Shown here: positions 1 to 64,000 of the stretch, piece after piece | How positions within the stretch are numbered: position 1 is the first letter of the stretch | How the letters are laid out: the number at the start of each line of letters is the position of its first letter | From: an uncultured Lacinutrix sp. | GTDB lineage: Bacteria; Bacteroidota; Bacteroidia; Flavobacteriales; Flavobacteriaceae | NCBI RefSeq assembly: GCF_947500325.1 | Contig: NZ_CANMRQ010000017.1 | Location: forward strand, 1 to 64,000 | Reading direction: 5' to 3' | Length of the DNA stretch: 64,000 bases | Program-made: the position numbers and the translations under genes | Notes under the pieces: model-generated | What the model saw: the letters and a program-made list of their open reading frames with translations, nothing else | Databases searched by the model: none | Told to the model about the DNA's origin: nothing

Positions 1-1146
1 GATCCAAGTACGACACTTGATCCAACAACATTCCCAGGAGGACCAACATCAGATCCAAATGATCCATGTGATCCAATCGGTATCAATACAACAGATACAG
101 ATGGAGATGGCTTAACAGATTGTGAAGAAACAACAGGAATCGATGATCCAAGTACAACAGCAGTACCAACAGGAACATCAGATCCAAATGATTCATGTGA
201 TCCAGTAGGTCTTAATACTGATGATACTGATGGAGATGGAGTTTTAGATTGTACAGAAATTTCTGAAGGGACTAATCCTAATGATCCATGTGATTTTAAT
301 GATGGAAGCGTAACAGAAACTCAATCGGATCCATTTTTATCTTCAGATTGTGATGGAGATGGTGTAACTAATGGTGATGAGATTTCAGATGGTACAGATC
401 CATTTAATAATTGTGAATTTATAATTGATAATGTGACTTTACCACAATCAACAGAATTCTTTAATGGAGATTGTGATATGGATAATGTTCCAAATGGGGT
501 TGAATTTCCATTAGGAGATACAGATGGAGATGGTATGCCTAACTGGTTAGATCCAGATGATGATAATGATGGTATTGATACAATTAATGAAGATTATGAT
601 GATGTTGATATTGAGGATGGAGATGTAGACCCAACGGGTAATGATGACCCAACTGATAATGATTCAGATGGAGACGGTATACCAGATTATTTAGATGTAG
701 ACGATGATGGAGACGGAATCTTGACTATTAATGAAGGCCCAGATCCTAATGGAGATGGTATTGGGTTTGGAGATGATGCTATTGATAGTGATGGTGATGG
801 ATTACCAGATTATCTTGAAACTCAGAATGTATCACCTTCTGAAGATGATATAGAAGTATACAATGCCGTAACTCCAAATGGGGATAATGATAATGATGTG
901 TTTGTAATTAGAAACATAGAACTATATCCTGATAATACTGTTGAGATATATAACAGATGGGGAGTTTTAGTTTATGAAACTAAAGGTTATGGTCAAAATG
1001 ATAACTACTTTAAAGGAGAATCTAATGGTAGAGTTACTATAAAAGTAGGAGAGCAATTACCAGTAGGAACTTACTTCTATATACTTAACTATAATAATGG
1101 TACAGAAGATAAATCTAGAGCAGGTTATTTATACATTCAACGTTAA
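1..1146 (+). CDS. Large T9SS type B surface adhesin, C-terminal part only (5' end outside window)
   Basis: The frame is open from the first base, so the true start lies upstream; a methionine at 433 is internal. The first ~280 codons are aspartate-rich thrombospondin type 3-like calcium-binding repeats with units such as [24 protein letters not shown] and DPNDPCDP. The last ~100 residues form the gliding-motility-associated C-terminal domain (CHU_C family), seen as the pattern [24 protein letters not shown] and GTYFYILNY. In flavobacteria such proteins are exported by the type IX secretion system as type B cargo and stay attached to the cell surface, SprB being the known example. The PorP/SprF gene directly downstream is the expected partner. 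That this is an adhesin is inferred from architecture; the N-terminal ligand domains are not visible here. Confidence 0.9.
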
Positions 1147-1158
1147 TTAAATAAATAA

Positions 1159-1181
1159 GGAGGCAGAATTGTTCTGCCTCC
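1159..1181 (+). terminator. Hairpin after the adhesin gene
   Basis: A perfect 10-bp stem (GGAGGCAGAA pairing with TTCTGCCTCC) with a 3-nt loop follows the stop codon by 12 bases. The tract after it is A/T-rich but not a clean T-run, so termination may be partial and allow read-through into the PorP/SprF gene. Confidence 0.55.
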
Positions 1182-1203
1182 AAAATAAATTTTACCTTTT
1201 ATA

Positions 1204-2136
1204 ATGAAAAATAGAATATTAATTTTAGTTATCCTTGTCAGTTCTATCTTTGCTTTAGAAAGTACTGCCCAGCAGGACGCTCAATACACGCAGTATATGT
1301 ATAATACTATGAGTGTTAATCCTGCTTACGCAGGTTCAAGAGATGTTATTAGTATAGGTGGATTATATAGGACTCAATGGGTTGGTCTAGATGGCGCTCC
1401 TGACACTCAAACGTTCAATATACATTCTCCAGTTGGTGAGAATAGAAATATAGGTTTAGGTTTGTCTATTATCAATGATAATATAGGACCTACACATGAA
1501 ACCTATTTTGATCTTGATTTTTCTTATACAGTTAATACTTCAGAAGAAGGGCGATTGTCATTTGGAGTTAAGGCTGGAGGACATTTATTAGATGTGGCCT
1601 ATTCAGAATTAAGTCAATATAACGGTGGCGATCAATTATTACAATCAGACATAAAGAATAAATTCTCTCCTAATGTTGGAGCTGGAGTATATTACCGCAA
1701 GGGAGATAGATGGTATGTTGGTTTATCTGCTCCTAATTTATTAGAAACGAAACATTTTGATGAAGCAGCATTGTCTGTAGCTAAAGAGCGTATTAACCTA
1801 TACCTTATAGGTGGTTATGTATTTGATGTTAATTCAGATTTAAAACTAAAACCAGCAATATTGTTTAAGGGAGTACAAGGAGCTCCACTTCAAGCAGATT
1901 TAACAGTAAATGCATTGTTGAAAGAAAAGCTAACACTTGGTTTAGCTTATAGATGGAGCGCAGCTGTTAGTGCTTTAGTTGGATATCAATTAACAGATAA
2001 ATTAATGCTAGGTTTAGCATACGATAGAGAAACAACAGATTTAGGGAAAACTCAATTTGAACAAGGATCTTTTGAAGTGTTTTTACGTTTCGAATTATTC
2101 GAAAATCAAAAAATATTATCACCAAGATTCTTCTAA
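1204..2136 (+). CDS. PorP/SprF family type IX secretion outer-membrane protein
   Basis: A 310-residue protein with a signal peptide (about residues 1-22, ending ESTAQ) and the family hallmark QYTQYMYNTMSVNPAYAGSR right after it. The rest has the alternating pattern of a beta-barrel ending in a C-terminal aromatic residue (SPRFF). Members of this family (PorP of Porphyromonas, SprF of Flavobacterium) are needed for surface attachment or secretion of particular CHU_C-type cargo. The gene sits 57 bases after such a cargo gene and 19 bases before a PorE-like OmpA gene, the usual three-gene arrangement. Which copy of the several PorP paralogues expected in a flavobacterial genome this represents cannot be told; I infer it is dedicated to the adhesin encoded upstream. 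Confidence 0.93.
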   Translation: MKNRILILVILVSSIFALESTAQQDAQYTQYMYNTMSVNPAYAGSRDVISIGGLYRTQWVGLDGAPDTQTFNIHSPVGENRNIGLGLSIINDNIGPTHETYFDLDFSYTVNTSEEGRLSFGVKAGGHLLDVAYSELSQYNGGDQLLQSDIKNKFSPNVGAGVYYRKGDRWYVGLSAPNLLETKHFDEAALSVAKERINLYLIGGYVFDVNSDLKLKPAILFKGVQGAPLQADLTVNALLKEKLTLGLAYRWSAAVSALVGYQLTDKLMLGLAYDRETTDLGKTQFEQGSFEVFLRFELFENQKILSPRFF

Positions 2137-2155
2137 TATTTAGAACCAATTAATC

Positions 2156-4078
2156 ATGAAAAAAACTATATATATATTACTAACTCTTTTTGCAGTATGC
2201 TTTAATACAAGTTTTGCGCAAGAAGATGGTAAAGTTAATGTCGCTATTGATAAAGATTATAATAATTTAAAATACAAAGAATCTATTAGGGATCTTTCTA
2301 AAATTGTTAAAAAAGGAAATACTAGTCCTGAAGTATTAGCTAAGTTGGCCAATGCTTATTATTTTAATGTAGAAATGGAAGAAGCTGCTAAATGGTATGG
2401 AGAACTTTTAGCTCAAGATGCTACAATAGATTTTGAAAACTATTATAGATATGCAATGGCTTTAAAAGCAACTGGAAAATATGAAGCTGCTAATAAGTAC
2501 TTAAAAAAGTTTTCTGTTCTAAAACCAGAAGATTCGAGATCTAAAAAGTTTATAGAATCTCCTGATTATTTAACAACTATAGATAAGTTATCTGGTGATT
2601 TTCAAATAGAAAATTTAGATTTAAATTCTAAGTTTTCAGATTTTGGAACATCATTTTATCAAAGCGGAATTATATTCGCTTCTTCTAGAGGAGAAGGAAA
2701 GTTATATAAATGGAATGAACAACCGTTTTTAGATTTGTTTTATGTACAAGATTATTCAGATTCGCCTATAAGACTTCCAGATGTAATTAATACTAAATAT
2801 CATGAATCATCAACATCTATTACTAATGATGGAATGACTATGTATTTTACACGTAATAATTATTTTAAAGGTAAAACTAGAAAGAGTAGCGATAGAGTTA
2901 ATGGATTAAAAATCTTTAAAGTTACAATGGATAATGATGGAGAATGGGGAGAAGTTGAGCCAATGCCATTTAATAATGATGAGTATAATGTAGCGCATCC
3001 AGCTTTAAGTTTAGATAATAAAAAATTGTATTTTGCATCAGACATGCCAGGAACATATGGTAAGTCTGATATATATGTTGTAGATATTTTAGATGAAGGT
3101 GGTTATGGAGAACCTAGAAACCTTGGAGATGTTGTAAATACTGAAGGACGTGAAAACTTTCCATATGTAAGTAATAATGGAACATTATATTTCTCTTCAG
3201 ATGGCCATCCTGGTTTAGGAGGTTTAGATGTTTTCTATGCAGATATAGATGCAGAAAATCAAAAAGTTCAAAACCTGGGTAAACCAATAAATAGCTCCCG
3301 TGACGATTTTGAATTTATTATTGATGAATTTAAAAACTCAGGTTATTTAACATCTAATCGATACAATGGTAAAGGAGATGACGATATCTATAAGTTTGAA
3401 CGTGAGCCATGTAATCAATTAGTAGCAGGTACTGTTGTAGATAAAAACACAAATATTGTTATACCTAATGCAAATGTAATTATATATAACTCTAGTAAAG
3501 AGAAGGTATATCGTTTTACAGCAGATCAAAATGGAGCATTTAGTTATAATACAGATTGTAAAAAAGGAACATTTAAAGCTGTAGCTAGTAAAGAAGGCTA
3601 TGAAGAAGAAGAAATAACATATAAAATAGATCCAAAAGTAAAATTAGATTTAGCATTAAAACTAAATTTAACACCTAAGGCAGATACACAACCAGCAGCT
3701 GTTGGTACAGATTTATTTAAGTTATTGGACTTAAATCCTATTTATTTTGATTTTGATAAATCATTTATTAGAGCAGATGCTCAAATTGAATTACAAAAAG
3801 TAATTAATTATTTAAAAGAGTATCCTTCTGTAAATATAGATGTACAATCTCACACAGATTCAAGAGGTAATGATGCTTATAATGAAGCCTTATCACAAAG
3901 AAGAAATACTTCTACTAAAAATTGGATTATTGAAAAAGGAAATATTTCCTCAAGTCGTATTTCTGGACGAGGTTATGGAGAATCGCAATTAGTTAATGGT
4001 TGCTCTAATGGTGTTAAATGTAGTAAACGAAAACATCAAGAAAACAGACGAAGTATGTTTATAGTTACTAAGAACTAA
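2156..4078 (+). CDS. PorE-like TPR / beta-propeller / OmpA-domain periplasmic protein
   Basis: A 640-residue exported protein (signal peptide about residues 1-21, ending TSFAQ). Domains in order: TPR-like helices about residues 35-120; PD40/WD40-like beta-propeller strands about 150-420 with repeated cores such as KLYFASDMPGTYGKSDIYV and TLYFSSDGHPGLGGLDVFY; a carboxypeptidase regulatory-like fold about 430-505 (GTVVDKNTNIVIPNANVII); and an OmpA C-terminal peptidoglycan-binding domain about 525-640 (IYFDFDKSFIRADAQIEL, QSHTDSRGNDAYNEALSQRR). This order matches PorE of the type IX secretion system. The OmpA domain should tie the outer-membrane PorP/SprF complex to the cell wall. It is probably cotranscribed with the PorP/SprF gene upstream and ends at a strong terminator. 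Confidence 0.9.
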   Translation: MKKTIYILLTLFAVCFNTSFAQEDGKVNVAIDKDYNNLKYKESIRDLSKIVKKGNTSPEVLAKLANAYYFNVEMEEAAKWYGELLAQDATIDFENYYRYAMALKATGKYEAANKYLKKFSVLKPEDSRSKKFIESPDYLTTIDKLSGDFQIENLDLNSKFSDFGTSFYQSGIIFASSRGEGKLYKWNEQPFLDLFYVQDYSDSPIRLPDVINTKYHESSTSITNDGMTMYFTRNNYFKGKTRKSSDRVNGLKIFKVTMDNDGEWGEVEPMPFNNDEYNVAHPALSLDNKKLYFASDMPGTYGKSDIYVVDILDEGGYGEPRNLGDVVNTEGRENFPYVSNNGTLYFSSDGHPGLGGLDVFYADIDAENQKVQNLGKPINSSRDDFEFIIDEFKNSGYLTSNRYNGKGDDDIYKFEREPCNQLVAGTVVDKNTNIVIPNANVIIYNSSKEKVYRFTADQNGAFSYNTDCKKGTFKAVASKEGYEEEEITYKIDPKVKLDLALKLNLTPKADTQPAAVGTDLFKLLDLNPIYFDFDKSFIRADAQIELQKVINYLKEYPSVNIDVQSHTDSRGNDAYNEALSQRRNTSTKNWIIEKGNISSSRISGRGYGESQLVNGCSNGVKCSKRKHQENRRSMFIVTKN

Positions 4079-4091
4079 AAATTACTTGAAT

Positions 4092-4133
4092 AAAAACTAA
4101 AAAGTAGGCTATATAGCCTACTTTTTAGTTTTT
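4092..4133 (+). terminator. Strong rho-independent terminator
   Basis: A perfect inverted repeat of 19 bp per arm around ATAT, with A-tract and T-tract arms flanking the AGTAGGCT/AGCCTACT core. It ends the adhesin-PorP-PorE transcription unit and, being symmetrical, could act in both directions. Confidence 0.85.
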
Positions 4134-4183
4134 AAGACTTTATAAAATAAACTTAAAAATAAGATGTTGTAGTGTCTATTTTG

Positions 4184-4191
4184 TAAATTTG
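4184..4191 (+). promoter_or_regulatory. Bacteroidota -7 box of the idi promoter
   Basis: The sequence TAAATTTG matches the TAnnTTTG consensus and lies 19 bases before the idi start codon. No good TTTG box is seen at the usual upstream spacing. Confidence 0.5.
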
Positions 4192-4210
4192 TTTTTCCTC
4201 AATAAAAATA

Positions 4211-4747
4211 ATGGTAGAAGAACAAGTAATTTTAGTAAACGAAAAAGATGAACAAATAGGTTTAATGCCTAAAATGGAAGCTCATGAAAAGGCTATTTTG
4301 CATCGTGCTTTTTCTGTATTCATTTTTAATGATAAAAATGAATTAATGTTACAACAACGCGCTTTAAGCAAATATCATTCTCCTGGTTTATGGACTAATA
4401 CATGTTGTAGTCACCAAAGAGATGGAGAGAGTAATTTAGAAGCTGGTTCGCGACGGTTAGGTGAGGAAATGGGATTTGCTACCGCTTTAGAAGAGAAAAC
4501 GTCTTTTATCTATAAAGCACCATTTGATAATGGTCTTACTGAGCATGAGCTTGATCATATTATGGTTGGTTATTATAATGAGGATCCAGTAATTAATAAA
4601 GAAGAGGTTGAAAATTGGAAATGGATGCCTTTAGAAGCTATTAAAATTGATATTAAAAAGCAACCCAATTTATATACAGCTTGGTTTAAGATCATTTTTG
4701 ATAAATTTTATCAATATATAAACATTACTAATGAAAGTAACAGTTAG
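4211..4747 (+). CDS. idi: Isopentenyl-diphosphate delta-isomerase, type I
   Basis: This cytoplasmic Nudix-fold enzyme interconverts isopentenyl and dimethylallyl diphosphate for isoprenoid, quinone and carotenoid synthesis. At 178 residues it has the usual length. Diagnostic parts are visible: H25 and H31 (LHRAFSVF) as metal ligands, the segment SPGLWTNTCCSHQ with catalytic Cys66 and ligand His68, the Nudix-like block RRLGEEMGF, and E112/E114 in LTEHELDH, the second acidic catalytic/metal site. The start follows a TAAATTTG -7 box. The 3' end overlaps the next gene by 17 bases, suggesting translational coupling. The downstream genes act in pterin and sugar metabolism, so the grouping is not a pathway operon. 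Confidence 0.95.
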   Translation: MVEEQVILVNEKDEQIGLMPKMEAHEKAILHRAFSVFIFNDKNELMLQQRALSKYHSPGLWTNTCCSHQRDGESNLEAGSRRLGEEMGFATALEEKTSFIYKAPFDNGLTEHELDHIMVGYYNEDPVINKEEVENWKWMPLEAIKIDIKKQPNLYTAWFKIIFDKFYQYINITNESNS

Positions 4748-5138
4748 TAGACGTGCACATTTTAATGCAGCACACAGGCTTTACCGTAAAGATTGGAGTG
4801 ATGAAAAAAACAATGAAATATTTGGTAAATGTAATAACCCCAATTATCATGGTCATAATTACGAATTAATAGCTAGTGTAACAGGTAAGATTGATCAAGA
4901 GACTGGCTATGTAATAGATATAAAAATACTTAAGGACATTATTAAAACAGAAGTTGAAGATGTCTTTGATCATAAAAATCTTAATTTAGACGTTCCAGAA
5001 TTTAAAGATTTAAATCCCACCGCTGAAAATATCGTTGTTGTTATTTATAATAAAATAAAAGTTAGGTTGGGCGAACATTTAGAATTAGAGGTTACTTTGT
5101 ATGAAACACCTCGTAACTTTGTAAGCTATTCTGGTTAA
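4731..5138 (+). CDS. 6-pyruvoyl-tetrahydropterin synthase / QueD family protein
   Basis: A 135-residue T-fold enzyme. The zinc ligands are visible as H15 (FNAAHRL) and H40/H42 (YHGHNY), with the conserved Cys34 in FGKCNNPNYHGHNYEL. The CNNPN-HGH form is closer to eukaryotic-type 6-pyruvoyl-tetrahydropterin synthase (CNNPNGHGHNY) than to the short KCxxxHGH form of Escherichia coli QueD. The C-terminal ETPRNFVSYSG carries the expected acidic residue of the substrate pocket. The family converts dihydroneopterin triphosphate either to 6-pyruvoyl-tetrahydropterin or to 6-carboxytetrahydropterin for queuosine. I cannot decide which from sequence alone; no other queuosine genes are nearby. It begins inside the 3' end of idi. 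Confidence 0.88.
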   Translation: MKVTVSRRAHFNAAHRLYRKDWSDEKNNEIFGKCNNPNYHGHNYELIASVTGKIDQETGYVIDIKILKDIIKTEVEDVFDHKNLNLDVPEFKDLNPTAENIVVVIYNKIKVRLGEHLELEVTLYETPRNFVSYSG

Positions 5139-5142
5139 TATT

Positions 5143-6117
5143 ATGTCTAATCTACTATATCCATTAAAATTTCAACCTATATTAAAAGAAAAAATTTGGG
5201 GAGGAAATAAATTAAAATCTGTTTTAAATAAATCTATAGATCAAAATAACGTAGGAGAGAGTTGGGAAATAAGTGATGTTGATGGAGATGCATCTATTGT
5301 TATTAATGGTAAATTAAAAGGGCAATCATTAAAACAACTATTAAAGGCATTTAAAGGCGATTTAATAGGCGATAAAAATTTTAAAGTATTCCAAGACAAG
5401 TTTCCATTATTAATCAAATTTATAGACGCAAAAAAAGATTTATCAATACAATTGCATCCTAATGATGAATTAGCGGCAAAACGCCATAATTCTTTTGGTA
5501 AAACGGAAATGTGGTATGTTATGCAGGCCGATGATGATGCTAAATTAATTGTTGGATTTAATCAAAAGTTAGATTCAAAAGAGTATTTAAAGCACTTAGA
5601 AGCTAAAACGTTAACAGAGATTCTAAATTTTGATAGTGTAACTGAAGGTGATACTTATTTTATTGAAGTTGGTCGTGTTCATGCTATTGGAGCTGGAGTA
5701 ATGTTGGCAGAAATTCAACAAACAAGTGATGTTACTTATAGAGTTTATGATTGGGATAGAGTAGATAGTCAAGGTAATAAAAGAGAGTTACATAATGATT
5801 TGGCTATAGATGCTATTGATTTTAATATGAAAGACAACTTTAGAATAGACTATTTAAAAAAAGTAAATAATAGTAATGAAATGGTAAGTTGTCCCTATTT
5901 TACAACTAATTATATACCAGTTGAAGCAGAAAGTATTTTAAAAGAAAATACATTTGATTCCTTTATTATATATATATGTGTTGATGGAACGGTTACAATT
6001 AATACAAAAGATTTTTCTGAAACTATAAATAAAGGAGAAACACTATTAATTCCATCAGCAATCAAATCATTTGAAATTACAGCAAAAAAAGCTAAACTAT
6101 TAGAAGTTTATGTTTAA
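5143..6117 (+). CDS. manA: Mannose-6-phosphate isomerase, class I
   Basis: A 324-residue zinc-dependent cupin enzyme interconverting mannose 6-phosphate and fructose 6-phosphate, which feeds GDP-mannose and surface polysaccharide synthesis. The zinc-site signature is visible: QLHPND (Gln and His ligands), KTEMWYVM (Glu ligand) and GRVHAIGAGVMLAEIQQTSD with the second His and the conserved loop. An N-terminal PLKFQPILKEKIWGG and GESWEISD are typical of the short bacterial class I form. It begins 4 bases after the pterin synthase stop codon, so idi, this pterin gene and manA probably form one transcript. Confidence 0.94.
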   Translation: MSNLLYPLKFQPILKEKIWGGNKLKSVLNKSIDQNNVGESWEISDVDGDASIVINGKLKGQSLKQLLKAFKGDLIGDKNFKVFQDKFPLLIKFIDAKKDLSIQLHPNDELAAKRHNSFGKTEMWYVMQADDDAKLIVGFNQKLDSKEYLKHLEAKTLTEILNFDSVTEGDTYFIEVGRVHAIGAGVMLAEIQQTSDVTYRVYDWDRVDSQGNKRELHNDLAIDAIDFNMKDNFRIDYLKKVNNSNEMVSCPYFTTNYIPVEAESILKENTFDSFIIYICVDGTVTINTKDFSETINKGETLLIPSAIKSFEITAKKAKLLEVYV

Positions 6118-6122
6118 TTTTG
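6115..6122 (+). promoter_or_regulatory. Bacteroidota -7 box before the small gene at 6144
   Basis: TAATTTTG matches TAnnTTTG and overlaps the manA stop codon. It lies 22 bases before the ATG at 6144, supporting that start rather than the in-frame TTG at 6120, which is part of the box itself. Confidence 0.5.
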
Positions 6123-6143
6123 CAGCTAAATAAATTTTATATT

Positions 6144-6410
6144 ATGGCAAATAAAAGAGACCTAAAAAAAGACATTAATTATGTTTTAGGTGATATTATT
6201 GAAGCAGTTTACGTTTGGGAATATACAAACTCAAGTAAAGACACAAAGAAAAGTGAAGCAATTATTGATGATGCAATTCAAGTTTTTGATGATTTAATAG
6301 CAAAAGTTAATGATAGAAAGGTAGAAAACAAGAAATCACATTTTAAGGCAATCAATTCAGAATTAGAGACTAAGGGTCGCGAATTAATTGAAAGAATAAA
6401 TAAATTATAA
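6144..6410 (+). CDS. Conserved small helical protein of unknown function
   Basis: An 88-residue, highly charged, predicted all-helical cytoplasmic protein beginning MANKRDLKKDINYVLGDII and ending in a lysine-rich helix. It has no signal peptide, cysteine or recognisable catalytic motif. I recognise the type as a short protein common in Flavobacteriaceae but do not know a function. The start at 6144 is preferred because a promoter -7 box occupies the upstream in-frame TTG. It could be transcribed both from that promoter and by read-through from manA. Confidence 0.75.
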   Translation: MANKRDLKKDINYVLGDIIEAVYVWEYTNSSKDTKKSEAIIDDAIQVFDDLIAKVNDRKVENKKSHFKAINSELETKGRELIERINKL

Positions 6411-6426
6411 TTATTTAAGAAAAAAG

Positions 6427-6457
6427 TTTGTAAATATAGTTTTCAAAATTATATTTG
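6427..6457 (+). promoter_or_regulatory. Complete Bacteroidota promoter of tRNA-Thr
   Basis: TTTG at 6427-6430 and TATATTTG at 6450-6457 are separated by 19 bases, an exact match to the TTTG-N19-TAnnTTTG consensus for the primary sigma factor of Bacteroidota. The tRNA starts 11 bases downstream. Confidence 0.85.
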
Positions 6458-6467
6458 CACTCGTTTT

Positions 6468-6541
6468 GCCGATGTAGCTCAGCTGGCTAGAGCAGCTGAT
6501 TTGTAATCAGCAGGTCGTGGGTTCGAGTCCCTCCATCGGCT
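6468..6541 (+). tRNA. tRNA-Thr, anticodon UGU
   Basis: The acceptor arms GCCGATG and CATCGGC pair perfectly. The anticodon stem GCTGA/TCAGC encloses the loop TTTGTAA, giving anticodon TGT (reads ACA). The D-arm (AGCTCAGCTGG) and the T-arm with GTTCGAGTC are canonical. The discriminator base is T at 6541. The 3' CCA is not encoded. It is a lone tRNA with its own promoter and terminator. Confidence 0.97.
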
Positions 6542-6543
6542 CT

Positions 6544-6572
6544 AAAAAGCTTCTCAATTTGAGAAGCTTTTT
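6544..6572 (+). terminator. Terminator of tRNA-Thr
   Basis: A 12-bp stem AAAAAGCTTCTC/GAGAAGCTTTTT with a 5-nt loop and further T residues starts 2 bases after the tRNA. Confidence 0.88.
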
Positions 6573-6610
6573 TCTTTTTAGAGTGTTTCTTGTTTTATTG
6601 TTAATAGAAC

Positions 6611-6658
6611 AAATAAAAAACACCTGAACGGACTAAACCCTTCAGGTGCTTTTTATTT
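6611..6658. terminator. Bidirectional hairpin, terminator of the DUF4369 gene
   Basis: Arms around CACCTGAA/TTCAGGTG flanked by A- and T-tracts form an 18-bp stem with one mismatch. It lies 20 bases beyond the stop of the minus-strand lipoprotein gene at 6678 and backs up the tRNA terminator on the plus strand. Confidence 0.75.
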
Positions 6659-6677
6659 TAATAATATTTATTAATAC

Positions 6678-7379
6678 TTATTGTTTATTAGCTTTTATTT
6701 TATCTATAAATGCTTGTAATTCTTTTCCGTATATAGATGTTTTAATAGATGGAGTCAAAGAATTATTAACTGTATCTAATAGTTTAATGTTAGCATCATA
6801 TAATTCAGTTAAAGCTAAATATGGAGCTACTTCATTATCTTTATTAGTAACAGCATAGTTAACTGTGTATAAATACTTTCGTTTTTCTAAACTTCTATGC
6901 TTTTTTTCAGATAAACTAATTAATGAGGAGTCATTTGCTTTATAGGCTTCTAGGTTCTCTTTAATAAGCTCTAAGTTTTTATTATTAAACTTAGTAATCA
7001 TATTGCGATAGGTATTTAAAACGTCTTGCTGCTTACACCCTTTTATACTTGCATCATAGACAAAGTTTTTTAAAGTTGTATTAATTTCTGTTATGCCTTT
7101 ACTTGCAAAAAATGAAATACGACTATCTTCATTATCATTTTTATCTAAATCTAAAAAGTAGACTTCAGGTTCTTTAATATCACTTTGTAGTTCAAAACTT
7201 GAACTACCATTAATTACTAAAGAATCAACAGTTATTAATATAGTGTCTTGAGCTTTCTTTAAATAAACGGTTCCTTTTTTTAAACCTTTAATGTTTCCTT
7301 TTACAATAAGCTTATCTGTAGTTTCATTTCCACAAGAAAAGAAAAGAGATAAACATAATAGTGCTAATATTTTTTGCAT
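6678..7379 (-). CDS. DUF4369 domain lipoprotein
   Basis: A 233-residue predicted lipoprotein. The chosen start (7379) gives MQKILALLCLSLFFSCGNE, a clean lipoprotein signal peptide with the lipobox ending at Cys16; a start further upstream would add nine residues that spoil it. Residues about 25-120 resemble the DUF4369 domain (VKGNIKGLKKGTVYLKK, then FELQSDIKEPEVYFLDLD), which in Bacteroidota often precedes a thioredoxin-like domain. Here the C-terminal half is a charged helical region without a CxxC motif, so no redox role is suggested. The function is unknown. It follows the DUF819 gene on the same strand after 52 bases. Confidence 0.82.
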   Translation of the reverse strand: MQKILALLCLSLFFSCGNETTDKLIVKGNIKGLKKGTVYLKKAQDTILITVDSLVINGSSSFELQSDIKEPEVYFLDLDKNDNEDSRISFFASKGITEINTTLKNFVYDASIKGCKQQDVLNTYRNMITKFNNKNLELIKENLEAYKANDSSLISLSEKKHRSLEKRKYLYTVNYAVTNKDNEVAPYLALTELYDANIKLLDTVNNSLTPSIKTSIYGKELQAFIDKIKANKQ

Positions 7380-7431
7380 TTGTAGTGTTAGATTTTGAGA
7401 GCGCAAATATCTTATAAAAATTGTTTATATA

Positions 7432-8742
7432 CTAACTAGCCGAAGCTAATTCCATTAAAATAGTACAGCCTATTGCTGCAATGGTTCCTACTGCATAACC
7501 AAAAACAGCTAATAAAACACCAACTGTAGCTAAAGATGGGTGAAATGCAGAGGCAACAATAGGAGCAGATGCAGCGCCTCCAACATTAGCTTGACTTCCT
7601 ACAGCTAAAAAGAAATAAGGAGCTTTAATTATTTTTGCAACAAAGATTAGTAAAACAGCGTGAATTGTCATCCAAACGACACCAACAGCAATTAAACCTA
7701 CATTGTCGAAAATAAGTGTTAAATCCATTTTCATACCAATAGAAGCAACTAAAATGTATATAAATACACTTCCAAACTTACTAGCGCCAGCGCCTTCGTA
7801 ATTTTTAGCTTTTGTAAAGGATAATAATATTGCAATAATTGTAGCAATACTAATCATCCAGAAAAACTTAGAACCTAAGAAAGTGAATATGTTTTTTGTA
7901 GTTGGAGATTTTATATTAGAAACAACATCATCAAAAAATGGCGCTAAGAAATCTGCAGATAGATGAGCAATACTCACAGTTCCAAATGCTATAGCAGCTA
8001 TAATCATCATGTCTGTTAATGATGGATTACGTTTTACTTTTTCAGAAAAAGTAGATACTTTGTTTTTTAAATCTTCAATAGATGAAGTATCTGCTTTAAG
8101 CCATTTATTTATTTTGTTTCTTTTACCAATACCTATTAATAAAAGTGCCATCCATACATTTGCAACTACTATATCTACAAATACCATTGCCCCATATCTT
8201 GTTTGATTATAACCGTATATTTCTAGCATTGCCGTTTGGTTTGCTCCACCACCAATCCAACTACCTGCTAATGTAGATAGGCCACGCCATACGGCATCTG
8301 GTCCAGCACCACCAACAGTTTCAGGAGAAAAAATAGATATTAATAATATTGCAATTGGACCACCAATAACGATACCAATAGTTCCAGTAAAAAACATAAC
8401 TAAAGCTTTCCACCCTAAATTAAATACAGCTTTTAAATCTATGCTTAATGTCATTAAAACTAATGCAGCAGGTAATAAATATCTACTCGAAACATAATAT
8501 AGATTTGATTTACCAGTAACTATTTCTCCACTTTCTTTAATAGATTCCCATTCAGGAGCAATAAGCCCTAATGTTGTGAATAGAGCAGGAATCATATAAG
8601 CCATAAACAATCCTGGAACAATCTTATAAAATTTAGGCCAGAACCCTTTTTCTAATGATTCTGTATAAAATATGAATCCTAATGCAAGCATTAGGAAACC
8701 GAAAACTATTGTGTCGTTAGTAAATAAAGGTGTAGTATCCAT
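7432..8742 (-). CDS. DUF819 family integral membrane protein
   Basis: A 436-residue polytopic membrane protein with roughly eleven to twelve hydrophobic segments. Family features visible are GLSTLAGSWIGGGANQTAM near the middle and a closing inverted-repeat-like stretch FFLAVGSQANVGGAASAPI, both glycine/alanine-rich turns typical of transporters with two related halves. DUF819 (YjcL) proteins are probable secondary transporters with unknown substrate. The soluble loop between the halves (about residues 205-240) is charged. The gene is followed closely by a DUF4369 lipoprotein gene, with which it may be cotranscribed. Confidence 0.88.
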   Translation of the reverse strand: MDTTPLFTNDTIVFGFLMLALGFIFYTESLEKGFWPKFYKIVPGLFMAYMIPALFTTLGLIAPEWESIKESGEIVTGKSNLYYVSSRYLLPAALVLMTLSIDLKAVFNLGWKALVMFFTGTIGIVIGGPIAILLISIFSPETVGGAGPDAVWRGLSTLAGSWIGGGANQTAMLEIYGYNQTRYGAMVFVDIVVANVWMALLLIGIGKRNKINKWLKADTSSIEDLKNKVSTFSEKVKRNPSLTDMMIIAAIAFGTVSIAHLSADFLAPFFDDVVSNIKSPTTKNIFTFLGSKFFWMISIATIIAILLSFTKAKNYEGAGASKFGSVFIYILVASIGMKMDLTLIFDNVGLIAVGVVWMTIHAVLLIFVAKIIKAPYFFLAVGSQANVGGAASAPIVASAFHPSLATVGVLLAVFGYAVGTIAAIGCTILMELASAS

Positions 8743-8810
8743 TAGTTAGTGTTTTTATCACTGCAAAATACAGAATTAAAACAGGATAAAAAAGAAGCGG
8801 AAATAAACTT

Positions 8811-8825
8811 TGGCATACTAATTGA
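8811..8825 (+). promoter_or_regulatory. Sigma-54-like -24/-12 promoter of RNA copy 1
   Basis: TGGCAT, five bases, then TTGA: GG at 8812-8813 and the -12 element at 8824-8825. The spacing equals the sigma-54 consensus TGGCAC-N5-TTGC; only the last C is replaced. No TAnnTTTG box occurs at a fitting distance. Confidence 0.55.
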
Positions 8826-8836
8826 AATATATCTAA

Positions 8837-8950
8837 CGTGGATAACTACAACGACTATTTTAGAGTGTGGTTACTTTAAATAAGAGTAGTTATTTATCAT
8901 ATTTTTGGTTGGTTAGTTAGAAAAAGCATTCCTTTTGGACTGCTTTTTCT
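8837..8950 (+). ncRNA. Predicted small RNA, copy 1 of 3
   Basis: The predicted start is 12 bases after the -12 element, and the end is set by a hairpin at 8921-8948 followed by CT. The RNA would be about 114 nt. The outer helix is ATAACTAC (8842-8849) with GTAGTTAT (8886-8893). It encloses the invariant core at 8854-8881, which can fold into an inner hairpin (ATTT-AGAG with CTTTAAAT, one bulged T) exposing the loop TGTGGTTA. A single-stranded G/U-rich tail at 8901-8917 precedes the terminator. The terminator stem has one mismatch in this copy. No target is known. Confidence 0.68.
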
Positions 8951-8991
8951 CATTTATAATGTTTCCTAGTTTTATATAATTAAAATTAGTT

Positions 8992-9006
8992 TGGCACGTA
9001 ATTTGA
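8992..9006 (+). promoter_or_regulatory. Sigma-54-like -24/-12 promoter of RNA copy 2
   Basis: TTGGCACG followed by TAAT and TTGAA: the best of the three matches, differing from the sigma-54 consensus TTGGCACG-N4-TTGCW at one base (A for C at -12). Confidence 0.6.
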
Positions 9007-9017
9007 ATTATAATTAA

Positions 9018-9133
9018 CGTGAATAACTACTAGGACTATTTTAGAGTGTGGTTACTTTAAATTAAGAGTTGTTATTTATCATATTTTTGGTTGGTTAGTA
9101 TGAAAAAGCATTCCTTTTTGGAATGCTTTTTCT
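9018..9133 (+). ncRNA. Predicted small RNA, copy 2 of 3
   Basis: About 116 nt from the predicted start to the end of the terminator. The outer helix is AATAACTAC (9022-9030) with GTTGTTATT (9068-9076), eight of nine positions pairing. The core at 9035-9062 is identical to copy 1, and the tail at 9083-9099 is identical up to TTAGT. The terminator stem GAAAAAGCATTCC/GGAATGCTTTTTC (9102-9132) is perfect with a T5 loop. Confidence 0.68.
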
Positions 9134-9188
9134 ATTACAATGCTAAATATTTCTTAATATATGTATTTAAAAGACTCAAAAATAATTT

Positions 9189-9203
9189 TGGCATGCTAAT
9201 TGT
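9189..9203 (+). promoter_or_regulatory. Sigma-54-like -24/-12 promoter of RNA copy 3
   Basis: TGGCAT, five bases (GCTAA), then TTGT, with the same geometry as the two upstream copies. The -12 dinucleotide is GT instead of GC, so this may be the weakest. Confidence 0.5.
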
Positions 9204-9214
9204 AAAGTGTTATA

Positions 9215-9330
9215 ATGTAATTAATTACGATAACTATTTTAGAGTGTGGTTACTTTAAATTACGAGTATTAATTACATATTTTTGGTTGGTTAGTATGAA
9301 AAAGCATTCCTTTTTTGGAATGCTTTTTCT
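9215..9330 (+). ncRNA. Predicted small RNA, copy 3 of 3
   Basis: About 116 nt. The outer helix has a completely different sequence from copies 1 and 2 yet remains complementary: GTAATTAAT (9217-9225) with ATTAATTAC (9268-9276), nine perfect pairs. The core at 9233-9260 is again identical, and so is the tail at 9277-9296. The terminator at 9298-9329 is a perfect 13-bp stem with a T6 loop. The replaced but still pairing helix is the best evidence that the RNA fold, not a peptide or DNA site, is under selection. Confidence 0.7.
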
Positions 9331-9351
9331 ATTATAATATGTTTTACTTGT

Positions 9352-10275
9352 TTATTTTACAAAACTAGTTATTGATTCTAATAATTCTGGAGACAACTTC
9401 CTTGAGCTTTCATTATAAGATTTAGAATTTTCAAGATCACCACCTTCAATTGGTACTAAAACATGATTCATGTTTTTAATTATTTTTATAGTTGCTTTTG
9501 GAGCTGCTTCTTTTAAAAGTTTGGCTTCGTTTTCACTTACTTGTAAATCTTTAGTTCCATTTATAATTAAAATAGGCATATCTAATTTTTTTAACTCCTC
9601 TTTAGGATTGTAAGACATCCAATTACCTATAAATGGCTGTACCTCTTTATTAAATATAGAGGCTAATGCTGGAGGAAAATCGTTTGTTGTTTTGCCTTTA
9701 GCTAAAATTTTAAAAATACGTTTAGTATCCTCTAAAAACATTGGTGCTGTTTTTTCAACTTGTTCTGTAATAACTTGATCTATAGATTGGCCTGCACCAG
9801 CTAATGAGATGAAGCCATCTGCTTTATTTTTAGAAGCTAAAATACCCACTAAACTACCTTGACTGTGGCCAGCTACATATATCTTATGATACTTATCCTG
9901 AGTTTTAAAATAGTTTATCACTGCAACAGCATCTTCAACAAAGTTATCGAACATGATGTCTTTATCTACTTTATTTTTTCTTATTTGTTTTACAATACGT
10001 TTGTCATATCTAAAAGTGGCAATGTTTTTTTGCGTTAAACCAATAGCTAATTTTTTAAGAGTATTACTCATTAAAAAATTTTGATTACCATCTCTATCCG
10101 TGGGACCAGATCCTGCAATAATGATTACTAAATTTGGTTTTTTATCTATATTAGGTGTAAGGAGTGTACCATCTATTAGTTTATTTATAGCAATATCTTG
10201 CTTATTATAATTTTGTTCTTGCGCAAAAAGTATGCTACCTACAAAAAGAAAAAGAGCAATGAAATTTAGTTTCAT
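9352..10275 (-). CDS. Exported alpha/beta hydrolase
   Basis: A 307-residue protein with a signal peptide (MKLNFIALFLFVGSILFAQ) and an alpha/beta-hydrolase fold. The nucleophile elbow is AGHSQGS, the oxyanion region is AGSGPTDRDGN near residue 55, the acid is probably the Asp in NGTKDLQV and the catalytic His is in KNMNHVL. The GSGPTDRDGN segment is typical of a serine aminopeptidase S33-like group found in Bacteroidota. The substrate is unknown; an esterase or acyl-peptide hydrolase acting in the periplasm is a reasonable inference. The upstream region carries two TATTTCATC direct repeats that may be regulatory. Confidence 0.87.
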   Translation of the reverse strand: MKLNFIALFLFVGSILFAQEQNYNKQDIAINKLIDGTLLTPNIDKKPNLVIIIAGSGPTDRDGNQNFLMSNTLKKLAIGLTQKNIATFRYDKRIVKQIRKNKVDKDIMFDNFVEDAVAVINYFKTQDKYHKIYVAGHSQGSLVGILASKNKADGFISLAGAGQSIDQVITEQVEKTAPMFLEDTKRIFKILAKGKTTNDFPPALASIFNKEVQPFIGNWMSYNPKEELKKLDMPILIINGTKDLQVSENEAKLLKEAAPKATIKIIKNMNHVLVPIEGGDLENSKSYNESSRKLSPELLESITSFVK

Positions 10276-10389
10276 ATTTATGAAGTTTTACAAGATTAAA
10301 GCAAAATGAATGCCATTAATTATCTACTTAACGCAAATTTACACTTATATATTGAATGAAAAATGACTTTTTATTGTTAACAGAAGCTG

Positions 10390-10419
10390 TATTTCATCGA
10401 TAAAATGTGATATTTCATC
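10390..10419. repeat. Direct repeat TATTTCATC with 21-bp period
   Basis: Two exact 9-bp copies two helical turns apart, upstream of the hydrolase gene. The spacing would put a dimeric regulator on one face of the DNA. A regulatory role is inference. Confidence 0.35.
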
Positions 10420-10559
10420 TTTAAATGTTAAAATTAAGTGCATTTTGTCGAAATTTAAGGTATTTAAACGTCCAAAAACAAAAAACTACCATACATTTGG
10501 AGAGTACTAAAATTACATACTTTTAGTTCAATGGATTAATTAATTAATATTTGCACCGC

Positions 10560-10648
10560 TTTAGTTGATATAGTAACCCTAAATCTAACCTAAAACATAC
10601 AAATTGCAAATAACGAAAAGCCAAGGTTGAGGGACCTTGGCTTTTTTG
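10560..10648 (+). ncRNA. Possible small RNA between weak promoter and strong terminator
   Basis: A TTAG at 10523-10526 and AATATTTG at 10546-10553 are 19 bases apart and each differs by one base from TTTG / TAnnTTTG. The sequence after the likely start is unstructured and C/A-rich (GTAACCCTAAATCTAACC) and ends in a perfect 11-bp terminator. No frame is present. The terminator may instead simply serve the minus-strand AlkB gene. Confidence 0.3.
10616..10645. terminator. Hairpin AAAAGCCAAGG/CCTTGGCTTTT
   Basis: A perfect 11-bp stem with an 8-nt loop. The plus-strand T6 tail is stronger than the minus-strand one, but it also lies 10 bases beyond the stop of the AlkB-like gene and can terminate that transcript. 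Confidence 0.8.
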
Positions 10649-10654
10649 TTTCTA

Positions 10655-11251
10655 TTACTTAATTATCCTAAATGTTAAGTTGATTCTAGGTTTGATTTTT
10701 CGTTTTGTTTTTGCTATTTGATGTAGCCAATTATTTTGTGTTTCACCTTTCATTATAAGCAAACTACCATGTTCTAAAACCAATTTATGTTTTAAATTCT
10801 TGTTATTTTTATGTTTTAAACTAAAAGTTCTTTCCTCTCCAAAGCTAACTGAAGCTATTATTGGATTTCTACCCAATTCTTTCTCATTATCTGAGTGCCA
10901 GCCATTACTGTCTAAACCATGTCTATATAAATTAGCTAAGCATGTAGTAAATTCTTCATGTGCGATAGTTTCAATTCTATGCTTAATTTTTAATAATGTT
11001 TTAGAAAAAGACTCAGGATACATGGTAATATTAGAGTAACTATATGGTTTCTGGTTATTTGCAAACAAGGCTGTGAGTCTAGGTTGAGGATATGTTTTGC
11101 CGTAAACAGTAATATTGTCTTGATTCCAATTAGTTTCTTTTAAAATAGTATTAAAATATTTAAAGGCTTCTGTTTCATTAAAGACTTTTGGATAGTACGA
11201 AATATCACCTTCTTTTATATTAAGTTTTATTTCTTCAGGAGGAAAAAGCAT
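10655..11251 (-). CDS. AlkB-like 2-oxoglutarate/Fe(II)-dependent dioxygenase
   Basis: A 198-residue cytoplasmic protein of the AlkB family, which removes alkyl groups from nucleic-acid bases by oxidation. The iron ligands are visible as H119 and D121 (GWHSDNE) and H177 (WLHQIAKT). The 2-oxoglutarate-binding arginines are R189 and R195 in PRINLTFR. The central YPQPRLTALF and SVSFGEERTFSLKHK segments fit the ALKBH2/ALKBH3-like DNA repair branch rather than E. coli AlkB. It stands alone, divergent from the dipeptidase gene, with no visible damage-response operator. Confidence 0.9.
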   Translation of the reverse strand: MLFPPEEIKLNIKEGDISYYPKVFNETEAFKYFNTILKETNWNQDNITVYGKTYPQPRLTALFANNQKPYSYSNITMYPESFSKTLLKIKHRIETIAHEEFTTCLANLYRHGLDSNGWHSDNEKELGRNPIIASVSFGEERTFSLKHKNNKNLKHKLVLEHGSLLIMKGETQNNWLHQIAKTKRKIKPRINLTFRIIK

Positions 11252-11295
11252 AGGTAACTAATTATTTCTCTAAATTAGCATATAAAATTTGTTTT

Positions 11296-11961
11296 ATGAG
11301 ACCAGTTTTAAGCTTTTTACTAATATTATGTTCTTTTATTTCTTTTGCGCAATTACCAGATGGGTTTGTGTACGTAAAAGATGTAATACCTACAATTCAA
11401 ACAGAATTGAGATACTGTACAGATGATAACTTTGTAGGTGAGGTTATAGATGGTTATATAGAAAATAAAGCTATTTTAACGAAAGAAGCTGCGGTTGCAT
11501 TAAAGAAAGTTCAAGCAGCATTAGCTAAGCAGAATTTATCTGTAAAAATATATGATTCTTATAGACCACAACGTGCTGTAGACCATTTTGTGCGTTGGGC
11601 AAAAATTGTGAATGATACATTGATGAAAAAACAATACTATCCTAGAGTTGAGAAGAAAAACTTATTTAAATCGGGTTATATTGCTTCTAAATCTAGACAC
11701 AGTAGTGGCAGTACTTTAGATATTACTATTGTAAATTTAGACACAGGGGAAGAATTAGATATGGGATCTCCATATGATTTTTTTGGAAGTGAATCATGGG
11801 TAGAAAATAAAAAATTGAATACAATACAGCAAAAAAATAGGGCGCTATTACAAAAAGTAATGCTTAGTAATGGTTTTAGAAACTATCCTAAAGAATGGTG
11901 GCATTTTACTTTAAGAGGAGAACCTTATCGCAATCAGTACTTTGATTTTTTGGTAGAGTAG
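11296..11961 (+). CDS. Exported D-alanyl-D-alanine dipeptidase (VanX/DdpX-like, peptidase M15)
   Basis: A 221-residue protein with a signal peptide (MRPVLSFLLILCSFISFAQ). The M15D zinc motif is complete: H135 and D142 in SRHSSGSTLDIT, H203 in EWWHF, with the catalytic base E200 and the substrate-binding R90 in YDSYRPQRA. The enzyme splits D-Ala-D-Ala. With an export signal and no vanH/vanA genes beside it, a role in peptidoglycan salvage or nutrition in the periplasm is more likely than vancomycin resistance. That reading is inference. Confidence 0.9.
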   Translation: MRPVLSFLLILCSFISFAQLPDGFVYVKDVIPTIQTELRYCTDDNFVGEVIDGYIENKAILTKEAAVALKKVQAALAKQNLSVKIYDSYRPQRAVDHFVRWAKIVNDTLMKKQYYPRVEKKNLFKSGYIASKSRHSSGSTLDITIVNLDTGEELDMGSPYDFFGSESWVENKKLNTIQQKNRALLQKVMLSNGFRNYPKEWWHFTLRGEPYRNQYFDFLVE

Positions 11962-11986
11962 TTGCTTTATAATTTTCTTAATAAAA

Positions 11987-12018
11987 ATAGCGGCTTAAAT
12001 AAGACGTTAAACCGCTAT
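11987..12018. terminator. Hairpin between convergent genes
   Basis: ATAGCGG (11987-11993) pairs with CCGCTAT (12012-12018), extended by TTAA/TTAA after one mismatch. There is no clear T-run on either side, so its strength is doubtful. Confidence 0.4.
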
Positions 12019-12064
12019 AGCTATTAATTAAATGATGGAGTTAGTTGGTTTTTATACTTATATT

Positions 12065-12943
12065 CTAGTTTTGGAAACTAAATTTTCCATTTGTATTTTT
12101 TCTATCAGCTTCAGGCATAATTGTTTCCACAACATCCCAGTGTTCTGCAATTTTTCCATTTTCAACTCTAAATAGATCATAATATGATGTTGGTTGGTTT
12201 GCAAAAGTACCTTCACTAATTATTAATACAAAATTACCTTCTCCTAACACTTTATGTACTTTTGTATATACCATAGAAATACCTTGTTTAGCCATTCCTT
12301 CTAGTGCTTTTCCTAAACCAGATAATCCATCCGCAATATCAGGATTGTGTTGTGTGTAATTATCACCATCAAAATAGCCAGTAAGTTTTTCCATTTTTCC
12401 ATTTACCAAAATGTCATTTACAAAATTTGCTACTAATGTTTTATTTATTTCTGTTTTATCTAAGTCTGTAGATTTATTAGGTCCGTCAATTTGAGTATGC
12501 CCACTAGGGTTTACAGGTTTAATCTCAATTAAATTATCCCAATGTTCAACAATTTTTCCATTTTCAAAACGGAAGACATCAAATCCAATTTTTGGACCAA
12601 AAAAATCATAAATAGTATGAGAGAATGTGTAATTTCCATCTTGAAAAGACCTTACTACATTAGCTTTAAATCCACCTTCTGGCGCATTTTGTATTACTGC
12701 TCCAAATCCAGCTAAACCATCTGCTACAGCAAGATTATGTTGAATATATTTATCGGGGTTAATATAACTTACTGGTGTTTGATCTCCAGTTTCTAAACTT
12801 GTTAATAATAAAGTTGCTTTGTCTTTGTTTGATAGTGCCATAGTTTTTTCTACTTTTTTAATAGTTTGTATTGTTTCTTTTTTTTCAGTTTTACATGAGC
12901 ATAATATTATACTCATTGTAACAACTAATACTGTATGCTTCAT
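12065..12943 (-). CDS. Lipoprotein with two SnoaL/NTF2-like domains
   Basis: A 292-residue predicted lipoprotein. Starting at 12943 gives MKHTVLVVTMSIILCSCKTEKK with a lipobox; a TAATTTTG promoter box at 12965-12972 on the minus strand excludes a start further upstream. Two tandem domains of about 115 residues follow (about 40-155 and 170-285). Each contains YIQHN or YTQHNPDIADGLSG-like segments and ends in RFENGKIVEHWD or RVENGKIAEHWD, the signature of SnoaL-like polyketide-cyclase-fold proteins. Such proteins occur as small-molecule-binding or isomerase-like domains; the substrate is unknown. The AraC regulator gene 95 bases upstream on the same strand may control it. Confidence 0.85.
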   Translation of the reverse strand: MKHTVLVVTMSIILCSCKTEKKETIQTIKKVEKTMALSNKDKATLLLTSLETGDQTPVSYINPDKYIQHNLAVADGLAGFGAVIQNAPEGGFKANVVRSFQDGNYTFSHTIYDFFGPKIGFDVFRFENGKIVEHWDNLIEIKPVNPSGHTQIDGPNKSTDLDKTEINKTLVANFVNDILVNGKMEKLTGYFDGDNYTQHNPDIADGLSGLGKALEGMAKQGISMVYTKVHKVLGEGNFVLIISEGTFANQPTSYYDLFRVENGKIAEHWDVVETIMPEADRKNTNGKFSFQN

Positions 12944-12964
12944 CGTTGTTATTATTTGATGGCA

Positions 12965-12972
12965 CAAAATTA
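12965..12972 (-). promoter_or_regulatory. Bacteroidota -7 box of the SnoaL-like gene
   Basis: Minus-strand TAATTTTG fits TAnnTTTG and lies 21 bases before the chosen start codon; a TTTC at the -33 position (12991-12994, 18-base spacer) is one mismatch from consensus. Confidence 0.5.
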
Positions 12973-13038
12973 TATTGAAATGAAAATGTAGAAAAGGTTA
13001 AAAAGACGATAATAATGGTTAATGTCGAACCATTTTTT

Positions 13039-13917
13039 TTATAGATATTCTTTTTTGAATGAATTAGGGGTTAATCCTGTTTGTTTTTTGAAATATTTCA
13101 CAAAATTAGTAGGCTCGTTAAATCCCATTTTAAAAGCTAATTCATTACTTTTAATAGAAGAGTTTATTAGTAATCTTTTTGCTTCAAGAATAACAAATGT
13201 ATCAATAAAACTTTTAGCAGTAGTATCTACAATAGTTTTGCAAATTACATTTAAATGCTTGTAGGTAATATTTAATTTTGAAGCGTAAAAATCTGCGTTT
13301 CTACTGCTTGTGTAATATTTTTCTACTAAACTTTTAAATGCGATAAAGGTTTCTAATTTTTCGGTATTTTTTAAGTGAAAGGTTTGGTATTGTTTTAACT
13401 GTTCCAATTTAGAAAAGAGAATAGTGTAGAGAGAATCGCAAATTTTTTGTTTGTTATAACTATTATGTTCATTAAAATACTCTTCTGAAAATAAGTTAAT
13501 GTATTTTTCGACATTAGAATTTTCTGGTACTTGAATTCTAGGTGAAAATAAGTGAGAATTGAAAAGCCTTATAATTTCACTTTTTGGTAATTTATTAAGT
13601 TGTTTTTTTAAATAGTCTTCAGTAAACATAATTAAAAAACCTTTAATGTCTTCATTGAATTTAAAAGCATGTACTTGCCCTTTAGATAAATGAATTAAAG
13701 TGTTTTTCTGTACATCATGCCAAACAAAGTCTACTAAATGTTTGCTTTTACCATGCGTATAGTATATTAAAATATTAAACGAAAGATGATGCGCTTTTTC
13801 TGGATTATGATCTAGGTCTTTTGTCCTTTTTATAAGACTTTCTAATGTAATAATTTCAATACCTTCTACTTTGGAATAGGCAGATTCGAAGTCTATATGC
13901 GGTATTTCTTTAGACAT
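13039..13917 (-). CDS. AraC family transcriptional regulator
   Basis: A 292-residue protein. The C-terminal ~95 residues form the double helix-turn-helix of AraC/XylS regulators: ADFYASKLNITYKHLNVICK for the first reader helix region, EAKRLLINSSIKSNELAFKM and GFNEPTNFVKYFKKQTGLTP for the second. The N-terminal ~170 residues look like a cupin-type sensing domain (HLVDFVWHDVQKN, LIHLSKGQVHAFKF). The inducer is unknown. It is encoded just upstream of the SnoaL-like lipoprotein gene on the same strand, a plausible target. Confidence 0.9.
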   Translation of the reverse strand: MSKEIPHIDFESAYSKVEGIEIITLESLIKRTKDLDHNPEKAHHLSFNILIYYTHGKSKHLVDFVWHDVQKNTLIHLSKGQVHAFKFNEDIKGFLIMFTEDYLKKQLNKLPKSEIIRLFNSHLFSPRIQVPENSNVEKYINLFSEEYFNEHNSYNKQKICDSLYTILFSKLEQLKQYQTFHLKNTEKLETFIAFKSLVEKYYTSSRNADFYASKLNITYKHLNVICKTIVDTTAKSFIDTFVILEAKRLLINSSIKSNELAFKMGFNEPTNFVKYFKKQTGLTPNSFKKEYL

Positions 13918-13989
13918 ATTTTTTTACAGCTAAATAAATAATATATGAGCTGTAAACGAAGGTAATAGAAATTTATTCAAAGGCAAAGT

Positions 13990-15225
13990 TTACTGTTTTT
14001 TTATATTCCTTATACGATCTAATAGCGTAGGGTGAGAGTAATGCATAAATACATAAGCAGGATGAGGTGTAAGATTACTTAAACTATTTTTTGATAGTTT
14101 TTTTAGAGAAGTAATCATTGGCTCTGCTTTATAAGTTGTTTTTGCATAATCATCAGCTTGGTATTCAAATTTACGAGAGAACCAGTTCATAATCAAACCA
14201 GTAATTTCAGACAGTGGAGAATATAAAATACCAAAAGCTATTAAACCAATATGAAAACTTGGTGTAGCTACTCCTAATGCTTCAGATAGTAAAGGATTAT
14301 TAATTAATAATGACAAAATATATAAAGTAAAACCAGTTAAAAGTATAGAAGATATTAAATTGAAAATAATATGTTTTCGTTTATAGTGCCCAACTTCGTG
14401 AGCTAATACTGCAACAATTTCTTCTTCTTCTAAATCATTTATTAAAGTATCATAAAGTGTGACACGTTTTTCACTTCCAAAACCTGAAAAGTAAGCATTA
14501 GCTTTTGTACTACGTTTAGAACCATCTATAATAAAAATCTTGTCAAGATTAAAGCCTACAGTTTTGGCATAATTTGAAATGCTATTTCTAAGACTTCCTT
14601 CTTCTAAAGGTTTTTGTTTATTAAAAATAGGAACTATTAAACGAGAATAAAAGAGATTCATAAAAACAGTAAATACTGTAATTAAAATCCAAGCATATAA
14701 CCAGAATTTTTCACCAGCAATTTTATAAAAATAGGTAAGTAAAGCTAAAATGCTACCTCCAATTATTACTGTCATTATTAGCCCTTTAATTTTATCAAAA
14801 ACAAATGTTTTTCGCGTTGTTTTATTGAAACCAAATTGCTCTTCAATTACAAATGTTTTATAATAAGAAAAGGGTGTGGTTAAAATATCACTACCTAACA
14901 TTATAATTCCAAAGAATAAGAGTGTTATAATTATATAATTTGAAGATAGTTGTCTTACTAATTGATCAACATAGGCAAACCCGTCAAAAAAGAAAAAAAC
15001 TAACGTTAAAACAATAGAAAAGGTAGAGGTAAGTAATCCAAATTTATAGTTAGTCTTCTTATAATTTTGAGATTTTTGATATTCGGTTGTGTCATAAACA
15101 TCATTTAATTCTAAAGGTATAGTATCATTAAATCGTTTGGCATTTAATGCGTCAAGTATTTTATCAATAATAAAATTGATAATGATAATGGCTATTATAA
15201 TATAGAATAAAGTTGTAGAGTTCAT
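13990..15225 (-). CDS. M48 (Ste24/CAAX prenyl protease-type) membrane metalloprotease
   Basis: A 411-residue polytopic membrane protein of the same length as Ste24. The zinc motif HEVGH is at residues 276-280 (VAVLAHEVGHYKRKH), the third ligand is probably the Glu in KFEYQADDYA, and NAYFSGFGSEKRVTLYDTL precedes the active site as in the family. The N-terminal M48 extension with several membrane helices is present. In bacteria these enzymes act in membrane protein quality control; no prenylated substrates are known. It lies 30 bases upstream of nothing on its own transcript except by read-through from the methyltransferase gene before it. Confidence 0.92.
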   Translation of the reverse strand: MNSTTLFYIIIAIIIINFIIDKILDALNAKRFNDTIPLELNDVYDTTEYQKSQNYKKTNYKFGLLTSTFSIVLTLVFFFFDGFAYVDQLVRQLSSNYIIITLLFFGIIMLGSDILTTPFSYYKTFVIEEQFGFNKTTRKTFVFDKIKGLIMTVIIGGSILALLTYFYKIAGEKFWLYAWILITVFTVFMNLFYSRLIVPIFNKQKPLEEGSLRNSISNYAKTVGFNLDKIFIIDGSKRSTKANAYFSGFGSEKRVTLYDTLINDLEEEEIVAVLAHEVGHYKRKHIIFNLISSILLTGFTLYILSLLINNPLLSEALGVATPSFHIGLIAFGILYSPLSEITGLIMNWFSRKFEYQADDYAKTTYKAEPMITSLKKLSKNSLSNLTPHPAYVFMHYSHPTLLDRIRNIKKQ

Positions 15226-15255
15226 TTCGTTTTTAAAGGTTTAGGTCTTTTTGAA

Positions 15256-16056
15256 TTATTGAAAATTACGTTGGCGTTTAGCTTCAAAAATTAAAATACC
15301 CGCAGCTACAGAAACATTCATAGAATCTATTGCGCCTTGCATAGGAATTTTAATATTTTGTTTAGCAGCTTCACGCCATTCGTTGCTTAACCCAGTTGCT
15401 TCTGTACCTACTATAATAGCAGTGGCTTTAGTGTAATCCTGTTCATGATAGGCCTTAGATTCCTGCAAAATAGCGCTATATATGTTAATGCTTTTTTGTT
15501 TTAAAAAAGTAATGATCTCTTCAGTTTTTCCTATTGCTATTTGATTTGTAAAGACACAACCAACACTAGATCGTATAATGTTAGGATTGTATAAATCGGT
15601 TTTTGGGTTTGCAATAATAACAGCATCAATATTGGCAGCATCAGCAGTACGTAATATAGCACCTATATTACCTGGTTTTTCTGGGGCTTCTGCAATTAAG
15701 ATTAAAGGCGTTTCAGTTTTAAAGCTTAATGAGTTAATTGTATTCTCTTTAGTTTTAGTAATGGCAATTATACCTTCAGTTGTTTCTCGATATGCAATTT
15801 TAGTATAAACATCTTTAGTTATTTCTATAATTTCAGTATCGTTATTTATTAAATTATTTAAGCGTTCAAAAGAAAATAGTTCAGGAAAATATAAAAGTGT
15901 TTTTATTTTATAACTCCCTTTTATGGCTAATAAAATTTCGCGTTCACCTTCTATAATAAATTGACCATTTTTTTTACGTTCACGAGATTTTTCTTTTAAC
16001 AAAATAATCTCTTTTATTAAAGTGTTTTTGGTACTAGTTATCTTTTTAATAGACAT
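15256..16056 (-). CDS. TrmH/SpoU family RNA 2'-O-methyltransferase
   Basis: A 266-residue two-domain SPOUT enzyme. The N-terminal ~95 residues are the SpoU substrate-binding domain (NGQFIIEGEREILLA). The C-terminal catalytic domain shows motif 1 (NIGAILRTADA, residues 130-140), motif 2 (VGTEATGLS, 216-224) and motif 3 (IPMQGAIDSMNVSVA, 237-251), which form the trefoil knot that binds S-adenosylmethionine. The substrate is probably rRNA (RlmB/mitochondrial MRM3-like) or tRNA; it cannot be decided here. A minus-strand TAAATTTG box lies 35 bases before the start. The M48 protease gene follows after 30 bases. Confidence 0.9.
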   Translation of the reverse strand: MSIKKITSTKNTLIKEIILLKEKSRERKKNGQFIIEGEREILLAIKGSYKIKTLLYFPELFSFERLNNLINNDTEIIEITKDVYTKIAYRETTEGIIAITKTKENTINSLSFKTETPLILIAEAPEKPGNIGAILRTADAANIDAVIIANPKTDLYNPNIIRSSVGCVFTNQIAIGKTEEIITFLKQKSINIYSAILQESKAYHEQDYTKATAIIVGTEATGLSNEWREAAKQNIKIPMQGAIDSMNVSVAAGILIFEAKRQRNFQ

Positions 16057-16091
16057 TACTGCAGGATAAAATTCTTATATTTATAGATAAG

Positions 16092-16099
16092 CAAATTTA
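16092..16099 (-). promoter_or_regulatory. Bacteroidota -7 box of the TrmH-family gene
   Basis: Minus-strand TAAATTTG matches TAnnTTTG upstream of the start at 16056. No clear TTTG at the -33 position. Confidence 0.45.
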
Positions 16100-16226
16100 C
16101 GCTAATTCAATTATTACCATATCAATAAATAATGATTTTTATTTATATGAAAGTAGGAGAAATTTGTTTTTGGTTGTTATAATCATAACTATTATAATCA
16201 TCTTCAATCATAAAAACTAAACTATT

Positions 16227-19200
16227 ATGAAAAAACAATTACTTATTATTTTCTTTTTTATTGTTTCACTTTTTATACAAGCTCAAGGTCCACCAGCTCC
16301 ATGTGGTTTAAGCACAATTACAGAATGTGAATTCAATTCTGACGGTATAGCTACTTTTGATTTAACAGTATGGAGTACATTTTGTAATGTAGATCCAAAT
16401 GATGTTGGACCAATAAATTATTATTTAACAGAAGCAGACGCTGTAGCACAAACTAATGCTATTCCTAATCCTAATGCATATACCAATACAACCAATCCAC
16501 AGTTAATATATTATAGCGCTAATTTAATTTCTAATGGGAATTTAGTTTTTGCAGAAGATAGTGTAGAAGTAATAAATACTCCAGTAGCTAATACACCTAC
16601 AGATTTGGTTGTTTGCCAAGATGACTTAGGTGGTATTGCTAATTTTACTCTAGATGTTAACACACAACAAATTCTTGGAGGATTAGATCCAGTTAGTTAT
16701 GCGGTGACGTATCACATATCTCAATTTGATGCTGAGTCACAAGTCAACCCATTGGCAGATCCTTACACTAATATATCTAATCCCCAAACTATATATGCTG
16801 TAATAGAATCAAATACTGGAAATTGTATTTCTAATATGGTATCATTTCAATTAATAGTAAATACAATAGATATTGTGCCTACAGTAAATGCTCTTGAGAT
16901 TTGTGGTGATGGACAAGGTTTTGGTGTATTTGATTTAACTCAAAATGAAGATATAATTACTAGCGGTAATACTAATTTATCAATTACATATTATGAAACA
17001 CAAGTAGATGCATATAATGGGACTAATGCTATACCTAATACTCAAGCATATAACAATACTATTCCATTTAATCAGACTATTTATTACGCAGTAGAAGATT
17101 TAACAACAGGTTGTCGTTATGTAGATACAAATACTGTATTACATTTAATAGTACATGATATTATATTAGAGGTTGATAGTTCTAATGTAATAAATGATTG
17201 TGCTGCAAATGGTTCGGGTTCGGTTACTTTAAATGCTTTTGGAAATGGCGGACCTTATCAATACAATATAAATGGAGGTGTTTTTCAAAGCTCAAATACA
17301 TTTAGTGATTTATCTGCTGGGACTTATACATTTACAGCAATAGATGGTTCTAGTTGTGTGCCTGCAAGTATTACTGTTACTATAGACGGTGCTTCAGAGG
17401 CTTTAACACTATATGCAGATCCTATAATAGATGATTGTTACGGTCTAAGTGAAGGTGAAGTTACTCTAATTGTTAATGGAGGTGTTGCCCCATATACATT
17501 TAGTGCAGATGGAGGCCTTACCTACCAAGCTTCTAATGTATTTACTTCATTAACAGCAGGAACATATGTTTTCGCTGTTATGGATGCTATTAATTGTGTT
17601 GAAATAATTGATGTGTTTATTGAGCAAAGTGCACCTGTTATTCAACCAACTCCTCTATATGAACAAGATCTAGATGGTGATGGTATTGCAGCATTTAATT
17701 TAGATTCTAAAGTAGACGAGATAACAGCTGGGAATTCAAGTCTTATTGTTTCATTCCACGAGACTCTAACAGATGCGGAAAATGCATTAAACCCTTTAGT
17801 GTCTCCATACAATAATATTGTAGCATATTCTCAAACTGTTTATGTAAGAGTAGATAATTTATTACCAAATTGCACATCTTTTACTGAATTAGAGTTAATT
17901 ACAGAGTACATCCCTTTTGTTGTAAATGAAGCAATATTAAATGCATGTCAAACAGACCCGAATTTTGTAGAAACTTTTGATTTAACAAGTGCAGAGACCG
18001 ATATTTTAAATGGATTAAACCCAACAGAATATACCTTTACTTATTATGAAACAAGCAATCAAGTAAATGCAATTGTAGATCCCACAATGTATAATAATAC
18101 ATCTCAACAGCAAATACTTTATGTGTTAGTTACTGAAACTGCTACAGGAGAAAATGTAACGACGTATTTATCACTGGTCGTTAATGAATTACCCATAGTA
18201 GACTTTGATGGCGGTTTATTAATTTGTGATGGGGAAACTATAGAATTAAATCCAAATACAGGAAATGGTAATTACACTTATCAATGGAATACAGGAGAAG
18301 ATACATCAACAATATTAGTAAATATTGGCGGTACTTATTCAGTTACCGTAATAAATAATAATACAGGTTGTATGAATGATGGGACTGTATTTATAGACGA
18401 AGGTGTTGCGCCTATAGCATCTAACCCTTCAGATTTAACCAGTTGTAATGGAAACACTGTTTTTGATTTAACGACTACTATTCCAGAAATTACAACAAAC
18501 CTTAATGTAACTATTACATTTTATGAATCTGAAATTAGTGCGTTAACAAATCAAAATCCGATAATAAATACAACAAGTTATACATCTATAGTTGGTTTAC
18601 AAACAATATACGCTACAGTATATGATACAGCAAATTCACCATGTTTTGCTATTGTAAGTTTCAATCTAATAACAGAAAATTGTCCAGTAATTGTAGACTG
18701 TTCTGCAAATCAACCTTTAAATACATCATTTTGTTATACCAATAACAATACACAACAATATAATTTTACGAGTAATGACGGTTCACCTTTATATATCGTT
18801 TTTAATTCTGGAATGACAGAAAATAATTTTGATGAACTTATTGTTTTAGATAGTGATGGAGTAACAAATTTAAATGCAGACAATCCATATGGTAATGCTG
18901 GCGATCTATCTGGTTTAACATTTTCTACTACAGGAGATTCAGTAACAATCTATATTCAGTCTGATGGTTCTGTTATAAGCTGTACAAATGATCCTATAGA
19001 TTTTGATGTATTCTGCGGCAGTAATTTTGGTTTTATAGAAGTTAATGCTTTTTTAGATGAAAATAACGATGGTGTTTTTAATGGAAATGATTCTGCATTT
19101 ACTAATGGTTTTTTTACTTACGAAATTAATAATGATGGAAACATTAATACTGTAAATTCTAATACAGGAAGTTTTGTTATAACCAATCAAGATGAAACTA

Positions 19201-20414
19201 ATAGCTATGATATAACATTTGCTACAAATGATGGTTACGAAAACTGTTTTACTATTCCAACCGCATTATTTGAAAATGTAATGGTGACAACAGGAAATAC
19301 AATTACTATAGATTTCCCTATAATTGAAGCAATGCCTTGTGAAGATTTAGCGGTTTATTTAATTCCTTTTAGTTCTCCTAGACCAGGTTTTAATTACTGG
19401 AATGATTTAGTTATAGAAAATCTTGGAGCTACAACAATAACATCTGGTACGGTTGCTTTTATTCATGATCCATTAGTGAATTATGTAGATGCTACTCCAA
19501 TAGACTCAGGTTTAACAATAACACCTACGGCTACTGGAGCAAATGTGGATTTTACAAATTTATTACCAGGAGAAACAAGAACAGTGTGGTTTCGTCTTTA
19601 TACGCCACCTTCTGTAAACTTAGGTGAATTTGTTACAAGTTCTGTAGCATATACAACAACAAGTAATGATATTGTTAGTGATAATAATGTATCGGTAATT
19701 ACGCAAGAAGTTATTGGTTCTTATGATCCTAATGATATTACAGAATCTCATGGAAGAGATATTATATATGATGATTTTATAACAACAGACGAGTATTTAT
19801 ATTACACAATAAGATTTCAAAATGTAGGTACAGCTGAGGCTATAAATGTTCGCATAGAAAATACAGTTAGTTCTCTATTAGACTTAAGTACTTTAGAATT
19901 TATTAGAGCAACGCATGATGTAGTTATGACTCAAAATAACAACCAATTAACATGGACCTTCGATAATATTAATTTACCAGCTCAATCTCAAGATGACTTT
20001 GGTAGTAATGGTTATGTGCATTTTAAAATAAAACCTACAGCAGGTTATGCTATTGGTACTATGATACCGAATACAGCAGAAATTTATTTCGATTTTAATG
20101 CACCAGTGATTACTAATACATTCGTCACTAATTTTATTGAAAATAACCTATCTATTTCAGATTTTGATATCAATTCATTTTCACTGTACCCTAATCCAGC
20201 AAAAGATATAGTAACTATTAAATTGAACTCTATTGTAAATGGAGAAACTTCAATAGATGTCATAGATATTCAAGGTAAGAGAATCATTAATAAAGTATTA
20301 TCTAATCAAACTCAAGAGTTGCAATTAAACGTTTCTAATTTAGAGGCAGGAGTTTATTTTGTAAAGCTGAAAAACAATGATAATGAAACAATTAAAAAGT
20401 TAGTAGTCGAATAA
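16227..20414 (+). CDS. Giant T9SS type A secreted repeat protein with SprB repeats and DUF7619-like region
   Basis: A 1395-residue protein with a signal peptide (MKKQLLIIFFFIVSLFIQAQ). Five to six ~85-residue modules carry the pattern DLxxCxDxxGxxxFDLT, ILxGLxPxxYxxTYYET, DAxxxxNxI and NPQTIYxxVE. Two SprB-type repeats interrupt them at about residues 324-464 (PYQYNINGGVF, LSAGTYTFTA, then PYTFSADGG and LTAGTYVFAV). About residues 1160-1310 match the DUF7619-type region (SYDPNDITESHGRDI to PNTAEIYFDFNAPVITNT). The last ~78 residues are a type A T9SS sorting domain (FSLYPNPAKD, LEAGVYFVKL). It should be exported and anchored on or released from the cell surface. The ligand is unknown; related modules are found in the next gene. 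Confidence 0.88.
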   Translation: MKKQLLIIFFFIVSLFIQAQGPPAPCGLSTITECEFNSDGIATFDLTVWSTFCNVDPNDVGPINYYLTEADAVAQTNAIPNPNAYTNTTNPQLIYYSANLISNGNLVFAEDSVEVINTPVANTPTDLVVCQDDLGGIANFTLDVNTQQILGGLDPVSYAVTYHISQFDAESQVNPLADPYTNISNPQTIYAVIESNTGNCISNMVSFQLIVNTIDIVPTVNALEICGDGQGFGVFDLTQNEDIITSGNTNLSITYYETQVDAYNGTNAIPNTQAYNNTIPFNQTIYYAVEDLTTGCRYVDTNTVLHLIVHDIILEVDSSNVINDCAANGSGSVTLNAFGNGGPYQYNINGGVFQSSNTFSDLSAGTYTFTAIDGSSCVPASITVTIDGASEALTLYADPIIDDCYGLSEGEVTLIVNGGVAPYTFSADGGLTYQASNVFTSLTAGTYVFAVMDAINCVEIIDVFIEQSAPVIQPTPLYEQDLDGDGIAAFNLDSKVDEITAGNSSLIVSFHETLTDAENALNPLVSPYNNIVAYSQTVYVRVDNLLPNCTSFTELELITEYIPFVVNEAILNACQTDPNFVETFDLTSAETDILNGLNPTEYTFTYYETSNQVNAIVDPTMYNNTSQQQILYVLVTETATGENVTTYLSLVVNELPIVDFDGGLLICDGETIELNPNTGNGNYTYQWNTGEDTSTILVNIGGTYSVTVINNNTGCMNDGTVFIDEGVAPIASNPSDLTSCNGNTVFDLTTTIPEITTNLNVTITFYESEISALTNQNPIINTTSYTSIVGLQTIYATVYDTANSPCFAIVSFNLITENCPVIVDCSANQPLNTSFCYTNNNTQQYNFTSNDGSPLYIVFNSGMTENNFDELIVLDSDGVTNLNADNPYGNAGDLSGLTFSTTGDSVTIYIQSDGSVISCTNDPIDFDVFCGSNFGFIEVNAFLDENNDGVFNGNDSAFTNGFFTYEINNDGNINTVNSNTGSFVITNQDETNSYDITFATNDGYENCFTIPTALFENVMVTTGNTITIDFPIIEAMPCEDLAVYLIPFSSPRPGFNYWNDLVIENLGATTITSGTVAFIHDPLVNYVDATPIDSGLTITPTATGANVDFTNLLPGETRTVWFRLYTPPSVNLGEFVTSSVAYTTTSNDIVSDNNVSVITQEVIGSYDPNDITESHGRDIIYDDFITTDEYLYYTIRFQNVGTAEAINVRIENTVSSLLDLSTLEFIRATHDVVMTQNNNQLTWTFDNINLPAQSQDDFGSNGYVHFKIKPTAGYAIGTMIPNTAEIYFDFNAPVITNTFVTNFIENNLSISDFDINSFSLYPNPAKDIVTIKLNSIVNGETSIDVIDIQGKRIINKVLSNQTQELQLNVSNLEAGVYFVKLKNNDNETIKKLVVE

Positions 20415-20442
20415 TTTTAATTATTCAGTTTTAAGTAGGAAA
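20391..20442 (+). repeat. Shared 3'-end block, copy A
   Basis: The last codons, stop codon and 3' flank of this gene match 23602-23653, the end of the next repeat-protein gene, at 48 of 52 positions, across the stop codon into non-coding DNA. A shorter part (20421-20451) recurs at 24438-24468 with one mismatch. Confidence 0.7.
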
Positions 20443-20467
20443 AGCTTCAGTTAATACTGAAGCTTTT
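20440..20467 (+). terminator. Terminator of the first repeat-protein gene
   Basis: AAAAGCTTCAG/CTGAAGCTTTT with a 6-nt loop and a T8 run. Together with its upstream flank it recurs nearly unchanged at 24438-24484. Confidence 0.9.
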
Positions 20468-20658
20468 TTTTATAATTAAGTTTGTACAAAAATGAAATGG
20501 TTGTTTGCGATTATGAATTGGTTCTAGTATGATTTGTTTTTTTTTAAGAGTTTTATGAAAATAATACTGTTGAGTTTTTAAAATACTTTATGCTATATGG
20601 TAACATAATTAGTAAAAAGAACACATACTATTGTAAATATTAATCAAAATTAAATTTC

Positions 20659-23625
20659 ATGAAACAAAAATTACCTTTTTTACTTTTCGGTTTGCTAATG
20701 TCAATGCTTAGTTATTCTCAGGTTGCCAATCAACCATCAGACTTAATAATTTGTGATGACGATGATGATGGTTTTGCTCAATTTAATTTAACATTTGTAG
20801 ATGCAGAAGTTTTAGGTTCGCAAAACCCTAGTGATTATAGTATTAGTTATCATGTAAGCCAAAATAATGCGGATACAAATAATAACCCTATAGTTAATTT
20901 AAATAATTATACTAATATTACTAATCCACAAGTAATTTATGTTAGATTAGAGGATAATGTTACCGGAAGTTTTGATACCACTAGTTTAAATTTAGAAGTG
21001 CAGATTGCTCCAACTATTTTTACGCCAACAGCATTAGAAAACTGTGATCCAGATGGTGATGGCTTTGGAGTTTTTACATTAACAGATGCAGATGCCGAAA
21101 TTACTGGAGGAGCTTCAGGTTTAACAGTAACTTATCACGAAACAATGGCAGATGCAGAAAATAATACAAATAGTTTACCTACTGTATTTAATAATTTTGT
21201 TACAGGTACTCAAACTATATATGTTAGAGTAGAAGATGCAACTTTAACTGTTGATTGCGCTAGTTTTGTAGAATTGCAATTAATCGTATATCCATCACCA
21301 GTAATAAATCTAGCTTATGATAACGAACTTAATCAATGTGATGACTTGGATGTTAATTATAATGAAAACAATGATGGTTTTTCTGTTTTCGATCTTACAC
21401 TAGAAATACCTGAAATAACAAATGGAAATACAAATTATAGTGTGACTTTTTTTGAAACGAATGCAGATGCACAAGCAAATGTTAATGTTATAGCCAATCC
21501 AACAGCATATACTAATATTGTAGTTGGAAATCAAACACTATATGTTAGAGTAACAGATAATAATTCAGGCTGTTCATCATTCACAACAACAACAATAAGA
21601 GTTTTGCCTAATCCGTCACCAGGTAATCCAGACGATTTAATAGTTTGTTCAAACTCAAATAACGAGATATTCGATTTAACTCAAAACGAACTTATTATTT
21701 TTAATGGAGAAGTAGGTAATACTATTAGTTATTATACCTCACAAGCAGATGCAATTACTGCAACTAATGCAATAGTAAATCCAACATTTTATAATAATAC
21801 TAGTTCTCCAGAAACTATTTATGTTAGACTAGAAAATAACATGAGTGGTTGTTTTTCGTTAGTGAATTTTGATATCGTCGTAAATTTATCGCCAGAAGTG
21901 GTACCAGTAGATGATTATATTATTTGTGAATTATTTGCAGATGGTGTAGCTGTTTTTGATTTAGAGTCGAAAACACCAGAAATTCTTAGCCTAGTAGATC
22001 CTTTTAATACAGGTGATTTTTCTGTAACTTATTATGAAACACAAGTAGATGCAGATAATGCAATTAATGCTATTTTTGGACCATATACTAATGTTAGTAA
22101 TCCACAAACAATATATGTAAACGTTACTACTACTGCAGGCTGTGATACATCTGCTATGAATTTTAATATAGAAGTACAAGAAGCAGCACAAGCAAATAGT
22201 GATGGTGTACCAATAGTTTATGAACTTTGCGATGATAATATAGAGTTCGATGCAGATATAACAAATGATAGTGCTCAATTTGATTTATCAATCCAACATC
22301 AATTAATATTAGATGGTCAAAATCCTGCCAATTATTCAGTAAGTTATTACAATAGTCAAAATGATGCTGATACAGGTGTTAATTCATTACCTCTTTTATT
22401 TAATAATACTATTAATCCACAAACGATTTATGCTCGTGTAGATAATAACAACTCAAGCTGCTATGATACTAGTATCTTGACTCTACAAGTAAAAGAGTTG
22501 CCTAGTTTTAATTTAGATAATACCTATTTGCTATGTGTTAATACCAATGGAACGCAAACAGTAAGCACACCAATAATAGACACAGGATTAAATACTACTC
22601 AGTATACTTTTGAGTGGAGTTATGAAGGAACTGTATTGCCATCGGAATCAGGTGCATCAATACAGCCAATACAAGGCGGTAATTACTCTGTAATAGTTAC
22701 AAATATTAATACATCATGTTGGAGTAATGATACAACTTTAGTAGAGGTTAGCGAACCTCCAGTATTTACTGCAGAGGTTACATCGATTCCTTGTAGTAGT
22801 AATAATGTTATAAATGTAACGGCAAATACTACTATGCAAAATTCCATTGGTTTATATGAATTTAAATTAGATAGTGGAGTCTGGCAGACTAATAGTCCTA
22901 ATGATGGAGTGTTTACATTCGAAAATGTATCTGAAGGGAATCACATAATAACTGTAAGAGATCTAAACGGATGTGGAGAAACATTTGTTAATATTACAGT
23001 TTTAGCTTGTGTAGATTCAGATTCAGATGGTGTTCAAGATAGTGATGAAGATATAAATGGTAACGGGAATTTAGATGATGATGATACAGATATGGATATG
23101 ATCCCTAATTATTTAGATGATGATGATGATGGAGACAATGTACCAACTAATGTTGAGATTAATATTCCAACAACTAGAATGGCACAACATCCTTTTGTTG
23201 ATACAGATTTAGATACTATAGAAAATTATTTAGATGATGATGATGATGGGGATTTAATACTTACAATTAATGAAGATTATAATAATAATGGAGATCCAAC
23301 AGATGATGATACAGATATGAGTGGAACACCAGATTATTTAGAAGCTAATGTGGCTTTAAGTGTTGAAGATTTTAATTTAAATAATTCATTCTCTCTTTAT
23401 CCAAATCCTGTAAAAGAGAATGTCATTATTAAATTAAATACTATTATAGATAAAGAGGTTTCAATTGAGTTAATAGATGTTCAAGGAAAAATAATTATTA
23501 GTAAAACACTACCTGATGAAGTTCGAGAGATGCAATTAAATGTTTCTAGCCTTTCATCTGGGGTCTATTTTGTGAAAATAGAAAATAGTAATAATGCGAT
23601 TATTAAAAAGTTAGTAGTAGAATAA
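20659..23625 (+). CDS. Giant T9SS type A secreted repeat protein with calcium-binding TSP3-like segment
   Basis: A 988-residue protein with a signal peptide (MKQKLPFLLFGLLMSMLSYSQ). Six ~85-110-residue modules of the same type as in the preceding protein are visible (for example DLIICDDDDDGFAQFNLTF, ALENCDPDGDGFGVFTLTD, DYIICELFADGVAVFDLES), each ending in a QTIYVRVEDN-like strand and a Cys-containing turn. An Ig/PKD-like segment follows, then an Asp-rich thrombospondin type 3-like block (about residues 785-900, DSDSDGVQDSDEDINGNGN, YLDDDDDGD) likely to bind calcium. The end is a type A T9SS sorting domain (FSLYPNPVKE, LSSGVYFVKI). I infer a surface or secreted adhesin. It is a partial paralogue of the gene before it. 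Confidence 0.87.
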   Translation: MKQKLPFLLFGLLMSMLSYSQVANQPSDLIICDDDDDGFAQFNLTFVDAEVLGSQNPSDYSISYHVSQNNADTNNNPIVNLNNYTNITNPQVIYVRLEDNVTGSFDTTSLNLEVQIAPTIFTPTALENCDPDGDGFGVFTLTDADAEITGGASGLTVTYHETMADAENNTNSLPTVFNNFVTGTQTIYVRVEDATLTVDCASFVELQLIVYPSPVINLAYDNELNQCDDLDVNYNENNDGFSVFDLTLEIPEITNGNTNYSVTFFETNADAQANVNVIANPTAYTNIVVGNQTLYVRVTDNNSGCSSFTTTTIRVLPNPSPGNPDDLIVCSNSNNEIFDLTQNELIIFNGEVGNTISYYTSQADAITATNAIVNPTFYNNTSSPETIYVRLENNMSGCFSLVNFDIVVNLSPEVVPVDDYIICELFADGVAVFDLESKTPEILSLVDPFNTGDFSVTYYETQVDADNAINAIFGPYTNVSNPQTIYVNVTTTAGCDTSAMNFNIEVQEAAQANSDGVPIVYELCDDNIEFDADITNDSAQFDLSIQHQLILDGQNPANYSVSYYNSQNDADTGVNSLPLLFNNTINPQTIYARVDNNNSSCYDTSILTLQVKELPSFNLDNTYLLCVNTNGTQTVSTPIIDTGLNTTQYTFEWSYEGTVLPSESGASIQPIQGGNYSVIVTNINTSCWSNDTTLVEVSEPPVFTAEVTSIPCSSNNVINVTANTTMQNSIGLYEFKLDSGVWQTNSPNDGVFTFENVSEGNHIITVRDLNGCGETFVNITVLACVDSDSDGVQDSDEDINGNGNLDDDDTDMDMIPNYLDDDDDGDNVPTNVEINIPTTRMAQHPFVDTDLDTIENYLDDDDDGDLILTINEDYNNNGDPTDDDTDMSGTPDYLEANVALSVEDFNLNNSFSLYPNPVKENVIIKLNTIIDKEVSIELIDVQGKIIISKTLPDEVREMQLNVSSLSSGVYFVKIENSNNAIIKKLVVE

Positions 23626-23653
23626 TTGTAATTATCCAGTTTTAAGTTGGAAA
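23602..23653 (+). repeat. Shared 3'-end block, copy B
   Basis: Matches 20391-20442 at 48 of 52 positions. The similarity stops at the terminator stem, whose sequence differs. Confidence 0.7.
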
Positions 23654-23680
23654 GTCTCATAAAATAAATTATGAGACTTT
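23651..23680 (+). terminator. Terminator of the second repeat-protein gene
   Basis: AAAGTCTCATAA/TTATGAGACTTT, a perfect 12-bp stem with a 6-nt loop and a T-rich tail. Confidence 0.85.
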
Positions 23681-23771
23681 TTCTTTATGTGTTATTAAGT
23701 TTAAGTAAAAATGAAATATATAAGAATATAGCAAACAGGCAAGGAAGCGATATAGAGTAACCAAATAGTTG

Positions 23772-23806
23772 AAATAAAAATACGTAGTTCTACGTATTTT
23801 TTATTT
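23772..23806. terminator. Orphan A/T-flanked hairpin
   Basis: A 16-bp stem with one bulged T and a TT loop; the plus-strand side ends in TTTTTTATTT. No gene ends just before it on either strand. Confidence 0.45.
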
Positions 23807-23986
23807 GTAAGAATAAGTTCTTTATTTGCAATCTTAATTTAAATTATCGCATTCCCTAATTAAAACTATCTGTTTACTCAATAAAAAGAATAATTCCCTC
23901 GTTATATCTTTTGCAAAAAAAACATTAATATATCAAAGACCAGATAATATGGGTATGGCAAAACCAGCAACTTATTACAGGCAATA

Positions 23987-24382
23987 ATGGAAAAAATATT
24001 TATAATATTAGTACTAGTAATATCGTTTTCTAATTGTAAAACAATGCAAAACGATAAAGAGAAACTTCTTATTGGTAATTGGATAGAAGAACAGAGAAGT
24101 GACGATAAAAAAGAATGGAACTTTACAGAAAAAGGAACCGTGAATTTATATTTTAATAATAATATAAATGGCTCTTTCTACTATTCAGTATCAAATGAAT
24201 GTCCTAAAAAATGTGAAAAATATAAATCTAAATGGAAAATTGATAATTATTTATATTTAAAAAGTACTAAAGACACTTTAAATACTAAATGTTATGAAAT
24301 TATATTTGAAGAAAATAAAGATGTTTCTTTAAGATATTTGCCTCTTGAAAGAGATACTTTTGAAATATTAAAAAGAAAATAA
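23987..24382 (+). CDS. Small lipocalin-like lipoprotein
   Basis: A 131-residue predicted lipoprotein (MEKIFIILVLVISFSNCKT, lipobox Cys17). After it comes a beta-rich region with LLIGNWIEEQ near the start and KYKSKWKIDNYLYLKS in the middle, the usual layout of the lipocalin-like proteins common in Bacteroidota, in which a GxW follows the N-terminus. A CPKKCEK pair of cysteines may form a disulfide. No function is known. It stands alone between two terminators, and its 3' flank repeats the terminator of the giant repeat-protein gene. Confidence 0.7.
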   Translation: MEKIFIILVLVISFSNCKTMQNDKEKLLIGNWIEEQRSDDKKEWNFTEKGTVNLYFNNNINGSFYYSVSNECPKKCEKYKSKWKIDNYLYLKSTKDTLNTKCYEIIFEENKDVSLRYLPLERDTFEILKRK

Positions 24383-24437
24383 AATTAGGAAAACCCTCAT
24401 AATTATGAGAGTTTATTTTATATTAAGTAGCATTTCA

Positions 24438-24468
24438 TTATTCAGTTTTAAGTTGGAAAAGCTTCAGT
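24438..24468 (+). repeat. Shared 3'-end block, copy C (non-coding part only)
   Basis: Thirty of 31 bases match 20421-20451, the non-coding 3' flank and terminator arm of the first repeat-protein gene, although the upstream gene is unrelated. Confidence 0.65.
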
Positions 24469-24484
24469 ATAAACTGAAGCTTTT
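24457..24484 (+). terminator. Terminator of the small lipoprotein gene
   Basis: AAAAGCTTCAGT/ACTGAAGCTTTT with a 4-nt loop and T7. Confidence 0.88.
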
Positions 24485-24539
24485 TTTGTAATGATTATTT
24501 TAGTTGTACGACAAAAAGGCAAACCAATAAACTATAAAA

Positions 24540-25337
24540 ATGAAAAATTACTTTGTTGCAGTTATATTACTAATAGTAGTATCTGCATGTAAACAAAAAA
24601 CAGAAACTGTTGTAAACGAAGATTACTCTGAAAAGGTTTTAGACGTAACAACATCAGTCTATCCAGAAAACATTACGAAAGTATTTAATGCTCATGGAGG
24701 TATTGACTTATGGAACACTTTTCAAACTCTAGAGTTTACTATGAAAAAAGACTCTGGAGATGAAAAAACAACAACCGATTTAAAAGACCGTCGTTCTTTA
24801 ATAGAAACCGAAACATTTGCTATTGGTTATACAGGAAAAGAAGTCTGGTTACAAAACAAAGGGGGAAACGAGTATAAAGGAAAACCTAAATTCTACTATA
24901 ACTTAATGTTTTATTTTCATGCTATGCCATTTGTATTGGCAGATGACGGTATTACTTATACAAATGTAGAACCATTAAAAGCAGAAGGAAAAGAGTATCC
25001 AGGAATTAAAATAAGCTATGGAGCAGGAGTAGGAGAATCTCCTGAAGATGAATATATTTTATACTATGATACTGAAACTAATAAAATGACTTGGTTAGGA
25101 TATACTGTTACTTATTTTACAAAAGAAAAAAGTACAGAATGGTCTTTTATTAAATATGCAGATTGGCAAACTTTTAATGGTATTGTTTTACCAACTAAGT
25201 TAGAGTGGTATAAGTCTGAAGGCTTTACTATTGGAGAAAGGAGTAACGAGTTATTATTTTCGGATATAGTATTATCTAAAGATAAACTGGAAGAAAATGT
25301 TTTTTCAAAACCAGAAGATGCTGAGGTAATAGAATAA
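24540..25337 (+). CDS. DUF6503-type lipoprotein
   Basis: A 265-residue predicted lipoprotein (MKNYFVAVILLIVVSACKQ, lipobox Cys17). The body begins with VFNAHGGIDLWNTFQTLEF, the conserved entry of DUF6503-like proteins, and continues as a long beta-rich fold with YTGKEVWLQNKGG, YYNLMFYFHAMPFVLADDG and WSFIKYADWQTFNGIVLPTKL, reminiscent of the half-barrel of LolA/LolB-type carriers. The function is unknown; binding of a hydrophobic ligand in the cell envelope is a guess from the fold. It ends at a symmetric terminator shared with the convergent gene. Confidence 0.78.
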   Translation: MKNYFVAVILLIVVSACKQKTETVVNEDYSEKVLDVTTSVYPENITKVFNAHGGIDLWNTFQTLEFTMKKDSGDEKTTTDLKDRRSLIETETFAIGYTGKEVWLQNKGGNEYKGKPKFYYNLMFYFHAMPFVLADDGITYTNVEPLKAEGKEYPGIKISYGAGVGESPEDEYILYYDTETNKMTWLGYTVTYFTKEKSTEWSFIKYADWQTFNGIVLPTKLEWYKSEGFTIGERSNELLFSDIVLSKDKLEENVFSKPEDAEVIE

Positions 25338-25358
25338 TCTATTAACTATTGATAGAAT

Positions 25359-25390
25359 AAAAAAAGCGAGCTATATAGCTCGCTTTTTTT
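25359..25390. terminator. Perfect bidirectional terminator
   Basis: A 32-bp perfect palindrome, A7-GCGAGCTAT and its complement, between convergent genes. Its right arm reaches the stop codon of the minus-strand gene at 25389. Confidence 0.9.
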
Positions 25391-25760
25391 AGTTTTTTAT
25401 ATCATATATAATTTGTGAAATTGGCATTTTCGGATTTACAAAATTACCAGTAAACATTATGCGTTGTACTTCTATATCTAAACTTGGCTGAACATTAATA
25501 TCTATGTTGTTAAACGCTCTTCCTATATTATCAGATGAAATAATAATCTGACCCTGTCTTATATCATCTATATGTTTTATAATTGTAGTGGTTTCATTAA
25601 TATTATTACTAATATCATTTAGCCTCTTATAAACGGTATCAAAGTTACCTGTATTACCAGTAGTAAGAAATAATGGATTTTCATCATTTTGTTTTATGTT
25701 TTCTTGAGAAAATCCAAAGTAACTTATTAAAATAAATGTAATTGATAATAAATATTTCAT
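25389..25760 (-). CDS. Small exported protein of unknown function
   Basis: A 123-residue protein with a signal peptide (MKYLLSITFILISYFGFSQ). The mature part is polar, with a helical stretch rich in Asn and Ile (about residues 45-70, RLNDISNNINETTTIIKHID), and has no cysteine. I do not recognise a family. It is a single gene bounded by a terminator and by the amidohydrolase gene 72 bases upstream on the same strand. Confidence 0.6.
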   Translation of the reverse strand: MKYLLSITFILISYFGFSQENIKQNDENPLFLTTGNTGNFDTVYKRLNDISNNINETTTIIKHIDDIRQGQIIISSDNIGRAFNNIDINVQPSLDIEVQRIMFTGNFVNPKMPISQIIYDIKN

Positions 25761-25832
25761 GATAATTAATTTTTGTATTTATTAGAGTAACGTTTATTTA
25801 ATAGTCTTTTTAATTGCTAAGTTGTTACATTT

Positions 25833-27137
25833 TTATTGTTTATATTTATTACTATAACGCTTATACAATTCTGTTTGGTGTGATTCTAAACTAATATCTC
25901 TACCTTGAATATAAGCTTTTGTTAACTTGTTTGTACGCATATCTAGAGCATCACCTTCACTTATAAAAAGCGTAGCGTCTTTTCCAACTTCAAGAGAACC
26001 CACTTTGGTATCTATACCTAAAATTATGGCAGTATTTAATGTAATTAAACTTAAAGCTTGTTCTTTAGATAGTCCATATGCAGCACATGTACCAGCTAAA
26101 AAAGGAAGGTTTCTTGCATTCATACGTTCCATTTGCCCTGCATTTTCTAAACCAACTAAAACGCCAGCATTTACTAACTCATTTGCAAGTGTATAAGTAG
26201 CATCATAATTATCATCATCACTATCACTATTACTATGAACGCGTTGTAATAAAACGGGTACATTATTTTGTTTTAGAAGATTAGTAACCATATTAGCTTG
26301 ATAACCTCCAACAATAACTATTTGTTTTATGTTATTCTTTTTTGAAAAATTAATAGCATCTGTAATGCCTTTTTGGTCATCCACATGAATATATAATTTT
26401 TTTGAACCATTAAATAAACCTTGTAAAGCTTCATAAGGTAAATGTCTTGGCGATTTATTACCTGCATTATAGGCCTTACTTTCTGTAATGTAATTATTTA
26501 GTGTTGTAACTTGTTCGTTATATTTTTTATTCGGTTTTAAATTAGAAGGCTCGCCTAACCACCAACGCCCGCGAGAATATGCATTTGGCCAATTCATATG
26601 TATACCATCATCTTCTTTAACAACTGCATCTTCCCAATTCCATGCATCAAATTGTACAATAGAAGACGTTCCAGAAATACGGCCACCTCGTGGTGTAATT
26701 TGTCCCATTAATACACCATTAGGTCGCATAGATTCAATAACTTTAGATTCTGTATTATAAGCAATCAAGCTTCTAATATGAGGATTCATTGCACCTACTT
26801 CTCTAAGATCGTTAGATGCCCTTACGGCATCAACTTCTACTAAACCAAGTGTAGAATTAGGGGCAATAAAACCAGGGTATATGTGTTGTCCGCTGGCGTT
26901 AATTACTTCCATACCTTTTAGGTCTATCTTTATTTGTTCGGCATTAGCTATTGTTTCAATTTTTCCATTTTTTATAATTAAACAACTGTTATTAATTACT
27001 GTCCCATTACCTATATGAGCTATAGCTCCCATAATTGCAATGGCTTTGGTTTGTTTAGGAGCTGGTGTTTGTTGCGCAATTACCACTATTGAAAATAGTA
27101 ATGTAAAAGCAAATATTTTATATTTTAAATTTTTCAT
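25833..27137 (-). CDS. Exported amidohydrolase-fold protein lacking the HxH metal motif
   Basis: A 434-residue protein with a signal peptide (MKNLKYKIFAFTLLFSIVVIAQ). The composite-domain beta-strands of the amidohydrolase superfamily are clear (GTVINNSCLIIKNGKIETI near the start; GSLEVGKDATLFISEGDAL near the end). Where active members have GxxDxHxH, this protein reads YPGFIAPNSTLGLVE, so the two histidines of the metal site are absent. Later conserved parts (ALSLITLNTAIILGI) are kept. It may be a non-catalytic partner of the 992-residue paralogue 38 bases upstream on the same strand, whose C-terminal half has the full motif. Confidence 0.82.
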   Translation of the reverse strand: MKNLKYKIFAFTLLFSIVVIAQQTPAPKQTKAIAIMGAIAHIGNGTVINNSCLIIKNGKIETIANAEQIKIDLKGMEVINASGQHIYPGFIAPNSTLGLVEVDAVRASNDLREVGAMNPHIRSLIAYNTESKVIESMRPNGVLMGQITPRGGRISGTSSIVQFDAWNWEDAVVKEDDGIHMNWPNAYSRGRWWLGEPSNLKPNKKYNEQVTTLNNYITESKAYNAGNKSPRHLPYEALQGLFNGSKKLYIHVDDQKGITDAINFSKKNNIKQIVIVGGYQANMVTNLLKQNNVPVLLQRVHSNSDSDDDNYDATYTLANELVNAGVLVGLENAGQMERMNARNLPFLAGTCAAYGLSKEQALSLITLNTAIILGIDTKVGSLEVGKDATLFISEGDALDMRTNKLTKAYIQGRDISLESHQTELYKRYSNKYKQ

Positions 27138-27175
27138 CTGAAAATTATTTTATATTTAAGATTGTATGCCGTTAT

Positions 27176-30154
27176 TTAGAAATTTGTGTCACAGTGAAAA
27201 TGCTCTTTCTTTTTCTTTTCTACTGGCTTTGTTTTTAAACCTTTATTTTTAGCTTGTAACATTAAAGTGGTAAGCTCGTTTTTTTCTTTTTTTATGGCTT
27301 CTCGTTTTTGTTTATCTGTAGTTATGTCAAAATAAGTAGCGCCTTCTATAATAGTTCTTTCTGCTTTAGAATAGATAGACATTGGGTGATCACTCCATAA
27401 TACAACATCTGCATCTTTTCCAATTTTTATACTTCCTACTCGGTCATCTATATGTAATAATTTAGCTGGGTTTAAAGTCACAAACTTCCATGCAGCTTCT
27501 TCGCTTATATTTCCATATTTAACAGATTTTGCAGCTTCTTGATTTAAACGTCTAGACATTTCTCCATCATCACTATTTATAGCTACTGTTACACCAGCAT
27601 TATGCATAATTGCTGCATTAAATGGAATAGCATCATTTACTTCATATTTGTATGCCCACCAATCACTAAATGTAGAGCCTCCAACACCATGAGCTTTCAT
27701 TTTATCTGCAACTTTATAGCCTTCTAAAATATGTGTAAAAGTATTGATGTTAAAATTGAATTTCTCTGCTACTTTCATTAACATGTTTATTTCACTCTGT
27801 ACGTATGAGTGACAGCTTATAAAACGTTCTTTATTTATAATTTCTGCAATTACTTCCATTTCAACATCCTTTCTATAAGGCTTACCACTTTTCTTTAAAG
27901 CATCGTATTCTTTAGCACGTTGAAAGTAATCTGTATACACTTGTTCTACACCCATTCTTGTTTGTGGGAAACGTACTGTATTGTTATCTCCCCAATTACT
28001 TTGTTTTACATTTTCACCTAAAGCAAATTTTATAAATTTTGGAGCGTTTTTATATATCATATTTTTGGCTGTCTCTCCCCATTTAAGTTTAATAATTGCA
28101 GAACGACCTCCAATTGGGTTTGCAGAACCATGTAGAATTTGAATAGAAGTAACACCACCAGAAAGGTTGCGATAAATACTTATGTCTTCTGGATTTATAA
28201 CATCTTCTTGAGTAACTTCGGCAGTAGAATTATGTCCCGCTTCGTTAACCGAAGATGTTGCAATATGAGAGTGTTCATCTATAATTCCAGAGGTTAAATG
28301 TTTACCTTCTCCATTTATTATTGTAGCACTAGGCGCGCTAATATTTTTACCAATTTTTGATATTTTACCATCTTTAATTAATACATCTGTATTTTTAAGA
28401 ATACCCTCTTTTTCATTAGTCCAAACAGTAGTGTTTTTAAATAATATAGTTTCTTGTTTTGGTAAGCTAGCATTGCCATAAGCCATATTAGGATAGGTGA
28501 CTGGGAAGAATTTGTTATTTTCTTTCTTTTCATCATCTTTCTTTTCATCATCCTTCTTTTCATCTTTTTCTTTAACTACTTTTTTTGCGTAAAAGATTGA
28601 TTCATTTCCATTAGGAAAATAAACTTTACCATCGAAGTTATTTTCATTAGTTATATTAGAAACGAGTCTAATAAATTCTTGCTTTGTTGTATCTACAGAT
28701 GAAAAAGTTAAGTTCAACCAATCTTCTTTAAAACTAATTTTTGAACCTAATTTTTTTTCATTAGCCTTTACAGAAGCTTTTAATTTCTCTAACTCTCCAG
28801 TTATTGACAATTCATAATCTGTAGTTCCTAAATTAAAAGTATAATTACCACGAATATCTTTAGTATTCATAGGTTTAATCTCATCTTTAATTCCAGTAAC
28901 CCAGTTTTGATAAATAGTAGTTTTCTTATCAAAAAGATCTCCAGAAGTTACAAGGAAATTTGCATATGTCCCCACTTTTAAAGAACCTAACACGTTACTT
29001 TTTCCAATAATCTTTGCAGGTATTGTAGTTAAAGCAGCTAAAGCTTCTTCTTTACTCAAGCCAGCTTCAATTGCTTTTAGAAGATTTGGCATTAAATCTT
29101 TAGGCGCTTTAAGTTTATGCGTTGTAAATGCAAAATCTATATTGTTTTCAGCTAATATTTTTGGATTAGATGGTTTTTGATTCCATTCTCGTAAATCTGC
29201 TAATTCTACTGCACTAGCTAAAAAAGGATCTTCCATATCATAAGCATCAGGAAAATTTACAGGAATAATAAAAGAGGCATTAGTTGCTTTAATGTCTTTT
29301 ACATACTCATACTCATCACCACCACCAACAAAAACATATTGTGTATTAAATTGGTCGCCAATATTATCTAAGCGTAAAGCATTCATTTTACTACCAGCAT
29401 ACATTATTTGCACCTTGTTTTTATTTACAATAAAGGCTTCTAAAGCACGGTCTTTTTCTTTAGCATTTCCAGTAGCATACCAATTAGCATCCATATTTAC
29501 TTGTCTTAATAAAGCAAAAGCTCCCATAATAGAAGTTGGATATGCTTGTTTTGATGCAGCGCTTTTACTCGTGCCTAAATATTGACCAGATTTTTCAGAA
29601 AGAATTCTATTAGCATCTGTTCCTTTAGAATTTAAAGCAATTAAAGTCCCAGTGCCTCGTACAATACCATCTTCTATATGTGTATTTACTGTTCCAAAAC
29701 CAGCTTTTCTTAATTCTTGTGCAGCTTTAGAATCAAATTCAAATTTTGAAATTGCATTTTGATCTGCTCTAATGTGATCATTCCAATAATATCCTTCTCG
29801 ACCAGCATCGTATTGAGGTCTTCTAGAATTATCTGAAGGTTTACTTGGTTTTTTTACACCAAAAGTAGAATAGATATCTATAAATGAAGGATATATGCTT
29901 TTTCCAGTTAAGTCTATTTTTACGCTATTCTTAGGAATAGAAACAGAAGTACCTACAGAGACTACTTTACCGTCTTTAATTAATAGTGTTCCATTTTCAA
30001 TAATTTGAGATGGAGAGACGTGAATTTTTGCGTTCGTTAAAGCAGTGTAATTAGAGTTTACGGTTTTTACACCATCGTTTTTTGGAGCATTTTCTTGTGC
30101 AAAAAGAGTTGTTAATGACAAGAAAGCTGTAAGGAATAAAAGTCTTTTAATCAT
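27176..30154 (-). CDS. Exported tandem amidohydrolase (imidazolonepropionase-like), one active-looking half
   Basis: A 992-residue protein with a signal peptide (MIKRLLFLTAFLSLTTLFAQ) made of two amidohydrolase-like halves. The N-terminal half (about residues 30-430) lacks metal ligands at the usual place (YPSFIDIYSTFGV). The C-terminal half (about 590-970) has SGIIDEHSHIATSS (HxH), a candidate His in FISCHSYVQ, FTHILEGYK and the Asp in AINSDDGE, so it should bind metal. A highly charged linker at about residues 530-548 consists of KKDDE repeats. The substrate is unknown; a periplasmic peptide- or N-acyl-amidase-like hydrolase is the usual guess. The 434-residue paralogue is the next gene. 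Confidence 0.85.
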   Translation of the reverse strand: MIKRLLFLTAFLSLTTLFAQENAPKNDGVKTVNSNYTALTNAKIHVSPSQIIENGTLLIKDGKVVSVGTSVSIPKNSVKIDLTGKSIYPSFIDIYSTFGVKKPSKPSDNSRRPQYDAGREGYYWNDHIRADQNAISKFEFDSKAAQELRKAGFGTVNTHIEDGIVRGTGTLIALNSKGTDANRILSEKSGQYLGTSKSAASKQAYPTSIMGAFALLRQVNMDANWYATGNAKEKDRALEAFIVNKNKVQIMYAGSKMNALRLDNIGDQFNTQYVFVGGGDEYEYVKDIKATNASFIIPVNFPDAYDMEDPFLASAVELADLREWNQKPSNPKILAENNIDFAFTTHKLKAPKDLMPNLLKAIEAGLSKEEALAALTTIPAKIIGKSNVLGSLKVGTYANFLVTSGDLFDKKTTIYQNWVTGIKDEIKPMNTKDIRGNYTFNLGTTDYELSITGELEKLKASVKANEKKLGSKISFKEDWLNLTFSSVDTTKQEFIRLVSNITNENNFDGKVYFPNGNESIFYAKKVVKEKDEKKDDEKKDDEKKENNKFFPVTYPNMAYGNASLPKQETILFKNTTVWTNEKEGILKNTDVLIKDGKISKIGKNISAPSATIINGEGKHLTSGIIDEHSHIATSSVNEAGHNSTAEVTQEDVINPEDISIYRNLSGGVTSIQILHGSANPIGGRSAIIKLKWGETAKNMIYKNAPKFIKFALGENVKQSNWGDNNTVRFPQTRMGVEQVYTDYFQRAKEYDALKKSGKPYRKDVEMEVIAEIINKERFISCHSYVQSEINMLMKVAEKFNFNINTFTHILEGYKVADKMKAHGVGGSTFSDWWAYKYEVNDAIPFNAAIMHNAGVTVAINSDDGEMSRRLNQEAAKSVKYGNISEEAAWKFVTLNPAKLLHIDDRVGSIKIGKDADVVLWSDHPMSIYSKAERTIIEGATYFDITTDKQKREAIKKEKNELTTLMLQAKNKGLKTKPVEKKKKEHFHCDTNF

Positions 30155-30226
30155 GAGTTAGTTAAAAAATAATGGATTAAGCATTAAATATAATAATAAG
30201 GCAATAGACGAAACAAGTGAATTCTG

Positions 30227-31294
30227 TTAAAGTGTTTTATCTTCAAAATAATTAACAAGTAAGGCGACAACATAACTATAGCTTTTCATGCCATCTTTTT
30301 GGCTATTTGCTTGTAAATAGGTGTTATATGTTTCGTGAAAAATAGGCTCAAAAGGATTTTTATAACTATCCCAAAATTCGCGTACTTCCTTATAGTTTTT
30401 TAGAATACCTTTATTTACAGTTTCTTTTAATTTAAAGTATAAATCTGGATCTCTACGATAGATTTCATGAAGACAATGTCTTAATCCAAAAGTATAGCCA
30501 GAATATTTAAAATAAATATCTCCATGATTTGTTGCTGCTAAGCACCCAATAAAATTTGCTTCATTTTCTGCTGCATAGCCTAATTGATGAGCAACTTCGT
30601 GAGAAGCTGTAGTAGCAATCTTAAATGAAGGAATTAAACTATTGGCTTGGGCTTCATTAGTTAAAGGGTTTAAATAACCGCTAAATCCCATATAAGTTAA
30701 GGGTAAGCTTAACAATGATTTTTTTATACTCTTTCCATTGTATTCTAAATTTGGAAATATATTTTTTAAGGATAGATAACCTTCAGGTACTTTTTTTAAA
30801 ATTTCTGATTTAGAATATGGAAAGTCTACTTTGATAGAATCGTTTTTTACAATTTGTAAATGTATGGCGTTTGATTTATTAATCAATTTATGGGTCACAG
30901 AAATAAGTGTTTCAGTCGAGTAGCTAGCTGCTAAATTTAAATTTTTATGTAGCGGTAAGCGATAATAGTTAAGTCCCCAAAATAAATGAAAAGCAATGTA
31001 AATTATAGAAACTGCAGAAAAAACATCAATTAACCAATTTTTAAAATCTTTAATGACTCTTTTTCTATTTATAAAGAGCCATCGTATTATGTATATAATA
31101 CTAAAAGTGTATACAAAATCGCCAAAAGAGAACGGTATCCAACCTAAACTATATCTAAACAGTTTAGATAGTATTGGGTATAAACCATTACTATAATAAG
31201 TTTCAATAAACTCAGGGAACATTGCCAATAGTTTTACTATTAAAAAGGCTGGAATAATAGAAAGAGCAATAATTAGTTTTTTGTTTTTAAGCAT
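30227..31294 (-). CDS. DUF3810 membrane protein with HExxH motif
   Basis: A 355-residue protein with three to four N-terminal membrane helices (about residues 8-28, 50-70 and 90-112), followed by a soluble domain. It has the segment LPLTYMGFSGYLNPLTNEAQAN and then ATTASHEVAHQLGYAAENEANF, an HExxH zinc-metalloprotease motif with a downstream Glu (ENEAN) that fits the third ligand. Both are conserved in DUF3810, a Bacteroidota family. Proteolytic activity is inference from the motif; no substrate is known. It is divergent from pepD, with only 74 bases between start codons. Confidence 0.87.
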   Translation of the reverse strand: MLKNKKLIIALSIIPAFLIVKLLAMFPEFIETYYSNGLYPILSKLFRYSLGWIPFSFGDFVYTFSIIYIIRWLFINRKRVIKDFKNWLIDVFSAVSIIYIAFHLFWGLNYYRLPLHKNLNLAASYSTETLISVTHKLINKSNAIHLQIVKNDSIKVDFPYSKSEILKKVPEGYLSLKNIFPNLEYNGKSIKKSLLSLPLTYMGFSGYLNPLTNEAQANSLIPSFKIATTASHEVAHQLGYAAENEANFIGCLAATNHGDIYFKYSGYTFGLRHCLHEIYRRDPDLYFKLKETVNKGILKNYKEVREFWDSYKNPFEPIFHETYNTYLQANSQKDGMKSYSYVVALLVNYFEDKTL

Positions 31295-31340
31295 ATTTCA
31301 AAAATAAGGAAATGTTTCTTACCATTAATTGTGTATTAAT

Positions 31341-31348
31341 TACCTTTG
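31341..31348 (+). promoter_or_regulatory. Bacteroidota -7 box of the pepD promoter
   Basis: TACCTTTG matches TAnnTTTG and lies 20 bases before the ATG at 31369, which it helps to fix as the start. Confidence 0.6.
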
Positions 31349-31368
31349 CGACACTTAAAAATAAAACA

Positions 31369-32829
31369 ATGAATACTGAAATAAGAGAATTAGAACCTAA
31401 AGAATTGTGGAATAAGTTTGCAGATTTGAATGCAGTACCTAGAGCTTCTAAAAAAGAGGAACGTGTTATTGCTTTTATGAAAGATTTTGGAGCAAAACTT
31501 GGATTGGAAACTATAGAAGATGAAGTTGGAAATGTTATTATTAAAAAACCAGCTACCAAGGGATTGGAAGATAGAGTTACTATAGTAATGCAATCGCATT
31601 TAGATATGGTACATCAAAAAAATGCTGATACAGATTTTAACTTTGATACTCAAGGAATAGAAATGTATGTTGAAGGTGATTGGGTAAAAGCTAAGGGTAC
31701 AACTTTAGGCGCAGATAATGGTTTAGGAGTTGCTACTATTATGGCCATCTTAGAAAGTAATGAGATTGAACATCCAGCTATAGAAGCTTTATTTACAATA
31801 GATGAAGAAACTGGAATGACAGGAGCAATGGGATTAAAAGGAGGTATTCTTTCTGGAGGCATATTATTAAATTTAGATACAGAGGAAGATGATGAAATAG
31901 GAGTAGGTTGTGCAGGTGGAGTAGACGTTACGGCCACTAGAACTTATAATGAAGAAGACACTCCCGAATTTAAAATAGGATATGAACTTACAGTAAAAGG
32001 ACTTCAAGGAGGCCATTCAGGTATGGATATTCATAAAGGTCTAGGCAATGCTAATAAGATTATGAATCGTCTTTTATTTGATGGTTTTGAAAATTTTGGT
32101 TTGCGTATTTCTGAAATTGATGGTGGTAGTTTGCGCAATGCAATACCAAGAGAAAGTAAAGCTATAGTAGCTATTGATGCAGTGCATGAAGAAGCATTCA
32201 ATGCTGAAATACATCAATTAGCAGAAACAATAAAAACAGAATTAAAAACTATGGAACCAGAACTAACTATTATGGTTTCTAAAATAGAGGCACCAAATAG
32301 TATCATGGACTTAGGTGTTCAAGAAGGTTTAACACGTGCTATTTACGCTGCTTTAAATGGTGTTTTTAGAATGAGTGCAGATATACCTGATTTGGTAGAA
32401 ACCTCAAATAACATTGCTAGAGTTATAGTAAAAGATGGACATATTAAAATAGGATGTTTAACACGTTCATCTGTTGAGAGTTCAAAAATGGATTTAGCTA
32501 ATACGTTAAGGGCTACTTTTGAATTAACAGGTTGTGAAGTAGAATTGTCTGGAGATTATCCAGGTTGGACACCTAATATGGATTCATCTATTCTAAAAGT
32601 TTTAGATAATTTATATCAAAAATTAAATGGAGAAAAAGCACATGTAGCTGCTTGTCATGCAGGATTAGAATGTGGTATTTTAGGTACTAATTATCCAGAT
32701 ATGGAAATGATAAGTTTTGGGCCAAACATTAAAGGAGCACATTCTCCAGATGAACGTGCTCAAATTTCTTCAGCTCAAAAATACTGGAAGTTTGTATTAG
32801 AGATATTAAAAAATATACCTAAGCAGTAG
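31369..32829 (+). CDS. pepD: Aminoacyl-histidine dipeptidase (M20 family)
   Basis: A 486-residue cytosolic zinc dipeptidase, matching the ~485 residues of E. coli PepD. The metal and catalytic residues are visible: H77 and D79 in QSHLDMVHQK, the bridging Asp in LGADNGLG, the catalytic Glu pair in IDEETGMTGA and a late His in FGPNIKGAHSPDE. The start at 31369 is chosen because the family begins at MNTEIRELEPKELW and because a TACCTTTG promoter box lies just upstream; an in-frame start at 31312 would be upstream of transcription. It degrades Xaa-His dipeptides for amino-acid recycling. A terminator separates it from the convergent PPIase gene. Confidence 0.93.
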   Translation: MNTEIRELEPKELWNKFADLNAVPRASKKEERVIAFMKDFGAKLGLETIEDEVGNVIIKKPATKGLEDRVTIVMQSHLDMVHQKNADTDFNFDTQGIEMYVEGDWVKAKGTTLGADNGLGVATIMAILESNEIEHPAIEALFTIDEETGMTGAMGLKGGILSGGILLNLDTEEDDEIGVGCAGGVDVTATRTYNEEDTPEFKIGYELTVKGLQGGHSGMDIHKGLGNANKIMNRLLFDGFENFGLRISEIDGGSLRNAIPRESKAIVAIDAVHEEAFNAEIHQLAETIKTELKTMEPELTIMVSKIEAPNSIMDLGVQEGLTRAIYAALNGVFRMSADIPDLVETSNNIARVIVKDGHIKIGCLTRSSVESSKMDLANTLRATFELTGCEVELSGDYPGWTPNMDSSILKVLDNLYQKLNGEKAHVAACHAGLECGILGTNYPDMEMISFGPNIKGAHSPDERAQISSAQKYWKFVLEILKNIPKQ

Positions 32830-32849
32830 AAAGTATAAAGTTGCATAAT

Positions 32850-32883
32850 AAAAAAGCCTTCAGCTAGAACTGAAGGCTTTTTT
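32850..32883. terminator. Bidirectional terminator between pepD and PPIase gene
   Basis: AAAAAAGCCTTCAG/CTGAAGGCTTTTTT, a perfect 14-bp stem with a 6-nt loop. Confidence 0.9.
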
Positions 32884-32890
32884 ATTATAC

Positions 32891-34069
32891 TTATTTATCT
32901 ACAATATTTACAAGTTCAATGTCGAATACTAAATTTGAATTAGCAGGAATTGGCCCATTAGCAACACCTCCAAACCCTAAAAAAGAAGGTATAAATACTC
33001 TTGCTTTATCTCCAATATTCATTTTTAGAAATGCTTCTCTAAAGCCAGGAACTAATTTTGCTCTAGAATTATAAATAGTATCGAAAGGCATATAAGCTCC
33101 TTGGCTATCAGATTCTTCAGTATAAATACCATTTGCTTTTGCTACATCTTTCCAGGTTGTGTAAAATAATGTCCCATCTTCTAAATACCCTGCACAATCA
33201 ATGTTTACATAATCTGACGGTTTTGGTTTTATACCAGTGCCTTCTTTAGTTTTTATCATTACAACTCCTGACGGTAATTTTATAGCGTCACCTTCTAAGT
33301 TTTTATTATCAATAATAAACTTTTGACGCGATTTTTCTAAAAGAGCTTCCTTTCTATTCTTTTCCTTTTCAAGTTCTATAAAGTGGTTATCAAATACTTT
33401 TGGAGCATCAAATTTTTTTGCATCTACACCCTTTCTTATAACATTTAGCTCATTAATAATAACTGCTTCAATTGGTTTATTTTTCTTATCAACTTTAACA
33501 TTAGAAATTGAATCTTGTATTTCTATTCCCTTTATTAATTCGCCAAAAACAGCATGACAATATACTCTACTATCACTACAGTTTTTTAAATTACCGTTTG
33601 CATAAGCATCGAGATTAGGTTTTGGAATTTCAGTTATAAAAAATTGACTCCCGTTTGTGTTTTGTCCAGAATTTGCCATAGATAATATGCCAGCTTTGTT
33701 ATGCTTTAATTTGGGATTAAATTCGTCATTAAATCTGTAACCTGCATTTCCCCTTCCAGTAGCAGTTGGGTCTCCGCCTTGAATCATAAATTGATCCATC
33801 ACACGATGAAACGTTGTACCATTATAGAATTTTTTTCCAATAAAAATACTATCAACTCTATTATTGTTTCCTTCTGCTAGAGAGACAAAGTTGGCAACAG
33901 TTACAGGTGCCTTTTTATAATACAGTTTTGCAATCATAATACCCTTATTAGTTTTAAACTCTGCATAGAGTCCTTCTTCCAGATCTTTGTGATTATCTTC
34001 ACAGGAAAAACAGGTAATACTTATAATTACAGTAATAAAAACTTTAATTATTTGCTTCAAATAGCTCAT
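32891..34069 (-). CDS. Cyclophilin-FKBP fusion peptidyl-prolyl isomerase lipoprotein (paralogue 2)
   Basis: A 392-residue envelope protein with a lipoprotein-type N-terminus (FITVIISITCFSCEDN). About residues 35-205 form a cyclophilin domain with the active-site block FHRVMDQFMIQGGDP, MANSGQNTNGSQFFIT and HAVFGEL. About residues 275-390 form an FKBP domain (VNIDCAGYLEDGTLFYTTW, LVPGFREAFLKM, GPIPANSNLVFDIELV). A ~25-residue insertion follows the second FKBP strand, and the FKBP12 Asp37 position is Tyr. The two domains are joined by a charged helix (about 220-265). It should assist folding of exported proteins in the periplasm. It is 143 bases downstream of a close paralogue. Confidence 0.88.
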   Translation of the reverse strand: MSYLKQIIKVFITVIISITCFSCEDNHKDLEEGLYAEFKTNKGIMIAKLYYKKAPVTVANFVSLAEGNNNRVDSIFIGKKFYNGTTFHRVMDQFMIQGGDPTATGRGNAGYRFNDEFNPKLKHNKAGILSMANSGQNTNGSQFFITEIPKPNLDAYANGNLKNCSDSRVYCHAVFGELIKGIEIQDSISNVKVDKKNKPIEAVIINELNVIRKGVDAKKFDAPKVFDNHFIELEKEKNRKEALLEKSRQKFIIDNKNLEGDAIKLPSGVVMIKTKEGTGIKPKPSDYVNIDCAGYLEDGTLFYTTWKDVAKANGIYTEESDSQGAYMPFDTIYNSRAKLVPGFREAFLKMNIGDKARVFIPSFLGFGGVANGPIPANSNLVFDIELVNIVDK

Positions 34070-34160
34070 CTATTATTGTCGTTTTTTTGTTTTTAGGATA
34101 AATAGCGATATTTATTGGTTTGTTAAACACAATGTTTTTATGATGGGAAAATAAAACAAA

Positions 34161-34193
34161 AAAAAGTCTTCAGCATAAAACTGAAGACTTTTT
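34161..34193 (-). terminator. Terminator between the two PPIase genes
   Basis: AAAAAGTCTTCAG/CTGAAGACTTTTT stem, read on the minus strand into a T8 run just after the stop of the upstream paralogue. The downstream paralogue therefore probably has its own promoter. Confidence 0.85.
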
Positions 34194-34212
34194 ATTAAGT
34201 ATGTATAAAATA

Positions 34213-35433
34213 TTATTTTTTAATCTCTACAAGTTCTATGTCAAATATTAAGTTTGAATTCCCAGGTATTGGACCATTTGGAGCAGATCCATATCCTAAA
34301 TGAGAAGGAATAAATACTTTTACCTTGTCTCCCGTTTTCATTTTTAAAAATGCTTCTCTAAAACCAGGGATTAAAGTCGCTTTTGCATTGTATGGCTGAT
34401 CAAAAGGATTGTATGCTCCTTGTTTATCAGCAGCTTCATTGTATATTCCGTTTGCTTCGGCTACATCTTTCCAAGTTGTATAGAATAATTTACCATTTTC
34501 AAAATAACCAGCACAATTTACGCTTACTTTGTCTGTAGGTTTTGGTGTAACACCATTACCTTCTTTAGTTTTTATCATTACAATTCCAGATGGCATTTCA
34601 ATAACTTCTCCTTTAACGTTTTTATTTGCCTCTTTGAAATTTGCAGCTGCAATTTTTGCCTTTTCTTTTATTGCTTCTTCTTGTTTTTGCTTTATAGCAA
34701 CAATCTTTTGAGCAAGTTTAGGCTCTTCTTCAGTGAAAATTTTAACAGCATCAAACGCTTTTGCACTAGCACCTTTACGAATTATATTTAGTTTTGTAAT
34801 TACAACATCTTCTAATGGTTTATTCATACTTGTACGTTCTTTAGAAACTGATACATTAGAAATACTGTCTTGTACTTCAAGTCCTTTTACTAACTCTCCA
34901 AAAACTGAATGACAGCTAACTCTTGGTCTGTCACAAGGCTTTAGGTTTCCATCCTTATCAAAAGCATCTAAACTTTGATATGGAACTTCAGTAATAAAAA
35001 ATTGACTTCCATTAGTATTTAAACCTCCAGAATTTGCCATAGATAATATTCCAGGTCTATCATGTTTTAGGTTTTTATCAAATTCACTATGAAAACGGTA
35101 CCCAGGATTTCCCGATCCAGATGCAGTATGATCACCACCTTGGATCATGAATTTATCCATAACTCTGTGAAAAGTAATACCATCATAATACGGTTTTCCT
35201 TTAAATTCATCAGCTACTTTTGGATGTGTTCCTTCTGCTAAAGCAACAAAATTTGCTACTACTACTGGTACTTCCTCATAATTAAGTTTAGCAACCATAG
35301 TGCCTTTAGTTGTTTGAAACTCAGCATATAAACCATCATCCAAATCTTTATAATTATCTTGGCATGAGGCATTAGTCATGGTCACTAATAAAGCGACAAT
35401 AAAAATTTTCATCATTTGTTTAAATTTATTCAT
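34213..35433 (-). CDS. Cyclophilin-FKBP fusion peptidyl-prolyl isomerase lipoprotein (paralogue 1)
   Basis: A 406-residue protein with the same plan as the gene downstream: a lipoprotein signal (IVALLVTMTNASCQDN), a cyclophilin domain about residues 35-210 (FHRVMDKFMIQGGDHTASG, SQFFITEVPY, HSVFGELVKG), a lysine/glutamate-rich helix about 220-275 and an FKBP domain about 285-406 (LVPGF-like LIPGFREAFLKM, HLGYGSAPNGPIPGNSN). The helix is longer than in its paralogue. It starts 11 bases after gldI on the same strand and is therefore likely cotranscribed with nrnA and gldI. It is inferred to be a periplasmic folding factor for secreted or outer-membrane proteins. Confidence 0.88.
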   Translation of the reverse strand: MNKFKQMMKIFIVALLVTMTNASCQDNYKDLDDGLYAEFQTTKGTMVAKLNYEEVPVVVANFVALAEGTHPKVADEFKGKPYYDGITFHRVMDKFMIQGGDHTASGSGNPGYRFHSEFDKNLKHDRPGILSMANSGGLNTNGSQFFITEVPYQSLDAFDKDGNLKPCDRPRVSCHSVFGELVKGLEVQDSISNVSVSKERTSMNKPLEDVVITKLNIIRKGASAKAFDAVKIFTEEEPKLAQKIVAIKQKQEEAIKEKAKIAAANFKEANKNVKGEVIEMPSGIVMIKTKEGNGVTPKPTDKVSVNCAGYFENGKLFYTTWKDVAEANGIYNEAADKQGAYNPFDQPYNAKATLIPGFREAFLKMKTGDKVKVFIPSHLGYGSAPNGPIPGNSNLIFDIELVEIKK

Positions 35434-35444
35434 GTTTATTAAAA

Positions 35445-35981
35445 TTATTTTTTTGTTATTGAGTTTACTGTAACTTTACTTCGTATTGGCATATTTGTGC
35501 CAATTTTATCTTCATCTCCATAATAACCAAAAGCTTTTTGAGAAGGAAAAATAAAATGAAAAGTTTCACCAGCTTGCATAAGTTTTAGTCCTTCGCGTAA
35601 ACCAGAAAATAATTCTTGCTGATCCATAGCGTAGTTTTGTGTTTTTAAGGCTTGTGTAGAATAGATTATGTTACCATTTAAATCTGAAATATTATAATTG
35701 TAATTAATAATATCTCCAAATTCGGCTTTAGGTGTATTATTTTCTAGTGCAGTTTCAATCGCATACCAAAAACCATTCTCTGAAGCTTGAAACTGTAAAA
35801 TAGTATCTTTTGTAATAATAGCTTTGATTAGCTCATTTTCTTTTTTTAGAAGCAGTTTGTTTCTTTCTATTGATTGATTAATAAAAGATCCAGACTTTGC
35901 AGATATTGGTTTTCTAGCTTCTGGAGTTTTACAACTAAAAGTAACAATTAGTAATATTAATATTATAATGATTTTATTCAT
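35445..35981 (-). CDS. gldI: Gliding motility-associated peptidyl-prolyl isomerase lipoprotein GldI
   Basis: A 178-residue lipoprotein ([27 protein letters not shown] is the region; lipobox Cys17). The segment after the Cys, with PEARKPIS, SGSFINQSIERNK and NGFWYAIET, is characteristic of GldI. The C-terminal ~100 residues are an FKBP-type domain (FGDIINYNYNISDLNG, LREGLKLMQAGETFHFIFPS, AFGYYGDEDKIGTNMPI). GldI is required for gliding in Flavobacterium johnsoniae, presumably by folding motility/secretion proteins. The start at 35981 is preferred over one 48 bases upstream because it yields a proper lipoprotein signal. It overlaps the end of nrnA by 8 bases. Confidence 0.9.
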   Translation of the reverse strand: MNKIIIILILLIVTFSCKTPEARKPISAKSGSFINQSIERNKLLLKKENELIKAIITKDTILQFQASENGFWYAIETALENNTPKAEFGDIINYNYNISDLNGNIIYSTQALKTQNYAMDQQELFSGLREGLKLMQAGETFHFIFPSQKAFGYYGDEDKIGTNMPIRSKVTVNSITKK

Positions 35982-36993
35982 TATTAAGGGCTTTACTATA
36001 GATTGGTAATATACTAATAAATTTTTCAACTGTACTAGCTAAAGAAGTGTCGCTTTTACCTCCAGCAGCATTGGTGTGTCCACCGCCTTCGAAATGAGCT
36101 CGAGAGAATTCGTTAACAGAGAAACTACCTTTAGAGCGAAGAGATATTTTAATAATCCCTTGATTTTTATCTTCAATAAAAATAGCAGCTAAAACAGTTT
36201 TATTTAGAGATAACGCATAGTTTACAAAACCTTCAGTATCACCTTTTTTATAGTCTAGTTTTTGTAATTCATCTTGCGATAATGTAATGTATGCAGTGCG
36301 ATATTCAGGAAGTACTTTTAAATTCCCTAAAGCACAACCTAAAAGTTGTAAACGATTGTATGAGTTTGTATCATATACATTATTATGAATTTGAGTGTTG
36401 TCTGCGCCTTTGTCAATCAAATCTGCTATAATACGATGTGTAGTACTTGTTGTAGAGCGAAACCTAAAAGACCCTGTGTCTGTCATAATTCCTACGTATA
36501 AGCATGTTGCAATGTCTTTGTCTATATCTTTTAATACTTCTAATTTTGCAAAAAAATGATATACCATTTCACAGGTTGAACTCATTGTAACATCACTAAA
36601 CATATATTTAGCATAGTCATCTGGTTGTTGATGATGGTCTATCATTATTTTTATTGCATTACTATTATCAAGAATAGTTTCCATAGAGCCTGTTCTATGT
36701 AATGCGTTAAAATCTAAAGTAAATATAATATCGGCAGTATTAATAAGTGTTTCACTGTCTTCTTTTTGAGTATCATATTTTAAAATACTGTTTTCCTTAG
36801 GAAGCCATTTTAAAAAGTCTGGATAGTCATTTGGAGCTATTATAGTTGCTTTATGATTTTCGTTTAGTAAATATTGTAATAAACCTAAGGTAGAGCCAAT
36901 AGCATCACCATCAGGATTTTTATGTGGGACAATCACTATTTTTTTTGGAGTAGTTAATAGTGCTTTTATCTCTAAAATATCTTTTGCATTCAT
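35974..36993 (-). CDS. nrnA: DHH/DHHA1 bifunctional oligoribonuclease / PAP phosphatase (NrnA-like)
   Basis: A 339-residue cytosolic phosphoesterase. The DHH motifs are clear: H24, D28 and D30 in [12 protein letters not shown]94 in FTLDF, the DHH triad at residues 119-121 (IDHHQQPDD) and the DHHA1 glycine motif [11 protein letters not shown] near 305-315. NrnA-type enzymes degrade nanoRNA 2-5 nt long and dephosphorylate 3'-phosphoadenosine 5'-phosphate. It heads a nrnA-gldI-PPIase gene string and is divergent from ndk. Confidence 0.92.
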
Positions 36994-37029
36994 AGGCGAC
37001 GAATATACAATTTTTTAATATGGATTAGT

Positions 37030-37060
37030 ATTGTTTTTTTGAAGAAATACACTACTTTTG
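37030..37060 (+). promoter_or_regulatory. Bacteroidota promoter of ndk
   Basis: ATTG at 37030-37033 and TACTTTTG at 37053-37060 with a 19-base spacer, one mismatch from TTTG-N19-TAnnTTTG. The ATG at 37081 follows 20 bases after the -7 box. Confidence 0.7.
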
Positions 37061-37080
37061 CAGCCATAAAAAACAATAAA

Positions 37081-37500
37081 ATGGCAACAAATAGAACATT
37101 TACAATGCTTAAGCCTGATGCGGTTGAGAAAGGACACATTGGCGCAATATTAGAAAAAATTAATGCTTCAGGTTTTAGAATCGTAGCAATGAAATTAACA
37201 CAAATGACTAAGGCTGATGCTGAGTCTTTTTATGCAATACATAATGAAAGACCTTTCTTTGGAGAGTTAGTTGAATATATGACTCGTGGACCAATTGTAG
37301 CTGCCATCTTAGAAAAAGACAATGCTGTTGAGGATTTTAGAACCTTAATAGGTGCAACTAACCCAGCAGATGCTGCAGAAGGTACTATACGTAAACTTTA
37401 TGCTGCTTCAATTGGGGAAAATGCAGTTCACGGTAGTGATAGCGATGACAATGCGGCCATAGAAGGAGCTTTTCATTTTTCAGGAAGAGAAATGTTTTAA
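37081..37500 (+). CDS. ndk: Nucleoside diphosphate kinase
   Basis: A 139-residue enzyme, the usual length, that balances nucleoside triphosphates by transferring phosphate from ATP through a phospho-histidine. The catalytic H117 lies in NAVHGSDS. Other family blocks are [13 protein letters not shown], the Kpn-loop-like [15 protein letters not shown] and the [13 protein letters not shown] nucleotide-binding segment. The start at 37081 follows a good promoter; an in-frame start at 37039 falls inside that promoter and is rejected. A terminator follows. Confidence 0.97.
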
Positions 37501-37527
37501 GTATTTCATCGAAAATAACATACACTT

Positions 37528-37554
37528 AAGCCTAATTTTAACACAATTAGGCTT
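37528..37554 (+). terminator. Terminator of ndk
   Basis: AAGCCTAATT/AATTAGGCTT with a 7-nt loop, then a T-run. Confidence 0.88.
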
Positions 37555-37603
37555 TTTTTATACTCTCTAATCAGTTAATTTAGCGGAAGTTAAAAAAAAC
37601 GCT

Positions 37604-40165
37604 ATGAAAATTTATAACAACTTACTCTTTTATGCTCTCTTTATCACTTCTTTTTCTTACTCGCAAAGTACAGAAAGAGCCATTTTAGAGTTTCAAGAGA
37701 AATCAAATGCCGCAATTACAATTAATGAAAATTCTAAGATTCCAGAATTTATAAAATTCCCTACTACTCAAGCATTAAAATTAAATGGGACGTCAACTAC
37801 AGAAAAAGCAATCAGTTTTTTAAATAATTATAAATCTATTTATAAGATAGAAGATATAAATAATTCATTTAAAGCAGGTGAAATAGAAATTGATAATATA
37901 GGACTACAAAGAGTTGTCTTAAATCAAGAATATAACGGTGTACCAGTTTATGATGGAAAATTATTATTTCATTTTAATATTGAAAATAATTTAACATCTG
38001 TAAATGGTAATTTTATCCCAAACATAAAGCTTAATGCCCAACCTTCTATAGAAAAAACAGTGGCAAATGGAATAGCACTGCAAACAATAGAAAATCAAAA
38101 TATTAATTTTTCGGGGGAAACGTTGTTTGTTCATAATAGTAAATTATATGTGTTTAATAAAGGTTTAGCTCAGGGTGTTAAAGGCGCTAATTATTTAGTT
38201 TATGAAGTAGAAGTTCGAAATGAAATTGATGTAAGAGAATTTGTTTTTGTAAATGCTCATAATGGTACAATTGTAGAACAATTTACTGGTATAGCGCATG
38301 CATTGGATAGAATTGTATATGAAGGAAATACAGGTAATACTGTGTGGCAAGAAGGAGATGCATTACCTGGAACTTTAACTATTTGGCAACAAAATGAAGT
38401 TGAAGCCTCTGCTCATGTATATAACTTTTTTGTTAATGCTTTTGGTTATGTTTCTTATGATGGGGCAGATGCTCAAATGAGAACTATAAATAATAACCCA
38501 AATATTAATTGCCCTAATGCAAATTGGAATGGAGCTACGGCTAATTATTGTAATGGTACAGCATCAGATGATGTTATTGCACACGAATGGGGACACGCAT
38601 ATACAGAATATACTAGTGGTTTAATATATCAATGGCAATCTGGAGCTATCAACGAATCGTATTCAGATATATGGGGAGAAACCGTAGATCTTTTAAATAA
38701 TTATGAAGATGCAGATGATGATAACTCAATAAGAACAGCAGGATGTGGAAGTAGTGATCGTTGGAGAATGGGAGAAGATGCAACAGCTTTTGGTGGAGCG
38801 ATTCGAGACATGTGGAATCCACCTTGTAATGGGGATCCAGGTAAAGTTACTGATGGAGAATATTTATGTGGTACAGCAGATAATGGTGGAGTTCACATAA
38901 ATTCAGGAATACCTAACCATGCTTATGCATTATTAGTAGATGGAGGTGCATATAATGGACAAACAATTACTGGAATTGGTTTTACAAAAGCGGCGCATAT
39001 TTTTTGGAGGGCGCAAAGTCAATACTTAACAAATACTAGTGATTTTAATAATTTAGCAGATGCTTTAGAAGCTTCTGCAAATGACTTAATAGGTGTAAAT
39101 CTTGAAGGCTTATCTACTACAAGTATTGCTGCAGGTCCATCAGGTGAGATTATTAGTGCAAGCGATGTACAACAAGTAATAAATGCAATTTTAGCAGTAG
39201 AAATGCGTATTAACCCAGATGTATGTGGTTATACTGCTCTACTAGGAGATTCTCCAGCTTTATGTGATAATGCGATTAATAGCCCAATATTTTTCGAAGA
39301 TTGGGAAACAGGAATGGATGGCTGGACAGTAACTCAATCTCCTGCTAGTTTACTTACCTGGGAATCAAGAGATTGGGTGGTTTCTGGAGATTTGCCTAAT
39401 AATAGGCCTGGTAGTGCGGCATTTGGAATAGATCCTATAAATGGAAACTGTACAAGTGATTTTGAAAATGGAATTATTACAATAGAAAGCCCAGTAATTA
39501 CAATGCCAGATTTTACTGAAGGAAATTATGAAATAGCTTTTGATCATTATGTTTCAACTGAAGCAAATTGGGACGGTGGAAATATAAAAGCAAGTATTGA
39601 TGGAGGTGCTTGGACATTAATTCCTACTGTTGCATTTACTACAAATGGATATAACGCAACTCTTAATGATACAGCTGCTGGTAATGATAACCCAATGGAA
39701 GGTCAAGATGCTTTTACAGGATCTGATGAAGGATCTAATAAAGGGAGTTGGGGAACTAGTATTATAAATTTAAATTCAATTGGTGTTGTAGCTAATTCTA
39801 CAATTCAATTTAGATTTGAAATGGGTACAGATGGTTGTAATGGAAGAGAAGGCTGGTATGTTGATGATTTAAGAGTATATAATTGCGCTTATGCCTTATC
39901 TATATCTGATTTTGATAGCATTAATAATTTAGTTAAAATATACCCGAATCCTTCAAAAGGTATTTTTAATTTAAAGAAAACAAATCAAATAGATTTGATA
40001 AAAGCAGAGGTTTATGATATTAATGGACGTTTTATAAAAACTATTGATTTATCTAATGTAGTAGAAGAAACAACAATTGACTTATCTAATATTGCATCTG
40101 GTTTATATTTTATGACGCTAACGTCTAAAGAAACTAAATCTGTTATTAAATTGATAAAAGAATAG
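37604..40165 (+). CDS. M4 (thermolysin-like) metalloprotease with T9SS type A sorting domain
   Basis: An 853-residue secreted protease. A signal peptide (about residues 1-20) is followed by an FTP/PepSY propeptide (about 30-225, YNGVPVYDGKLLFHFN) and a catalytic domain with HEWGH at 327-331 (DVIAHEWGHAYTEY), the Glu ligand in GAINESYSDIWGE (E351) and the late His in GGVHINSGIPNHAY. Residues about 560-765 form a beta-sandwich region (EDWETGMDGWTV to WYVDDLRVYNC). The last ~75 residues are a T9SS sorting domain (VKIYPNPSKGIFNL, IASGLYFMTL). It should digest proteins outside the cell. It is a single gene with its own terminator. Confidence 0.93.
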   Translation: MKIYNNLLFYALFITSFSYSQSTERAILEFQEKSNAAITINENSKIPEFIKFPTTQALKLNGTSTTEKAISFLNNYKSIYKIEDINNSFKAGEIEIDNIGLQRVVLNQEYNGVPVYDGKLLFHFNIENNLTSVNGNFIPNIKLNAQPSIEKTVANGIALQTIENQNINFSGETLFVHNSKLYVFNKGLAQGVKGANYLVYEVEVRNEIDVREFVFVNAHNGTIVEQFTGIAHALDRIVYEGNTGNTVWQEGDALPGTLTIWQQNEVEASAHVYNFFVNAFGYVSYDGADAQMRTINNNPNINCPNANWNGATANYCNGTASDDVIAHEWGHAYTEYTSGLIYQWQSGAINESYSDIWGETVDLLNNYEDADDDNSIRTAGCGSSDRWRMGEDATAFGGAIRDMWNPPCNGDPGKVTDGEYLCGTADNGGVHINSGIPNHAYALLVDGGAYNGQTITGIGFTKAAHIFWRAQSQYLTNTSDFNNLADALEASANDLIGVNLEGLSTTSIAAGPSGEIISASDVQQVINAILAVEMRINPDVCGYTALLGDSPALCDNAINSPIFFEDWETGMDGWTVTQSPASLLTWESRDWVVSGDLPNNRPGSAAFGIDPINGNCTSDFENGIITIESPVITMPDFTEGNYEIAFDHYVSTEANWDGGNIKASIDGGAWTLIPTVAFTTNGYNATLNDTAAGNDNPMEGQDAFTGSDEGSNKGSWGTSIINLNSIGVVANSTIQFRFEMGTDGCNGREGWYVDDLRVYNCAYALSISDFDSINNLVKIYPNPSKGIFNLKKTNQIDLIKAEVYDINGRFIKTIDLSNVVEETTIDLSNIASGLYFMTLTSKETKSVIKLIKE

Positions 40166-40178
40166 AATATTTTTAATT

Positions 40179-40209
40179 GAAAAAGCACAGCTAAAAGCTG
40201 TGCTTTTTC
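40179..40209 (+). terminator. Terminator of the M4 protease gene
   Basis: GAAAAAGCACAGCT/AGCTGTGCTTTTTC with an AAA loop, then CTTTTTT. Confidence 0.9.
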
Positions 40210-40235
40210 CTTTTTTACTAGAATGTATTAATAAT

Positions 40236-40262
40236 AAAAGCCCATACACTGTATGGGCTTTT
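40236..40262 (-). terminator. Terminator of the distal cold-shock gene
   Basis: AAAAGCCCATAC/GTATGGGCTTTT with a 3-nt loop, 26 bases past the stop of the minus-strand csp gene. Confidence 0.85.
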
Positions 40263-40288
40263 GCTTAAAAAAATTTATGTAGTATATA

Positions 40289-40480
40289 TTAAATTACTTT
40301 TACATTTACTGCGTTTAATCCTTTTTTGCCTTCTTGTAGATCGAATTCAACTTCATCGCCTTCACGAATCTCGTCAATTAAACCCGAAATGTGTACAAAA
40401 TGGTCTTTGTCTACACCTTCTTCAGTGATGAAACCAAATCCTTTAGTATCATTGAAGAATTTTACTGTGCCTTTACTCAT
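40289..40480 (-). CDS. Cold-shock protein (CspA family), copy 2
   Basis: A 63-residue single cold-shock domain. RNA-binding motifs RNP1 (KGFGFIT) and RNP2 (DHFVHIS) are intact, and the chain ends LNAVNVKVI. Such proteins melt RNA secondary structure and may be constitutive or cold-induced. It differs at only a few positions from the copy 159 bases upstream. Between them lies a terminator, so the two genes are expressed separately. The 5' region carries a CATCTTTG near-consensus -7 box about 35-45 bases before the start. Confidence 0.95.
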   Translation of the reverse strand: MSKGTVKFFNDTKGFGFITEEGVDKDHFVHISGLIDEIREGDEVEFDLQEGKKGLNAVNVKVI

Positions 40481-40579
40481 TGTAATAAATTTTAAATTAA
40501 TTATTTAATAGAAGGCAAAGATGATGCCATTAATTAACATTACCTATTTATTAATAGGTTTTTAAATTATTATTGCAAA

Positions 40580-40613
40580 AAAAAACTTACTAAATAAATA
40601 GTAAGTCTTTTTT
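40580..40613 (-). terminator. Terminator between the two cold-shock genes
   Basis: AACTTACTA/TAGTAAGT core with A- and T-tract arms and one mismatch, 27 bases beyond the stop of the upstream csp gene on the minus strand. Confidence 0.8.
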
Positions 40614-40639
40614 GTACAAGGTAAATTGAATATATATAA

Positions 40640-40831
40640 TTATACTACTTTTACGTTTACTGCGTTCATACCTTTACGTCCTTCTTGTAGATCGAATTCT
40701 ACTGTATCTCCTTCACGAACTTCGTCGATTAAACCAGAGATGTGTACGAAATGGTCTTTGTCTGATCCTTCTTCAGTTATAAAACCGAAACCTTTAGAAT
40801 CATTGAAAAATTTTACTGTGCCTTGAGCCAT
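40640..40831 (-). CDS. Cold-shock protein (CspA family), copy 1
   Basis: A 63-residue cold-shock domain protein with RNP1 (KGFGFIT) and RNP2 (DHFVHIS), beginning MAQGTVKFFNDSKGFGFI. It is nearly identical to the downstream copy, indicating tandem duplication with both copies under purifying selection. A perfect TATCTTTG -7 box lies 31 bases upstream of the start. Confidence 0.95.
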   Translation of the reverse strand: MAQGTVKFFNDSKGFGFITEEGSDKDHFVHISGLIDEVREGDTVEFDLQEGRKGMNAVNVKVV

Positions 40832-40861
40832 TTTAAAAAAAATTTAATTTATAATAAGAAC

Positions 40862-40869
40862 CAAAGATA
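40862..40869 (-). promoter_or_regulatory. Bacteroidota -7 box of the first cold-shock gene
   Basis: Minus-strand TATCTTTG matches TAnnTTTG. The leader to the ATG is A/T-rich and about 25 bases long, much shorter than the structured leader of E. coli cspA. Confidence 0.6.
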
Positions 40870-40934
40870 GTATTTTAATTTAACAATTACTTTTTTAAAC
40901 CTTTTATTTTGAATTAGTAACAATTTATTGGTCT

Positions 40935-41231
40935 TTACCGCAAGACTAATTTTTTTATTAAATCTTTTCCTAAAGTTTCATTTAGCATTGTGATAATTTT
41001 TTCTTTCCCATAACTTAATTCTTCCCTCAAAACACTAGAACTTAATTGAATAAATAGGGTGTCGTTTTTAAGTTCTATAGCTGTAGTATAATTATTTACA
41101 CCATTTCCCATTAAATTAGCCCATGCCTCTCTAACATTTACTTTATCTAAACCTTTTTCTAATTTATTGGTTTCTACAAAATCTTTTAGTGCATCAGAAA
41201 TATTTAATATATTATTATTGCGTTTTGCCAT
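40935..41231 (-). CDS. DUF721 / DciA-like protein
   Basis: A 98-residue protein starting MAKRNNNILNISDALKDFV (start 41231; six residues further upstream are not family-like). The pattern EAWANLMGNGVNNYTTAIEL, DTLFIQLSSSVLREELSYGKEKII and LNETLGKDLIKKLVLR is that of DUF721, related to DciA, the ancestral loader of the replicative helicase DnaB. Helicase loading is therefore a reasonable role, consistent with the neighbouring recF, but it is inferred from the family. Confidence 0.88.
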   Translation of the reverse strand: MAKRNNNILNISDALKDFVETNKLEKGLDKVNVREAWANLMGNGVNNYTTAIELKNDTLFIQLSSSVLREELSYGKEKIITMLNETLGKDLIKKLVLR

Positions 41232-41261
41232 ATTTATCTCCCGAAACAAGGGAAGTATTAT

Positions 41262-41681
41262 TTAATTTAAATTTATAGGAGTAAAGCGTTTGTATAAATA
41301 TACATCGTTATTTTGGTTTACAATCTGTAAATGACTTGTATTTACCATTAAAATTGTTTCTTTCCATTCTGTGAATTTTGTAGAATAATATAGATTTATA
41401 CTATCGTTTTCAATTTTTATATGAAGTATTTCCGTATCATTAGATGTTTTGTATTTACCATTTAACTGCGGTTTCATTTTTTTTCTAAACCCCTTTAAAC
41501 TATCATTTAAAGCAATGTAGTCTATAGTTTGGTTTACTTTGTACTCCTTTTTATAACCGTTAGCTAATGTAACGCTTTCTATTTCCCAATAACCATCAAT
41601 GTATTGGATATAAGTTTCAGTTTCTTTTGAGCAACTATTTATTAAAATAAATAAGACGAATAGAACTATAGTTTTTTTCAT
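41262..41681 (-). CDS. Lipocalin-like lipoprotein
   Basis: A 139-residue predicted lipoprotein (MKKTIVLFVLFILINSCSK, lipobox Cys17; start 41681). The beta-rich body has IDGYWEIESVTLANGYKKEY, the GxW-type entry of lipocalin-like proteins, then LNGKYKTSNDTEILHIKIE and a closing VYLYKRF strand. The gene lies one base after the recF stop and 30 bases before the DUF721 start, so it is translated within the recF transcript. The ligand is unknown. Its place between two DNA-metabolism genes is conserved-looking context without an obvious functional link. Confidence 0.78.
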   Translation of the reverse strand: MKKTIVLFVLFILINSCSKETETYIQYIDGYWEIESVTLANGYKKEYKVNQTIDYIALNDSLKGFRKKMKPQLNGKYKTSNDTEILHIKIENDSINLYYSTKFTEWKETILMVNTSHLQIVNQNNDVYLYKRFTPINLN

Positions 41682-41682
41682 T

Positions 41683-42762
41683 TTATAATTTAAATATTTC
41701 ATAAGATTGATGAACACGTTTTACAGCATTTTCGGTACGTTCTGCATGAGTATCACTAATAAATAACTGTCCAAAATTCTCATCATCTACTAATTTTATT
41801 ATTTGTGATACACGTTCTTCATCTAATTTATCAAAAATATCATCTAACAATAGAATTGGGTTTACACCACTTTGTTTTTTAATAAAATCGAATTGAGCTA
41901 ATTTTAAGGCAATTAAAAATGATTTTTGTTGCCCTTGGCTTCCAAATTTTTTTATAGGATGTTGATCTATGTTAAAAAGTAAATCATCTTTATGAATCCC
42001 TACACTTGTGTATTGTATAGCTTTATCTTTATTGATAACTTGTTTTAAGAGCGTCTCTAATTCTGTTTCGAATAGATCACTCTTATAAGATAAATTTACT
42101 GTTTCATTACCATTACTAATAGCTTTGTATCTAGCTTTAAAAATTGGAATAAAATCTTTTAAAAACGTATCTCGTTTTATAAAAATAGAAGTTCCGTATT
42201 GATGTAATTGAGTATTGTAAATGTCTAAAGTATCTTGATTAAAAGTGTTATTGAGAGCAAAATATTTTAGTAAACTATTACGCTGTGCTAATGCTTTATT
42301 ATATTTTATTAGGTCGTTTAAATACGTTTTATCACTTTGCGAAATAACACTATCAATAAATTTTCTACGTGTTTCACTACCTTCAATAATTAAATTTCGA
42401 TCTGCTGGAGATATTATAACTAAAGGTAGAAAACCTATATGCTCGCTAAATTTTTCGTAGGCCTTCGCATTTCGTTTTATTATTTTCTTTTGTCCGCGTT
42501 TTAGACTTATAACAATTTTTTCAGACTTATCTTCTTTTTTATAATCACCATTTATAACAAAAAAGTCTTCATCGTGTTTTATATTTTGAGATGCTATAGG
42601 ATTAAAATAACTTTTTCCAAAAGATAGATGATAAATAGCATCTAAAATATTGGTTTTACCAACGCCATTGTTACCTACAAGGCAGTTTATAGTATCGTTA
42701 AAAGTAAACGATTTGCTATCGAAATTTTTATAATTTAGTAAAGAAAGTGATTTTAAAATCAT
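41683..42762 (-). CDS. recF: DNA replication and repair protein RecF
   Basis: A 359-residue SMC-like ATPase. The Walker A is GNNGVGKTN (residues 30-38), the signature region is near [18 protein letters not shown], and the Walker B is [17 protein letters not shown]. It binds DNA at gaps and helps RecOR load RecA. The opening [19 protein letters not shown] fits the family (LxxxNFRNY position). It is the first gene of a recF-lipoprotein-DUF721 string, divergent from the TPR protein gene. Confidence 0.95.
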
Positions 42763-42857
42763 AGGTATTTATCAAAAACGAGCATACGCTTAAAGAGTTA
42801 ATAAATAAGAAGTGCAAAATAACAAATAAATAACCTTTTATATATGAAGAAAAATTT

Positions 42858-42865
42858 TATTTTTG
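42858..42865 (+). promoter_or_regulatory. Bacteroidota -7 box of the TPR protein gene
   Basis: TATTTTTG matches TAnnTTTG; TTTT at 42836-42839 is a possible -33 box with an 18-base spacer. It excludes the upstream in-frame TTG at 42863 as a start. Confidence 0.6.
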
Positions 42866-42886
42866 CCACGCATAAATAAACTATAC

Positions 42887-43666
42887 ATGGCAACTTATAA
42901 GAAAAGAGGTTATAAACCTAAGACGGAAAAAGAAAAGGAAGTTATCGAGCAAGATTTAGGAGAAAACTCAACAACTGCTGAGGTTTTTAACACCTTAGAT
43001 GAGACGGCATCTAGAACTGAAGATTTTGTAGCTGCAAATCAAAAATACATTTTTATTATTATTGGTGTTGTAGCAGCATTAGTATTAGGATACTTAGGTT
43101 TTAAAGAATTTGTAACTAAGCCAGCTCAAGAAGAGGCTATGAACGAAATGTATCATGCACAAAAACAATTTAACGATGCTGTAAATGGTATTTCTAGTGA
43201 TTCATTATATAGTGTAACATTAAACGGAAGCGAAGGTAAGTTTGGTATGTTAGATATTATGAAGGAATATAGCGGAACTCCAGCTGCTAATTTAGCAAAA
43301 TACTATGCAGGAATGTCTTATTTAAACCTTAAAGATTATAAAAATGCAGTATCGATGCTAGATGATTATAAAGCAGAAGATGAAGCAACAGGACCTTTAG
43401 CAAAAGGAGCTATTGGAGATGCATTTGTTCAATTAAATCAAAAAGAAGATGCTCTTAAATATTATATAGATGCAGCTAAAATGCGTGATAATGAGCTTAC
43501 AACACCAACATATTATTATAAAGCTGGTACGATTGCTTTAGAATTAGGTAAGGCAACTGAAGCTTTAGGTTACTTTAATATTATTAAAGAAAAATACCCA
43601 AGCACAACCGAAGCTTCTTCTGTTGATGTGTTTATTGGAAAAGCAGAAGCGATGTCAAATAAATAA
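42887..43666 (+). CDS. Membrane-anchored tetratricopeptide repeat protein
   Basis: A 259-residue protein beginning MATYKKRGYKPKTEKEKE. A lysine-rich cytoplasmic N-terminus is followed by one membrane helix (about residues 53-73, YIFIIIGVVAALVLGYLGF) and an extracytoplasmic TPR region (about 130-255, LAKYYAGMSYLNLKDYKNAV, FVQLNQKEDALKYYIDAAKM, ALELGKATEALGYFNIIKEK). The layout resembles YfgM-type proteins that associate with the Sec machinery. That is an analogy, not a demonstrated function. The ribH gene follows after 29 bases. Confidence 0.85.
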   Translation: MATYKKRGYKPKTEKEKEVIEQDLGENSTTAEVFNTLDETASRTEDFVAANQKYIFIIIGVVAALVLGYLGFKEFVTKPAQEEAMNEMYHAQKQFNDAVNGISSDSLYSVTLNGSEGKFGMLDIMKEYSGTPAANLAKYYAGMSYLNLKDYKNAVSMLDDYKAEDEATGPLAKGAIGDAFVQLNQKEDALKYYIDAAKMRDNELTTPTYYYKAGTIALELGKATEALGYFNIIKEKYPSTTEASSVDVFIGKAEAMSNK

Positions 43667-43695
43667 TATTACCGCTTTAGCGGAAATGACCCATT

Positions 43696-44178
43696 ATGGC
43701 AACAGTAAATAATAATTTATCAGAATATGATAAAGCATCAATCCCAAACGCGAGTAATTATCGGTTTGGGATTGTTGTTTCAGAATGGAACGATAACATA
43801 ACCGAAGGCTTGTATAAAGGTGCTTACGAAACCTTGTTAGAAAATAATGTAGCTAAAGAGAACATTATAAGATGGAATGTGCCGGGAAGCTACGAACTTA
43901 TTTATGGTAGTAAAAAAATGCAACAACAAAATGTAGATGCTGTTATTGCTATAGGTTCTGTTATACAAGGGGAAACAAAACATTTTGATTTTGTATGCGA
44001 AGGTGTATCTCAAGGCATTAAAGATTTAAATGTACTGCATGATATTCCCGTTATTTTTTGTGTATTAACAGATAATAACCAACAGCAAGCTATTGAGCGA
44101 TCTGGTGGAATACATGGGAATAAGGGCACTGAAGCTGCTGTAGCAGCAATTAAAATGGCTTTTCTAAATAAGCAGTAA
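43696..44178 (+). CDS. ribH: 6,7-dimethyl-8-ribityllumazine synthase
   Basis: A 160-residue riboflavin-pathway enzyme that joins 5-amino-6-ribitylaminouracil with 3,4-dihydroxy-2-butanone 4-phosphate. Visible blocks: FGIVVSEWNDNITEGLYKGA (substrate-binding Trp), WNVPGSYELIYGSKKM, IAIGSVIQGETKHFDFVCEG with the catalytic His, and IPVIFCVLTDNNQQQAIERS. It lies downstream of the TPR gene and probably shares its promoter. Confidence 0.96.
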   Translation: MATVNNNLSEYDKASIPNASNYRFGIVVSEWNDNITEGLYKGAYETLLENNVAKENIIRWNVPGSYELIYGSKKMQQQNVDAVIAIGSVIQGETKHFDFVCEGVSQGIKDLNVLHDIPVIFCVLTDNNQQQAIERSGGIHGNKGTEAAVAAIKMAFLNKQ

Positions 44179-44312
44179 TTTTTTTAAGCATAGACATAAT
44201 AGAACAGTTCTTATTGTACTATCTAGTATTTGTTAACAATTTTTAGTATTTACTACGGTTAATTCTATCGTATTTTCAGTATTTTTGAGTGTATTTCAAT
44301 TAGTGATAACAC

Positions 44313-44513
44313 ATGCTCAAACCGCGTAAAAACAAAAGCTTTAATTATAAGCCAAGATTTTCAGAGTCAGAAAGAACAAGACCTGAAGATTCGTCAGTAT
44401 CCCGAGCATTCAAAAACAAAAGAAAACCTAAAAGATCAACCTTACCAATATTACTTATTATTTTAGGCTTGGTTATTGCAGTAATGTACTATTTAGAAAC
44501 TAAATTAAGATAG
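44313..44513 (+). CDS. Small membrane protein with KPRF motif (paralogue 1)
   Basis: A 66-residue protein. The N-terminal 40 residues are strongly basic and include NKSFNYKPRFSESE; a single membrane helix follows (about residues 43-61, TLPILLIILGLVIAVMYYL). The next gene encodes a protein with the same KN/QNKxxNYKPRF opening and a C-terminal helix, so the two are paralogues. Small proteins of this sort precede mutL in other flavobacteria, where they have at times been labelled riboflavin synthase subunit, probably only because of nearby ribH. The function is unknown. Confidence 0.75.
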   Translation: MLKPRKNKSFNYKPRFSESERTRPEDSSVSRAFKNKRKPKRSTLPILLIILGLVIAVMYYLETKLR

Positions 44514-44518
44514 TTGTT

Positions 44519-44794
44519 ATGGGATTTATGAAATTAAGACAAAATAAGCGCTACAATTATAAACCTAGATTCTACGAAGGTGAAGGTAGCCCGTTTCAAA
44601 TGAAACAAAAGTTCGATGAGCATCGTACTACTCTTGAGTCTGGAGGTAATATAAAACAACGGTTGCTTAAAGCGCTTGAAGAGTCTAAAACTAATAATAA
44701 TACAACTGTTAATAAACGTGTTTTGATAATAATAGCAGTATTAGTTTTATTTTTTCTTTTTTTAATAGATTTCGATCTTAGTATATTTTTTTAA
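44519..44794 (+). CDS. Small membrane protein with KPRF motif (paralogue 2)
   Basis: A 91-residue protein opening with LRQNKRYNYKPRFYEGEG, parallel to the gene 5 bases upstream, then a hydrophilic linker and a C-terminal membrane helix (about residues 68-88, RVLIIIAVLVLFFLFLIDF). The alignment with paralogue 1 suggests that the methionine at 44528 may be the true start. It is 7 bases before mutL, so the three genes are probably cotranscribed. No function is known. Confidence 0.75.
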   Translation: MGFMKLRQNKRYNYKPRFYEGEGSPFQMKQKFDEHRTTLESGGNIKQRLLKALEESKTNNNTTVNKRVLIIIAVLVLFFLFLIDFDLSIFF

Positions 44795-44801
44795 GTAGTA
44801 A

Positions 44802-46655
44802 ATGGCAGATATTATTCAGTTATTACCAGATCATGTTGCTAACCAAATTGCAGCAGGAGAAGTTGTGCAACGTCCAGCTTCTGTTGTTAAAGAGTTACTT
44901 GAAAACGCTATAGATGCTGGTTCTCAAAATATAAAACTTATTATTAAAGATGCAGGTAAAACCTTAATCCAAGTTATTGATGATGGTAAAGGTATGAGTG
45001 TTACAGATGCTAGATTAAGTTTCGAGCGACATGCAACTTCTAAAATACGCACTGCTGATGATTTATTTCAATTAAATACAAAAGGGTTTCGAGGCGAAGC
45101 TTTAGCTAGTATAGCTGCTATTGCACATGTAGAGTTAAAAACTAAACAAGAACAAGACGAGGTTGGTACCACATTGGTTATAGAAGGTAGTGATGTTAAA
45201 TCTCAAGATGTTGTAGTAACTCCAAAAGGAACATCAATAGCTGTAAAGAACTTATTCTTTAATATTCCTGCGAGACGTAACTTTTTAAAATCTAATGCAG
45301 TAGAAACGCGTCATATTATTGATGAATTTCATCGTGTTGCTTTAGCGCATCCAAATATAGGCTTTGTTATGTTTCATAATGGGAGCGAATCTTTTAATTT
45401 ACCAATTAGTAACTATAGGCAACGTATTGTTAATATATTTGGTAATAAAACGAATGAAAGATTAGTTCCTGTAGATGAAGATACAGAGGTTTTAAAAATT
45501 TCTGGATTTGTAGGTAAGCCAGAATTTGCTAAGAAAACGAGAGGAGAACAATTCTTTTTTGTTAACAATCGTTTTATAAAAAGTGCTTATTTAAACCATG
45601 CCATAGGCTCTGCTTTTGAAGGGTTGTTAAAAGATGGTGCGCATGCCAGTTATTTTTTAAATTTAACGGTAAACCCTCAAACGATAGATATTAATATTCA
45701 CCCAACGAAAACTGAGATTAAGTTTGATGATGAGCATACATTATATGCTATTTTACGTTCGGCAGTAAAACACAGTTTAGGGCAATTTAATATTGCACCA
45801 GTGTTAGACTTTGAGCGTGATGCCAATTTAGATACACCATATAGCTATCAACAAAAAGGAACGCCTAGTGTTACTGTAGATAGTAATTTTAACCCTTTTG
45901 CAGATGAAAAAATAAGCAAAGGCAATACTACTAATACTGTAAGCTATAAAAAAGAACCAACAGCGAATTGGGAAAGTTTATATGTTGGTTTAGAAAGTAA
46001 AGGGAATACGTCTCAACAAGATTTTGGAGAAGTACATTTTGAAAGTGAACAAGAGAATACTTCTGTTTTTAGTGATATTAACGCAATAGAGCAGAAGCAA
46101 AGTACGTATCAATTTCATAATAAATATATTGTGAGTACTATAAAGTCTGGATTGCTATTAATAGATCAAAATAGAGCACATCAACGTGTTTTATATGAAG
46201 ACTTCTTAAAGCATATTACCGTAAAAGAAGGCATGAGCCAGCAATTATTATTTCCTCTAGAACTTCATTTTTCGCCTCAAGAAATTGAAATTATTAAAGA
46301 ATTAAAAAACGATTTAGAGCATACAGGTTTTGTGTTTCAAACGTTAGAAAAAGAAAAGATAGAGATTACTGGAGTTCCAGTCATGGTTCCAGAAAGTGAG
46401 GTCTCTATTATTTTAGAACAATTAATAAGTGACGTAGAAAACGAAGTGCCAGATAGTCATTTTAGCGCTACAGATTTACTTGCTAAGTCTATGGCTAAAA
46501 GTTTAGCTATAAAAACGGGACAAAGCTTAACTACTGTTGAACAAGAACATTTAGTGAATTCTCTTTTTGCTTGTAAAGAACCAAATGTGTCTCCAGTAAA
46601 TAGAGCCACTTTTATAACCATGACGGTTGATGAACTAGATAAAAAGTTTGTATAA
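44802..46655 (+). CDS. mutL: DNA mismatch repair protein MutL
   Basis: A 617-residue protein. The N-terminal GHKL ATPase has the conserved blocks VVKELLENAIDAGSQ, IDDGKGM, RHATSKI and NTKGFRGEALASI. The transducer domain follows to about residue 335, then a linker and the C-terminal dimerisation domain (about 435-617, QQLLFPLELHFSPQE). The metal-dependent endonuclease motif DQHA(x)2E(x)4E of most MutL proteins reads DQNRAHQRVLYE at residue ~455, and the late CPHGRP motif reads SPVNRAT, so nicking activity looks doubtful. The rhomboid gene follows 3 bases later. Confidence 0.95.
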   Translation: MADIIQLLPDHVANQIAAGEVVQRPASVVKELLENAIDAGSQNIKLIIKDAGKTLIQVIDDGKGMSVTDARLSFERHATSKIRTADDLFQLNTKGFRGEALASIAAIAHVELKTKQEQDEVGTTLVIEGSDVKSQDVVVTPKGTSIAVKNLFFNIPARRNFLKSNAVETRHIIDEFHRVALAHPNIGFVMFHNGSESFNLPISNYRQRIVNIFGNKTNERLVPVDEDTEVLKISGFVGKPEFAKKTRGEQFFFVNNRFIKSAYLNHAIGSAFEGLLKDGAHASYFLNLTVNPQTIDINIHPTKTEIKFDDEHTLYAILRSAVKHSLGQFNIAPVLDFERDANLDTPYSYQQKGTPSVTVDSNFNPFADEKISKGNTTNTVSYKKEPTANWESLYVGLESKGNTSQQDFGEVHFESEQENTSVFSDINAIEQKQSTYQFHNKYIVSTIKSGLLLIDQNRAHQRVLYEDFLKHITVKEGMSQQLLFPLELHFSPQEIEIIKELKNDLEHTGFVFQTLEKEKIEITGVPVMVPESEVSIILEQLISDVENEVPDSHFSATDLLAKSMAKSLAIKTGQSLTTVEQEHLVNSLFACKEPNVSPVNRATFITMTVDELDKKFV

Positions 46656-46658
46656 GGT

Positions 46659-47417
46659 ATGATGAAGATAACAGATACAGTAAAGCATTTAATAATTATA
46701 AATGCAATAATGTTTTTAGCAACCATGGCTATTGGTGGTGGTGAATTGCTATACCAATGGTTAGCTTTATATTTTCCTAAAAATCAAAACTTTCAATTTT
46801 GGCAAATAGGAACGCATATGTTTATGCATGGCGGTTTTACCCATTTGCTATTTAATATGTTTGCACTTTGGATGTTTGGTACTGCAGTAGAGCAACGTTT
46901 AGGGAGTAAAAAATTTCTGTTTCTATATTTTTCTGCTGGTTTAGGAGCTGTATTATTTCAATTGGGGTATTATTATTTTAATTTCTATTCAGGTTTTAAT
47001 ATCCTTACAGATGCAGGCTTTGAGGCAAATCAAATATTAGAAACATTAAATTCTGGCGCAGGAATGAGGGATACACGTTGGGATCAGTTTTTTCAAGGTG
47101 AAGGATTAATAGATTTCTTAAGAGTTTTTAATGCTTCCATGGTTGGCGCATCTGGTTGTATTATGGGCGTATTAGTTGCTTTTGGAATGTTAAATCCAGA
47201 AGCAGAATTAATGCTTATCTTCTTGCCTATTCCTATAAAAGCAAAATACTTTATTCCAGGTATAATTGCATTAGATATTATTTCAGCTATAACTGGTCAA
47301 TCATTTTTTAGCCCAAGTAATACTGCATATATGGCTCATGTTGGAGGTGCAGTAATTGGTTTTATTATTATGTGGTATTGGAAAAAAAATCAATTTAAAA
47401 TACATCGTCAGTACTAA
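46659..47417 (+). CDS. Rhomboid family intramembrane serine protease (first of two)
   Basis: A 252-residue membrane protein with about six helices. The catalytic serine is S166 in VGASGCIMG and the histidine is H227 in AHVGGAVIGF. The HGGFTHLLFNMFALWMFG segment (residues 57-74) carries the oxyanion-stabilising His and Asn. It cleaves membrane-spanning helices; the substrate is unknown. It is placed directly between mutL (3 bases) and a second rhomboid (no gap), so the three are one operon. Confidence 0.93.
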   Translation: MMKITDTVKHLIIINAIMFLATMAIGGGELLYQWLALYFPKNQNFQFWQIGTHMFMHGGFTHLLFNMFALWMFGTAVEQRLGSKKFLFLYFSAGLGAVLFQLGYYYFNFYSGFNILTDAGFEANQILETLNSGAGMRDTRWDQFFQGEGLIDFLRVFNASMVGASGCIMGVLVAFGMLNPEAELMLIFLPIPIKAKYFIPGIIALDIISAITGQSFFSPSNTAYMAHVGGAVIGFIIMWYWKKNQFKIHRQY

Positions 47418-48278
47418 ATGAGTCAATTAGATAGCTTAAAATATAAATACAATAAACTTAATGTATTAGAGAAGCTTATAGCAATTAATGTTATAATCTT
47501 TGTTTTGGCATTAATTTTTAAACCTATTGTTCCTGTATTATTTAGATATCTAGAATTGCCTCCAGATTTTTATGATGCACTATTACAGCCTTGGAGTATA
47601 ATAAGTTATGCTTTCTTGCATTATGGACCTTTCCACTTATTATTTAATATGCTATGGCTGTATATCTGTTCGCGTATTTTTCTAAACTTGCTAAGCTCTA
47701 AAATGGCTTTAAATATTTATTTTCTTGGAGCTATAGCTGGAGGTTTAACCTTTTTGTTGTTTTATAATCTTTTTCCAAGTTTTTTCTCTAAAAGCTTTTT
47801 TCCATTAGTAGGCGCAAGCGCTGCTGTAAGAGCATTGTTTATTTTCTTATGCGCTTATATTCCTAATAATGAGATCAAATTTTTTACCTTTAATATTAAA
47901 ATTTGGCACATTGGAGCTGTATTAATAGGGATTGATGTTCTTGGCGTTTTTGGAACTAATGGCGGTGGCAATTTAGCACATTTAGGAGGTGCTTTACTTG
48001 GTTATATATATGCAAAGCAAATAGTTAAAGGGAATGATATAGGAAAAGGATTTGAACGCTCTGCAGACGCTGTTTCTAGTTGGTTTAAGCCTAGTAAAAA
48101 GAGTAAGCTTAAAACAGTATATAAAGATAAATCTAAGGTTGGTGGTTATACTAAAGGAGAATTTAACGAGTTAAATAAACAGAAACAAATAGATGTTATT
48201 TTAGATAAGATTAGTAAAAGTGGCTATGAAAGTTTAACAGCAAAAGAGAAAGATTTTTTATTTAGAGCAGGCAAATAG
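47418..48278 (+). CDS. Rhomboid family intramembrane serine protease (second of two)
   Basis: A 286-residue rhomboid with S134 in VGASAAVRAL, H188 in NLAHLGGALLGY and the FLHYGPFHLLFNMLWLY segment. After the membrane core a ~75-residue cytoplasmic tail contains the block TKGEFNELNKQKQIDVILDK and ends KDFLFRAGK, a DUF6576-type extension seen on Bacteroidota rhomboids. Its start codon directly follows the stop of the first rhomboid gene, indicating translational coupling. Confidence 0.93.
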   Translation: MSQLDSLKYKYNKLNVLEKLIAINVIIFVLALIFKPIVPVLFRYLELPPDFYDALLQPWSIISYAFLHYGPFHLLFNMLWLYICSRIFLNLLSSKMALNIYFLGAIAGGLTFLLFYNLFPSFFSKSFFPLVGASAAVRALFIFLCAYIPNNEIKFFTFNIKIWHIGAVLIGIDVLGVFGTNGGGNLAHLGGALLGYIYAKQIVKGNDIGKGFERSADAVSSWFKPSKKSKLKTVYKDKSKVGGYTKGEFNELNKQKQIDVILDKISKSGYESLTAKEKDFLFRAGK

Positions 48279-48280
48279 AT

Positions 48281-49306
48281 ATGAAAAAACTGAAGTTTTT
48301 TGGGAAAATAATATTCTTCTTCAACTCGGTTGCGGCATTCATACTCTTATTATCTTATATTCTTCCATTTTTACCTCCAAAAACATTTTCAGCTTTATCT
48401 GTATTAGGATTAGGTGTACCTTTTCTAATTATTATAAATGCTATTTTTTTCTTGTATTGGTTAGTTAGAATAAAGAAACAAATGCTATTATCTCTTCTGG
48501 TGCTAGTGATAGGCTACATGTCTTTTGGCTCTTTATATAAATTTTCTGAAAGTAAGACTATAGAAAGTGATGGTAATATTTCTATAATGAATTATAATGT
48601 AAGATTGTTTAATCTCTATAAATGGATTCCTGAAAATAACACCGAGACACAATTAGTAGATTTTATAAAAAGAGAATCGCCAGATATACTTGCTATGCAG
48701 GAATATCACCCGCATAAAAATGTAGACTTATCTTTCTATGAGTATAAATATGAAAAACTATCTGGGAAAAAAGTAAAATATGGCCAGGCTATTTTTTCAA
48801 AATTCCCAATAGTTAATTCTGGTTCTATTGCTTTTCCAGAAACTGGTAATAATGCTATTTTTGCAGATGTTGTAAAAGGAAAAGATACCATTAGAGTTTA
48901 TAATGTACATTTACAATCACTGCGTATTAATACTAATGTTGAGCAGCTTACGACTAAAGAATCTGAAAAGCTATTTATAGGTATTGGAAAAACCTTTAAA
49001 ATGCAACAATTTCAAACCGAGTTATTTTTACTTCATAAACGTAGTTGTAATTATAAAATGATTATTTCTGGAGACTTAAATAATACGGCATTTTCATACA
49101 TCTATAAAGAAATAAAAGGTGATTTAAAAGATACTTTTAAAGCCGCTGGAAATGGATTTGGAAGAACATATAACTTCAAGTTTTTCCCAATGCGTATTGA
49201 TTTTATATTTACAGACCCTGTTTTTAAAATTAATAGTTTTAAAACTTATGATGTTGAGTTTTCTGATCATTATCCAGTAATGACAAAAATAAGTCTTGAG
49301 AAATAG
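48281..49306 (+). CDS. Membrane-anchored endonuclease/exonuclease/phosphatase family protein
   Basis: A 341-residue protein with two or three N-terminal membrane helices (about residues 10-90) and an EEP catalytic domain (about 100-341). Catalytic motifs: SIMNYNVRLFN, DILAMQEYH (metal-binding Glu), VYNVHLQS, IISGDLNNTAFS (Asp, Asn), RIDFIFTDP and the terminal SDHYPVM (Asp-His). The substrate may be a nucleic acid, a phospholipid or an inositol phosphate; orientation of the domain outside the membrane is likely. Its stop codon abuts that of the convergent DUF6122 gene with no spacer. Confidence 0.9.
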   Translation: MKKLKFFGKIIFFFNSVAAFILLLSYILPFLPPKTFSALSVLGLGVPFLIIINAIFFLYWLVRIKKQMLLSLLVLVIGYMSFGSLYKFSESKTIESDGNISIMNYNVRLFNLYKWIPENNTETQLVDFIKRESPDILAMQEYHPHKNVDLSFYEYKYEKLSGKKVKYGQAIFSKFPIVNSGSIAFPETGNNAIFADVVKGKDTIRVYNVHLQSLRINTNVEQLTTKESEKLFIGIGKTFKMQQFQTELFLLHKRSCNYKMIISGDLNNTAFSYIYKEIKGDLKDTFKAAGNGFGRTYNFKFFPMRIDFIFTDPVFKINSFKTYDVEFSDHYPVMTKISLEK

Positions 49307-49615
49307 CTACATCATTAAACAGTCTACACTATCGGCTATAATGTGTATTACTAAACCTAAACCAACCAGTCGTGTTTTTTTTGGAATTAAAAGTAAAAGA
49401 TATACAGCTATAGCATAATAACTATGTAAAGGATGAAAGTTAATACTACAGCGATTACTCTCAAAAATTGGAGTTGCTAGTAAGTGGTCTAAATCTATTA
49501 ATAAGCCTAAAAGCATTATTAGATATGCCTTTCCCCAATTTTTATTAAAAAATATTAGTGCAAGAATTAAAGGTAAAATATAATGGATACCATAATGAAT
49601 AATTGGCTGTATCAT
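49307..49615 (-). CDS. DUF6122 family small membrane protein
   Basis: A 102-residue protein with three to four membrane helices and conserved-looking polar residues within them: HYGIHYILPL at the start, LGLLIDLDHLLATPIF and CSINFHPLHSYYAI in the middle, and HIIADSVDCLM at the end. The His/Asp pattern recalls membrane-bound metal-dependent hydrolases of the YdjM type, to which this small family seems related; activity is not shown. It overlaps the preceding wbqC gene by one base. Confidence 0.85.
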   Translation of the reverse strand: MIQPIIHYGIHYILPLILALIFFNKNWGKAYLIMLLGLLIDLDHLLATPIFESNRCSINFHPLHSYYAIAVYLLLLIPKKTRLVGLGLVIHIIADSVDCLMM

Positions 49616-50232
49616 TATGGTAAATCTTGAGATTGTAAATAATTAAGTGCGTTTGTACCTTCATTAAAAAGCAAGTCTAGTATGCTAAGGTTGTTTATAA
49701 ATCCATGCTTAGTATTAAAAACTTGAGTATAAGGTTCTACAGCTATTGGAGTCTCTTTTTTTGCATTAACAAGAAAACGGTAATCAATACTATTTTTAGG
49801 CTCTTTTTCGTAAATAACAGTTGTTTCTATAGATGTATCGATTTGTAAAAATTCACAAATAGTTTCAAAACATTTTAAATTAAATTCTAAAATAGAGTTA
49901 AAAGGTGTTTTAAAAAGAGGCTCTAATTCGTCGCAATAAAATTCAAAAAAAGGAGATGTTCTATAGGCAGATTCTAAAGATTTCCAATGTAGATCTTGCC
50001 ATTTATAGTCGTTTGCTATACATACGTCTTTATACTTTTGCCTGTTTTTTTGAGTGAAAATAACAGGAATGCTTAATTGTAACTTTCCATTAGCGGCATA
50101 GATATAGCTTCTATTTCTATAAGTTTGTTTTTGATAATTATCATTTACTTCAAAAACTATTTTATCTGCTTTAGCAATAGCAATAAAGGTTGCTATATTT
50201 GGAAAATAAGTTGGATGTAGTAATATGTTCAT
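49615..50232 (-). CDS. WbqC family protein
   Basis: A 205-residue protein of the WbqC family, identified by the opening LLHPTYFPNIATFIAI, the segment SYIYAANGKLQLSIPV, the block WQDLHWKSLESAYRTSPFFEFY and the C-terminal NTKHGFINNLSILDLLFNEG. WbqC proteins occur in polysaccharide or glycolipid gene clusters, but their reaction is uncertain. It follows lepB after 93 bases and is coupled by a one-base overlap to the DUF6122 gene. Confidence 0.9.
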   Translation of the reverse strand: MNILLHPTYFPNIATFIAIAKADKIVFEVNDNYQKQTYRNRSYIYAANGKLQLSIPVIFTQKNRQKYKDVCIANDYKWQDLHWKSLESAYRTSPFFEFYCDELEPLFKTPFNSILEFNLKCFETICEFLQIDTSIETTVIYEKEPKNSIDYRFLVNAKKETPIAVEPYTQVFNTKHGFINNLSILDLLFNEGTNALNYLQSQDLP

Positions 50233-50325
50233 TTGTTAATGAGGTTATTTGTTTGTCTCCTAATTTCTCAAATCATTAAACATATAAACAAGTAAACAAA
50301 TTCTTAAAAATAATAGTAATAGATT

Positions 50326-52062
50326 TTAAGCTTTCTGCTTACGCTTTTTAAACTTATTATAACCAATTAGCCCAGCAATTAATAAAAGTACAGGAATAAG
50401 GTAAGATACAGGTTTACCACTACCATGAACAGTAGTAAACAATCTATTCCAGCGTATTTTATTGAAACCACTTGCATTATTATCCCAACTCATCCATACC
50501 ATAACAGGTTTTCCTACAACATGATTAAATGGTACAAATCCCCAAAACCTAGAGTCAATAGAGTTTTGTCTATTATCTCCCATCATCCAATAATAATCTT
50601 GTTTAAAGGTGTAATTAGTAACTACTTCATCATTAATTAAAATTTGATTGCCTCTTGTCGTTAATTTATTACCTTCATATTCGCGAATAATACGTTTGTA
50701 TAGAGGTAGAACATCAATAGTTAAGTCTATAGTTTTTCCAGCTTCAGGAATATAAATCGGTCCAAAATTCTCAGTAGAATATCTATATTCTAAATCTTGA
50801 GGAAATAAACGCGGATTAGAATTTTTAGAAATATTTTTCTCAATAGCTTTTACAGCTGGATCTTTAGATACTTTTTCTGCTAATTCTTCAGTCATATTAG
50901 CAGTATATACTATTTCGTCTACGCTCATTTTAAGCGCATCATAAACTTTACGAGTTAAAACGCCTCTTAATTTTGTAGTTATAGAATCATAAGAGACAAC
51001 ACTTAGGGATACATTTTTATTTTGGGCAAGTGCTTGTCTTATCTCAGGTTTTTGCCATTTTTTTGTAGAAATACTGTAAACCTCATAACCGCTATCTTCT
51101 GTAATACCATATTTACTTCTAAAATACTGCTCGTCTTTATTGGTCTTTATTTCATAAAAAAATTGAAGTTTAGCACGATCTGGTAAAACATTCTTTTCTC
51201 CATTTATATAAACTATTCCATTCTTTAATTCTAAAGAATCTCCTGCAATTCCAACGCAACGTTTTACTAAGTTTGTTTTCTTGTCAATTGGCTTATAATA
51301 ATTTCTATCTGGTGTAAAATCATTCATATCCAACAATGTATCTGCTGGCTGATTAAATACTACAATTTCATTCCGTTCTATTTTTTCAAAACCAGGAATA
51401 CGGAGGTATGGTAATTGCAATTTGTTTAATAGCGATGTTTTACGCTCTTCGTACTTATCACTAAATAAATATGATTTTTGTTTTGTAGTAGGAATCGAAT
51501 CATGCACCATAGGCAAAGCAACAGTTGTCATTGGAACTCTCGCTCCGTAATGAAACTTACTTACAAATAAGAAATCACCTACTAAAAGAGATTTTTCTAA
51601 AGAAGATGAAGGAATTACAAAAGGTTGAATAAAATAAGTGTGTACTATTGTAGCTGCAACAATTGCAAATAATATAGAGCTTACCCAATCTCCAGCACTA
51701 GTTCTAGGTTGTAAACTTCTATCTTCAATATAATTTATATCTTTTGCCGCATAGTTTAAATAGAAATTGTAAAAACCTAAAGTAACGATTGCTAAAAAAG
51801 TATCTAAATTTGAGTTTTTACCAAAACTGCGAGCAGTTTCTACCCAAATAACTGGAAACATAATAAGATTAACAATTGGTAAAAATAATAAGATAGTCCA
51901 CCACCATGGGCGTCTAATAATTTTCATTAAAATAACAGCATTGTATACAGGGATAAAAGCTTCCCATGCTTGTCTTCCAGCCTTAACATATAGTTTCCAA
52001 GTAGCTAAGCCATGAATGACTTGAATGACGAAGAAAAATATAATCCATTGTGTACCGTTCAT
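50326..52062 (-). CDS. lepB: Signal peptidase I with N-terminal DUF5684-type membrane domain
   Basis: A 578-residue protein, much longer than E. coli LepB (324). Residues 1-110 are a membrane domain of the DUF5684 type (GRQAWEAFIPVYNAVILMKI). The peptidase begins with a helix near 130-148 and has the catalytic Ser154 in IPSSSLEKSLLVGD, the catalytic Lys in NLVKRCVGIAGDSLELKNG and the closing box MMGDNRQNSIDSRFWGFVP. A long insertion of about 200 residues separates the Lys and the last box, as usual in Bacteroidota. A C-terminal helix follows. It removes signal peptides from the many exported proteins of this genome. Confidence 0.94.
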   Translation of the reverse strand: MNGTQWIIFFFVIQVIHGLATWKLYVKAGRQAWEAFIPVYNAVILMKIIRRPWWWTILLFLPIVNLIMFPVIWVETARSFGKNSNLDTFLAIVTLGFYNFYLNYAAKDINYIEDRSLQPRTSAGDWVSSILFAIVAATIVHTYFIQPFVIPSSSLEKSLLVGDFLFVSKFHYGARVPMTTVALPMVHDSIPTTKQKSYLFSDKYEERKTSLLNKLQLPYLRIPGFEKIERNEIVVFNQPADTLLDMNDFTPDRNYYKPIDKKTNLVKRCVGIAGDSLELKNGIVYINGEKNVLPDRAKLQFFYEIKTNKDEQYFRSKYGITEDSGYEVYSISTKKWQKPEIRQALAQNKNVSLSVVSYDSITTKLRGVLTRKVYDALKMSVDEIVYTANMTEELAEKVSKDPAVKAIEKNISKNSNPRLFPQDLEYRYSTENFGPIYIPEAGKTIDLTIDVLPLYKRIIREYEGNKLTTRGNQILINDEVVTNYTFKQDYYWMMGDNRQNSIDSRFWGFVPFNHVVGKPVMVWMSWDNNASGFNKIRWNRLFTTVHGSGKPVSYLIPVLLLIAGLIGYNKFKKRKQKA

Positions 52063-52129
52063 AATCTGTATTTTATAATATTTTTTATTTGTGATCTAAC
52101 TTTAACAAATGTTACAAATTTATTTAAGC

Positions 52130-52831
52130 TTAACCAATATTTAACACATCTTTCATAGTAAAAATTCCAGTTTTACCAATTATCCATTCTGCAGCAATTA
52201 CTGCTCCTAATGCAAAACCTTCCCTGTTATGGGCAGTGTGTTTTATTTCGATTGTGTCTACTTCACTTTTATAAGTTATATTATGCGTTCCAGGAACATT
52301 TTCTATACGCTTTGCTACAATTGGTAAGCTATTGTCTTCGTTAGAGTCTAGTTTCCATTGCTTATAATTCTTATTATTCTCAATAATATCATTAGCCAAA
52401 GATATAGCGGTGCCGCTTGGCGCATCTAATTTTTGTGTGTGATGAATTTCTTCTAAATTAATATTATAAGTATCTAGATTAGCCATCATTTTTGCCAAGT
52501 TTTTATTGAGTTCGAAAAAAATATTGACGCCTAAACTAAAATTAGAGGCATAAATAAAAGCACCTTGTTTTTCTTTACACACATTAACAACATCATTATA
52601 TTGCTCTAACCAACCTGTAGTTCCTGAAATTACGGGAATATTATTGTTTATAGCATTTGTGATATTATTGTATGCAGCAGATGGAATACTGAAATCTATG
52701 GCAACATCTGCAATAGAAATCTCTTGGCTTGTTGTGTTTGAAGTTTTTAAAACAATTTCATGGCCACGTTTTAGGGCAATTGCTTCAATTGTTTTACCCA
52801 TTCTTCCATAACCAAGTAAAGCTATTTTCAT
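52130..52831 (-). CDS. dapB: 4-hydroxy-tetrahydrodipicolinate reductase
   Basis: A 233-residue NAD(P)H-dependent enzyme of lysine and diaminopimelate synthesis. Visible blocks are the Rossmann motif LGYGRMGKTIE, the SGTTGW motif, the ASNFSLGVN helix and the catalytic HHTQKLDAPSGTA loop. It is shorter than the E. coli enzyme (273), as is typical of Bacteroidota. It lies 12 bases after the DUF5683 gene and 67 bases before lepB. Confidence 0.95.
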   Translation of the reverse strand: MKIALLGYGRMGKTIEAIALKRGHEIVLKTSNTTSQEISIADVAIDFSIPSAAYNNITNAINNNIPVISGTTGWLEQYNDVVNVCKEKQGAFIYASNFSLGVNIFFELNKNLAKMMANLDTYNINLEEIHHTQKLDAPSGTAISLANDIIENNKNYKQWKLDSNEDNSLPIVAKRIENVPGTHNITYKSEVDTIEIKHTAHNREGFALGAVIAAEWIIGKTGIFTMKDVLNIG

Positions 52832-52843
52832 AGATAATTATGT

Positions 52844-53440
52844 TTAATCTAATTTTAAATTCATAGTTAGACCAAGACTTCCTGTTCTATCAAATTTATC
52901 AATCTTATAATGCGGCTTGAATGATAGATTATCATCTACATTATATTGCAATAAATGAGCATCTACATTAGCATCTATTATATTTAAAGCATACAAACCA
53001 ACAGTAATTAAAAGTGATAACTCTTTATTTCTTCTAAAGGTCTTTTGTCTTTCTAGTAAGCCATCATCTGTAAGTCTACCTTGAAACTCATCATCTGTAA
53101 AACCTGCTAAACGACGCTTATATGCATTTCTTACACGTTTATAGTTTTTATTATTAGAGGTATAAAAATAGACACCAGCTCCTAGTGCACCATAAACAAT
53201 AGGTATTTTCCAGTACTTTTTATTATAGGCTTGGCCTAAACCAGGTAAAACAGCAGAGTAGAAGGCAGCTCTTGCTGGATCTAATGGATTTATGGGTTCT
53301 CTAAGTGCTGTACTATCTATAACAACATTAAGGTCACCAATTTTTTCGGTTTTAGTACCTGTCTTTGTTTTGTCTTCTTGCGCAAAAGCAGAAAGGCTTA
53401 AGAACAGAGATAAACAAGATATTAGAATTTTATTTAGCAC
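52844..53440 (-). CDS. DUF5683 exported/membrane protein
   Basis: A 198-residue protein with a signal peptide (MLNKILISCLSLFLSLSAFAQ). The mature part has the block PARAAFYSAVLPGLGQAYNKKYWKIPIVY with a following GALGAGVYFY segment, the diagnostic of DUF5683. A second block, ELSLLITVGLYALNIIDANVDAHL, looks membrane-embedded or amphipathic, and the end is beta-like. The function is unknown. The first codons overlap the end of parB by 11 bases, and dapB follows closely. Confidence 0.88.
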   Translation of the reverse strand: MLNKILISCLSLFLSLSAFAQEDKTKTGTKTEKIGDLNVVIDSTALREPINPLDPARAAFYSAVLPGLGQAYNKKYWKIPIVYGALGAGVYFYTSNNKNYKRVRNAYKRRLAGFTDDEFQGRLTDDGLLERQKTFRRNKELSLLITVGLYALNIIDANVDAHLLQYNVDDNLSFKPHYKIDKFDRTGSLGLTMNLKLD

Positions 53441-54338
53441 TTTGCACTAACTTTTTAATACGGTTAAAATCTTCTTCAGAATGGAAAGGAATCATGATTT
53501 TCCCTTTTCCATTACTAGAAACTTTAACGTCTATTTTATGTCCGAAGTATTCTGAAATTTCTTTTATACCTTTTTTAACAAACTTTGGCAGTTCTGCTTC
53601 TGTTGTCTTTTTAGGAATTTCAATTTCATTAGTTGTATTATAGTTTTTTACTAAAGCTTCTGTTTCTCTAACCGACAATTTGTTAGATAGAATTTTTTCA
53701 TAAATATCTAATTGAATGGTTTGATCTTCTATGTTTATGATTGCACGACCATGACCCATAGATAAAAAACCATCTCTCATACCGGTTTGAATGATAGGAT
53801 CTAGCTTTAATAAACGCAAATAATTAGCAATTGTAGAACGCTTTTTACCAACACGTTCACTCATTTGCTCTTGTGTTAGTTGTATTTCATCAATTAAGCG
53901 CTGGTATGATAATGCAATTTCAATAGGATCTAAGTCTTGACGTTGAATATTTTCAACTAAAGCCATTTCTAGGCTTTCTTGATCATTTGCAATACGTATA
54001 TAAGCAGGGATGGTTTCTAAACCAATAAGGGTAGAAGCTCTAAAACGTCTTTCTCCAGATACTAATTGATATTTGTCGAATCCTAATTTTCTTACGGTAA
54101 TTGGTTGTATAACACCCAATTCTTTAATAGATGAAGCTAATTCACGAAGTGTTTCTTCATTAAAATTAGTTCTTGGTTGAAATGGATTCATTTCAATAGC
54201 ACCTAATTCTAATTCTACAATGTTTCCAATAACTTTATCTGCATTTTTATCCTGAACAGATTGTATATCGTTGCTTGGGTCTTTCAATAAAGCAGAAAGA
54301 CCTCTACCTAAAGCCTGTTTCTTTGTTGCCTTCGCCAT
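53430..54338 (-). CDS. parB: Chromosome partitioning protein ParB
   Basis: A 302-residue protein that binds parS, slides as a CTP-dependent clamp and partitions the chromosome with ParA. Visible: an N-terminal ALGRGLSALL ParA-interacting motif, the nuclease-like N domain with NPFQPRTNF and VSGERRFRAS (the CTP-binding GERR region), ALVENIQRQDLDPIE, the helix-turn-helix TQEQMSERVGKKRSTIANYL and a C-terminal dimerisation domain. It starts 3 bases after parA. I found no parS-like palindrome nearby. Confidence 0.95.
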   Translation of the reverse strand: MAKATKKQALGRGLSALLKDPSNDIQSVQDKNADKVIGNIVELELGAIEMNPFQPRTNFNEETLRELASSIKELGVIQPITVRKLGFDKYQLVSGERRFRASTLIGLETIPAYIRIANDQESLEMALVENIQRQDLDPIEIALSYQRLIDEIQLTQEQMSERVGKKRSTIANYLRLLKLDPIIQTGMRDGFLSMGHGRAIINIEDQTIQLDIYEKILSNKLSVRETEALVKNYNTTNEIEIPKKTTEAELPKFVKKGIKEISEYFGHKIDVKVSSNGKGKIMIPFHSEEDFNRIKKLVQSAK

Positions 54339-54341
54339 GTT

Positions 54342-55106
54342 TTAGGAGTTTTTATTTATAATTTCTTTTGCCAAACTTAAGTAATTTGTAGCACCTTTAC
54401 TACTAGCATCATAATTTATAATGCTTTCACCATAACTAGGAGCTTCGCTTAGTTTAACGTTACGTTGTATAATGGTTTCAAAAACCATGTCATTAAAGTG
54501 CTTTTGGACTTCTTCTACTACTTGATTAGAAAGGCGTAAACGCGAATCGTACATTGTTAATAAAAGACCTTCTATGTCTAAATCTGCATTATGCACTTTT
54601 TGTACACTTTTAATTGTATTTAGTAATTTACCTAGACCTTCTAATGCAAAATATTCACACTGTATAGGAATAATTACCGAGTCTGCAGCAGTTAAAGCAT
54701 TAAGTGTTAATAAACCTAATGACGGAGCGCAATCAATTAATATATAATCATAATCGTTTTTTATAGAGTCTAATGCTTTTTTTAACATATACTCACGATT
54801 GTCTTTATCTACTAATTCGATCTCAATGGCTACTAAATCTATGTGTGCAGGAATAATACTTAGATTAGGTGTTTCAGTATTTACTATAGCTTCTTTAGCT
54901 GTATTTGCATGTTCTAAAAGTTGGTAGGTTCCAATCTCTACAGCTTCTACATCTAACCCTAAACCAGATGTAGAATTGGCTTGAGGATCTGCGTCAATTA
55001 GTAGTACTTTTTTTTCTAGTACACCTAAAGATGCTGCTAAGTTTACAGATGTTGTTGTTTTTCCAACACCTCCTTTTTGATTGGCTATTGCAATGATTTT
55101 ACCCAT
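54342..55106 (-). CDS. parA: Chromosome partitioning ATPase ParA (Soj)
   Basis: A 254-residue Walker-type ATPase. The start at 55106 gives MGKIIAIANQKGGVGKTTTS, with the deviant Walker A KGGVGKTT at residues 11-18; an in-frame TTG 57 bases upstream adds non-family residues and is rejected. Walker A' is VLLIDADPQ and Walker B is YILIDCAPSLG. It cooperates with ParB, encoded 3 bases downstream, in segregating replication origins. It heads a seven-gene minus-strand cluster reaching DUF6122. Confidence 0.95.
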   Translation of the reverse strand: MGKIIAIANQKGGVGKTTTSVNLAASLGVLEKKVLLIDADPQANSTSGLGLDVEAVEIGTYQLLEHANTAKEAIVNTETPNLSIIPAHIDLVAIEIELVDKDNREYMLKKALDSIKNDYDYILIDCAPSLGLLTLNALTAADSVIIPIQCEYFALEGLGKLLNTIKSVQKVHNADLDIEGLLLTMYDSRLRLSNQVVEEVQKHFNDMVFETIIQRNVKLSEAPSYGESIINYDASSKGATNYLSLAKEIINKNS

Positions 55107-55212
55107 TAATGATTTGGTTTTATTAGTGAACTTAGTTAAAACAAGTCCAGCGTAAAAATACAATTATTTATGGGTTTAAAAAATGGAAGTTGTTAACAGT
55201 TATAAAAACAGA

Positions 55213-55238
55213 AAAAGCAGCTATCTATAGCTGCTTTT
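55213..55238 (-). terminator. Terminator of the M16 protease gene
   Basis: AAAAGCAGCTAT/ATAGCTGCTTTT with a 2-nt loop, 24 bases past the stop on the minus strand and separating it from parA. Confidence 0.85.
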
Positions 55239-55261
55239 CATGATTTTAAAATAATAAATTA

Positions 55262-58123
55262 TTAAGCTTTTTCAGGATTATGAATACCTAAGATATAACC
55301 GTTAGTTAAATACTTTTTAGCCATTGCTTGTAAATAATCTTTAGTTAAGTTATTGACATCTTCTTCATAAGAAAATATACTATTAGGGTCTTTATCTTGA
55401 TAATCTGCATCTTTAAGTAAACGCATCCAGAAACGATTTTGTTTTAATTTTTCTTTTCTTTCAAGAATTTGCGCCTCTTTAATTTTAGCAAGGTCTTTAT
55501 CTGTTGGTCCATTTTTTATTAATTTGTCTACTTCTGCTAAAGCAGCGGTTTTTAGTTTTTCAACATTTTCAGGTCCACATGGGAAGTTTACATTAAATCT
55601 ATACCAACCATATGGCATTTTACTTATACTACCTCTTGCACCAGCACCGTAAACACCGCCTTCTTCTTCTCTAAGTTTTTCAATTAATTTAATGGTTAAA
55701 ATTTCACCTAGACTTTGAAGTGCATGTGCTTCTTTTGCATTATAAGTTGTTGGTCCATGATATGTAATTCGTACAGCACTTTTAGGATCTTTTCCTTTTT
55801 CTACAATTTTAGTGTGTTGTCCAGTTAAAGGTCTAAAACTTGTTGTTTTATAATTCTCTTTACTATTTTTTGATGGTAAGCTAGCAATATACTTTTCTGC
55901 ATAGGCTTTAAGTTTTGAGTCGTCTATATTTCCTACAAAGTAGAATTTAAAATCACCGGCATCAGCAAAACGTTCTTTATATTTTTTATATGCTAAATTA
56001 TAATCTGCTTTATCAAAAGATTCTGCAGTTGGGAAGCCTGTATATCTAGGGTTTTTGCCATACATAAATTTCCCCATTTCATTAGAAAAGTAGAATTGCG
56101 GACTAGCCATCATATTTCCTATAAACGCTTTTTGTTTGTTTACATAAGAATTATATGCTTTATCATCTTTATTTAATGCTGTAAAATATAAGTGAGTTAA
56201 TTGAAAGAGTTCTTCTAAATCTTTTGGTGTAGTTGAGCCTCTAAAGTTTTCACTATATGTTCCAATACTTGGTCTTACAGAGACTATTTTTCCAGATAAC
56301 ATTTTAGTTAGTTGAGTTTTGTCAAAACCATTTACTCCAGCTTCTGCCAGTCCTCCATTTGCATAGACTACACTTTTATAGTCTGCATCAGAATATAGTG
56401 ACGTACCTCCAAAACTAAAAGCTTCAAACATAATTTCATCATTTTTGAAATCTGTCTTTTTATAGGTAATAGTAGCACCATTGCTTAATGTTAAAGTCGT
56501 GGTTCCTAGTTTATCATCTTTAACAGTATTTGTAATACTTCCTTTTGCTGGTAATTTTGTTATTAAAGAACTAGCGACTGCTTCATCTTCGTAAGGTTTT
56601 ATATCTGCAGTTTTTAAACCATCTAATAAAGCATTAACTTCTGCTTTTGTTACTTTAGTTAAACCTTCTTTTTCTGGACCAGTAATTACTACAACTCTAT
56701 TGTCGTCTCTTAAATAGTTTTTTATTAAACCATTAACTTCTTCAAGCTTAATGTTTGGTAATTCTTTTTTATACATATTGAATTCCCAAGTAATTCCTGG
56801 CATTACTTCTCCTTCTAGAAAATTCCTAACGTATTCGCCAATAATTCTATTAGATTCCATTTTATCCTTGTCTTTATAAGACTTTTCCATTCTAGCTAAA
56901 ATGTTCTTTTTTGCACGTTCGAACTCACCTTGTTGAAAACCAAAACGTTTAACACGTTCGTTTTCTTCTAGTAAGGCTTTTAAGGCTTTTAAATGGTCTT
57001 TTTCGCTATTCATAGCAAATGATTGGTAAGCATTTTTTGTTCTAGCCCACGTACCTCCATAAAAACTAGACCCAAATACAAATGGTGGATTTTCGCTATT
57101 TCGTAATTCACTAAGTCTATTGTTAATCATTTGAGAAAATAATCCTTTTACTATAGACTTTCTATAGTCTTCAATAGTTTCTTCAACTTTTGAATTATCC
57201 GTGTCTTTAAACATAATTTGAACTTGAGAGAAGCTTGCTTCTTTATCAGATTCAATAGCTATAAATGTTTCATCATGATTTGGAACATAAAACACTTCTC
57301 TCTTTCTTGGGTTTTTTGCAGGAGCTATGCGGCCAAAGTGAGTTTTTATTTTTTCTTCTAAAATGGCAACATCTACATCTCCAACAGCCATTACCGACAT
57401 TAAATCTGGTCTATACCAATCTTTATAAAAACGTCTAAGGCTTTCATAACTAAATGTTTCTAGATTTTCTTTTGTACCTATAGGTAATCTTTTTGCATAT
57501 TGAGATCCATACATTAATTTTGGTAAATACTTCTGCATCATACGCTCATTAGCACCTTTACCTAATCTAAGTTCTTCTAATACAACACCACGTTCATTAT
57601 CTATTTCTTCTTCAGTTAGCAAGGCATTGTGTGCCCAGTCTTCTAGAATTTGAAATCCTTTTTCTAGTTTTTCAGGATCTTCACTTGGAATAGGCAGGAT
57701 ATATACAGTTTCATCGAAGCTTGTATAAGCATTTAAGTGTGCTCCAAACTTAACACCTATACTTTGAAGATAATCTACAAGTTCATTTTTCTTAAAGTTT
57801 TTTGTGCCATTAAAGTTCATATGCTCCATAAAGTGAGCTAAACCTAATTGATCTTCGTCTTCTAAAATAGAACCAGCATTTATTACTAATCTTAATTCTA
57901 CCTTGTTTTCTGGTTTACCATTATTTTTTATGTAGTATTTAAGGCCGTTACTTAATGTTCCTGTTTTTACTTCAGGATTAAAAGGAACTTTAGGAGAGTT
58001 TTTAGCTGTAGAAGCTGATGTTTTCTGCGTTTTACTTAAGACTTTTGTTTGTCCATAAGAAAATGCAATAGATGAAGATATTAATGCTGTAAGCATTAAC
58101 CTCTTAATTGTTTTGAAATTCAT
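55262..58123 (-). CDS. Exported M16 (pitrilysin/insulinase) family metalloprotease
   Basis: A 953-residue protein with a signal peptide (about residues 1-24, ending FSYGQ) and the tandem-domain M16 layout. The inverted zinc motif HxxEH is HFMEH at residues 97-101 (LAHFMEHMNFNGTKNF), with the downstream Glu in RGVVLEELRLG. The second M16 half (about 520-940) lacks the zinc motif, as expected, and contains the R/Y-type substrate-binding region EEEGGVYGAGARGS. It should degrade peptides in the periplasm. It is a single gene with its own terminator. The 241-bp region upstream is A/T-rich and shows no clear promoter box. Confidence 0.93.
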   Translation of the reverse strand: MNFKTIKRLMLTALISSSIAFSYGQTKVLSKTQKTSASTAKNSPKVPFNPEVKTGTLSNGLKYYIKNNGKPENKVELRLVINAGSILEDEDQLGLAHFMEHMNFNGTKNFKKNELVDYLQSIGVKFGAHLNAYTSFDETVYILPIPSEDPEKLEKGFQILEDWAHNALLTEEEIDNERGVVLEELRLGKGANERMMQKYLPKLMYGSQYAKRLPIGTKENLETFSYESLRRFYKDWYRPDLMSVMAVGDVDVAILEEKIKTHFGRIAPAKNPRKREVFYVPNHDETFIAIESDKEASFSQVQIMFKDTDNSKVEETIEDYRKSIVKGLFSQMINNRLSELRNSENPPFVFGSSFYGGTWARTKNAYQSFAMNSEKDHLKALKALLEENERVKRFGFQQGEFERAKKNILARMEKSYKDKDKMESNRIIGEYVRNFLEGEVMPGITWEFNMYKKELPNIKLEEVNGLIKNYLRDDNRVVVITGPEKEGLTKVTKAEVNALLDGLKTADIKPYEDEAVASSLITKLPAKGSITNTVKDDKLGTTTLTLSNGATITYKKTDFKNDEIMFEAFSFGGTSLYSDADYKSVVYANGGLAEAGVNGFDKTQLTKMLSGKIVSVRPSIGTYSENFRGSTTPKDLEELFQLTHLYFTALNKDDKAYNSYVNKQKAFIGNMMASPQFYFSNEMGKFMYGKNPRYTGFPTAESFDKADYNLAYKKYKERFADAGDFKFYFVGNIDDSKLKAYAEKYIASLPSKNSKENYKTTSFRPLTGQHTKIVEKGKDPKSAVRITYHGPTTYNAKEAHALQSLGEILTIKLIEKLREEEGGVYGAGARGSISKMPYGWYRFNVNFPCGPENVEKLKTAALAEVDKLIKNGPTDKDLAKIKEAQILERKEKLKQNRFWMRLLKDADYQDKDPNSIFSYEEDVNNLTKDYLQAMAKKYLTNGYILGIHNPEKA

Positions 58124-58364
58124 AATGATGATAGTTTTTTGATTAATTTATTTGTTAATATAGTAGTATTAAAAATAGCGTTTCTGTTACAGAACGATTT
58201 ATTATTTAAAAAATTTTAACATTTAAACACTTTTTTAAATATACTTATATTAAAAGCTAAAGAATAACTCTTGCTTTATATATGAGTGCAGTAATTAAAG
58301 TTTTGTTACCCTAATTTTTTTAAAAAAAAATATAACTATTAGATTAAATATTTAAAAGAGTGAT

Positions 58365-58757
58365 TTATATCTTATTTATGGACTTGAAAATTATTTTTTG
58401 AGTGGCTTCATTTCTTGAAGCAATAAGCTTTTCTTTCTCTAAAGTATAAATTGTCCACTTGTTTTCGCCTCTTCTGTCTTTTGTGTAAATCACATTTTCT
58501 TTTAATTCCCAATGGCCTTCTAAATCGAAAACGAAACCAAAGGTAAATGTTGAATCATTTCTAAATTCTATATATGTACCTTCTAACATAGATTTTATTT
58601 CGTCCAATTCTTCTGCTGTCTTTTTTGAATTGATAAGATCGACCATTTCCCATTTTTTAGATAGGTTGTCTATGTTTATTTCTACATTTTTCTCAACTTG
58701 AGAATATATTGATGAAGAAATGAAAATGATAATTAGTAGTAAATTGAATTTAGTCAT
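58365..58757 (-). CDS. Small exported lipocalin-like protein
   Basis: A 130-residue protein with a signal peptide (MTKFNLLLIIIFISSSIYSQ). It has LSKKWEMVDLINSKKT after a short spacer and then FRNDSTFTFGFVFDLEGHWELKENVIYTK-like strands (seen as DSTFTFGFV and GHWELKENV), the pattern of lipocalin-like proteins that bear a KW or GxW entry and an xGxW hairpin. No cysteine is available for lipid attachment. The function is unknown. It follows another small exported protein after 16 bases. Confidence 0.68.
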   Translation of the reverse strand: MTKFNLLLIIIFISSSIYSQVEKNVEINIDNLSKKWEMVDLINSKKTAEELDEIKSMLEGTYIEFRNDSTFTFGFVFDLEGHWELKENVIYTKDRRGENKWTIYTLEKEKLIASRNEATQKIIFKSINKI

Positions 58758-58773
58758 CTTTTAGTTATAGTTT

Positions 58774-59418
58774 TTAATTTGAAGCTGTAGAAAAAATTTC
58801 TTTTTTATTTTTAATAGTGTCTATAACTTTTACAATGTTATACTCTCCTTTTCTAATATAGTAGTTTCCATTATGATCTATAATAACATAACTTCCACAA
58901 GGATAAGATATAGGGAAAAACGTGTTTTCAATTATCTTGGTTTTATCATGTAACCAATTTATATGTTTGCCATATTTTTTTGCTTCACCAATTTCTCTAT
59001 AGATGAAAAAGCTAGTTACGTTATCTAGTTTTTTTATTTTTCTTGTGAAATATTTATATTTAGCTCTAAGGCGAGTAGTACTTGGTCCTGAATTGCATCT
59101 ATCTAAACCATGATAATAATTTATTACTAAAGTACTTTGATTATTAATTTTTCGATTAGAGATAACGGATAAATCGTTTCTAATAGAATCTAATCTACTT
59201 TTTGAAAGTATTCCTTTTTTTATTCTTTGGACTTTAATATTAGCTATTAATGAGTCTAAATCGTAACGCAAATTATAATATTTGTGTGGATCTGTTTTTT
59301 TATCAAATTCAGGTTTGGTGATTTTAATTAAATTGTCATTTAAATATATTTCATTTTTTTGGCCAAAAGAAAATAAACAAATTAATAAGGAGAATAAAAT
59401 TAATAATAGTCTTTTCAC
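58774..59418 (-). CDS. Exported protein of unknown function
   Basis: A 214-residue protein with a signal peptide (MKRLLLILFSLLICLFSFGQ). The mature part is basic and contains INYYHGLDRCNSG, RAKYKYFTRKIKKLDN and ISYPCGSYVIIDHNGNYYI; two cysteines may pair. I do not recognise a family. It lies 19 bases downstream of the methylmalonyl-CoA mutase large-subunit gene on the same strand and may be cotranscribed with it, although no metabolic link is evident. Confidence 0.6.
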   Translation of the reverse strand: MKRLLLILFSLLICLFSFGQKNEIYLNDNLIKITKPEFDKKTDPHKYYNLRYDLDSLIANIKVQRIKKGILSKSRLDSIRNDLSVISNRKINNQSTLVINYYHGLDRCNSGPSTTRLRAKYKYFTRKIKKLDNVTSFFIYREIGEAKKYGKHINWLHDKTKIIENTFFPISYPCGSYVIIDHNGNYYIRKGEYNIVKVIDTIKNKKEIFSTASN

Positions 59419-59437
59419 TTGGTACTTAATTACTTAC

Positions 59438-61561
59438 TTAATCAATCAAAATTTCCAATAGGGTAATAGCAGCTTCACTAATTTTGGTGCCAGGACCAAA
59501 AACTGCTACTGCTCCAGCATCAAATAAATATTGGTAATCTTGTTTTGGTATAACACCACCAACAATAACCATAATATCTTCGCGGCCATAATTTTTTAAC
59601 TCTTCAATAACTTGTGGCACTAATGTTTTATGGCCTGCAGCTAAAGAAGATACGCCCAAAACATGTACGTCGTTTTCAACAGCTTGTTTAGCTGCCTCTT
59701 GAGGCGTTTGAAATAAAGGACCAATATCTACATCAAAACCAACATCTGCATAACCTGTAGCTACTACCTTAGCACCTCGATCATGACCATCCTGTCCCAT
59801 TTTAGCAATCATAATACGTGGTCTACGGCCATCTTGTTCAGCAAATTCATCTGCTAATTGCTTTGCTTTTTCAAAGTTAGAGTCATTTTTTATTTCTTTA
59901 CTATACACACCAGAAAATGATTTTATTTGCGCTTTATAACGTCCAAAAACGACTTCTAAAGCATCACTAATTTCTCCTAAAGTAGCTCTTTCTCGCGCTG
60001 CTTCTACTGCTAAAGCTAGTAAATTTTCGCTACCAGATTGAGCACCTTCTGTTAAATTATTAAGTGTTTGTTTTACTTTTTTTGCATTGCGACTAGCTTT
60101 TATTTGGTCTAAGCGCTCAATTTGTTGACGTCTTACAGTTTGATTGTCTACTTCTAATATATGTAATGGATCTTCTTCGTCTAAAACGTATTTATTAACC
60201 CCAACAATAATGTCTTGACCAGAGTCTATACGTGCTTGTTTTCTAGCAGCTGCTTCTTCTATTCTAAGTTTTGGAATACCAGCTTCTATAGCTTTTGTCA
60301 TGCCGCCAAGTTCTTCAACCTCTTCTATTAAAGTCCAAGCTTTTTGAGCAATATCATGAGTTAGTTTTTCAACATAATAACTTCCAGCCCAAGGATCTAC
60401 TGTTTTAGTGATATTAGTTTCTTCTTGTAAGAATATTTGAGTGTTACGTGCTATTCTTGCCGAAAAATCTGTAGGTAATGCTATGGCTTCATCTAATGCA
60501 TTTGTATGTAAACTTTGTGTGCCACCAAATGCAGCAGCAGCAGCTTCAATAGTTGTTCTTGCTACATTATTAAAAGGATCTTGCTCTGTTAAACTCCAAC
60601 CACTTGTTTGACAATGTGTTCTAAGTGCTAGTGATTTTGCATTTTTTGGGTTGAATTGTTTTACCAATTTTGCCCACAGCATTCTTGCAGCTCTCATTTT
60701 AGCAATTTCCATAAAATGATTCATGCCTATAGCCCAGAAAAAAGAGAGGCGAGGAGCAAAAGTGTCAATGTCCATGCCAGCCGCTAATCCTTTTTTTATA
60801 TATTCTAAACCATCGGCAAGTGTATAGGCTAGCTCTATATCGCAAGTTGCTCCAGCTTCTTGCATATGATAACCAGAAATACTAATACTGTTAAATTTTG
60901 GCATATTTTTACTGGTGTATTCGAAAATATCGGAAATGATTTTCATAGAAGGTGTTGGAGGATAGATATAAGTGTTTCTAACCATAAACTCTTTTAAAAT
61001 ATCATTTTGTATTGTGCCCGCTAAATCTTTTGGAGCTACACCTTGCTCTTCAGCTGCAACAATATAGAATGCAAGAATTGGCAAAACAGCACCATTCATT
61101 GTCATAGAAACAGACATTTTATCTAACGGGATTTCGCTAAATAATACTTTCATATCCTCAACACTATCTATAGCAACTCCAGCTTTTCCAACATCACCAA
61201 CAACACGCTGGTGATCACTATCATAACCACGATGTGTTGCTAAATCGAAAGCAACAGATAGTCCTTTTTGTCCAGCAGCTAAATTTCTGCGATAGAATGC
61301 ATTACTTTCTTCAGCCGTAGAAAAACCAGCATATTGTCTAATAGTCCATGGTCTACGTACATACATTGTTGAATATGGTCCACGGAGATTTGGTGCTAAT
61401 CCAGCAACAAAACCAATATGCTCTACGTCTTGTAAATCTTCTTTGTTGTAAGTTGATTTTACCTCTATATCTTCTGCCGTTGTAAAACTGTTTTTAGCTT
61501 TTAACTTTTGGCTTTTTTCTATTGAGTTGATTTTTATATGTTGAAGGTCTTTTCTACTCAT
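59438..61561 (-). CDS. scpA: Methylmalonyl-CoA mutase, large (catalytic) subunit
   Basis: A 707-residue adenosylcobalamin-dependent enzyme interconverting succinyl-CoA and methylmalonyl-CoA. The N-terminal barrel has [30 protein letters not shown]-type residues (for example [19 protein letters not shown]) and [19 protein letters not shown]. The C-terminal B12 domain carries the cobalt-binding motif [10 protein letters not shown] (about residue 590), GLF-type [11 protein letters not shown] and VGGVIPKQD. The small-subunit gene lies upstream, separated by two unrelated genes. Its start codon overlaps the stop of the preceding gene by one base. Confidence 0.97.
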
Positions 61562-62205
61562 TACATAATTAATTTTGTCAGATAATCATCAACCCCATTT
61601 TCGTAGGGAGAACTTACTTGTATCCAAATTGTTTTCTTATTTGAAGACATAATATACGTAGAGTTGTAGCTAAAATCTTTTGTTTTATTGTTTTCAATTT
61701 TAAAAACGGCTTTAAATACTTGAGGTCCATTTTTATCACTATACTTAGCTGTTACTTTACTAGAAATAATATCTGGATTTGTATTATTGTTCTCATAATT
61801 TTTTCTAATTACACCTAATAAATATTGAGCGTCTCTTCTATAAATTGGGTTGTAGGGCATTGTATTTAAAGTAAATGTAGAATGTGTGTCTTCATCAAAA
61901 AAGATGTAGAAGTTGCCGTCTAATTTACGAAGGTTATTAAGGCGTTTTTTTTCAACGTTATAAACTTCTTTAGAGGTTAGTGAATCAACAATTTTTTTAT
62001 ATTCTCTTAAAGAATGTTTTTTAAAAACACTAGGTAAATATAATTTTATACCATCCTCATTTAAATTGTGATAGCTACCTTCTACTTCTTCGATATTAGA
62101 GGCTTCAATCCAACTTTTTATTTCTTTTACACCTTGTATACAAGATTGTACACTTGTAAAAAAAACAAGTGCTATTATATATTTAAAAGGTGTTGAGAAT
62201 TTCAT
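61561..62205 (-). CDS. Putative exported or lipid-anchored protein within the mutase operon
   Basis: A 214-residue protein with a hydrophobic N-terminus ([25 protein letters not shown]) ending in a lipobox-like QSC, so probably a lipoprotein. The rest is mixed alpha/beta with [16 protein letters not shown] and [15 protein letters not shown] recognise no family. It overlaps the genes on both sides by one base (stop/start at 61561 and 62205), so its translation is coupled to the mutase genes. Why an envelope protein is embedded between enzyme subunits is unexplained. Confidence 0.62.
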
Positions 62206-62900
62206 TAATTGTGATTATGTCCAGCGTGAGGATCTTTTTCTTCTATTATTTCTGGACGTATCTCTTGTTTTTGAGGTGTTTTATTAAAATCTACTTTATT
62301 ATTATTTACTACTTGAGTTTTTAAGTTTTCAGCTTTTAAGTTTGATACAAGCGGGTAATAATATTCAAATGCTAAAAAAGATATTAAGCTACCATCTGTA
62401 GGTATAGATCTAGAATAACCTTGTAATGACGGTAATACAACATTTTTACGCATACTGTTAGTTGCTAATAAAGAATTAAAAGTTTCTTTCAATTGTTGTG
62501 TTTTTATATTATTTGCAATACAGTCTACTAATGGGTGGGCATAGTTTAAAGTTGTTTCTTTTGTAGATGTATTCCATAGCTTGGCTTCTTTTTTAAGTGC
62601 TAATGCTATACTTAAACTATGCTTACTTGCAATTTCTTCTATTTTCAAGCCGTTTCTTAATGTATTATTTATGAATCCATTATAAGCTTTGATCCTATTT
62701 TTACCGTCTTTGTCGTAAAAAGCAATGATGTCATTTTCAAAAGAATGAACGGCTTCATTATAAAGTTTTCCATTTTCTAACTCACAATTTAAAGTTTTAG
62801 AGTTATTTTCAAATTTGTAGTTTATAGAAGGTTCCGTTTTACAGCTGTAAGAAGTAATTAGTAATACAATAACTAAAAGTTTAAAAATTGGTGTTTTCAT
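62205..62900 (-). CDS. Lipoprotein with histidine-rich tail, within the mutase operon
   Basis: A 231-residue predicted lipoprotein (MKTPIFKLLVIVLLITSYSCKTE, lipobox Cys20). The first part (LYNEAVHSFENDIIAFYDKDG, NGFINNTLRNGLKIEEIASKH) is helical, then LPSLQGYSRSIPTDGSLISF leads to a low-complexity linker. The C-terminus DPHAGHNHN has three histidines in seven residues and could bind a metal ion. It lies 15 bases after the small-subunit gene and overlaps the following gene by one base. The function is unknown. Confidence 0.65.
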   Translation of the reverse strand: MKTPIFKLLVIVLLITSYSCKTEPSINYKFENNSKTLNCELENGKLYNEAVHSFENDIIAFYDKDGKNRIKAYNGFINNTLRNGLKIEEIASKHSLSIALALKKEAKLWNTSTKETTLNYAHPLVDCIANNIKTQQLKETFNSLLATNSMRKNVVLPSLQGYSRSIPTDGSLISFLAFEYYYPLVSNLKAENLKTQVVNNNKVDFNKTPQKQEIRPEIIEEKDPHAGHNHN

Positions 62901-62915
62901 TGTCTTAAAATTAAT

Positions 62916-64000
62916 TTATTCGGTTTTTAATCTGTCTTGTTCTATGGTTTCTGCTAATCTTCTTTCTAAAATAGGTTCAATTAGCGTTTTTCTAGTATTT
63001 GTTTTTAAGAATGGAAAGAGCTCTAAATCATCTTTCATTCTGTCTTTTTCATTAGGGTGTTTATTAGTGCCTAATAATGTAATATTTCCGCTATCAAATT
63101 CAACTTGTTCTTTATTGGCACTTTCTTTTATTTTTTTCTGAATAGTACCAGATTTTAATTGACTAAGAAAACCACCGTTTTCTTCAATATTTTTAAAAAG
63201 ATCTAATGCTTTTTCTGCTAATTGAAGTGTTAGGCTTTCAATATAATATGAACCATCTGAAGCATTTTCAACTGCATTAAAATAACTTTCGTGTTTTAAA
63301 ACTAACAATTGATTTCTAGAAATGCGCTCACCAAACTCATTATCTTTATGATAAATAGCATCGTATGGTATGTTACATATTGTATTTGCACCTCCAAGAA
63401 TAGCACTCATGCACTCGGTAGTTGTACGTAACATATTTGTATTATAATCGTATAGGGTTTTATTACGTTTTGTTGGCGTTGCTATAATATGGCAATTTTG
63501 ATTTACACCATATTCTATAGCTAATGTTTTCCATAATTCTCTTAAAGCACGTAGTTTCGCAATTTCGAAAAAATAATTTGTGCCTATCGAAACATTAAAT
63601 GTAATTAGTGATTTTAAATTACTATTAAAATGATTTAAATATTCATTAGCGTGTGCTAAACTATATGCTAATTGTTGAACTATTGTGGCTCCAGCATTTT
63701 GATATAAACTTAAATCTACACTTAATGTATTTATAGGGGTTTTAATAATTTTTTCTAACTGTTGATGGTCATTATTTATATTAGTATACCAATTACCAGA
63801 TTTGGCTAGATTACCAATAATATCAGTAAAAAGAGAAACACCATCTATTGAGGTTATTTTTTTAAAATACTCTGCATCTAAAAACTGTAATTCAAAATAA
63901 ACAGGAATAGTTTTAGTGTCTATATTTCTTAATAATTCCTCAATAATAACGCTTTTATCTGGAATAATAAATTTTAAGCTTTCTGCACCACGTTCAATTA
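62916..64000 (-). CDS. mutA: Methylmalonyl-CoA mutase, small subunit (5' end outside window)
   Basis: The frame is open from its stop at 62916 up to the end of the window, giving the C-terminal ~361 residues; a methionine at 63434 is internal. Barrel motifs are clear: ITFNVSIGTNYFFEIAKLRA, NQNCHIIATPTKRNKTLYDY and NTNMLRTTTECMSAILGG. The chain ends without a B12-binding HxD domain, as in the non-catalytic small subunit of heterodimeric enzymes. It begins the operon that continues with two lipoprotein-like genes and the large subunit. Confidence 0.93.
   Translation of the reverse strand, partial: IERGAESLKFIIPDKSVIIEELLRNIDTKTIPVYFELQFLDAEYFKKITSIDGVSLFTDIIGNLAKSGNWYTNINNDHQQLEKIIKTPINTLSVDLSLYQNAGATIVQQLAYSLAHANEYLNHFNSNLKSLITFNVSIGTNYFFEIAKLRALRELWKTLAIEYGVNQNCHIIATPTKRNKTLYDYNTNMLRTTTECMSAILGGANTICNIPYDAIYHKDNEFGERISRNQLLVLKHESYFNAVENASDGSYYIESLTLQLAEKALDLFKNIEENGGFLSQLKSGTIQKKIKESANKEQVEFDSGNITLLGTNKHPNEKDRMKDDLELFPFLKTNTRKTLIEPILERRLAETIEQDRLKTE

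Follow-up and report, generated by a model that had tools for sequence, protein, structure and literature searches.

Three direct repeats lie head to tail between two genes of the opposite strand on a contig of an uncultured Lacinutrix sp.; are they sibling small RNA (sRNA) genes, and if so, what would transcribe them and through which part would they act? A sequence-only reading of the window (the whole stretch of DNA analysed, 64,000 nt) had proposed three direct repeats on the strand opposite to both neighbouring genes, each with an upstream TTTGGCA element, a ~115-nt RNA and an intrinsic terminator. The repeats (n = 3, with spacings of 181 and 198 nt), their orientation (8809-9332 on the plus strand, between two minus-strand genes) and a terminator hairpin in every copy held, while the RNA length was corrected to about 116 nt, counted from the predicted start to the end of the terminator. 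Each unit comprises, in order, TTTGGCA(C/T)-N5-TTG, about 12 nt, the predicted start, an outer helix, a core stem-loop, an unpaired CATATTTTTGGTTGGTTAGT and a strong terminator with hairpin arms of 13-14 nt, and a search of the window's own genome returned these three copies alone (Table 1). The interpretation as sibling sRNA genes, each with a promoter and a terminator of its own, is supported by folding, homologues, compensatory change in the outer helix, the lack of a conserved peptide and the lack of an Rfam match, although their transcription is inferred. What the sequence-only reading had missed was that the promoters are of the sigma-54 type, that a G/U-rich tail is conserved and that the same tail occurs in 3'UTRs of mRNAs with sigma-54-type promoters.

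Table 1 Coordinates of the sRNA array and its flanking genes in the window; sRNA starts are predicted from the promoters
Feature	Positions	Strand	Details
Sigma-54-type -24/-12 promoter, copy 1	8810..8824	+	TTGGCATACTAATTG; strict motif
Sigma-54-type promoter, copy 2	8991..9005	+	TTGGCACGTAATTTG; strict motif
Sigma-54-type promoter, copy 3	9188..9202	+	TTGGCATGCTAATTG; strict motif
sRNA copy 1	8837..8952	+	fold z -4.70; model match 139.3 bits
sRNA copy 2	9018..9134	+	fold z -5.30; model match 148.6 bits
sRNA copy 3	9216..9331	+	fold z -5.76; model match 130.7 bits
Core, copy 1 (inner stem, GGUU loop)	8854..8881	+	identical among copies
Core, copy 2	9035..9062	+	identical among copies
Core, copy 3	9233..9260	+	identical among copies
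G/U-rich tail, copy 1	8903..8920	+	TTTTGGTTGGTTAGTTAG; unpaired up to terminator in fold
Tail, copy 2	9085..9099	+	TTTTGGTTGGTTAGT
Tail, copy 3	9281..9295	+	TTTTGGTTGGTTAGT
Intrinsic terminator hairpin, copy 1	8919..8950	+	
Intrinsic terminator hairpin, copy 2	9102..9132	+	
Intrinsic terminator hairpin, copy 3	9298..9329	+	
DUF819 protein, divergent upstream neighbour	7432..8742	-	PF05684, 2e-81; cluster at 39 loci
Alpha/beta hydrolase, convergent downstream neighbour	9352..10275	-	PF12146; cluster at 37 loci

The 28-nt core ACTATTTTAGAGTGTGGTTACTTTAAAT is invariant among the three copies, whereas the outer helix is GGATAACTAC/GTAGTTATTT in copy 1 and GTAATTAATTAC/GTATTAATTAC in copy 3; copy 2 resembles copy 1 but is interrupted (GTTGTTAT). 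The earlier claim of an unchanged core within a swapped, still pairing outer helix thus held, with copy 2 as an interrupted form of the copy-1 type. All three copies fold better than 200 of 200 dinucleotide shuffles (z = -4.7, -5.3 and -5.8). At 63 non-Lacinutrix loci (one unit per locus, arms excised by script, short units and locus L022, which has no core match, omitted), outer helices paired with a mean energy of -6.82 kcal/mol with their own arms versus -4.86 (sd 0.24) when 3' arms were swapped between loci; none of 20,000 permutations reached the own-arm value, and the outcome was similar over all 78 loci. We caution that this contrast is weakened by badly cut arms (8-nt 5' arms) and strengthened by common descent. 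Formal covariation support was modest: among 37 aligned units of one subtype, 91.3% of cells were paired versus 90.4% after shuffling (reached by 10 of 500 shuffles) and two-sided change was seen in 8 pairs versus 4.1 (reached by 7 of 500). The percentage paired in this alignment exceeded that in slid registers; the number of two-sided-change cells was higher at slide +1 (29 versus 15). RNAalifold on 38 units supported the inner stem and the terminator but gave no outer helix; the arms of the latter were out of register there. That the outer helix is exchanged between genera while still pairing is shown by permutation and only modestly by the formal count, and it supports the earlier claim of selection on an RNA fold.

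Conservation due to a peptide, which would have refuted an RNA gene, was checked over 118 distinct units, and no conserved open reading frame (ORF) was found among them. The longest complete ATG ORF had a median length of 4 aa, with none at all in 46 units and with 0, 0 and 1 aa in the three window copies; ORFs of 21-31 aa occurred in 14 of the 118 units, and some of these are alike because the underlying bases are conserved.

Two checks suggested by the sequence-only reading, a covariance-model search of Flavobacteriaceae and an Rfam scan, were both run. Covariance model R1, made from 33 units with the promoter included (copy 1 itself among them, which qualifies its score in Table 1), matched 183 of 397 Flavobacteriaceae genomes at E <= 0.01 and left 214 without a match; among good genomes the figure was 170 of 330, and among genera 125 of 237. 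Most matching genomes had one match, while the Lacinutrix genomes (n = 13) carried 2-6 copies and other multi-copy genomes include G229 and G103 (3 each) and G379 and G386 (4 each). A DNA search of 60 genomes gave hits in 13/13 Lacinutrix, 8/24 other genomes of the family and 1/23 genomes of other families, but two of the eight (G020 and G024) proved to be tails in mRNA 3'UTRs and the single hit outside the family (G047) covered 31 nt only. In an order-level draw, R1 matched 6 of 246 genomes, all six from the same family, with the share of other families unresolved; the rows listed for genus g146, which had many genomes in this draw, included no match. The strict promoter was present in 113 of the 118 distinct units, GGTTRGTTAGT in 115 and the loop GGTTAC in 104, counts that are conditioned on a model containing the promoter and these same features. 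Gene clusters recurring next to the units at 81 loci were DUF4369 (49), DUF819 (39), hydrolase (37), AlkB-like (37), dipeptidase-like (35) and Band-7-like (16), where DUF4369 and DUF819 correspond to genes of the window and names without a Pfam row are our own reading; because these neighbours repeat across loci, the sRNA sites are taken to derive largely from one ancestral locus. The units thus have a promoter, a structured body, a terminator, covariation and no conserved ORF, which meets general bacterial criteria for trans-acting sRNAs with transcription inferred, and we consider it very likely, from sequence alone, that they constitute a real sRNA family of Flavobacteriaceae.

No catalogued family accounts for the array. 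Against Rfam 15 at the gathering threshold the window yielded a tRNA alone and no sRNA family, and a permissive scan around the array (E up to 10) gave 13 matches, the best of which was on the other strand and under its cut-off, with no Qrr among them. The tRNA gene, at 6468-6541, is the sole Rfam match at that threshold in the window. Letter strings of the tail and core, searched in the open-access literature, retrieved papers on neural stem cells and pneumococcal detection. Among the top open-access results for sigma-54 or RpoN together with flavobacterial or Bacteroidota sRNAs, the nearest was a study of Flavobacterium psychrophilum (PMC9723704); a sigma-54 regulon survey (PMC12316311) contains none of the terms small RNA, noncoding and ncRNA, and a transcription study of F. 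columnare mentions sRNA (PMC5395568). The family is therefore uncatalogued in Rfam and in the open-access literature searched, subscription journals and preprints being outside the scope of the search.

The TTTGGCA element of the sequence-only reading also held, and we reinterpret it as the -24 part of a sigma-54-type promoter, which in the array has the form TTTGGCAY-N5-TTG. The sigma-54 consensus is TGGCAC-N5-TTGC, and motif SM4 of F. psychrophilum shows typical -24/-12 elements (PMC9723704). Strict TTGGCAYNNNNNTTG (TTGGCAYN5TTG) matches the window three times, precisely at the three copies, where 0.34 matches are expected, and 1 of 100 shuffles reached three; with one mismatch allowed there were 12 matches versus 9.1 expected, so only the strict motif is informative. 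The window's own genome encodes one RpoN, but co-occurrence is uninformative because RpoN was present in all 120 family genomes tested. Strict sigma-54-like sites in the own genome numbered 34, versus 13 for the reversed pattern. Among the 30 that were opened, one lies 64 nt upstream of a DnaK-like ORF, one 51 nt before a lipoprotein ORF, another 51 nt before an exported-protein ORF, one 85 nt before a second exported protein and one 66 nt before a thioredoxin-like ORF (five loci, L347, L338, L355, L356 and L358; names being our reading of the ORFs); many others had no ORF start nearby. The chaperone and exported-protein sites agree with the sigma-54 regulon mapped in F. psychrophilum (PMC9723704). 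While the promoter motif itself is shown, sigma-54 dependence in the cell is inferred from motif evidence only, and on this basis we regard the array as very likely sigma-54-driven.

The array tail UUUUUGGUUGGUUAG is G/U-rich, unpaired in the fold as far as the terminator and at least as conserved across genera as the core. It can be read as a quasi-repeat, UUGG-UUGG-UUAG-UUAG, and its GGUU recurs in the core loop. With up to one mismatch, TTTTGGTTRGTTAGTTRG gave 186 matches in 85 of 120 family genomes, versus 28 for the reversed pattern. Seventy tail loci from 35 genomes were opened (30 as returned and 40 hand-chosen in listing order, known sRNA sites excluded), and 45 of these loci, picked by tail alone, had a strict sigma-54-type promoter: by script, 9 were stand-alone with the promoter within 150 nt, and 36 were in 3'UTRs, each belonging to an ORF with such a promoter at its start region. 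The 25 without a promoter by the script rule comprised 8 in 3'UTRs, 3 cut off at an edge and 14 others; one of the 8 (L264) does have a promoter, but its ORF start is too far upstream for the rule. Exact-match tails were linked to a sigma-54-type promoter in 18 of 19 cases, the remaining one being an edge-cut ORF, compared with 5 of 79 control ORFs at the same loci and, across 864 kb of the own genome, just 1 of 670 ORFs. That single control ORF is an orthologue of the tail-bearing lipoprotein, with 54-76% identity to eight of its members.

We caution against counting the 36 cases as independent events, because the ORFs fall into exactly two BLAST clusters of 18 each and thus represent two gene families kept over many genera. 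One encodes a lipoprotein of about 310 aa and the other an exported protein of about 400 aa with an Arg/Ser/Asn-rich end; the members scanned against Pfam gave no match save a weak one to DUF1827 (L229), and the AlphaFold2 model of the lipoprotein was weak (mean pLDDT 60.3). Some 50 nt typically separate the promoter from the ATG, and the tail follows the stop codon at a distance of 1-100 nt, directly before the terminator (for example at L226, L233, L240, L256 and L259). The shortest arrangement was found at L237 (minus strand, from about 1477 of the reversed locus), where a sigma-54-type promoter lies 24 nt before a tail and terminator, so that the transcript would be little more than these two elements; it is possibly a minimal sRNA, and the gene downstream of it itself ends with the tail. 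In the own genome, a decayed tail (TAGTTAGTTAA) is all that the lipoprotein 3'UTR retains, and the gene for the exported protein has none in the 100 nt examined, which leaves the array as the sole intact tail carrier among the sites seen. The link between tail and promoter is thus shown, and the tail probably marks a sigma-54 regulon.

Searches by complementarity did not identify targets. In 670 start regions of the own genome, 73 reached -12 kcal/mol against the tail, versus 75.7 (sd 19.6) for 30 shuffled tails, and the same scan of mid-gene windows gave 88; there was no enrichment of tail complements at these starts. When one mismatch was tolerated, CTAACCAACCAAAA had 183 matches across the 13 Lacinutrix genomes versus 114 for the reversed control; we estimate that the arrays themselves account for about 39 of the 183 (without individual sites for G012 and G008). 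By script rule, 13 of the 20 complement sites opened were within an open frame. Three exact sites (L195-L197) were rejected as targets, being same-sense tails in 3'UTRs. The one exact 14-nt tail complement within a leader (G000:C14:54778-54791; L159 1501), which separates a short ORF from a lipoprotein gene, was also rejected as a conserved target, since the gene is accessory (4/13 Lacinutrix) and the site is absent upstream in L252; the stretches viewed for L253 and L254 were not the leader of that lipoprotein gene. Within this scope (670 genes of one genome and 20 opened sites), no conserved complementary target with the tail as seed was found.

The explanation we consider best is that each unit gives a sigma-54-dependent RNA in which a long stem-loop would present the GGUU loop, followed by the unpaired G/U-rich tail and the terminator, and that the same tail and terminator end the mRNAs of two exported-protein families with sigma-54-type promoters. 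The shared tail and promoter type suggest that the sRNAs and these 3'UTRs are the non-coding arm of one sigma-54 (chaperone/envelope) regulon. Once a sigma-54 activator is triggered, the sRNAs would act in trans through the tail, probably together with fragments processed from the 3'UTRs; the tail may pair with C/A-rich leaders of mRNAs, a mode like that of FopS or GcvB, probably with a helper protein, and the tandem copies would raise the dose. GcvB is known to act through a G/U-rich region. Several results speak against this reading: 214 family genomes gave no match even though RpoN was present in all 120 tested, 25 of the 70 tail loci have no promoter by the script rule, the tail-bearing mRNAs come from only two gene families, neither of these mRNAs keeps an intact tail in the own genome, and neither enriched complements nor a common activator site emerged. 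That the tail is the working part of the sRNA is itself inferred, as are the stress conditions (envelope or protein), the processing, the trans action and the targets, and we hold this overall reading no more firmly than its negation; the same balance applies to action by pairing taken on its own.

The closest competitor is a decoy, in which an RNA-binding protein (an RRM protein, for example) would bind the tail and GGUU loop, use the same 3' element to control the sigma-54 mRNAs and be titrated by the sRNA array. In its favour, the marked mRNAs carry the motif in the same sense and not as a complement, the motif is a quasi-repeat whose GGUU returns in the loop (GGTTAC in 104 of 118 units), tail complements are not enriched at start regions and several tandem copies would suit a titration dose. 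However, the minimal unit at L237 lacks the long stem-loop and G/U-rich quasi-repeats fit pairing seeds too; with no binding data, we lean slightly against a decoy and slightly towards a pairing seed, mostly from precedent. An unlikely alternative is that the tail is a cis element only (for termination, 3'-end processing or stability) and that the sRNA works otherwise, by its stem-loop core. The tail does lie directly before the terminator hairpin in the opened sRNA units and the 36 3'UTRs, and the core loop is conserved too, but the 186 matches in 120 genomes (versus 28 reversed) mean that only a few transcripts per genome bear the tail, which argues that it is no general terminator part, and in one genome a promoter only 24 nt away from the tail leaves no room for any other RNA body.

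That the units are no functional sRNA at all, and represent instead a peptide gene, a neighbour's leader or a spreading repeat, is very unlikely. The near-identity of the tandem copies and the short ORFs in 14 of 118 units speak for such readings, yet no ORF is conserved, both neighbours lie on the other strand, each unit is closed by a terminator, pairing survives the replacement of the outer helix, and the units occupy mostly one locus across genera with only three copies in the own genome; on this evidence all three were rejected.

The likeness to Qrr siblings drawn by the sequence-only reading is apt, and more so than it stated: qrr genes have sigma-54 promoters, and the strict motif, on motif evidence only, meets that property at all three copies. 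The Qrr sRNAs of Vibrio likewise comprise several siblings with sigma-54 promoters, their own terminators and a conserved core, whereas the present family is flavobacterial, in tandem at one locus, shares its tail with mRNA 3'UTRs and has no match to Qrr or any other described Rfam sRNA family. Qrr sRNAs are further defined by LuxO activation and a role in quorum sensing, whereas none of the five strong sigma-54 activators of the own genome is assigned to the array. Within Bacteroidota, FopS/GibS of Bacteroides thetaiotaomicron form a paralogous sRNA family of about 65-70 nt with canonical sigma-ABfr promoters (PMC11697453). They resemble the array in being paralogous, in having an unpaired seed before the terminator and one 3'UTR-derived member, and in the induction of the FopS side by membrane stress (bile salts), and the layout of FopS, a tail-like seed followed by a terminator, is that of the minimal unit at L237 (PMC11697453). 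The array differs in its sigma-54-type promoters, long 5' stem-loop and other tail; membership of the FopS family, defined by an R1 seed and a sigma-ABfr promoter, is not met, given the promoter type and the absence of an Rfam match to a family whose structure is said to be deposited there (PMC11697453), although the R1 seed was not compared letter by letter; binding of an RRM protein such as RbpB is a further criterion for that family. Rfp36 of F. psychrophilum, a putative regulatory RNA with a sigma-54 promoter that is co-expressed with exported proteins (PMC9723704), shares the flavobacterial host, the promoter type and the exported-protein link, with sequence homology uncompared. CsrB/RsmZ and the sigma-54-driven CrcZ are known to titrate an RNA-binding protein. 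The CrcZ/CsrB titrators and RybB/CpxQ (sigma-E/Cpx) are alike in forming the non-coding arm of a stress regulon and in their repeated short motifs or 3'UTR-derived seeds (CpxQ), but differ in sigma factor (except CrcZ), phylum, sequence and structure.

A bolder reading, which we offer tentatively and would not favour on present evidence, is of a regulon marked at both ends, by a sigma-54 promoter at the 5' end and a (UURG)4 element at the 3' end of stand-alone sRNAs and exported-protein mRNAs alike, in which each marked transcript would also release, or compete as, the same regulatory RNA signal. Such a shared 3' tag, if it acts as proposed, would allow a single sigma factor, by simple means, to endow all its transcripts with one regulatory output. 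Regulation by sRNAs is little known in Flavobacteriaceae. This family is widespread and easily recognised, its class of activator is named (sigma-54), its tail is conserved and the mRNAs that bear the same mark are listed, so that the non-coding part of the sigma-54 response in flavobacteria can be tested directly.

Candidate activators are present in the own genome, where 14 activator-domain matches were found; 5 of them are strong, and their open frames span 387-492 aa. Two sigma-54 activators, 485-486 aa long (L060 946-2403 and L061 910-2370), have an unrecognised N-terminal part. A third, of 387 aa (L057 1081-2244), is of the response-regulator type and by eye apparently lacks a C-terminal DNA-binding domain, in which case an upstream site might not be needed. 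The upstream stretches examined showed no activator site common to the units. In Lacinutrix arrays (L041, L042, L049 and others) a near-palindrome, ATGTGAAATGTTTCATAAAA, occurs about 40-60 nt before the promoter of later copies; its recurrence is confined to that genus and that position and is indistinct in the window, and it is possibly an activator site. A further recurrent palindrome, resembling TGATATTAAAATGATATCATAAAGATAT, lies between the sRNA and the divergent Band-7-like gene, at the start of the latter, at L022, L052, L103, L116 and other loci.
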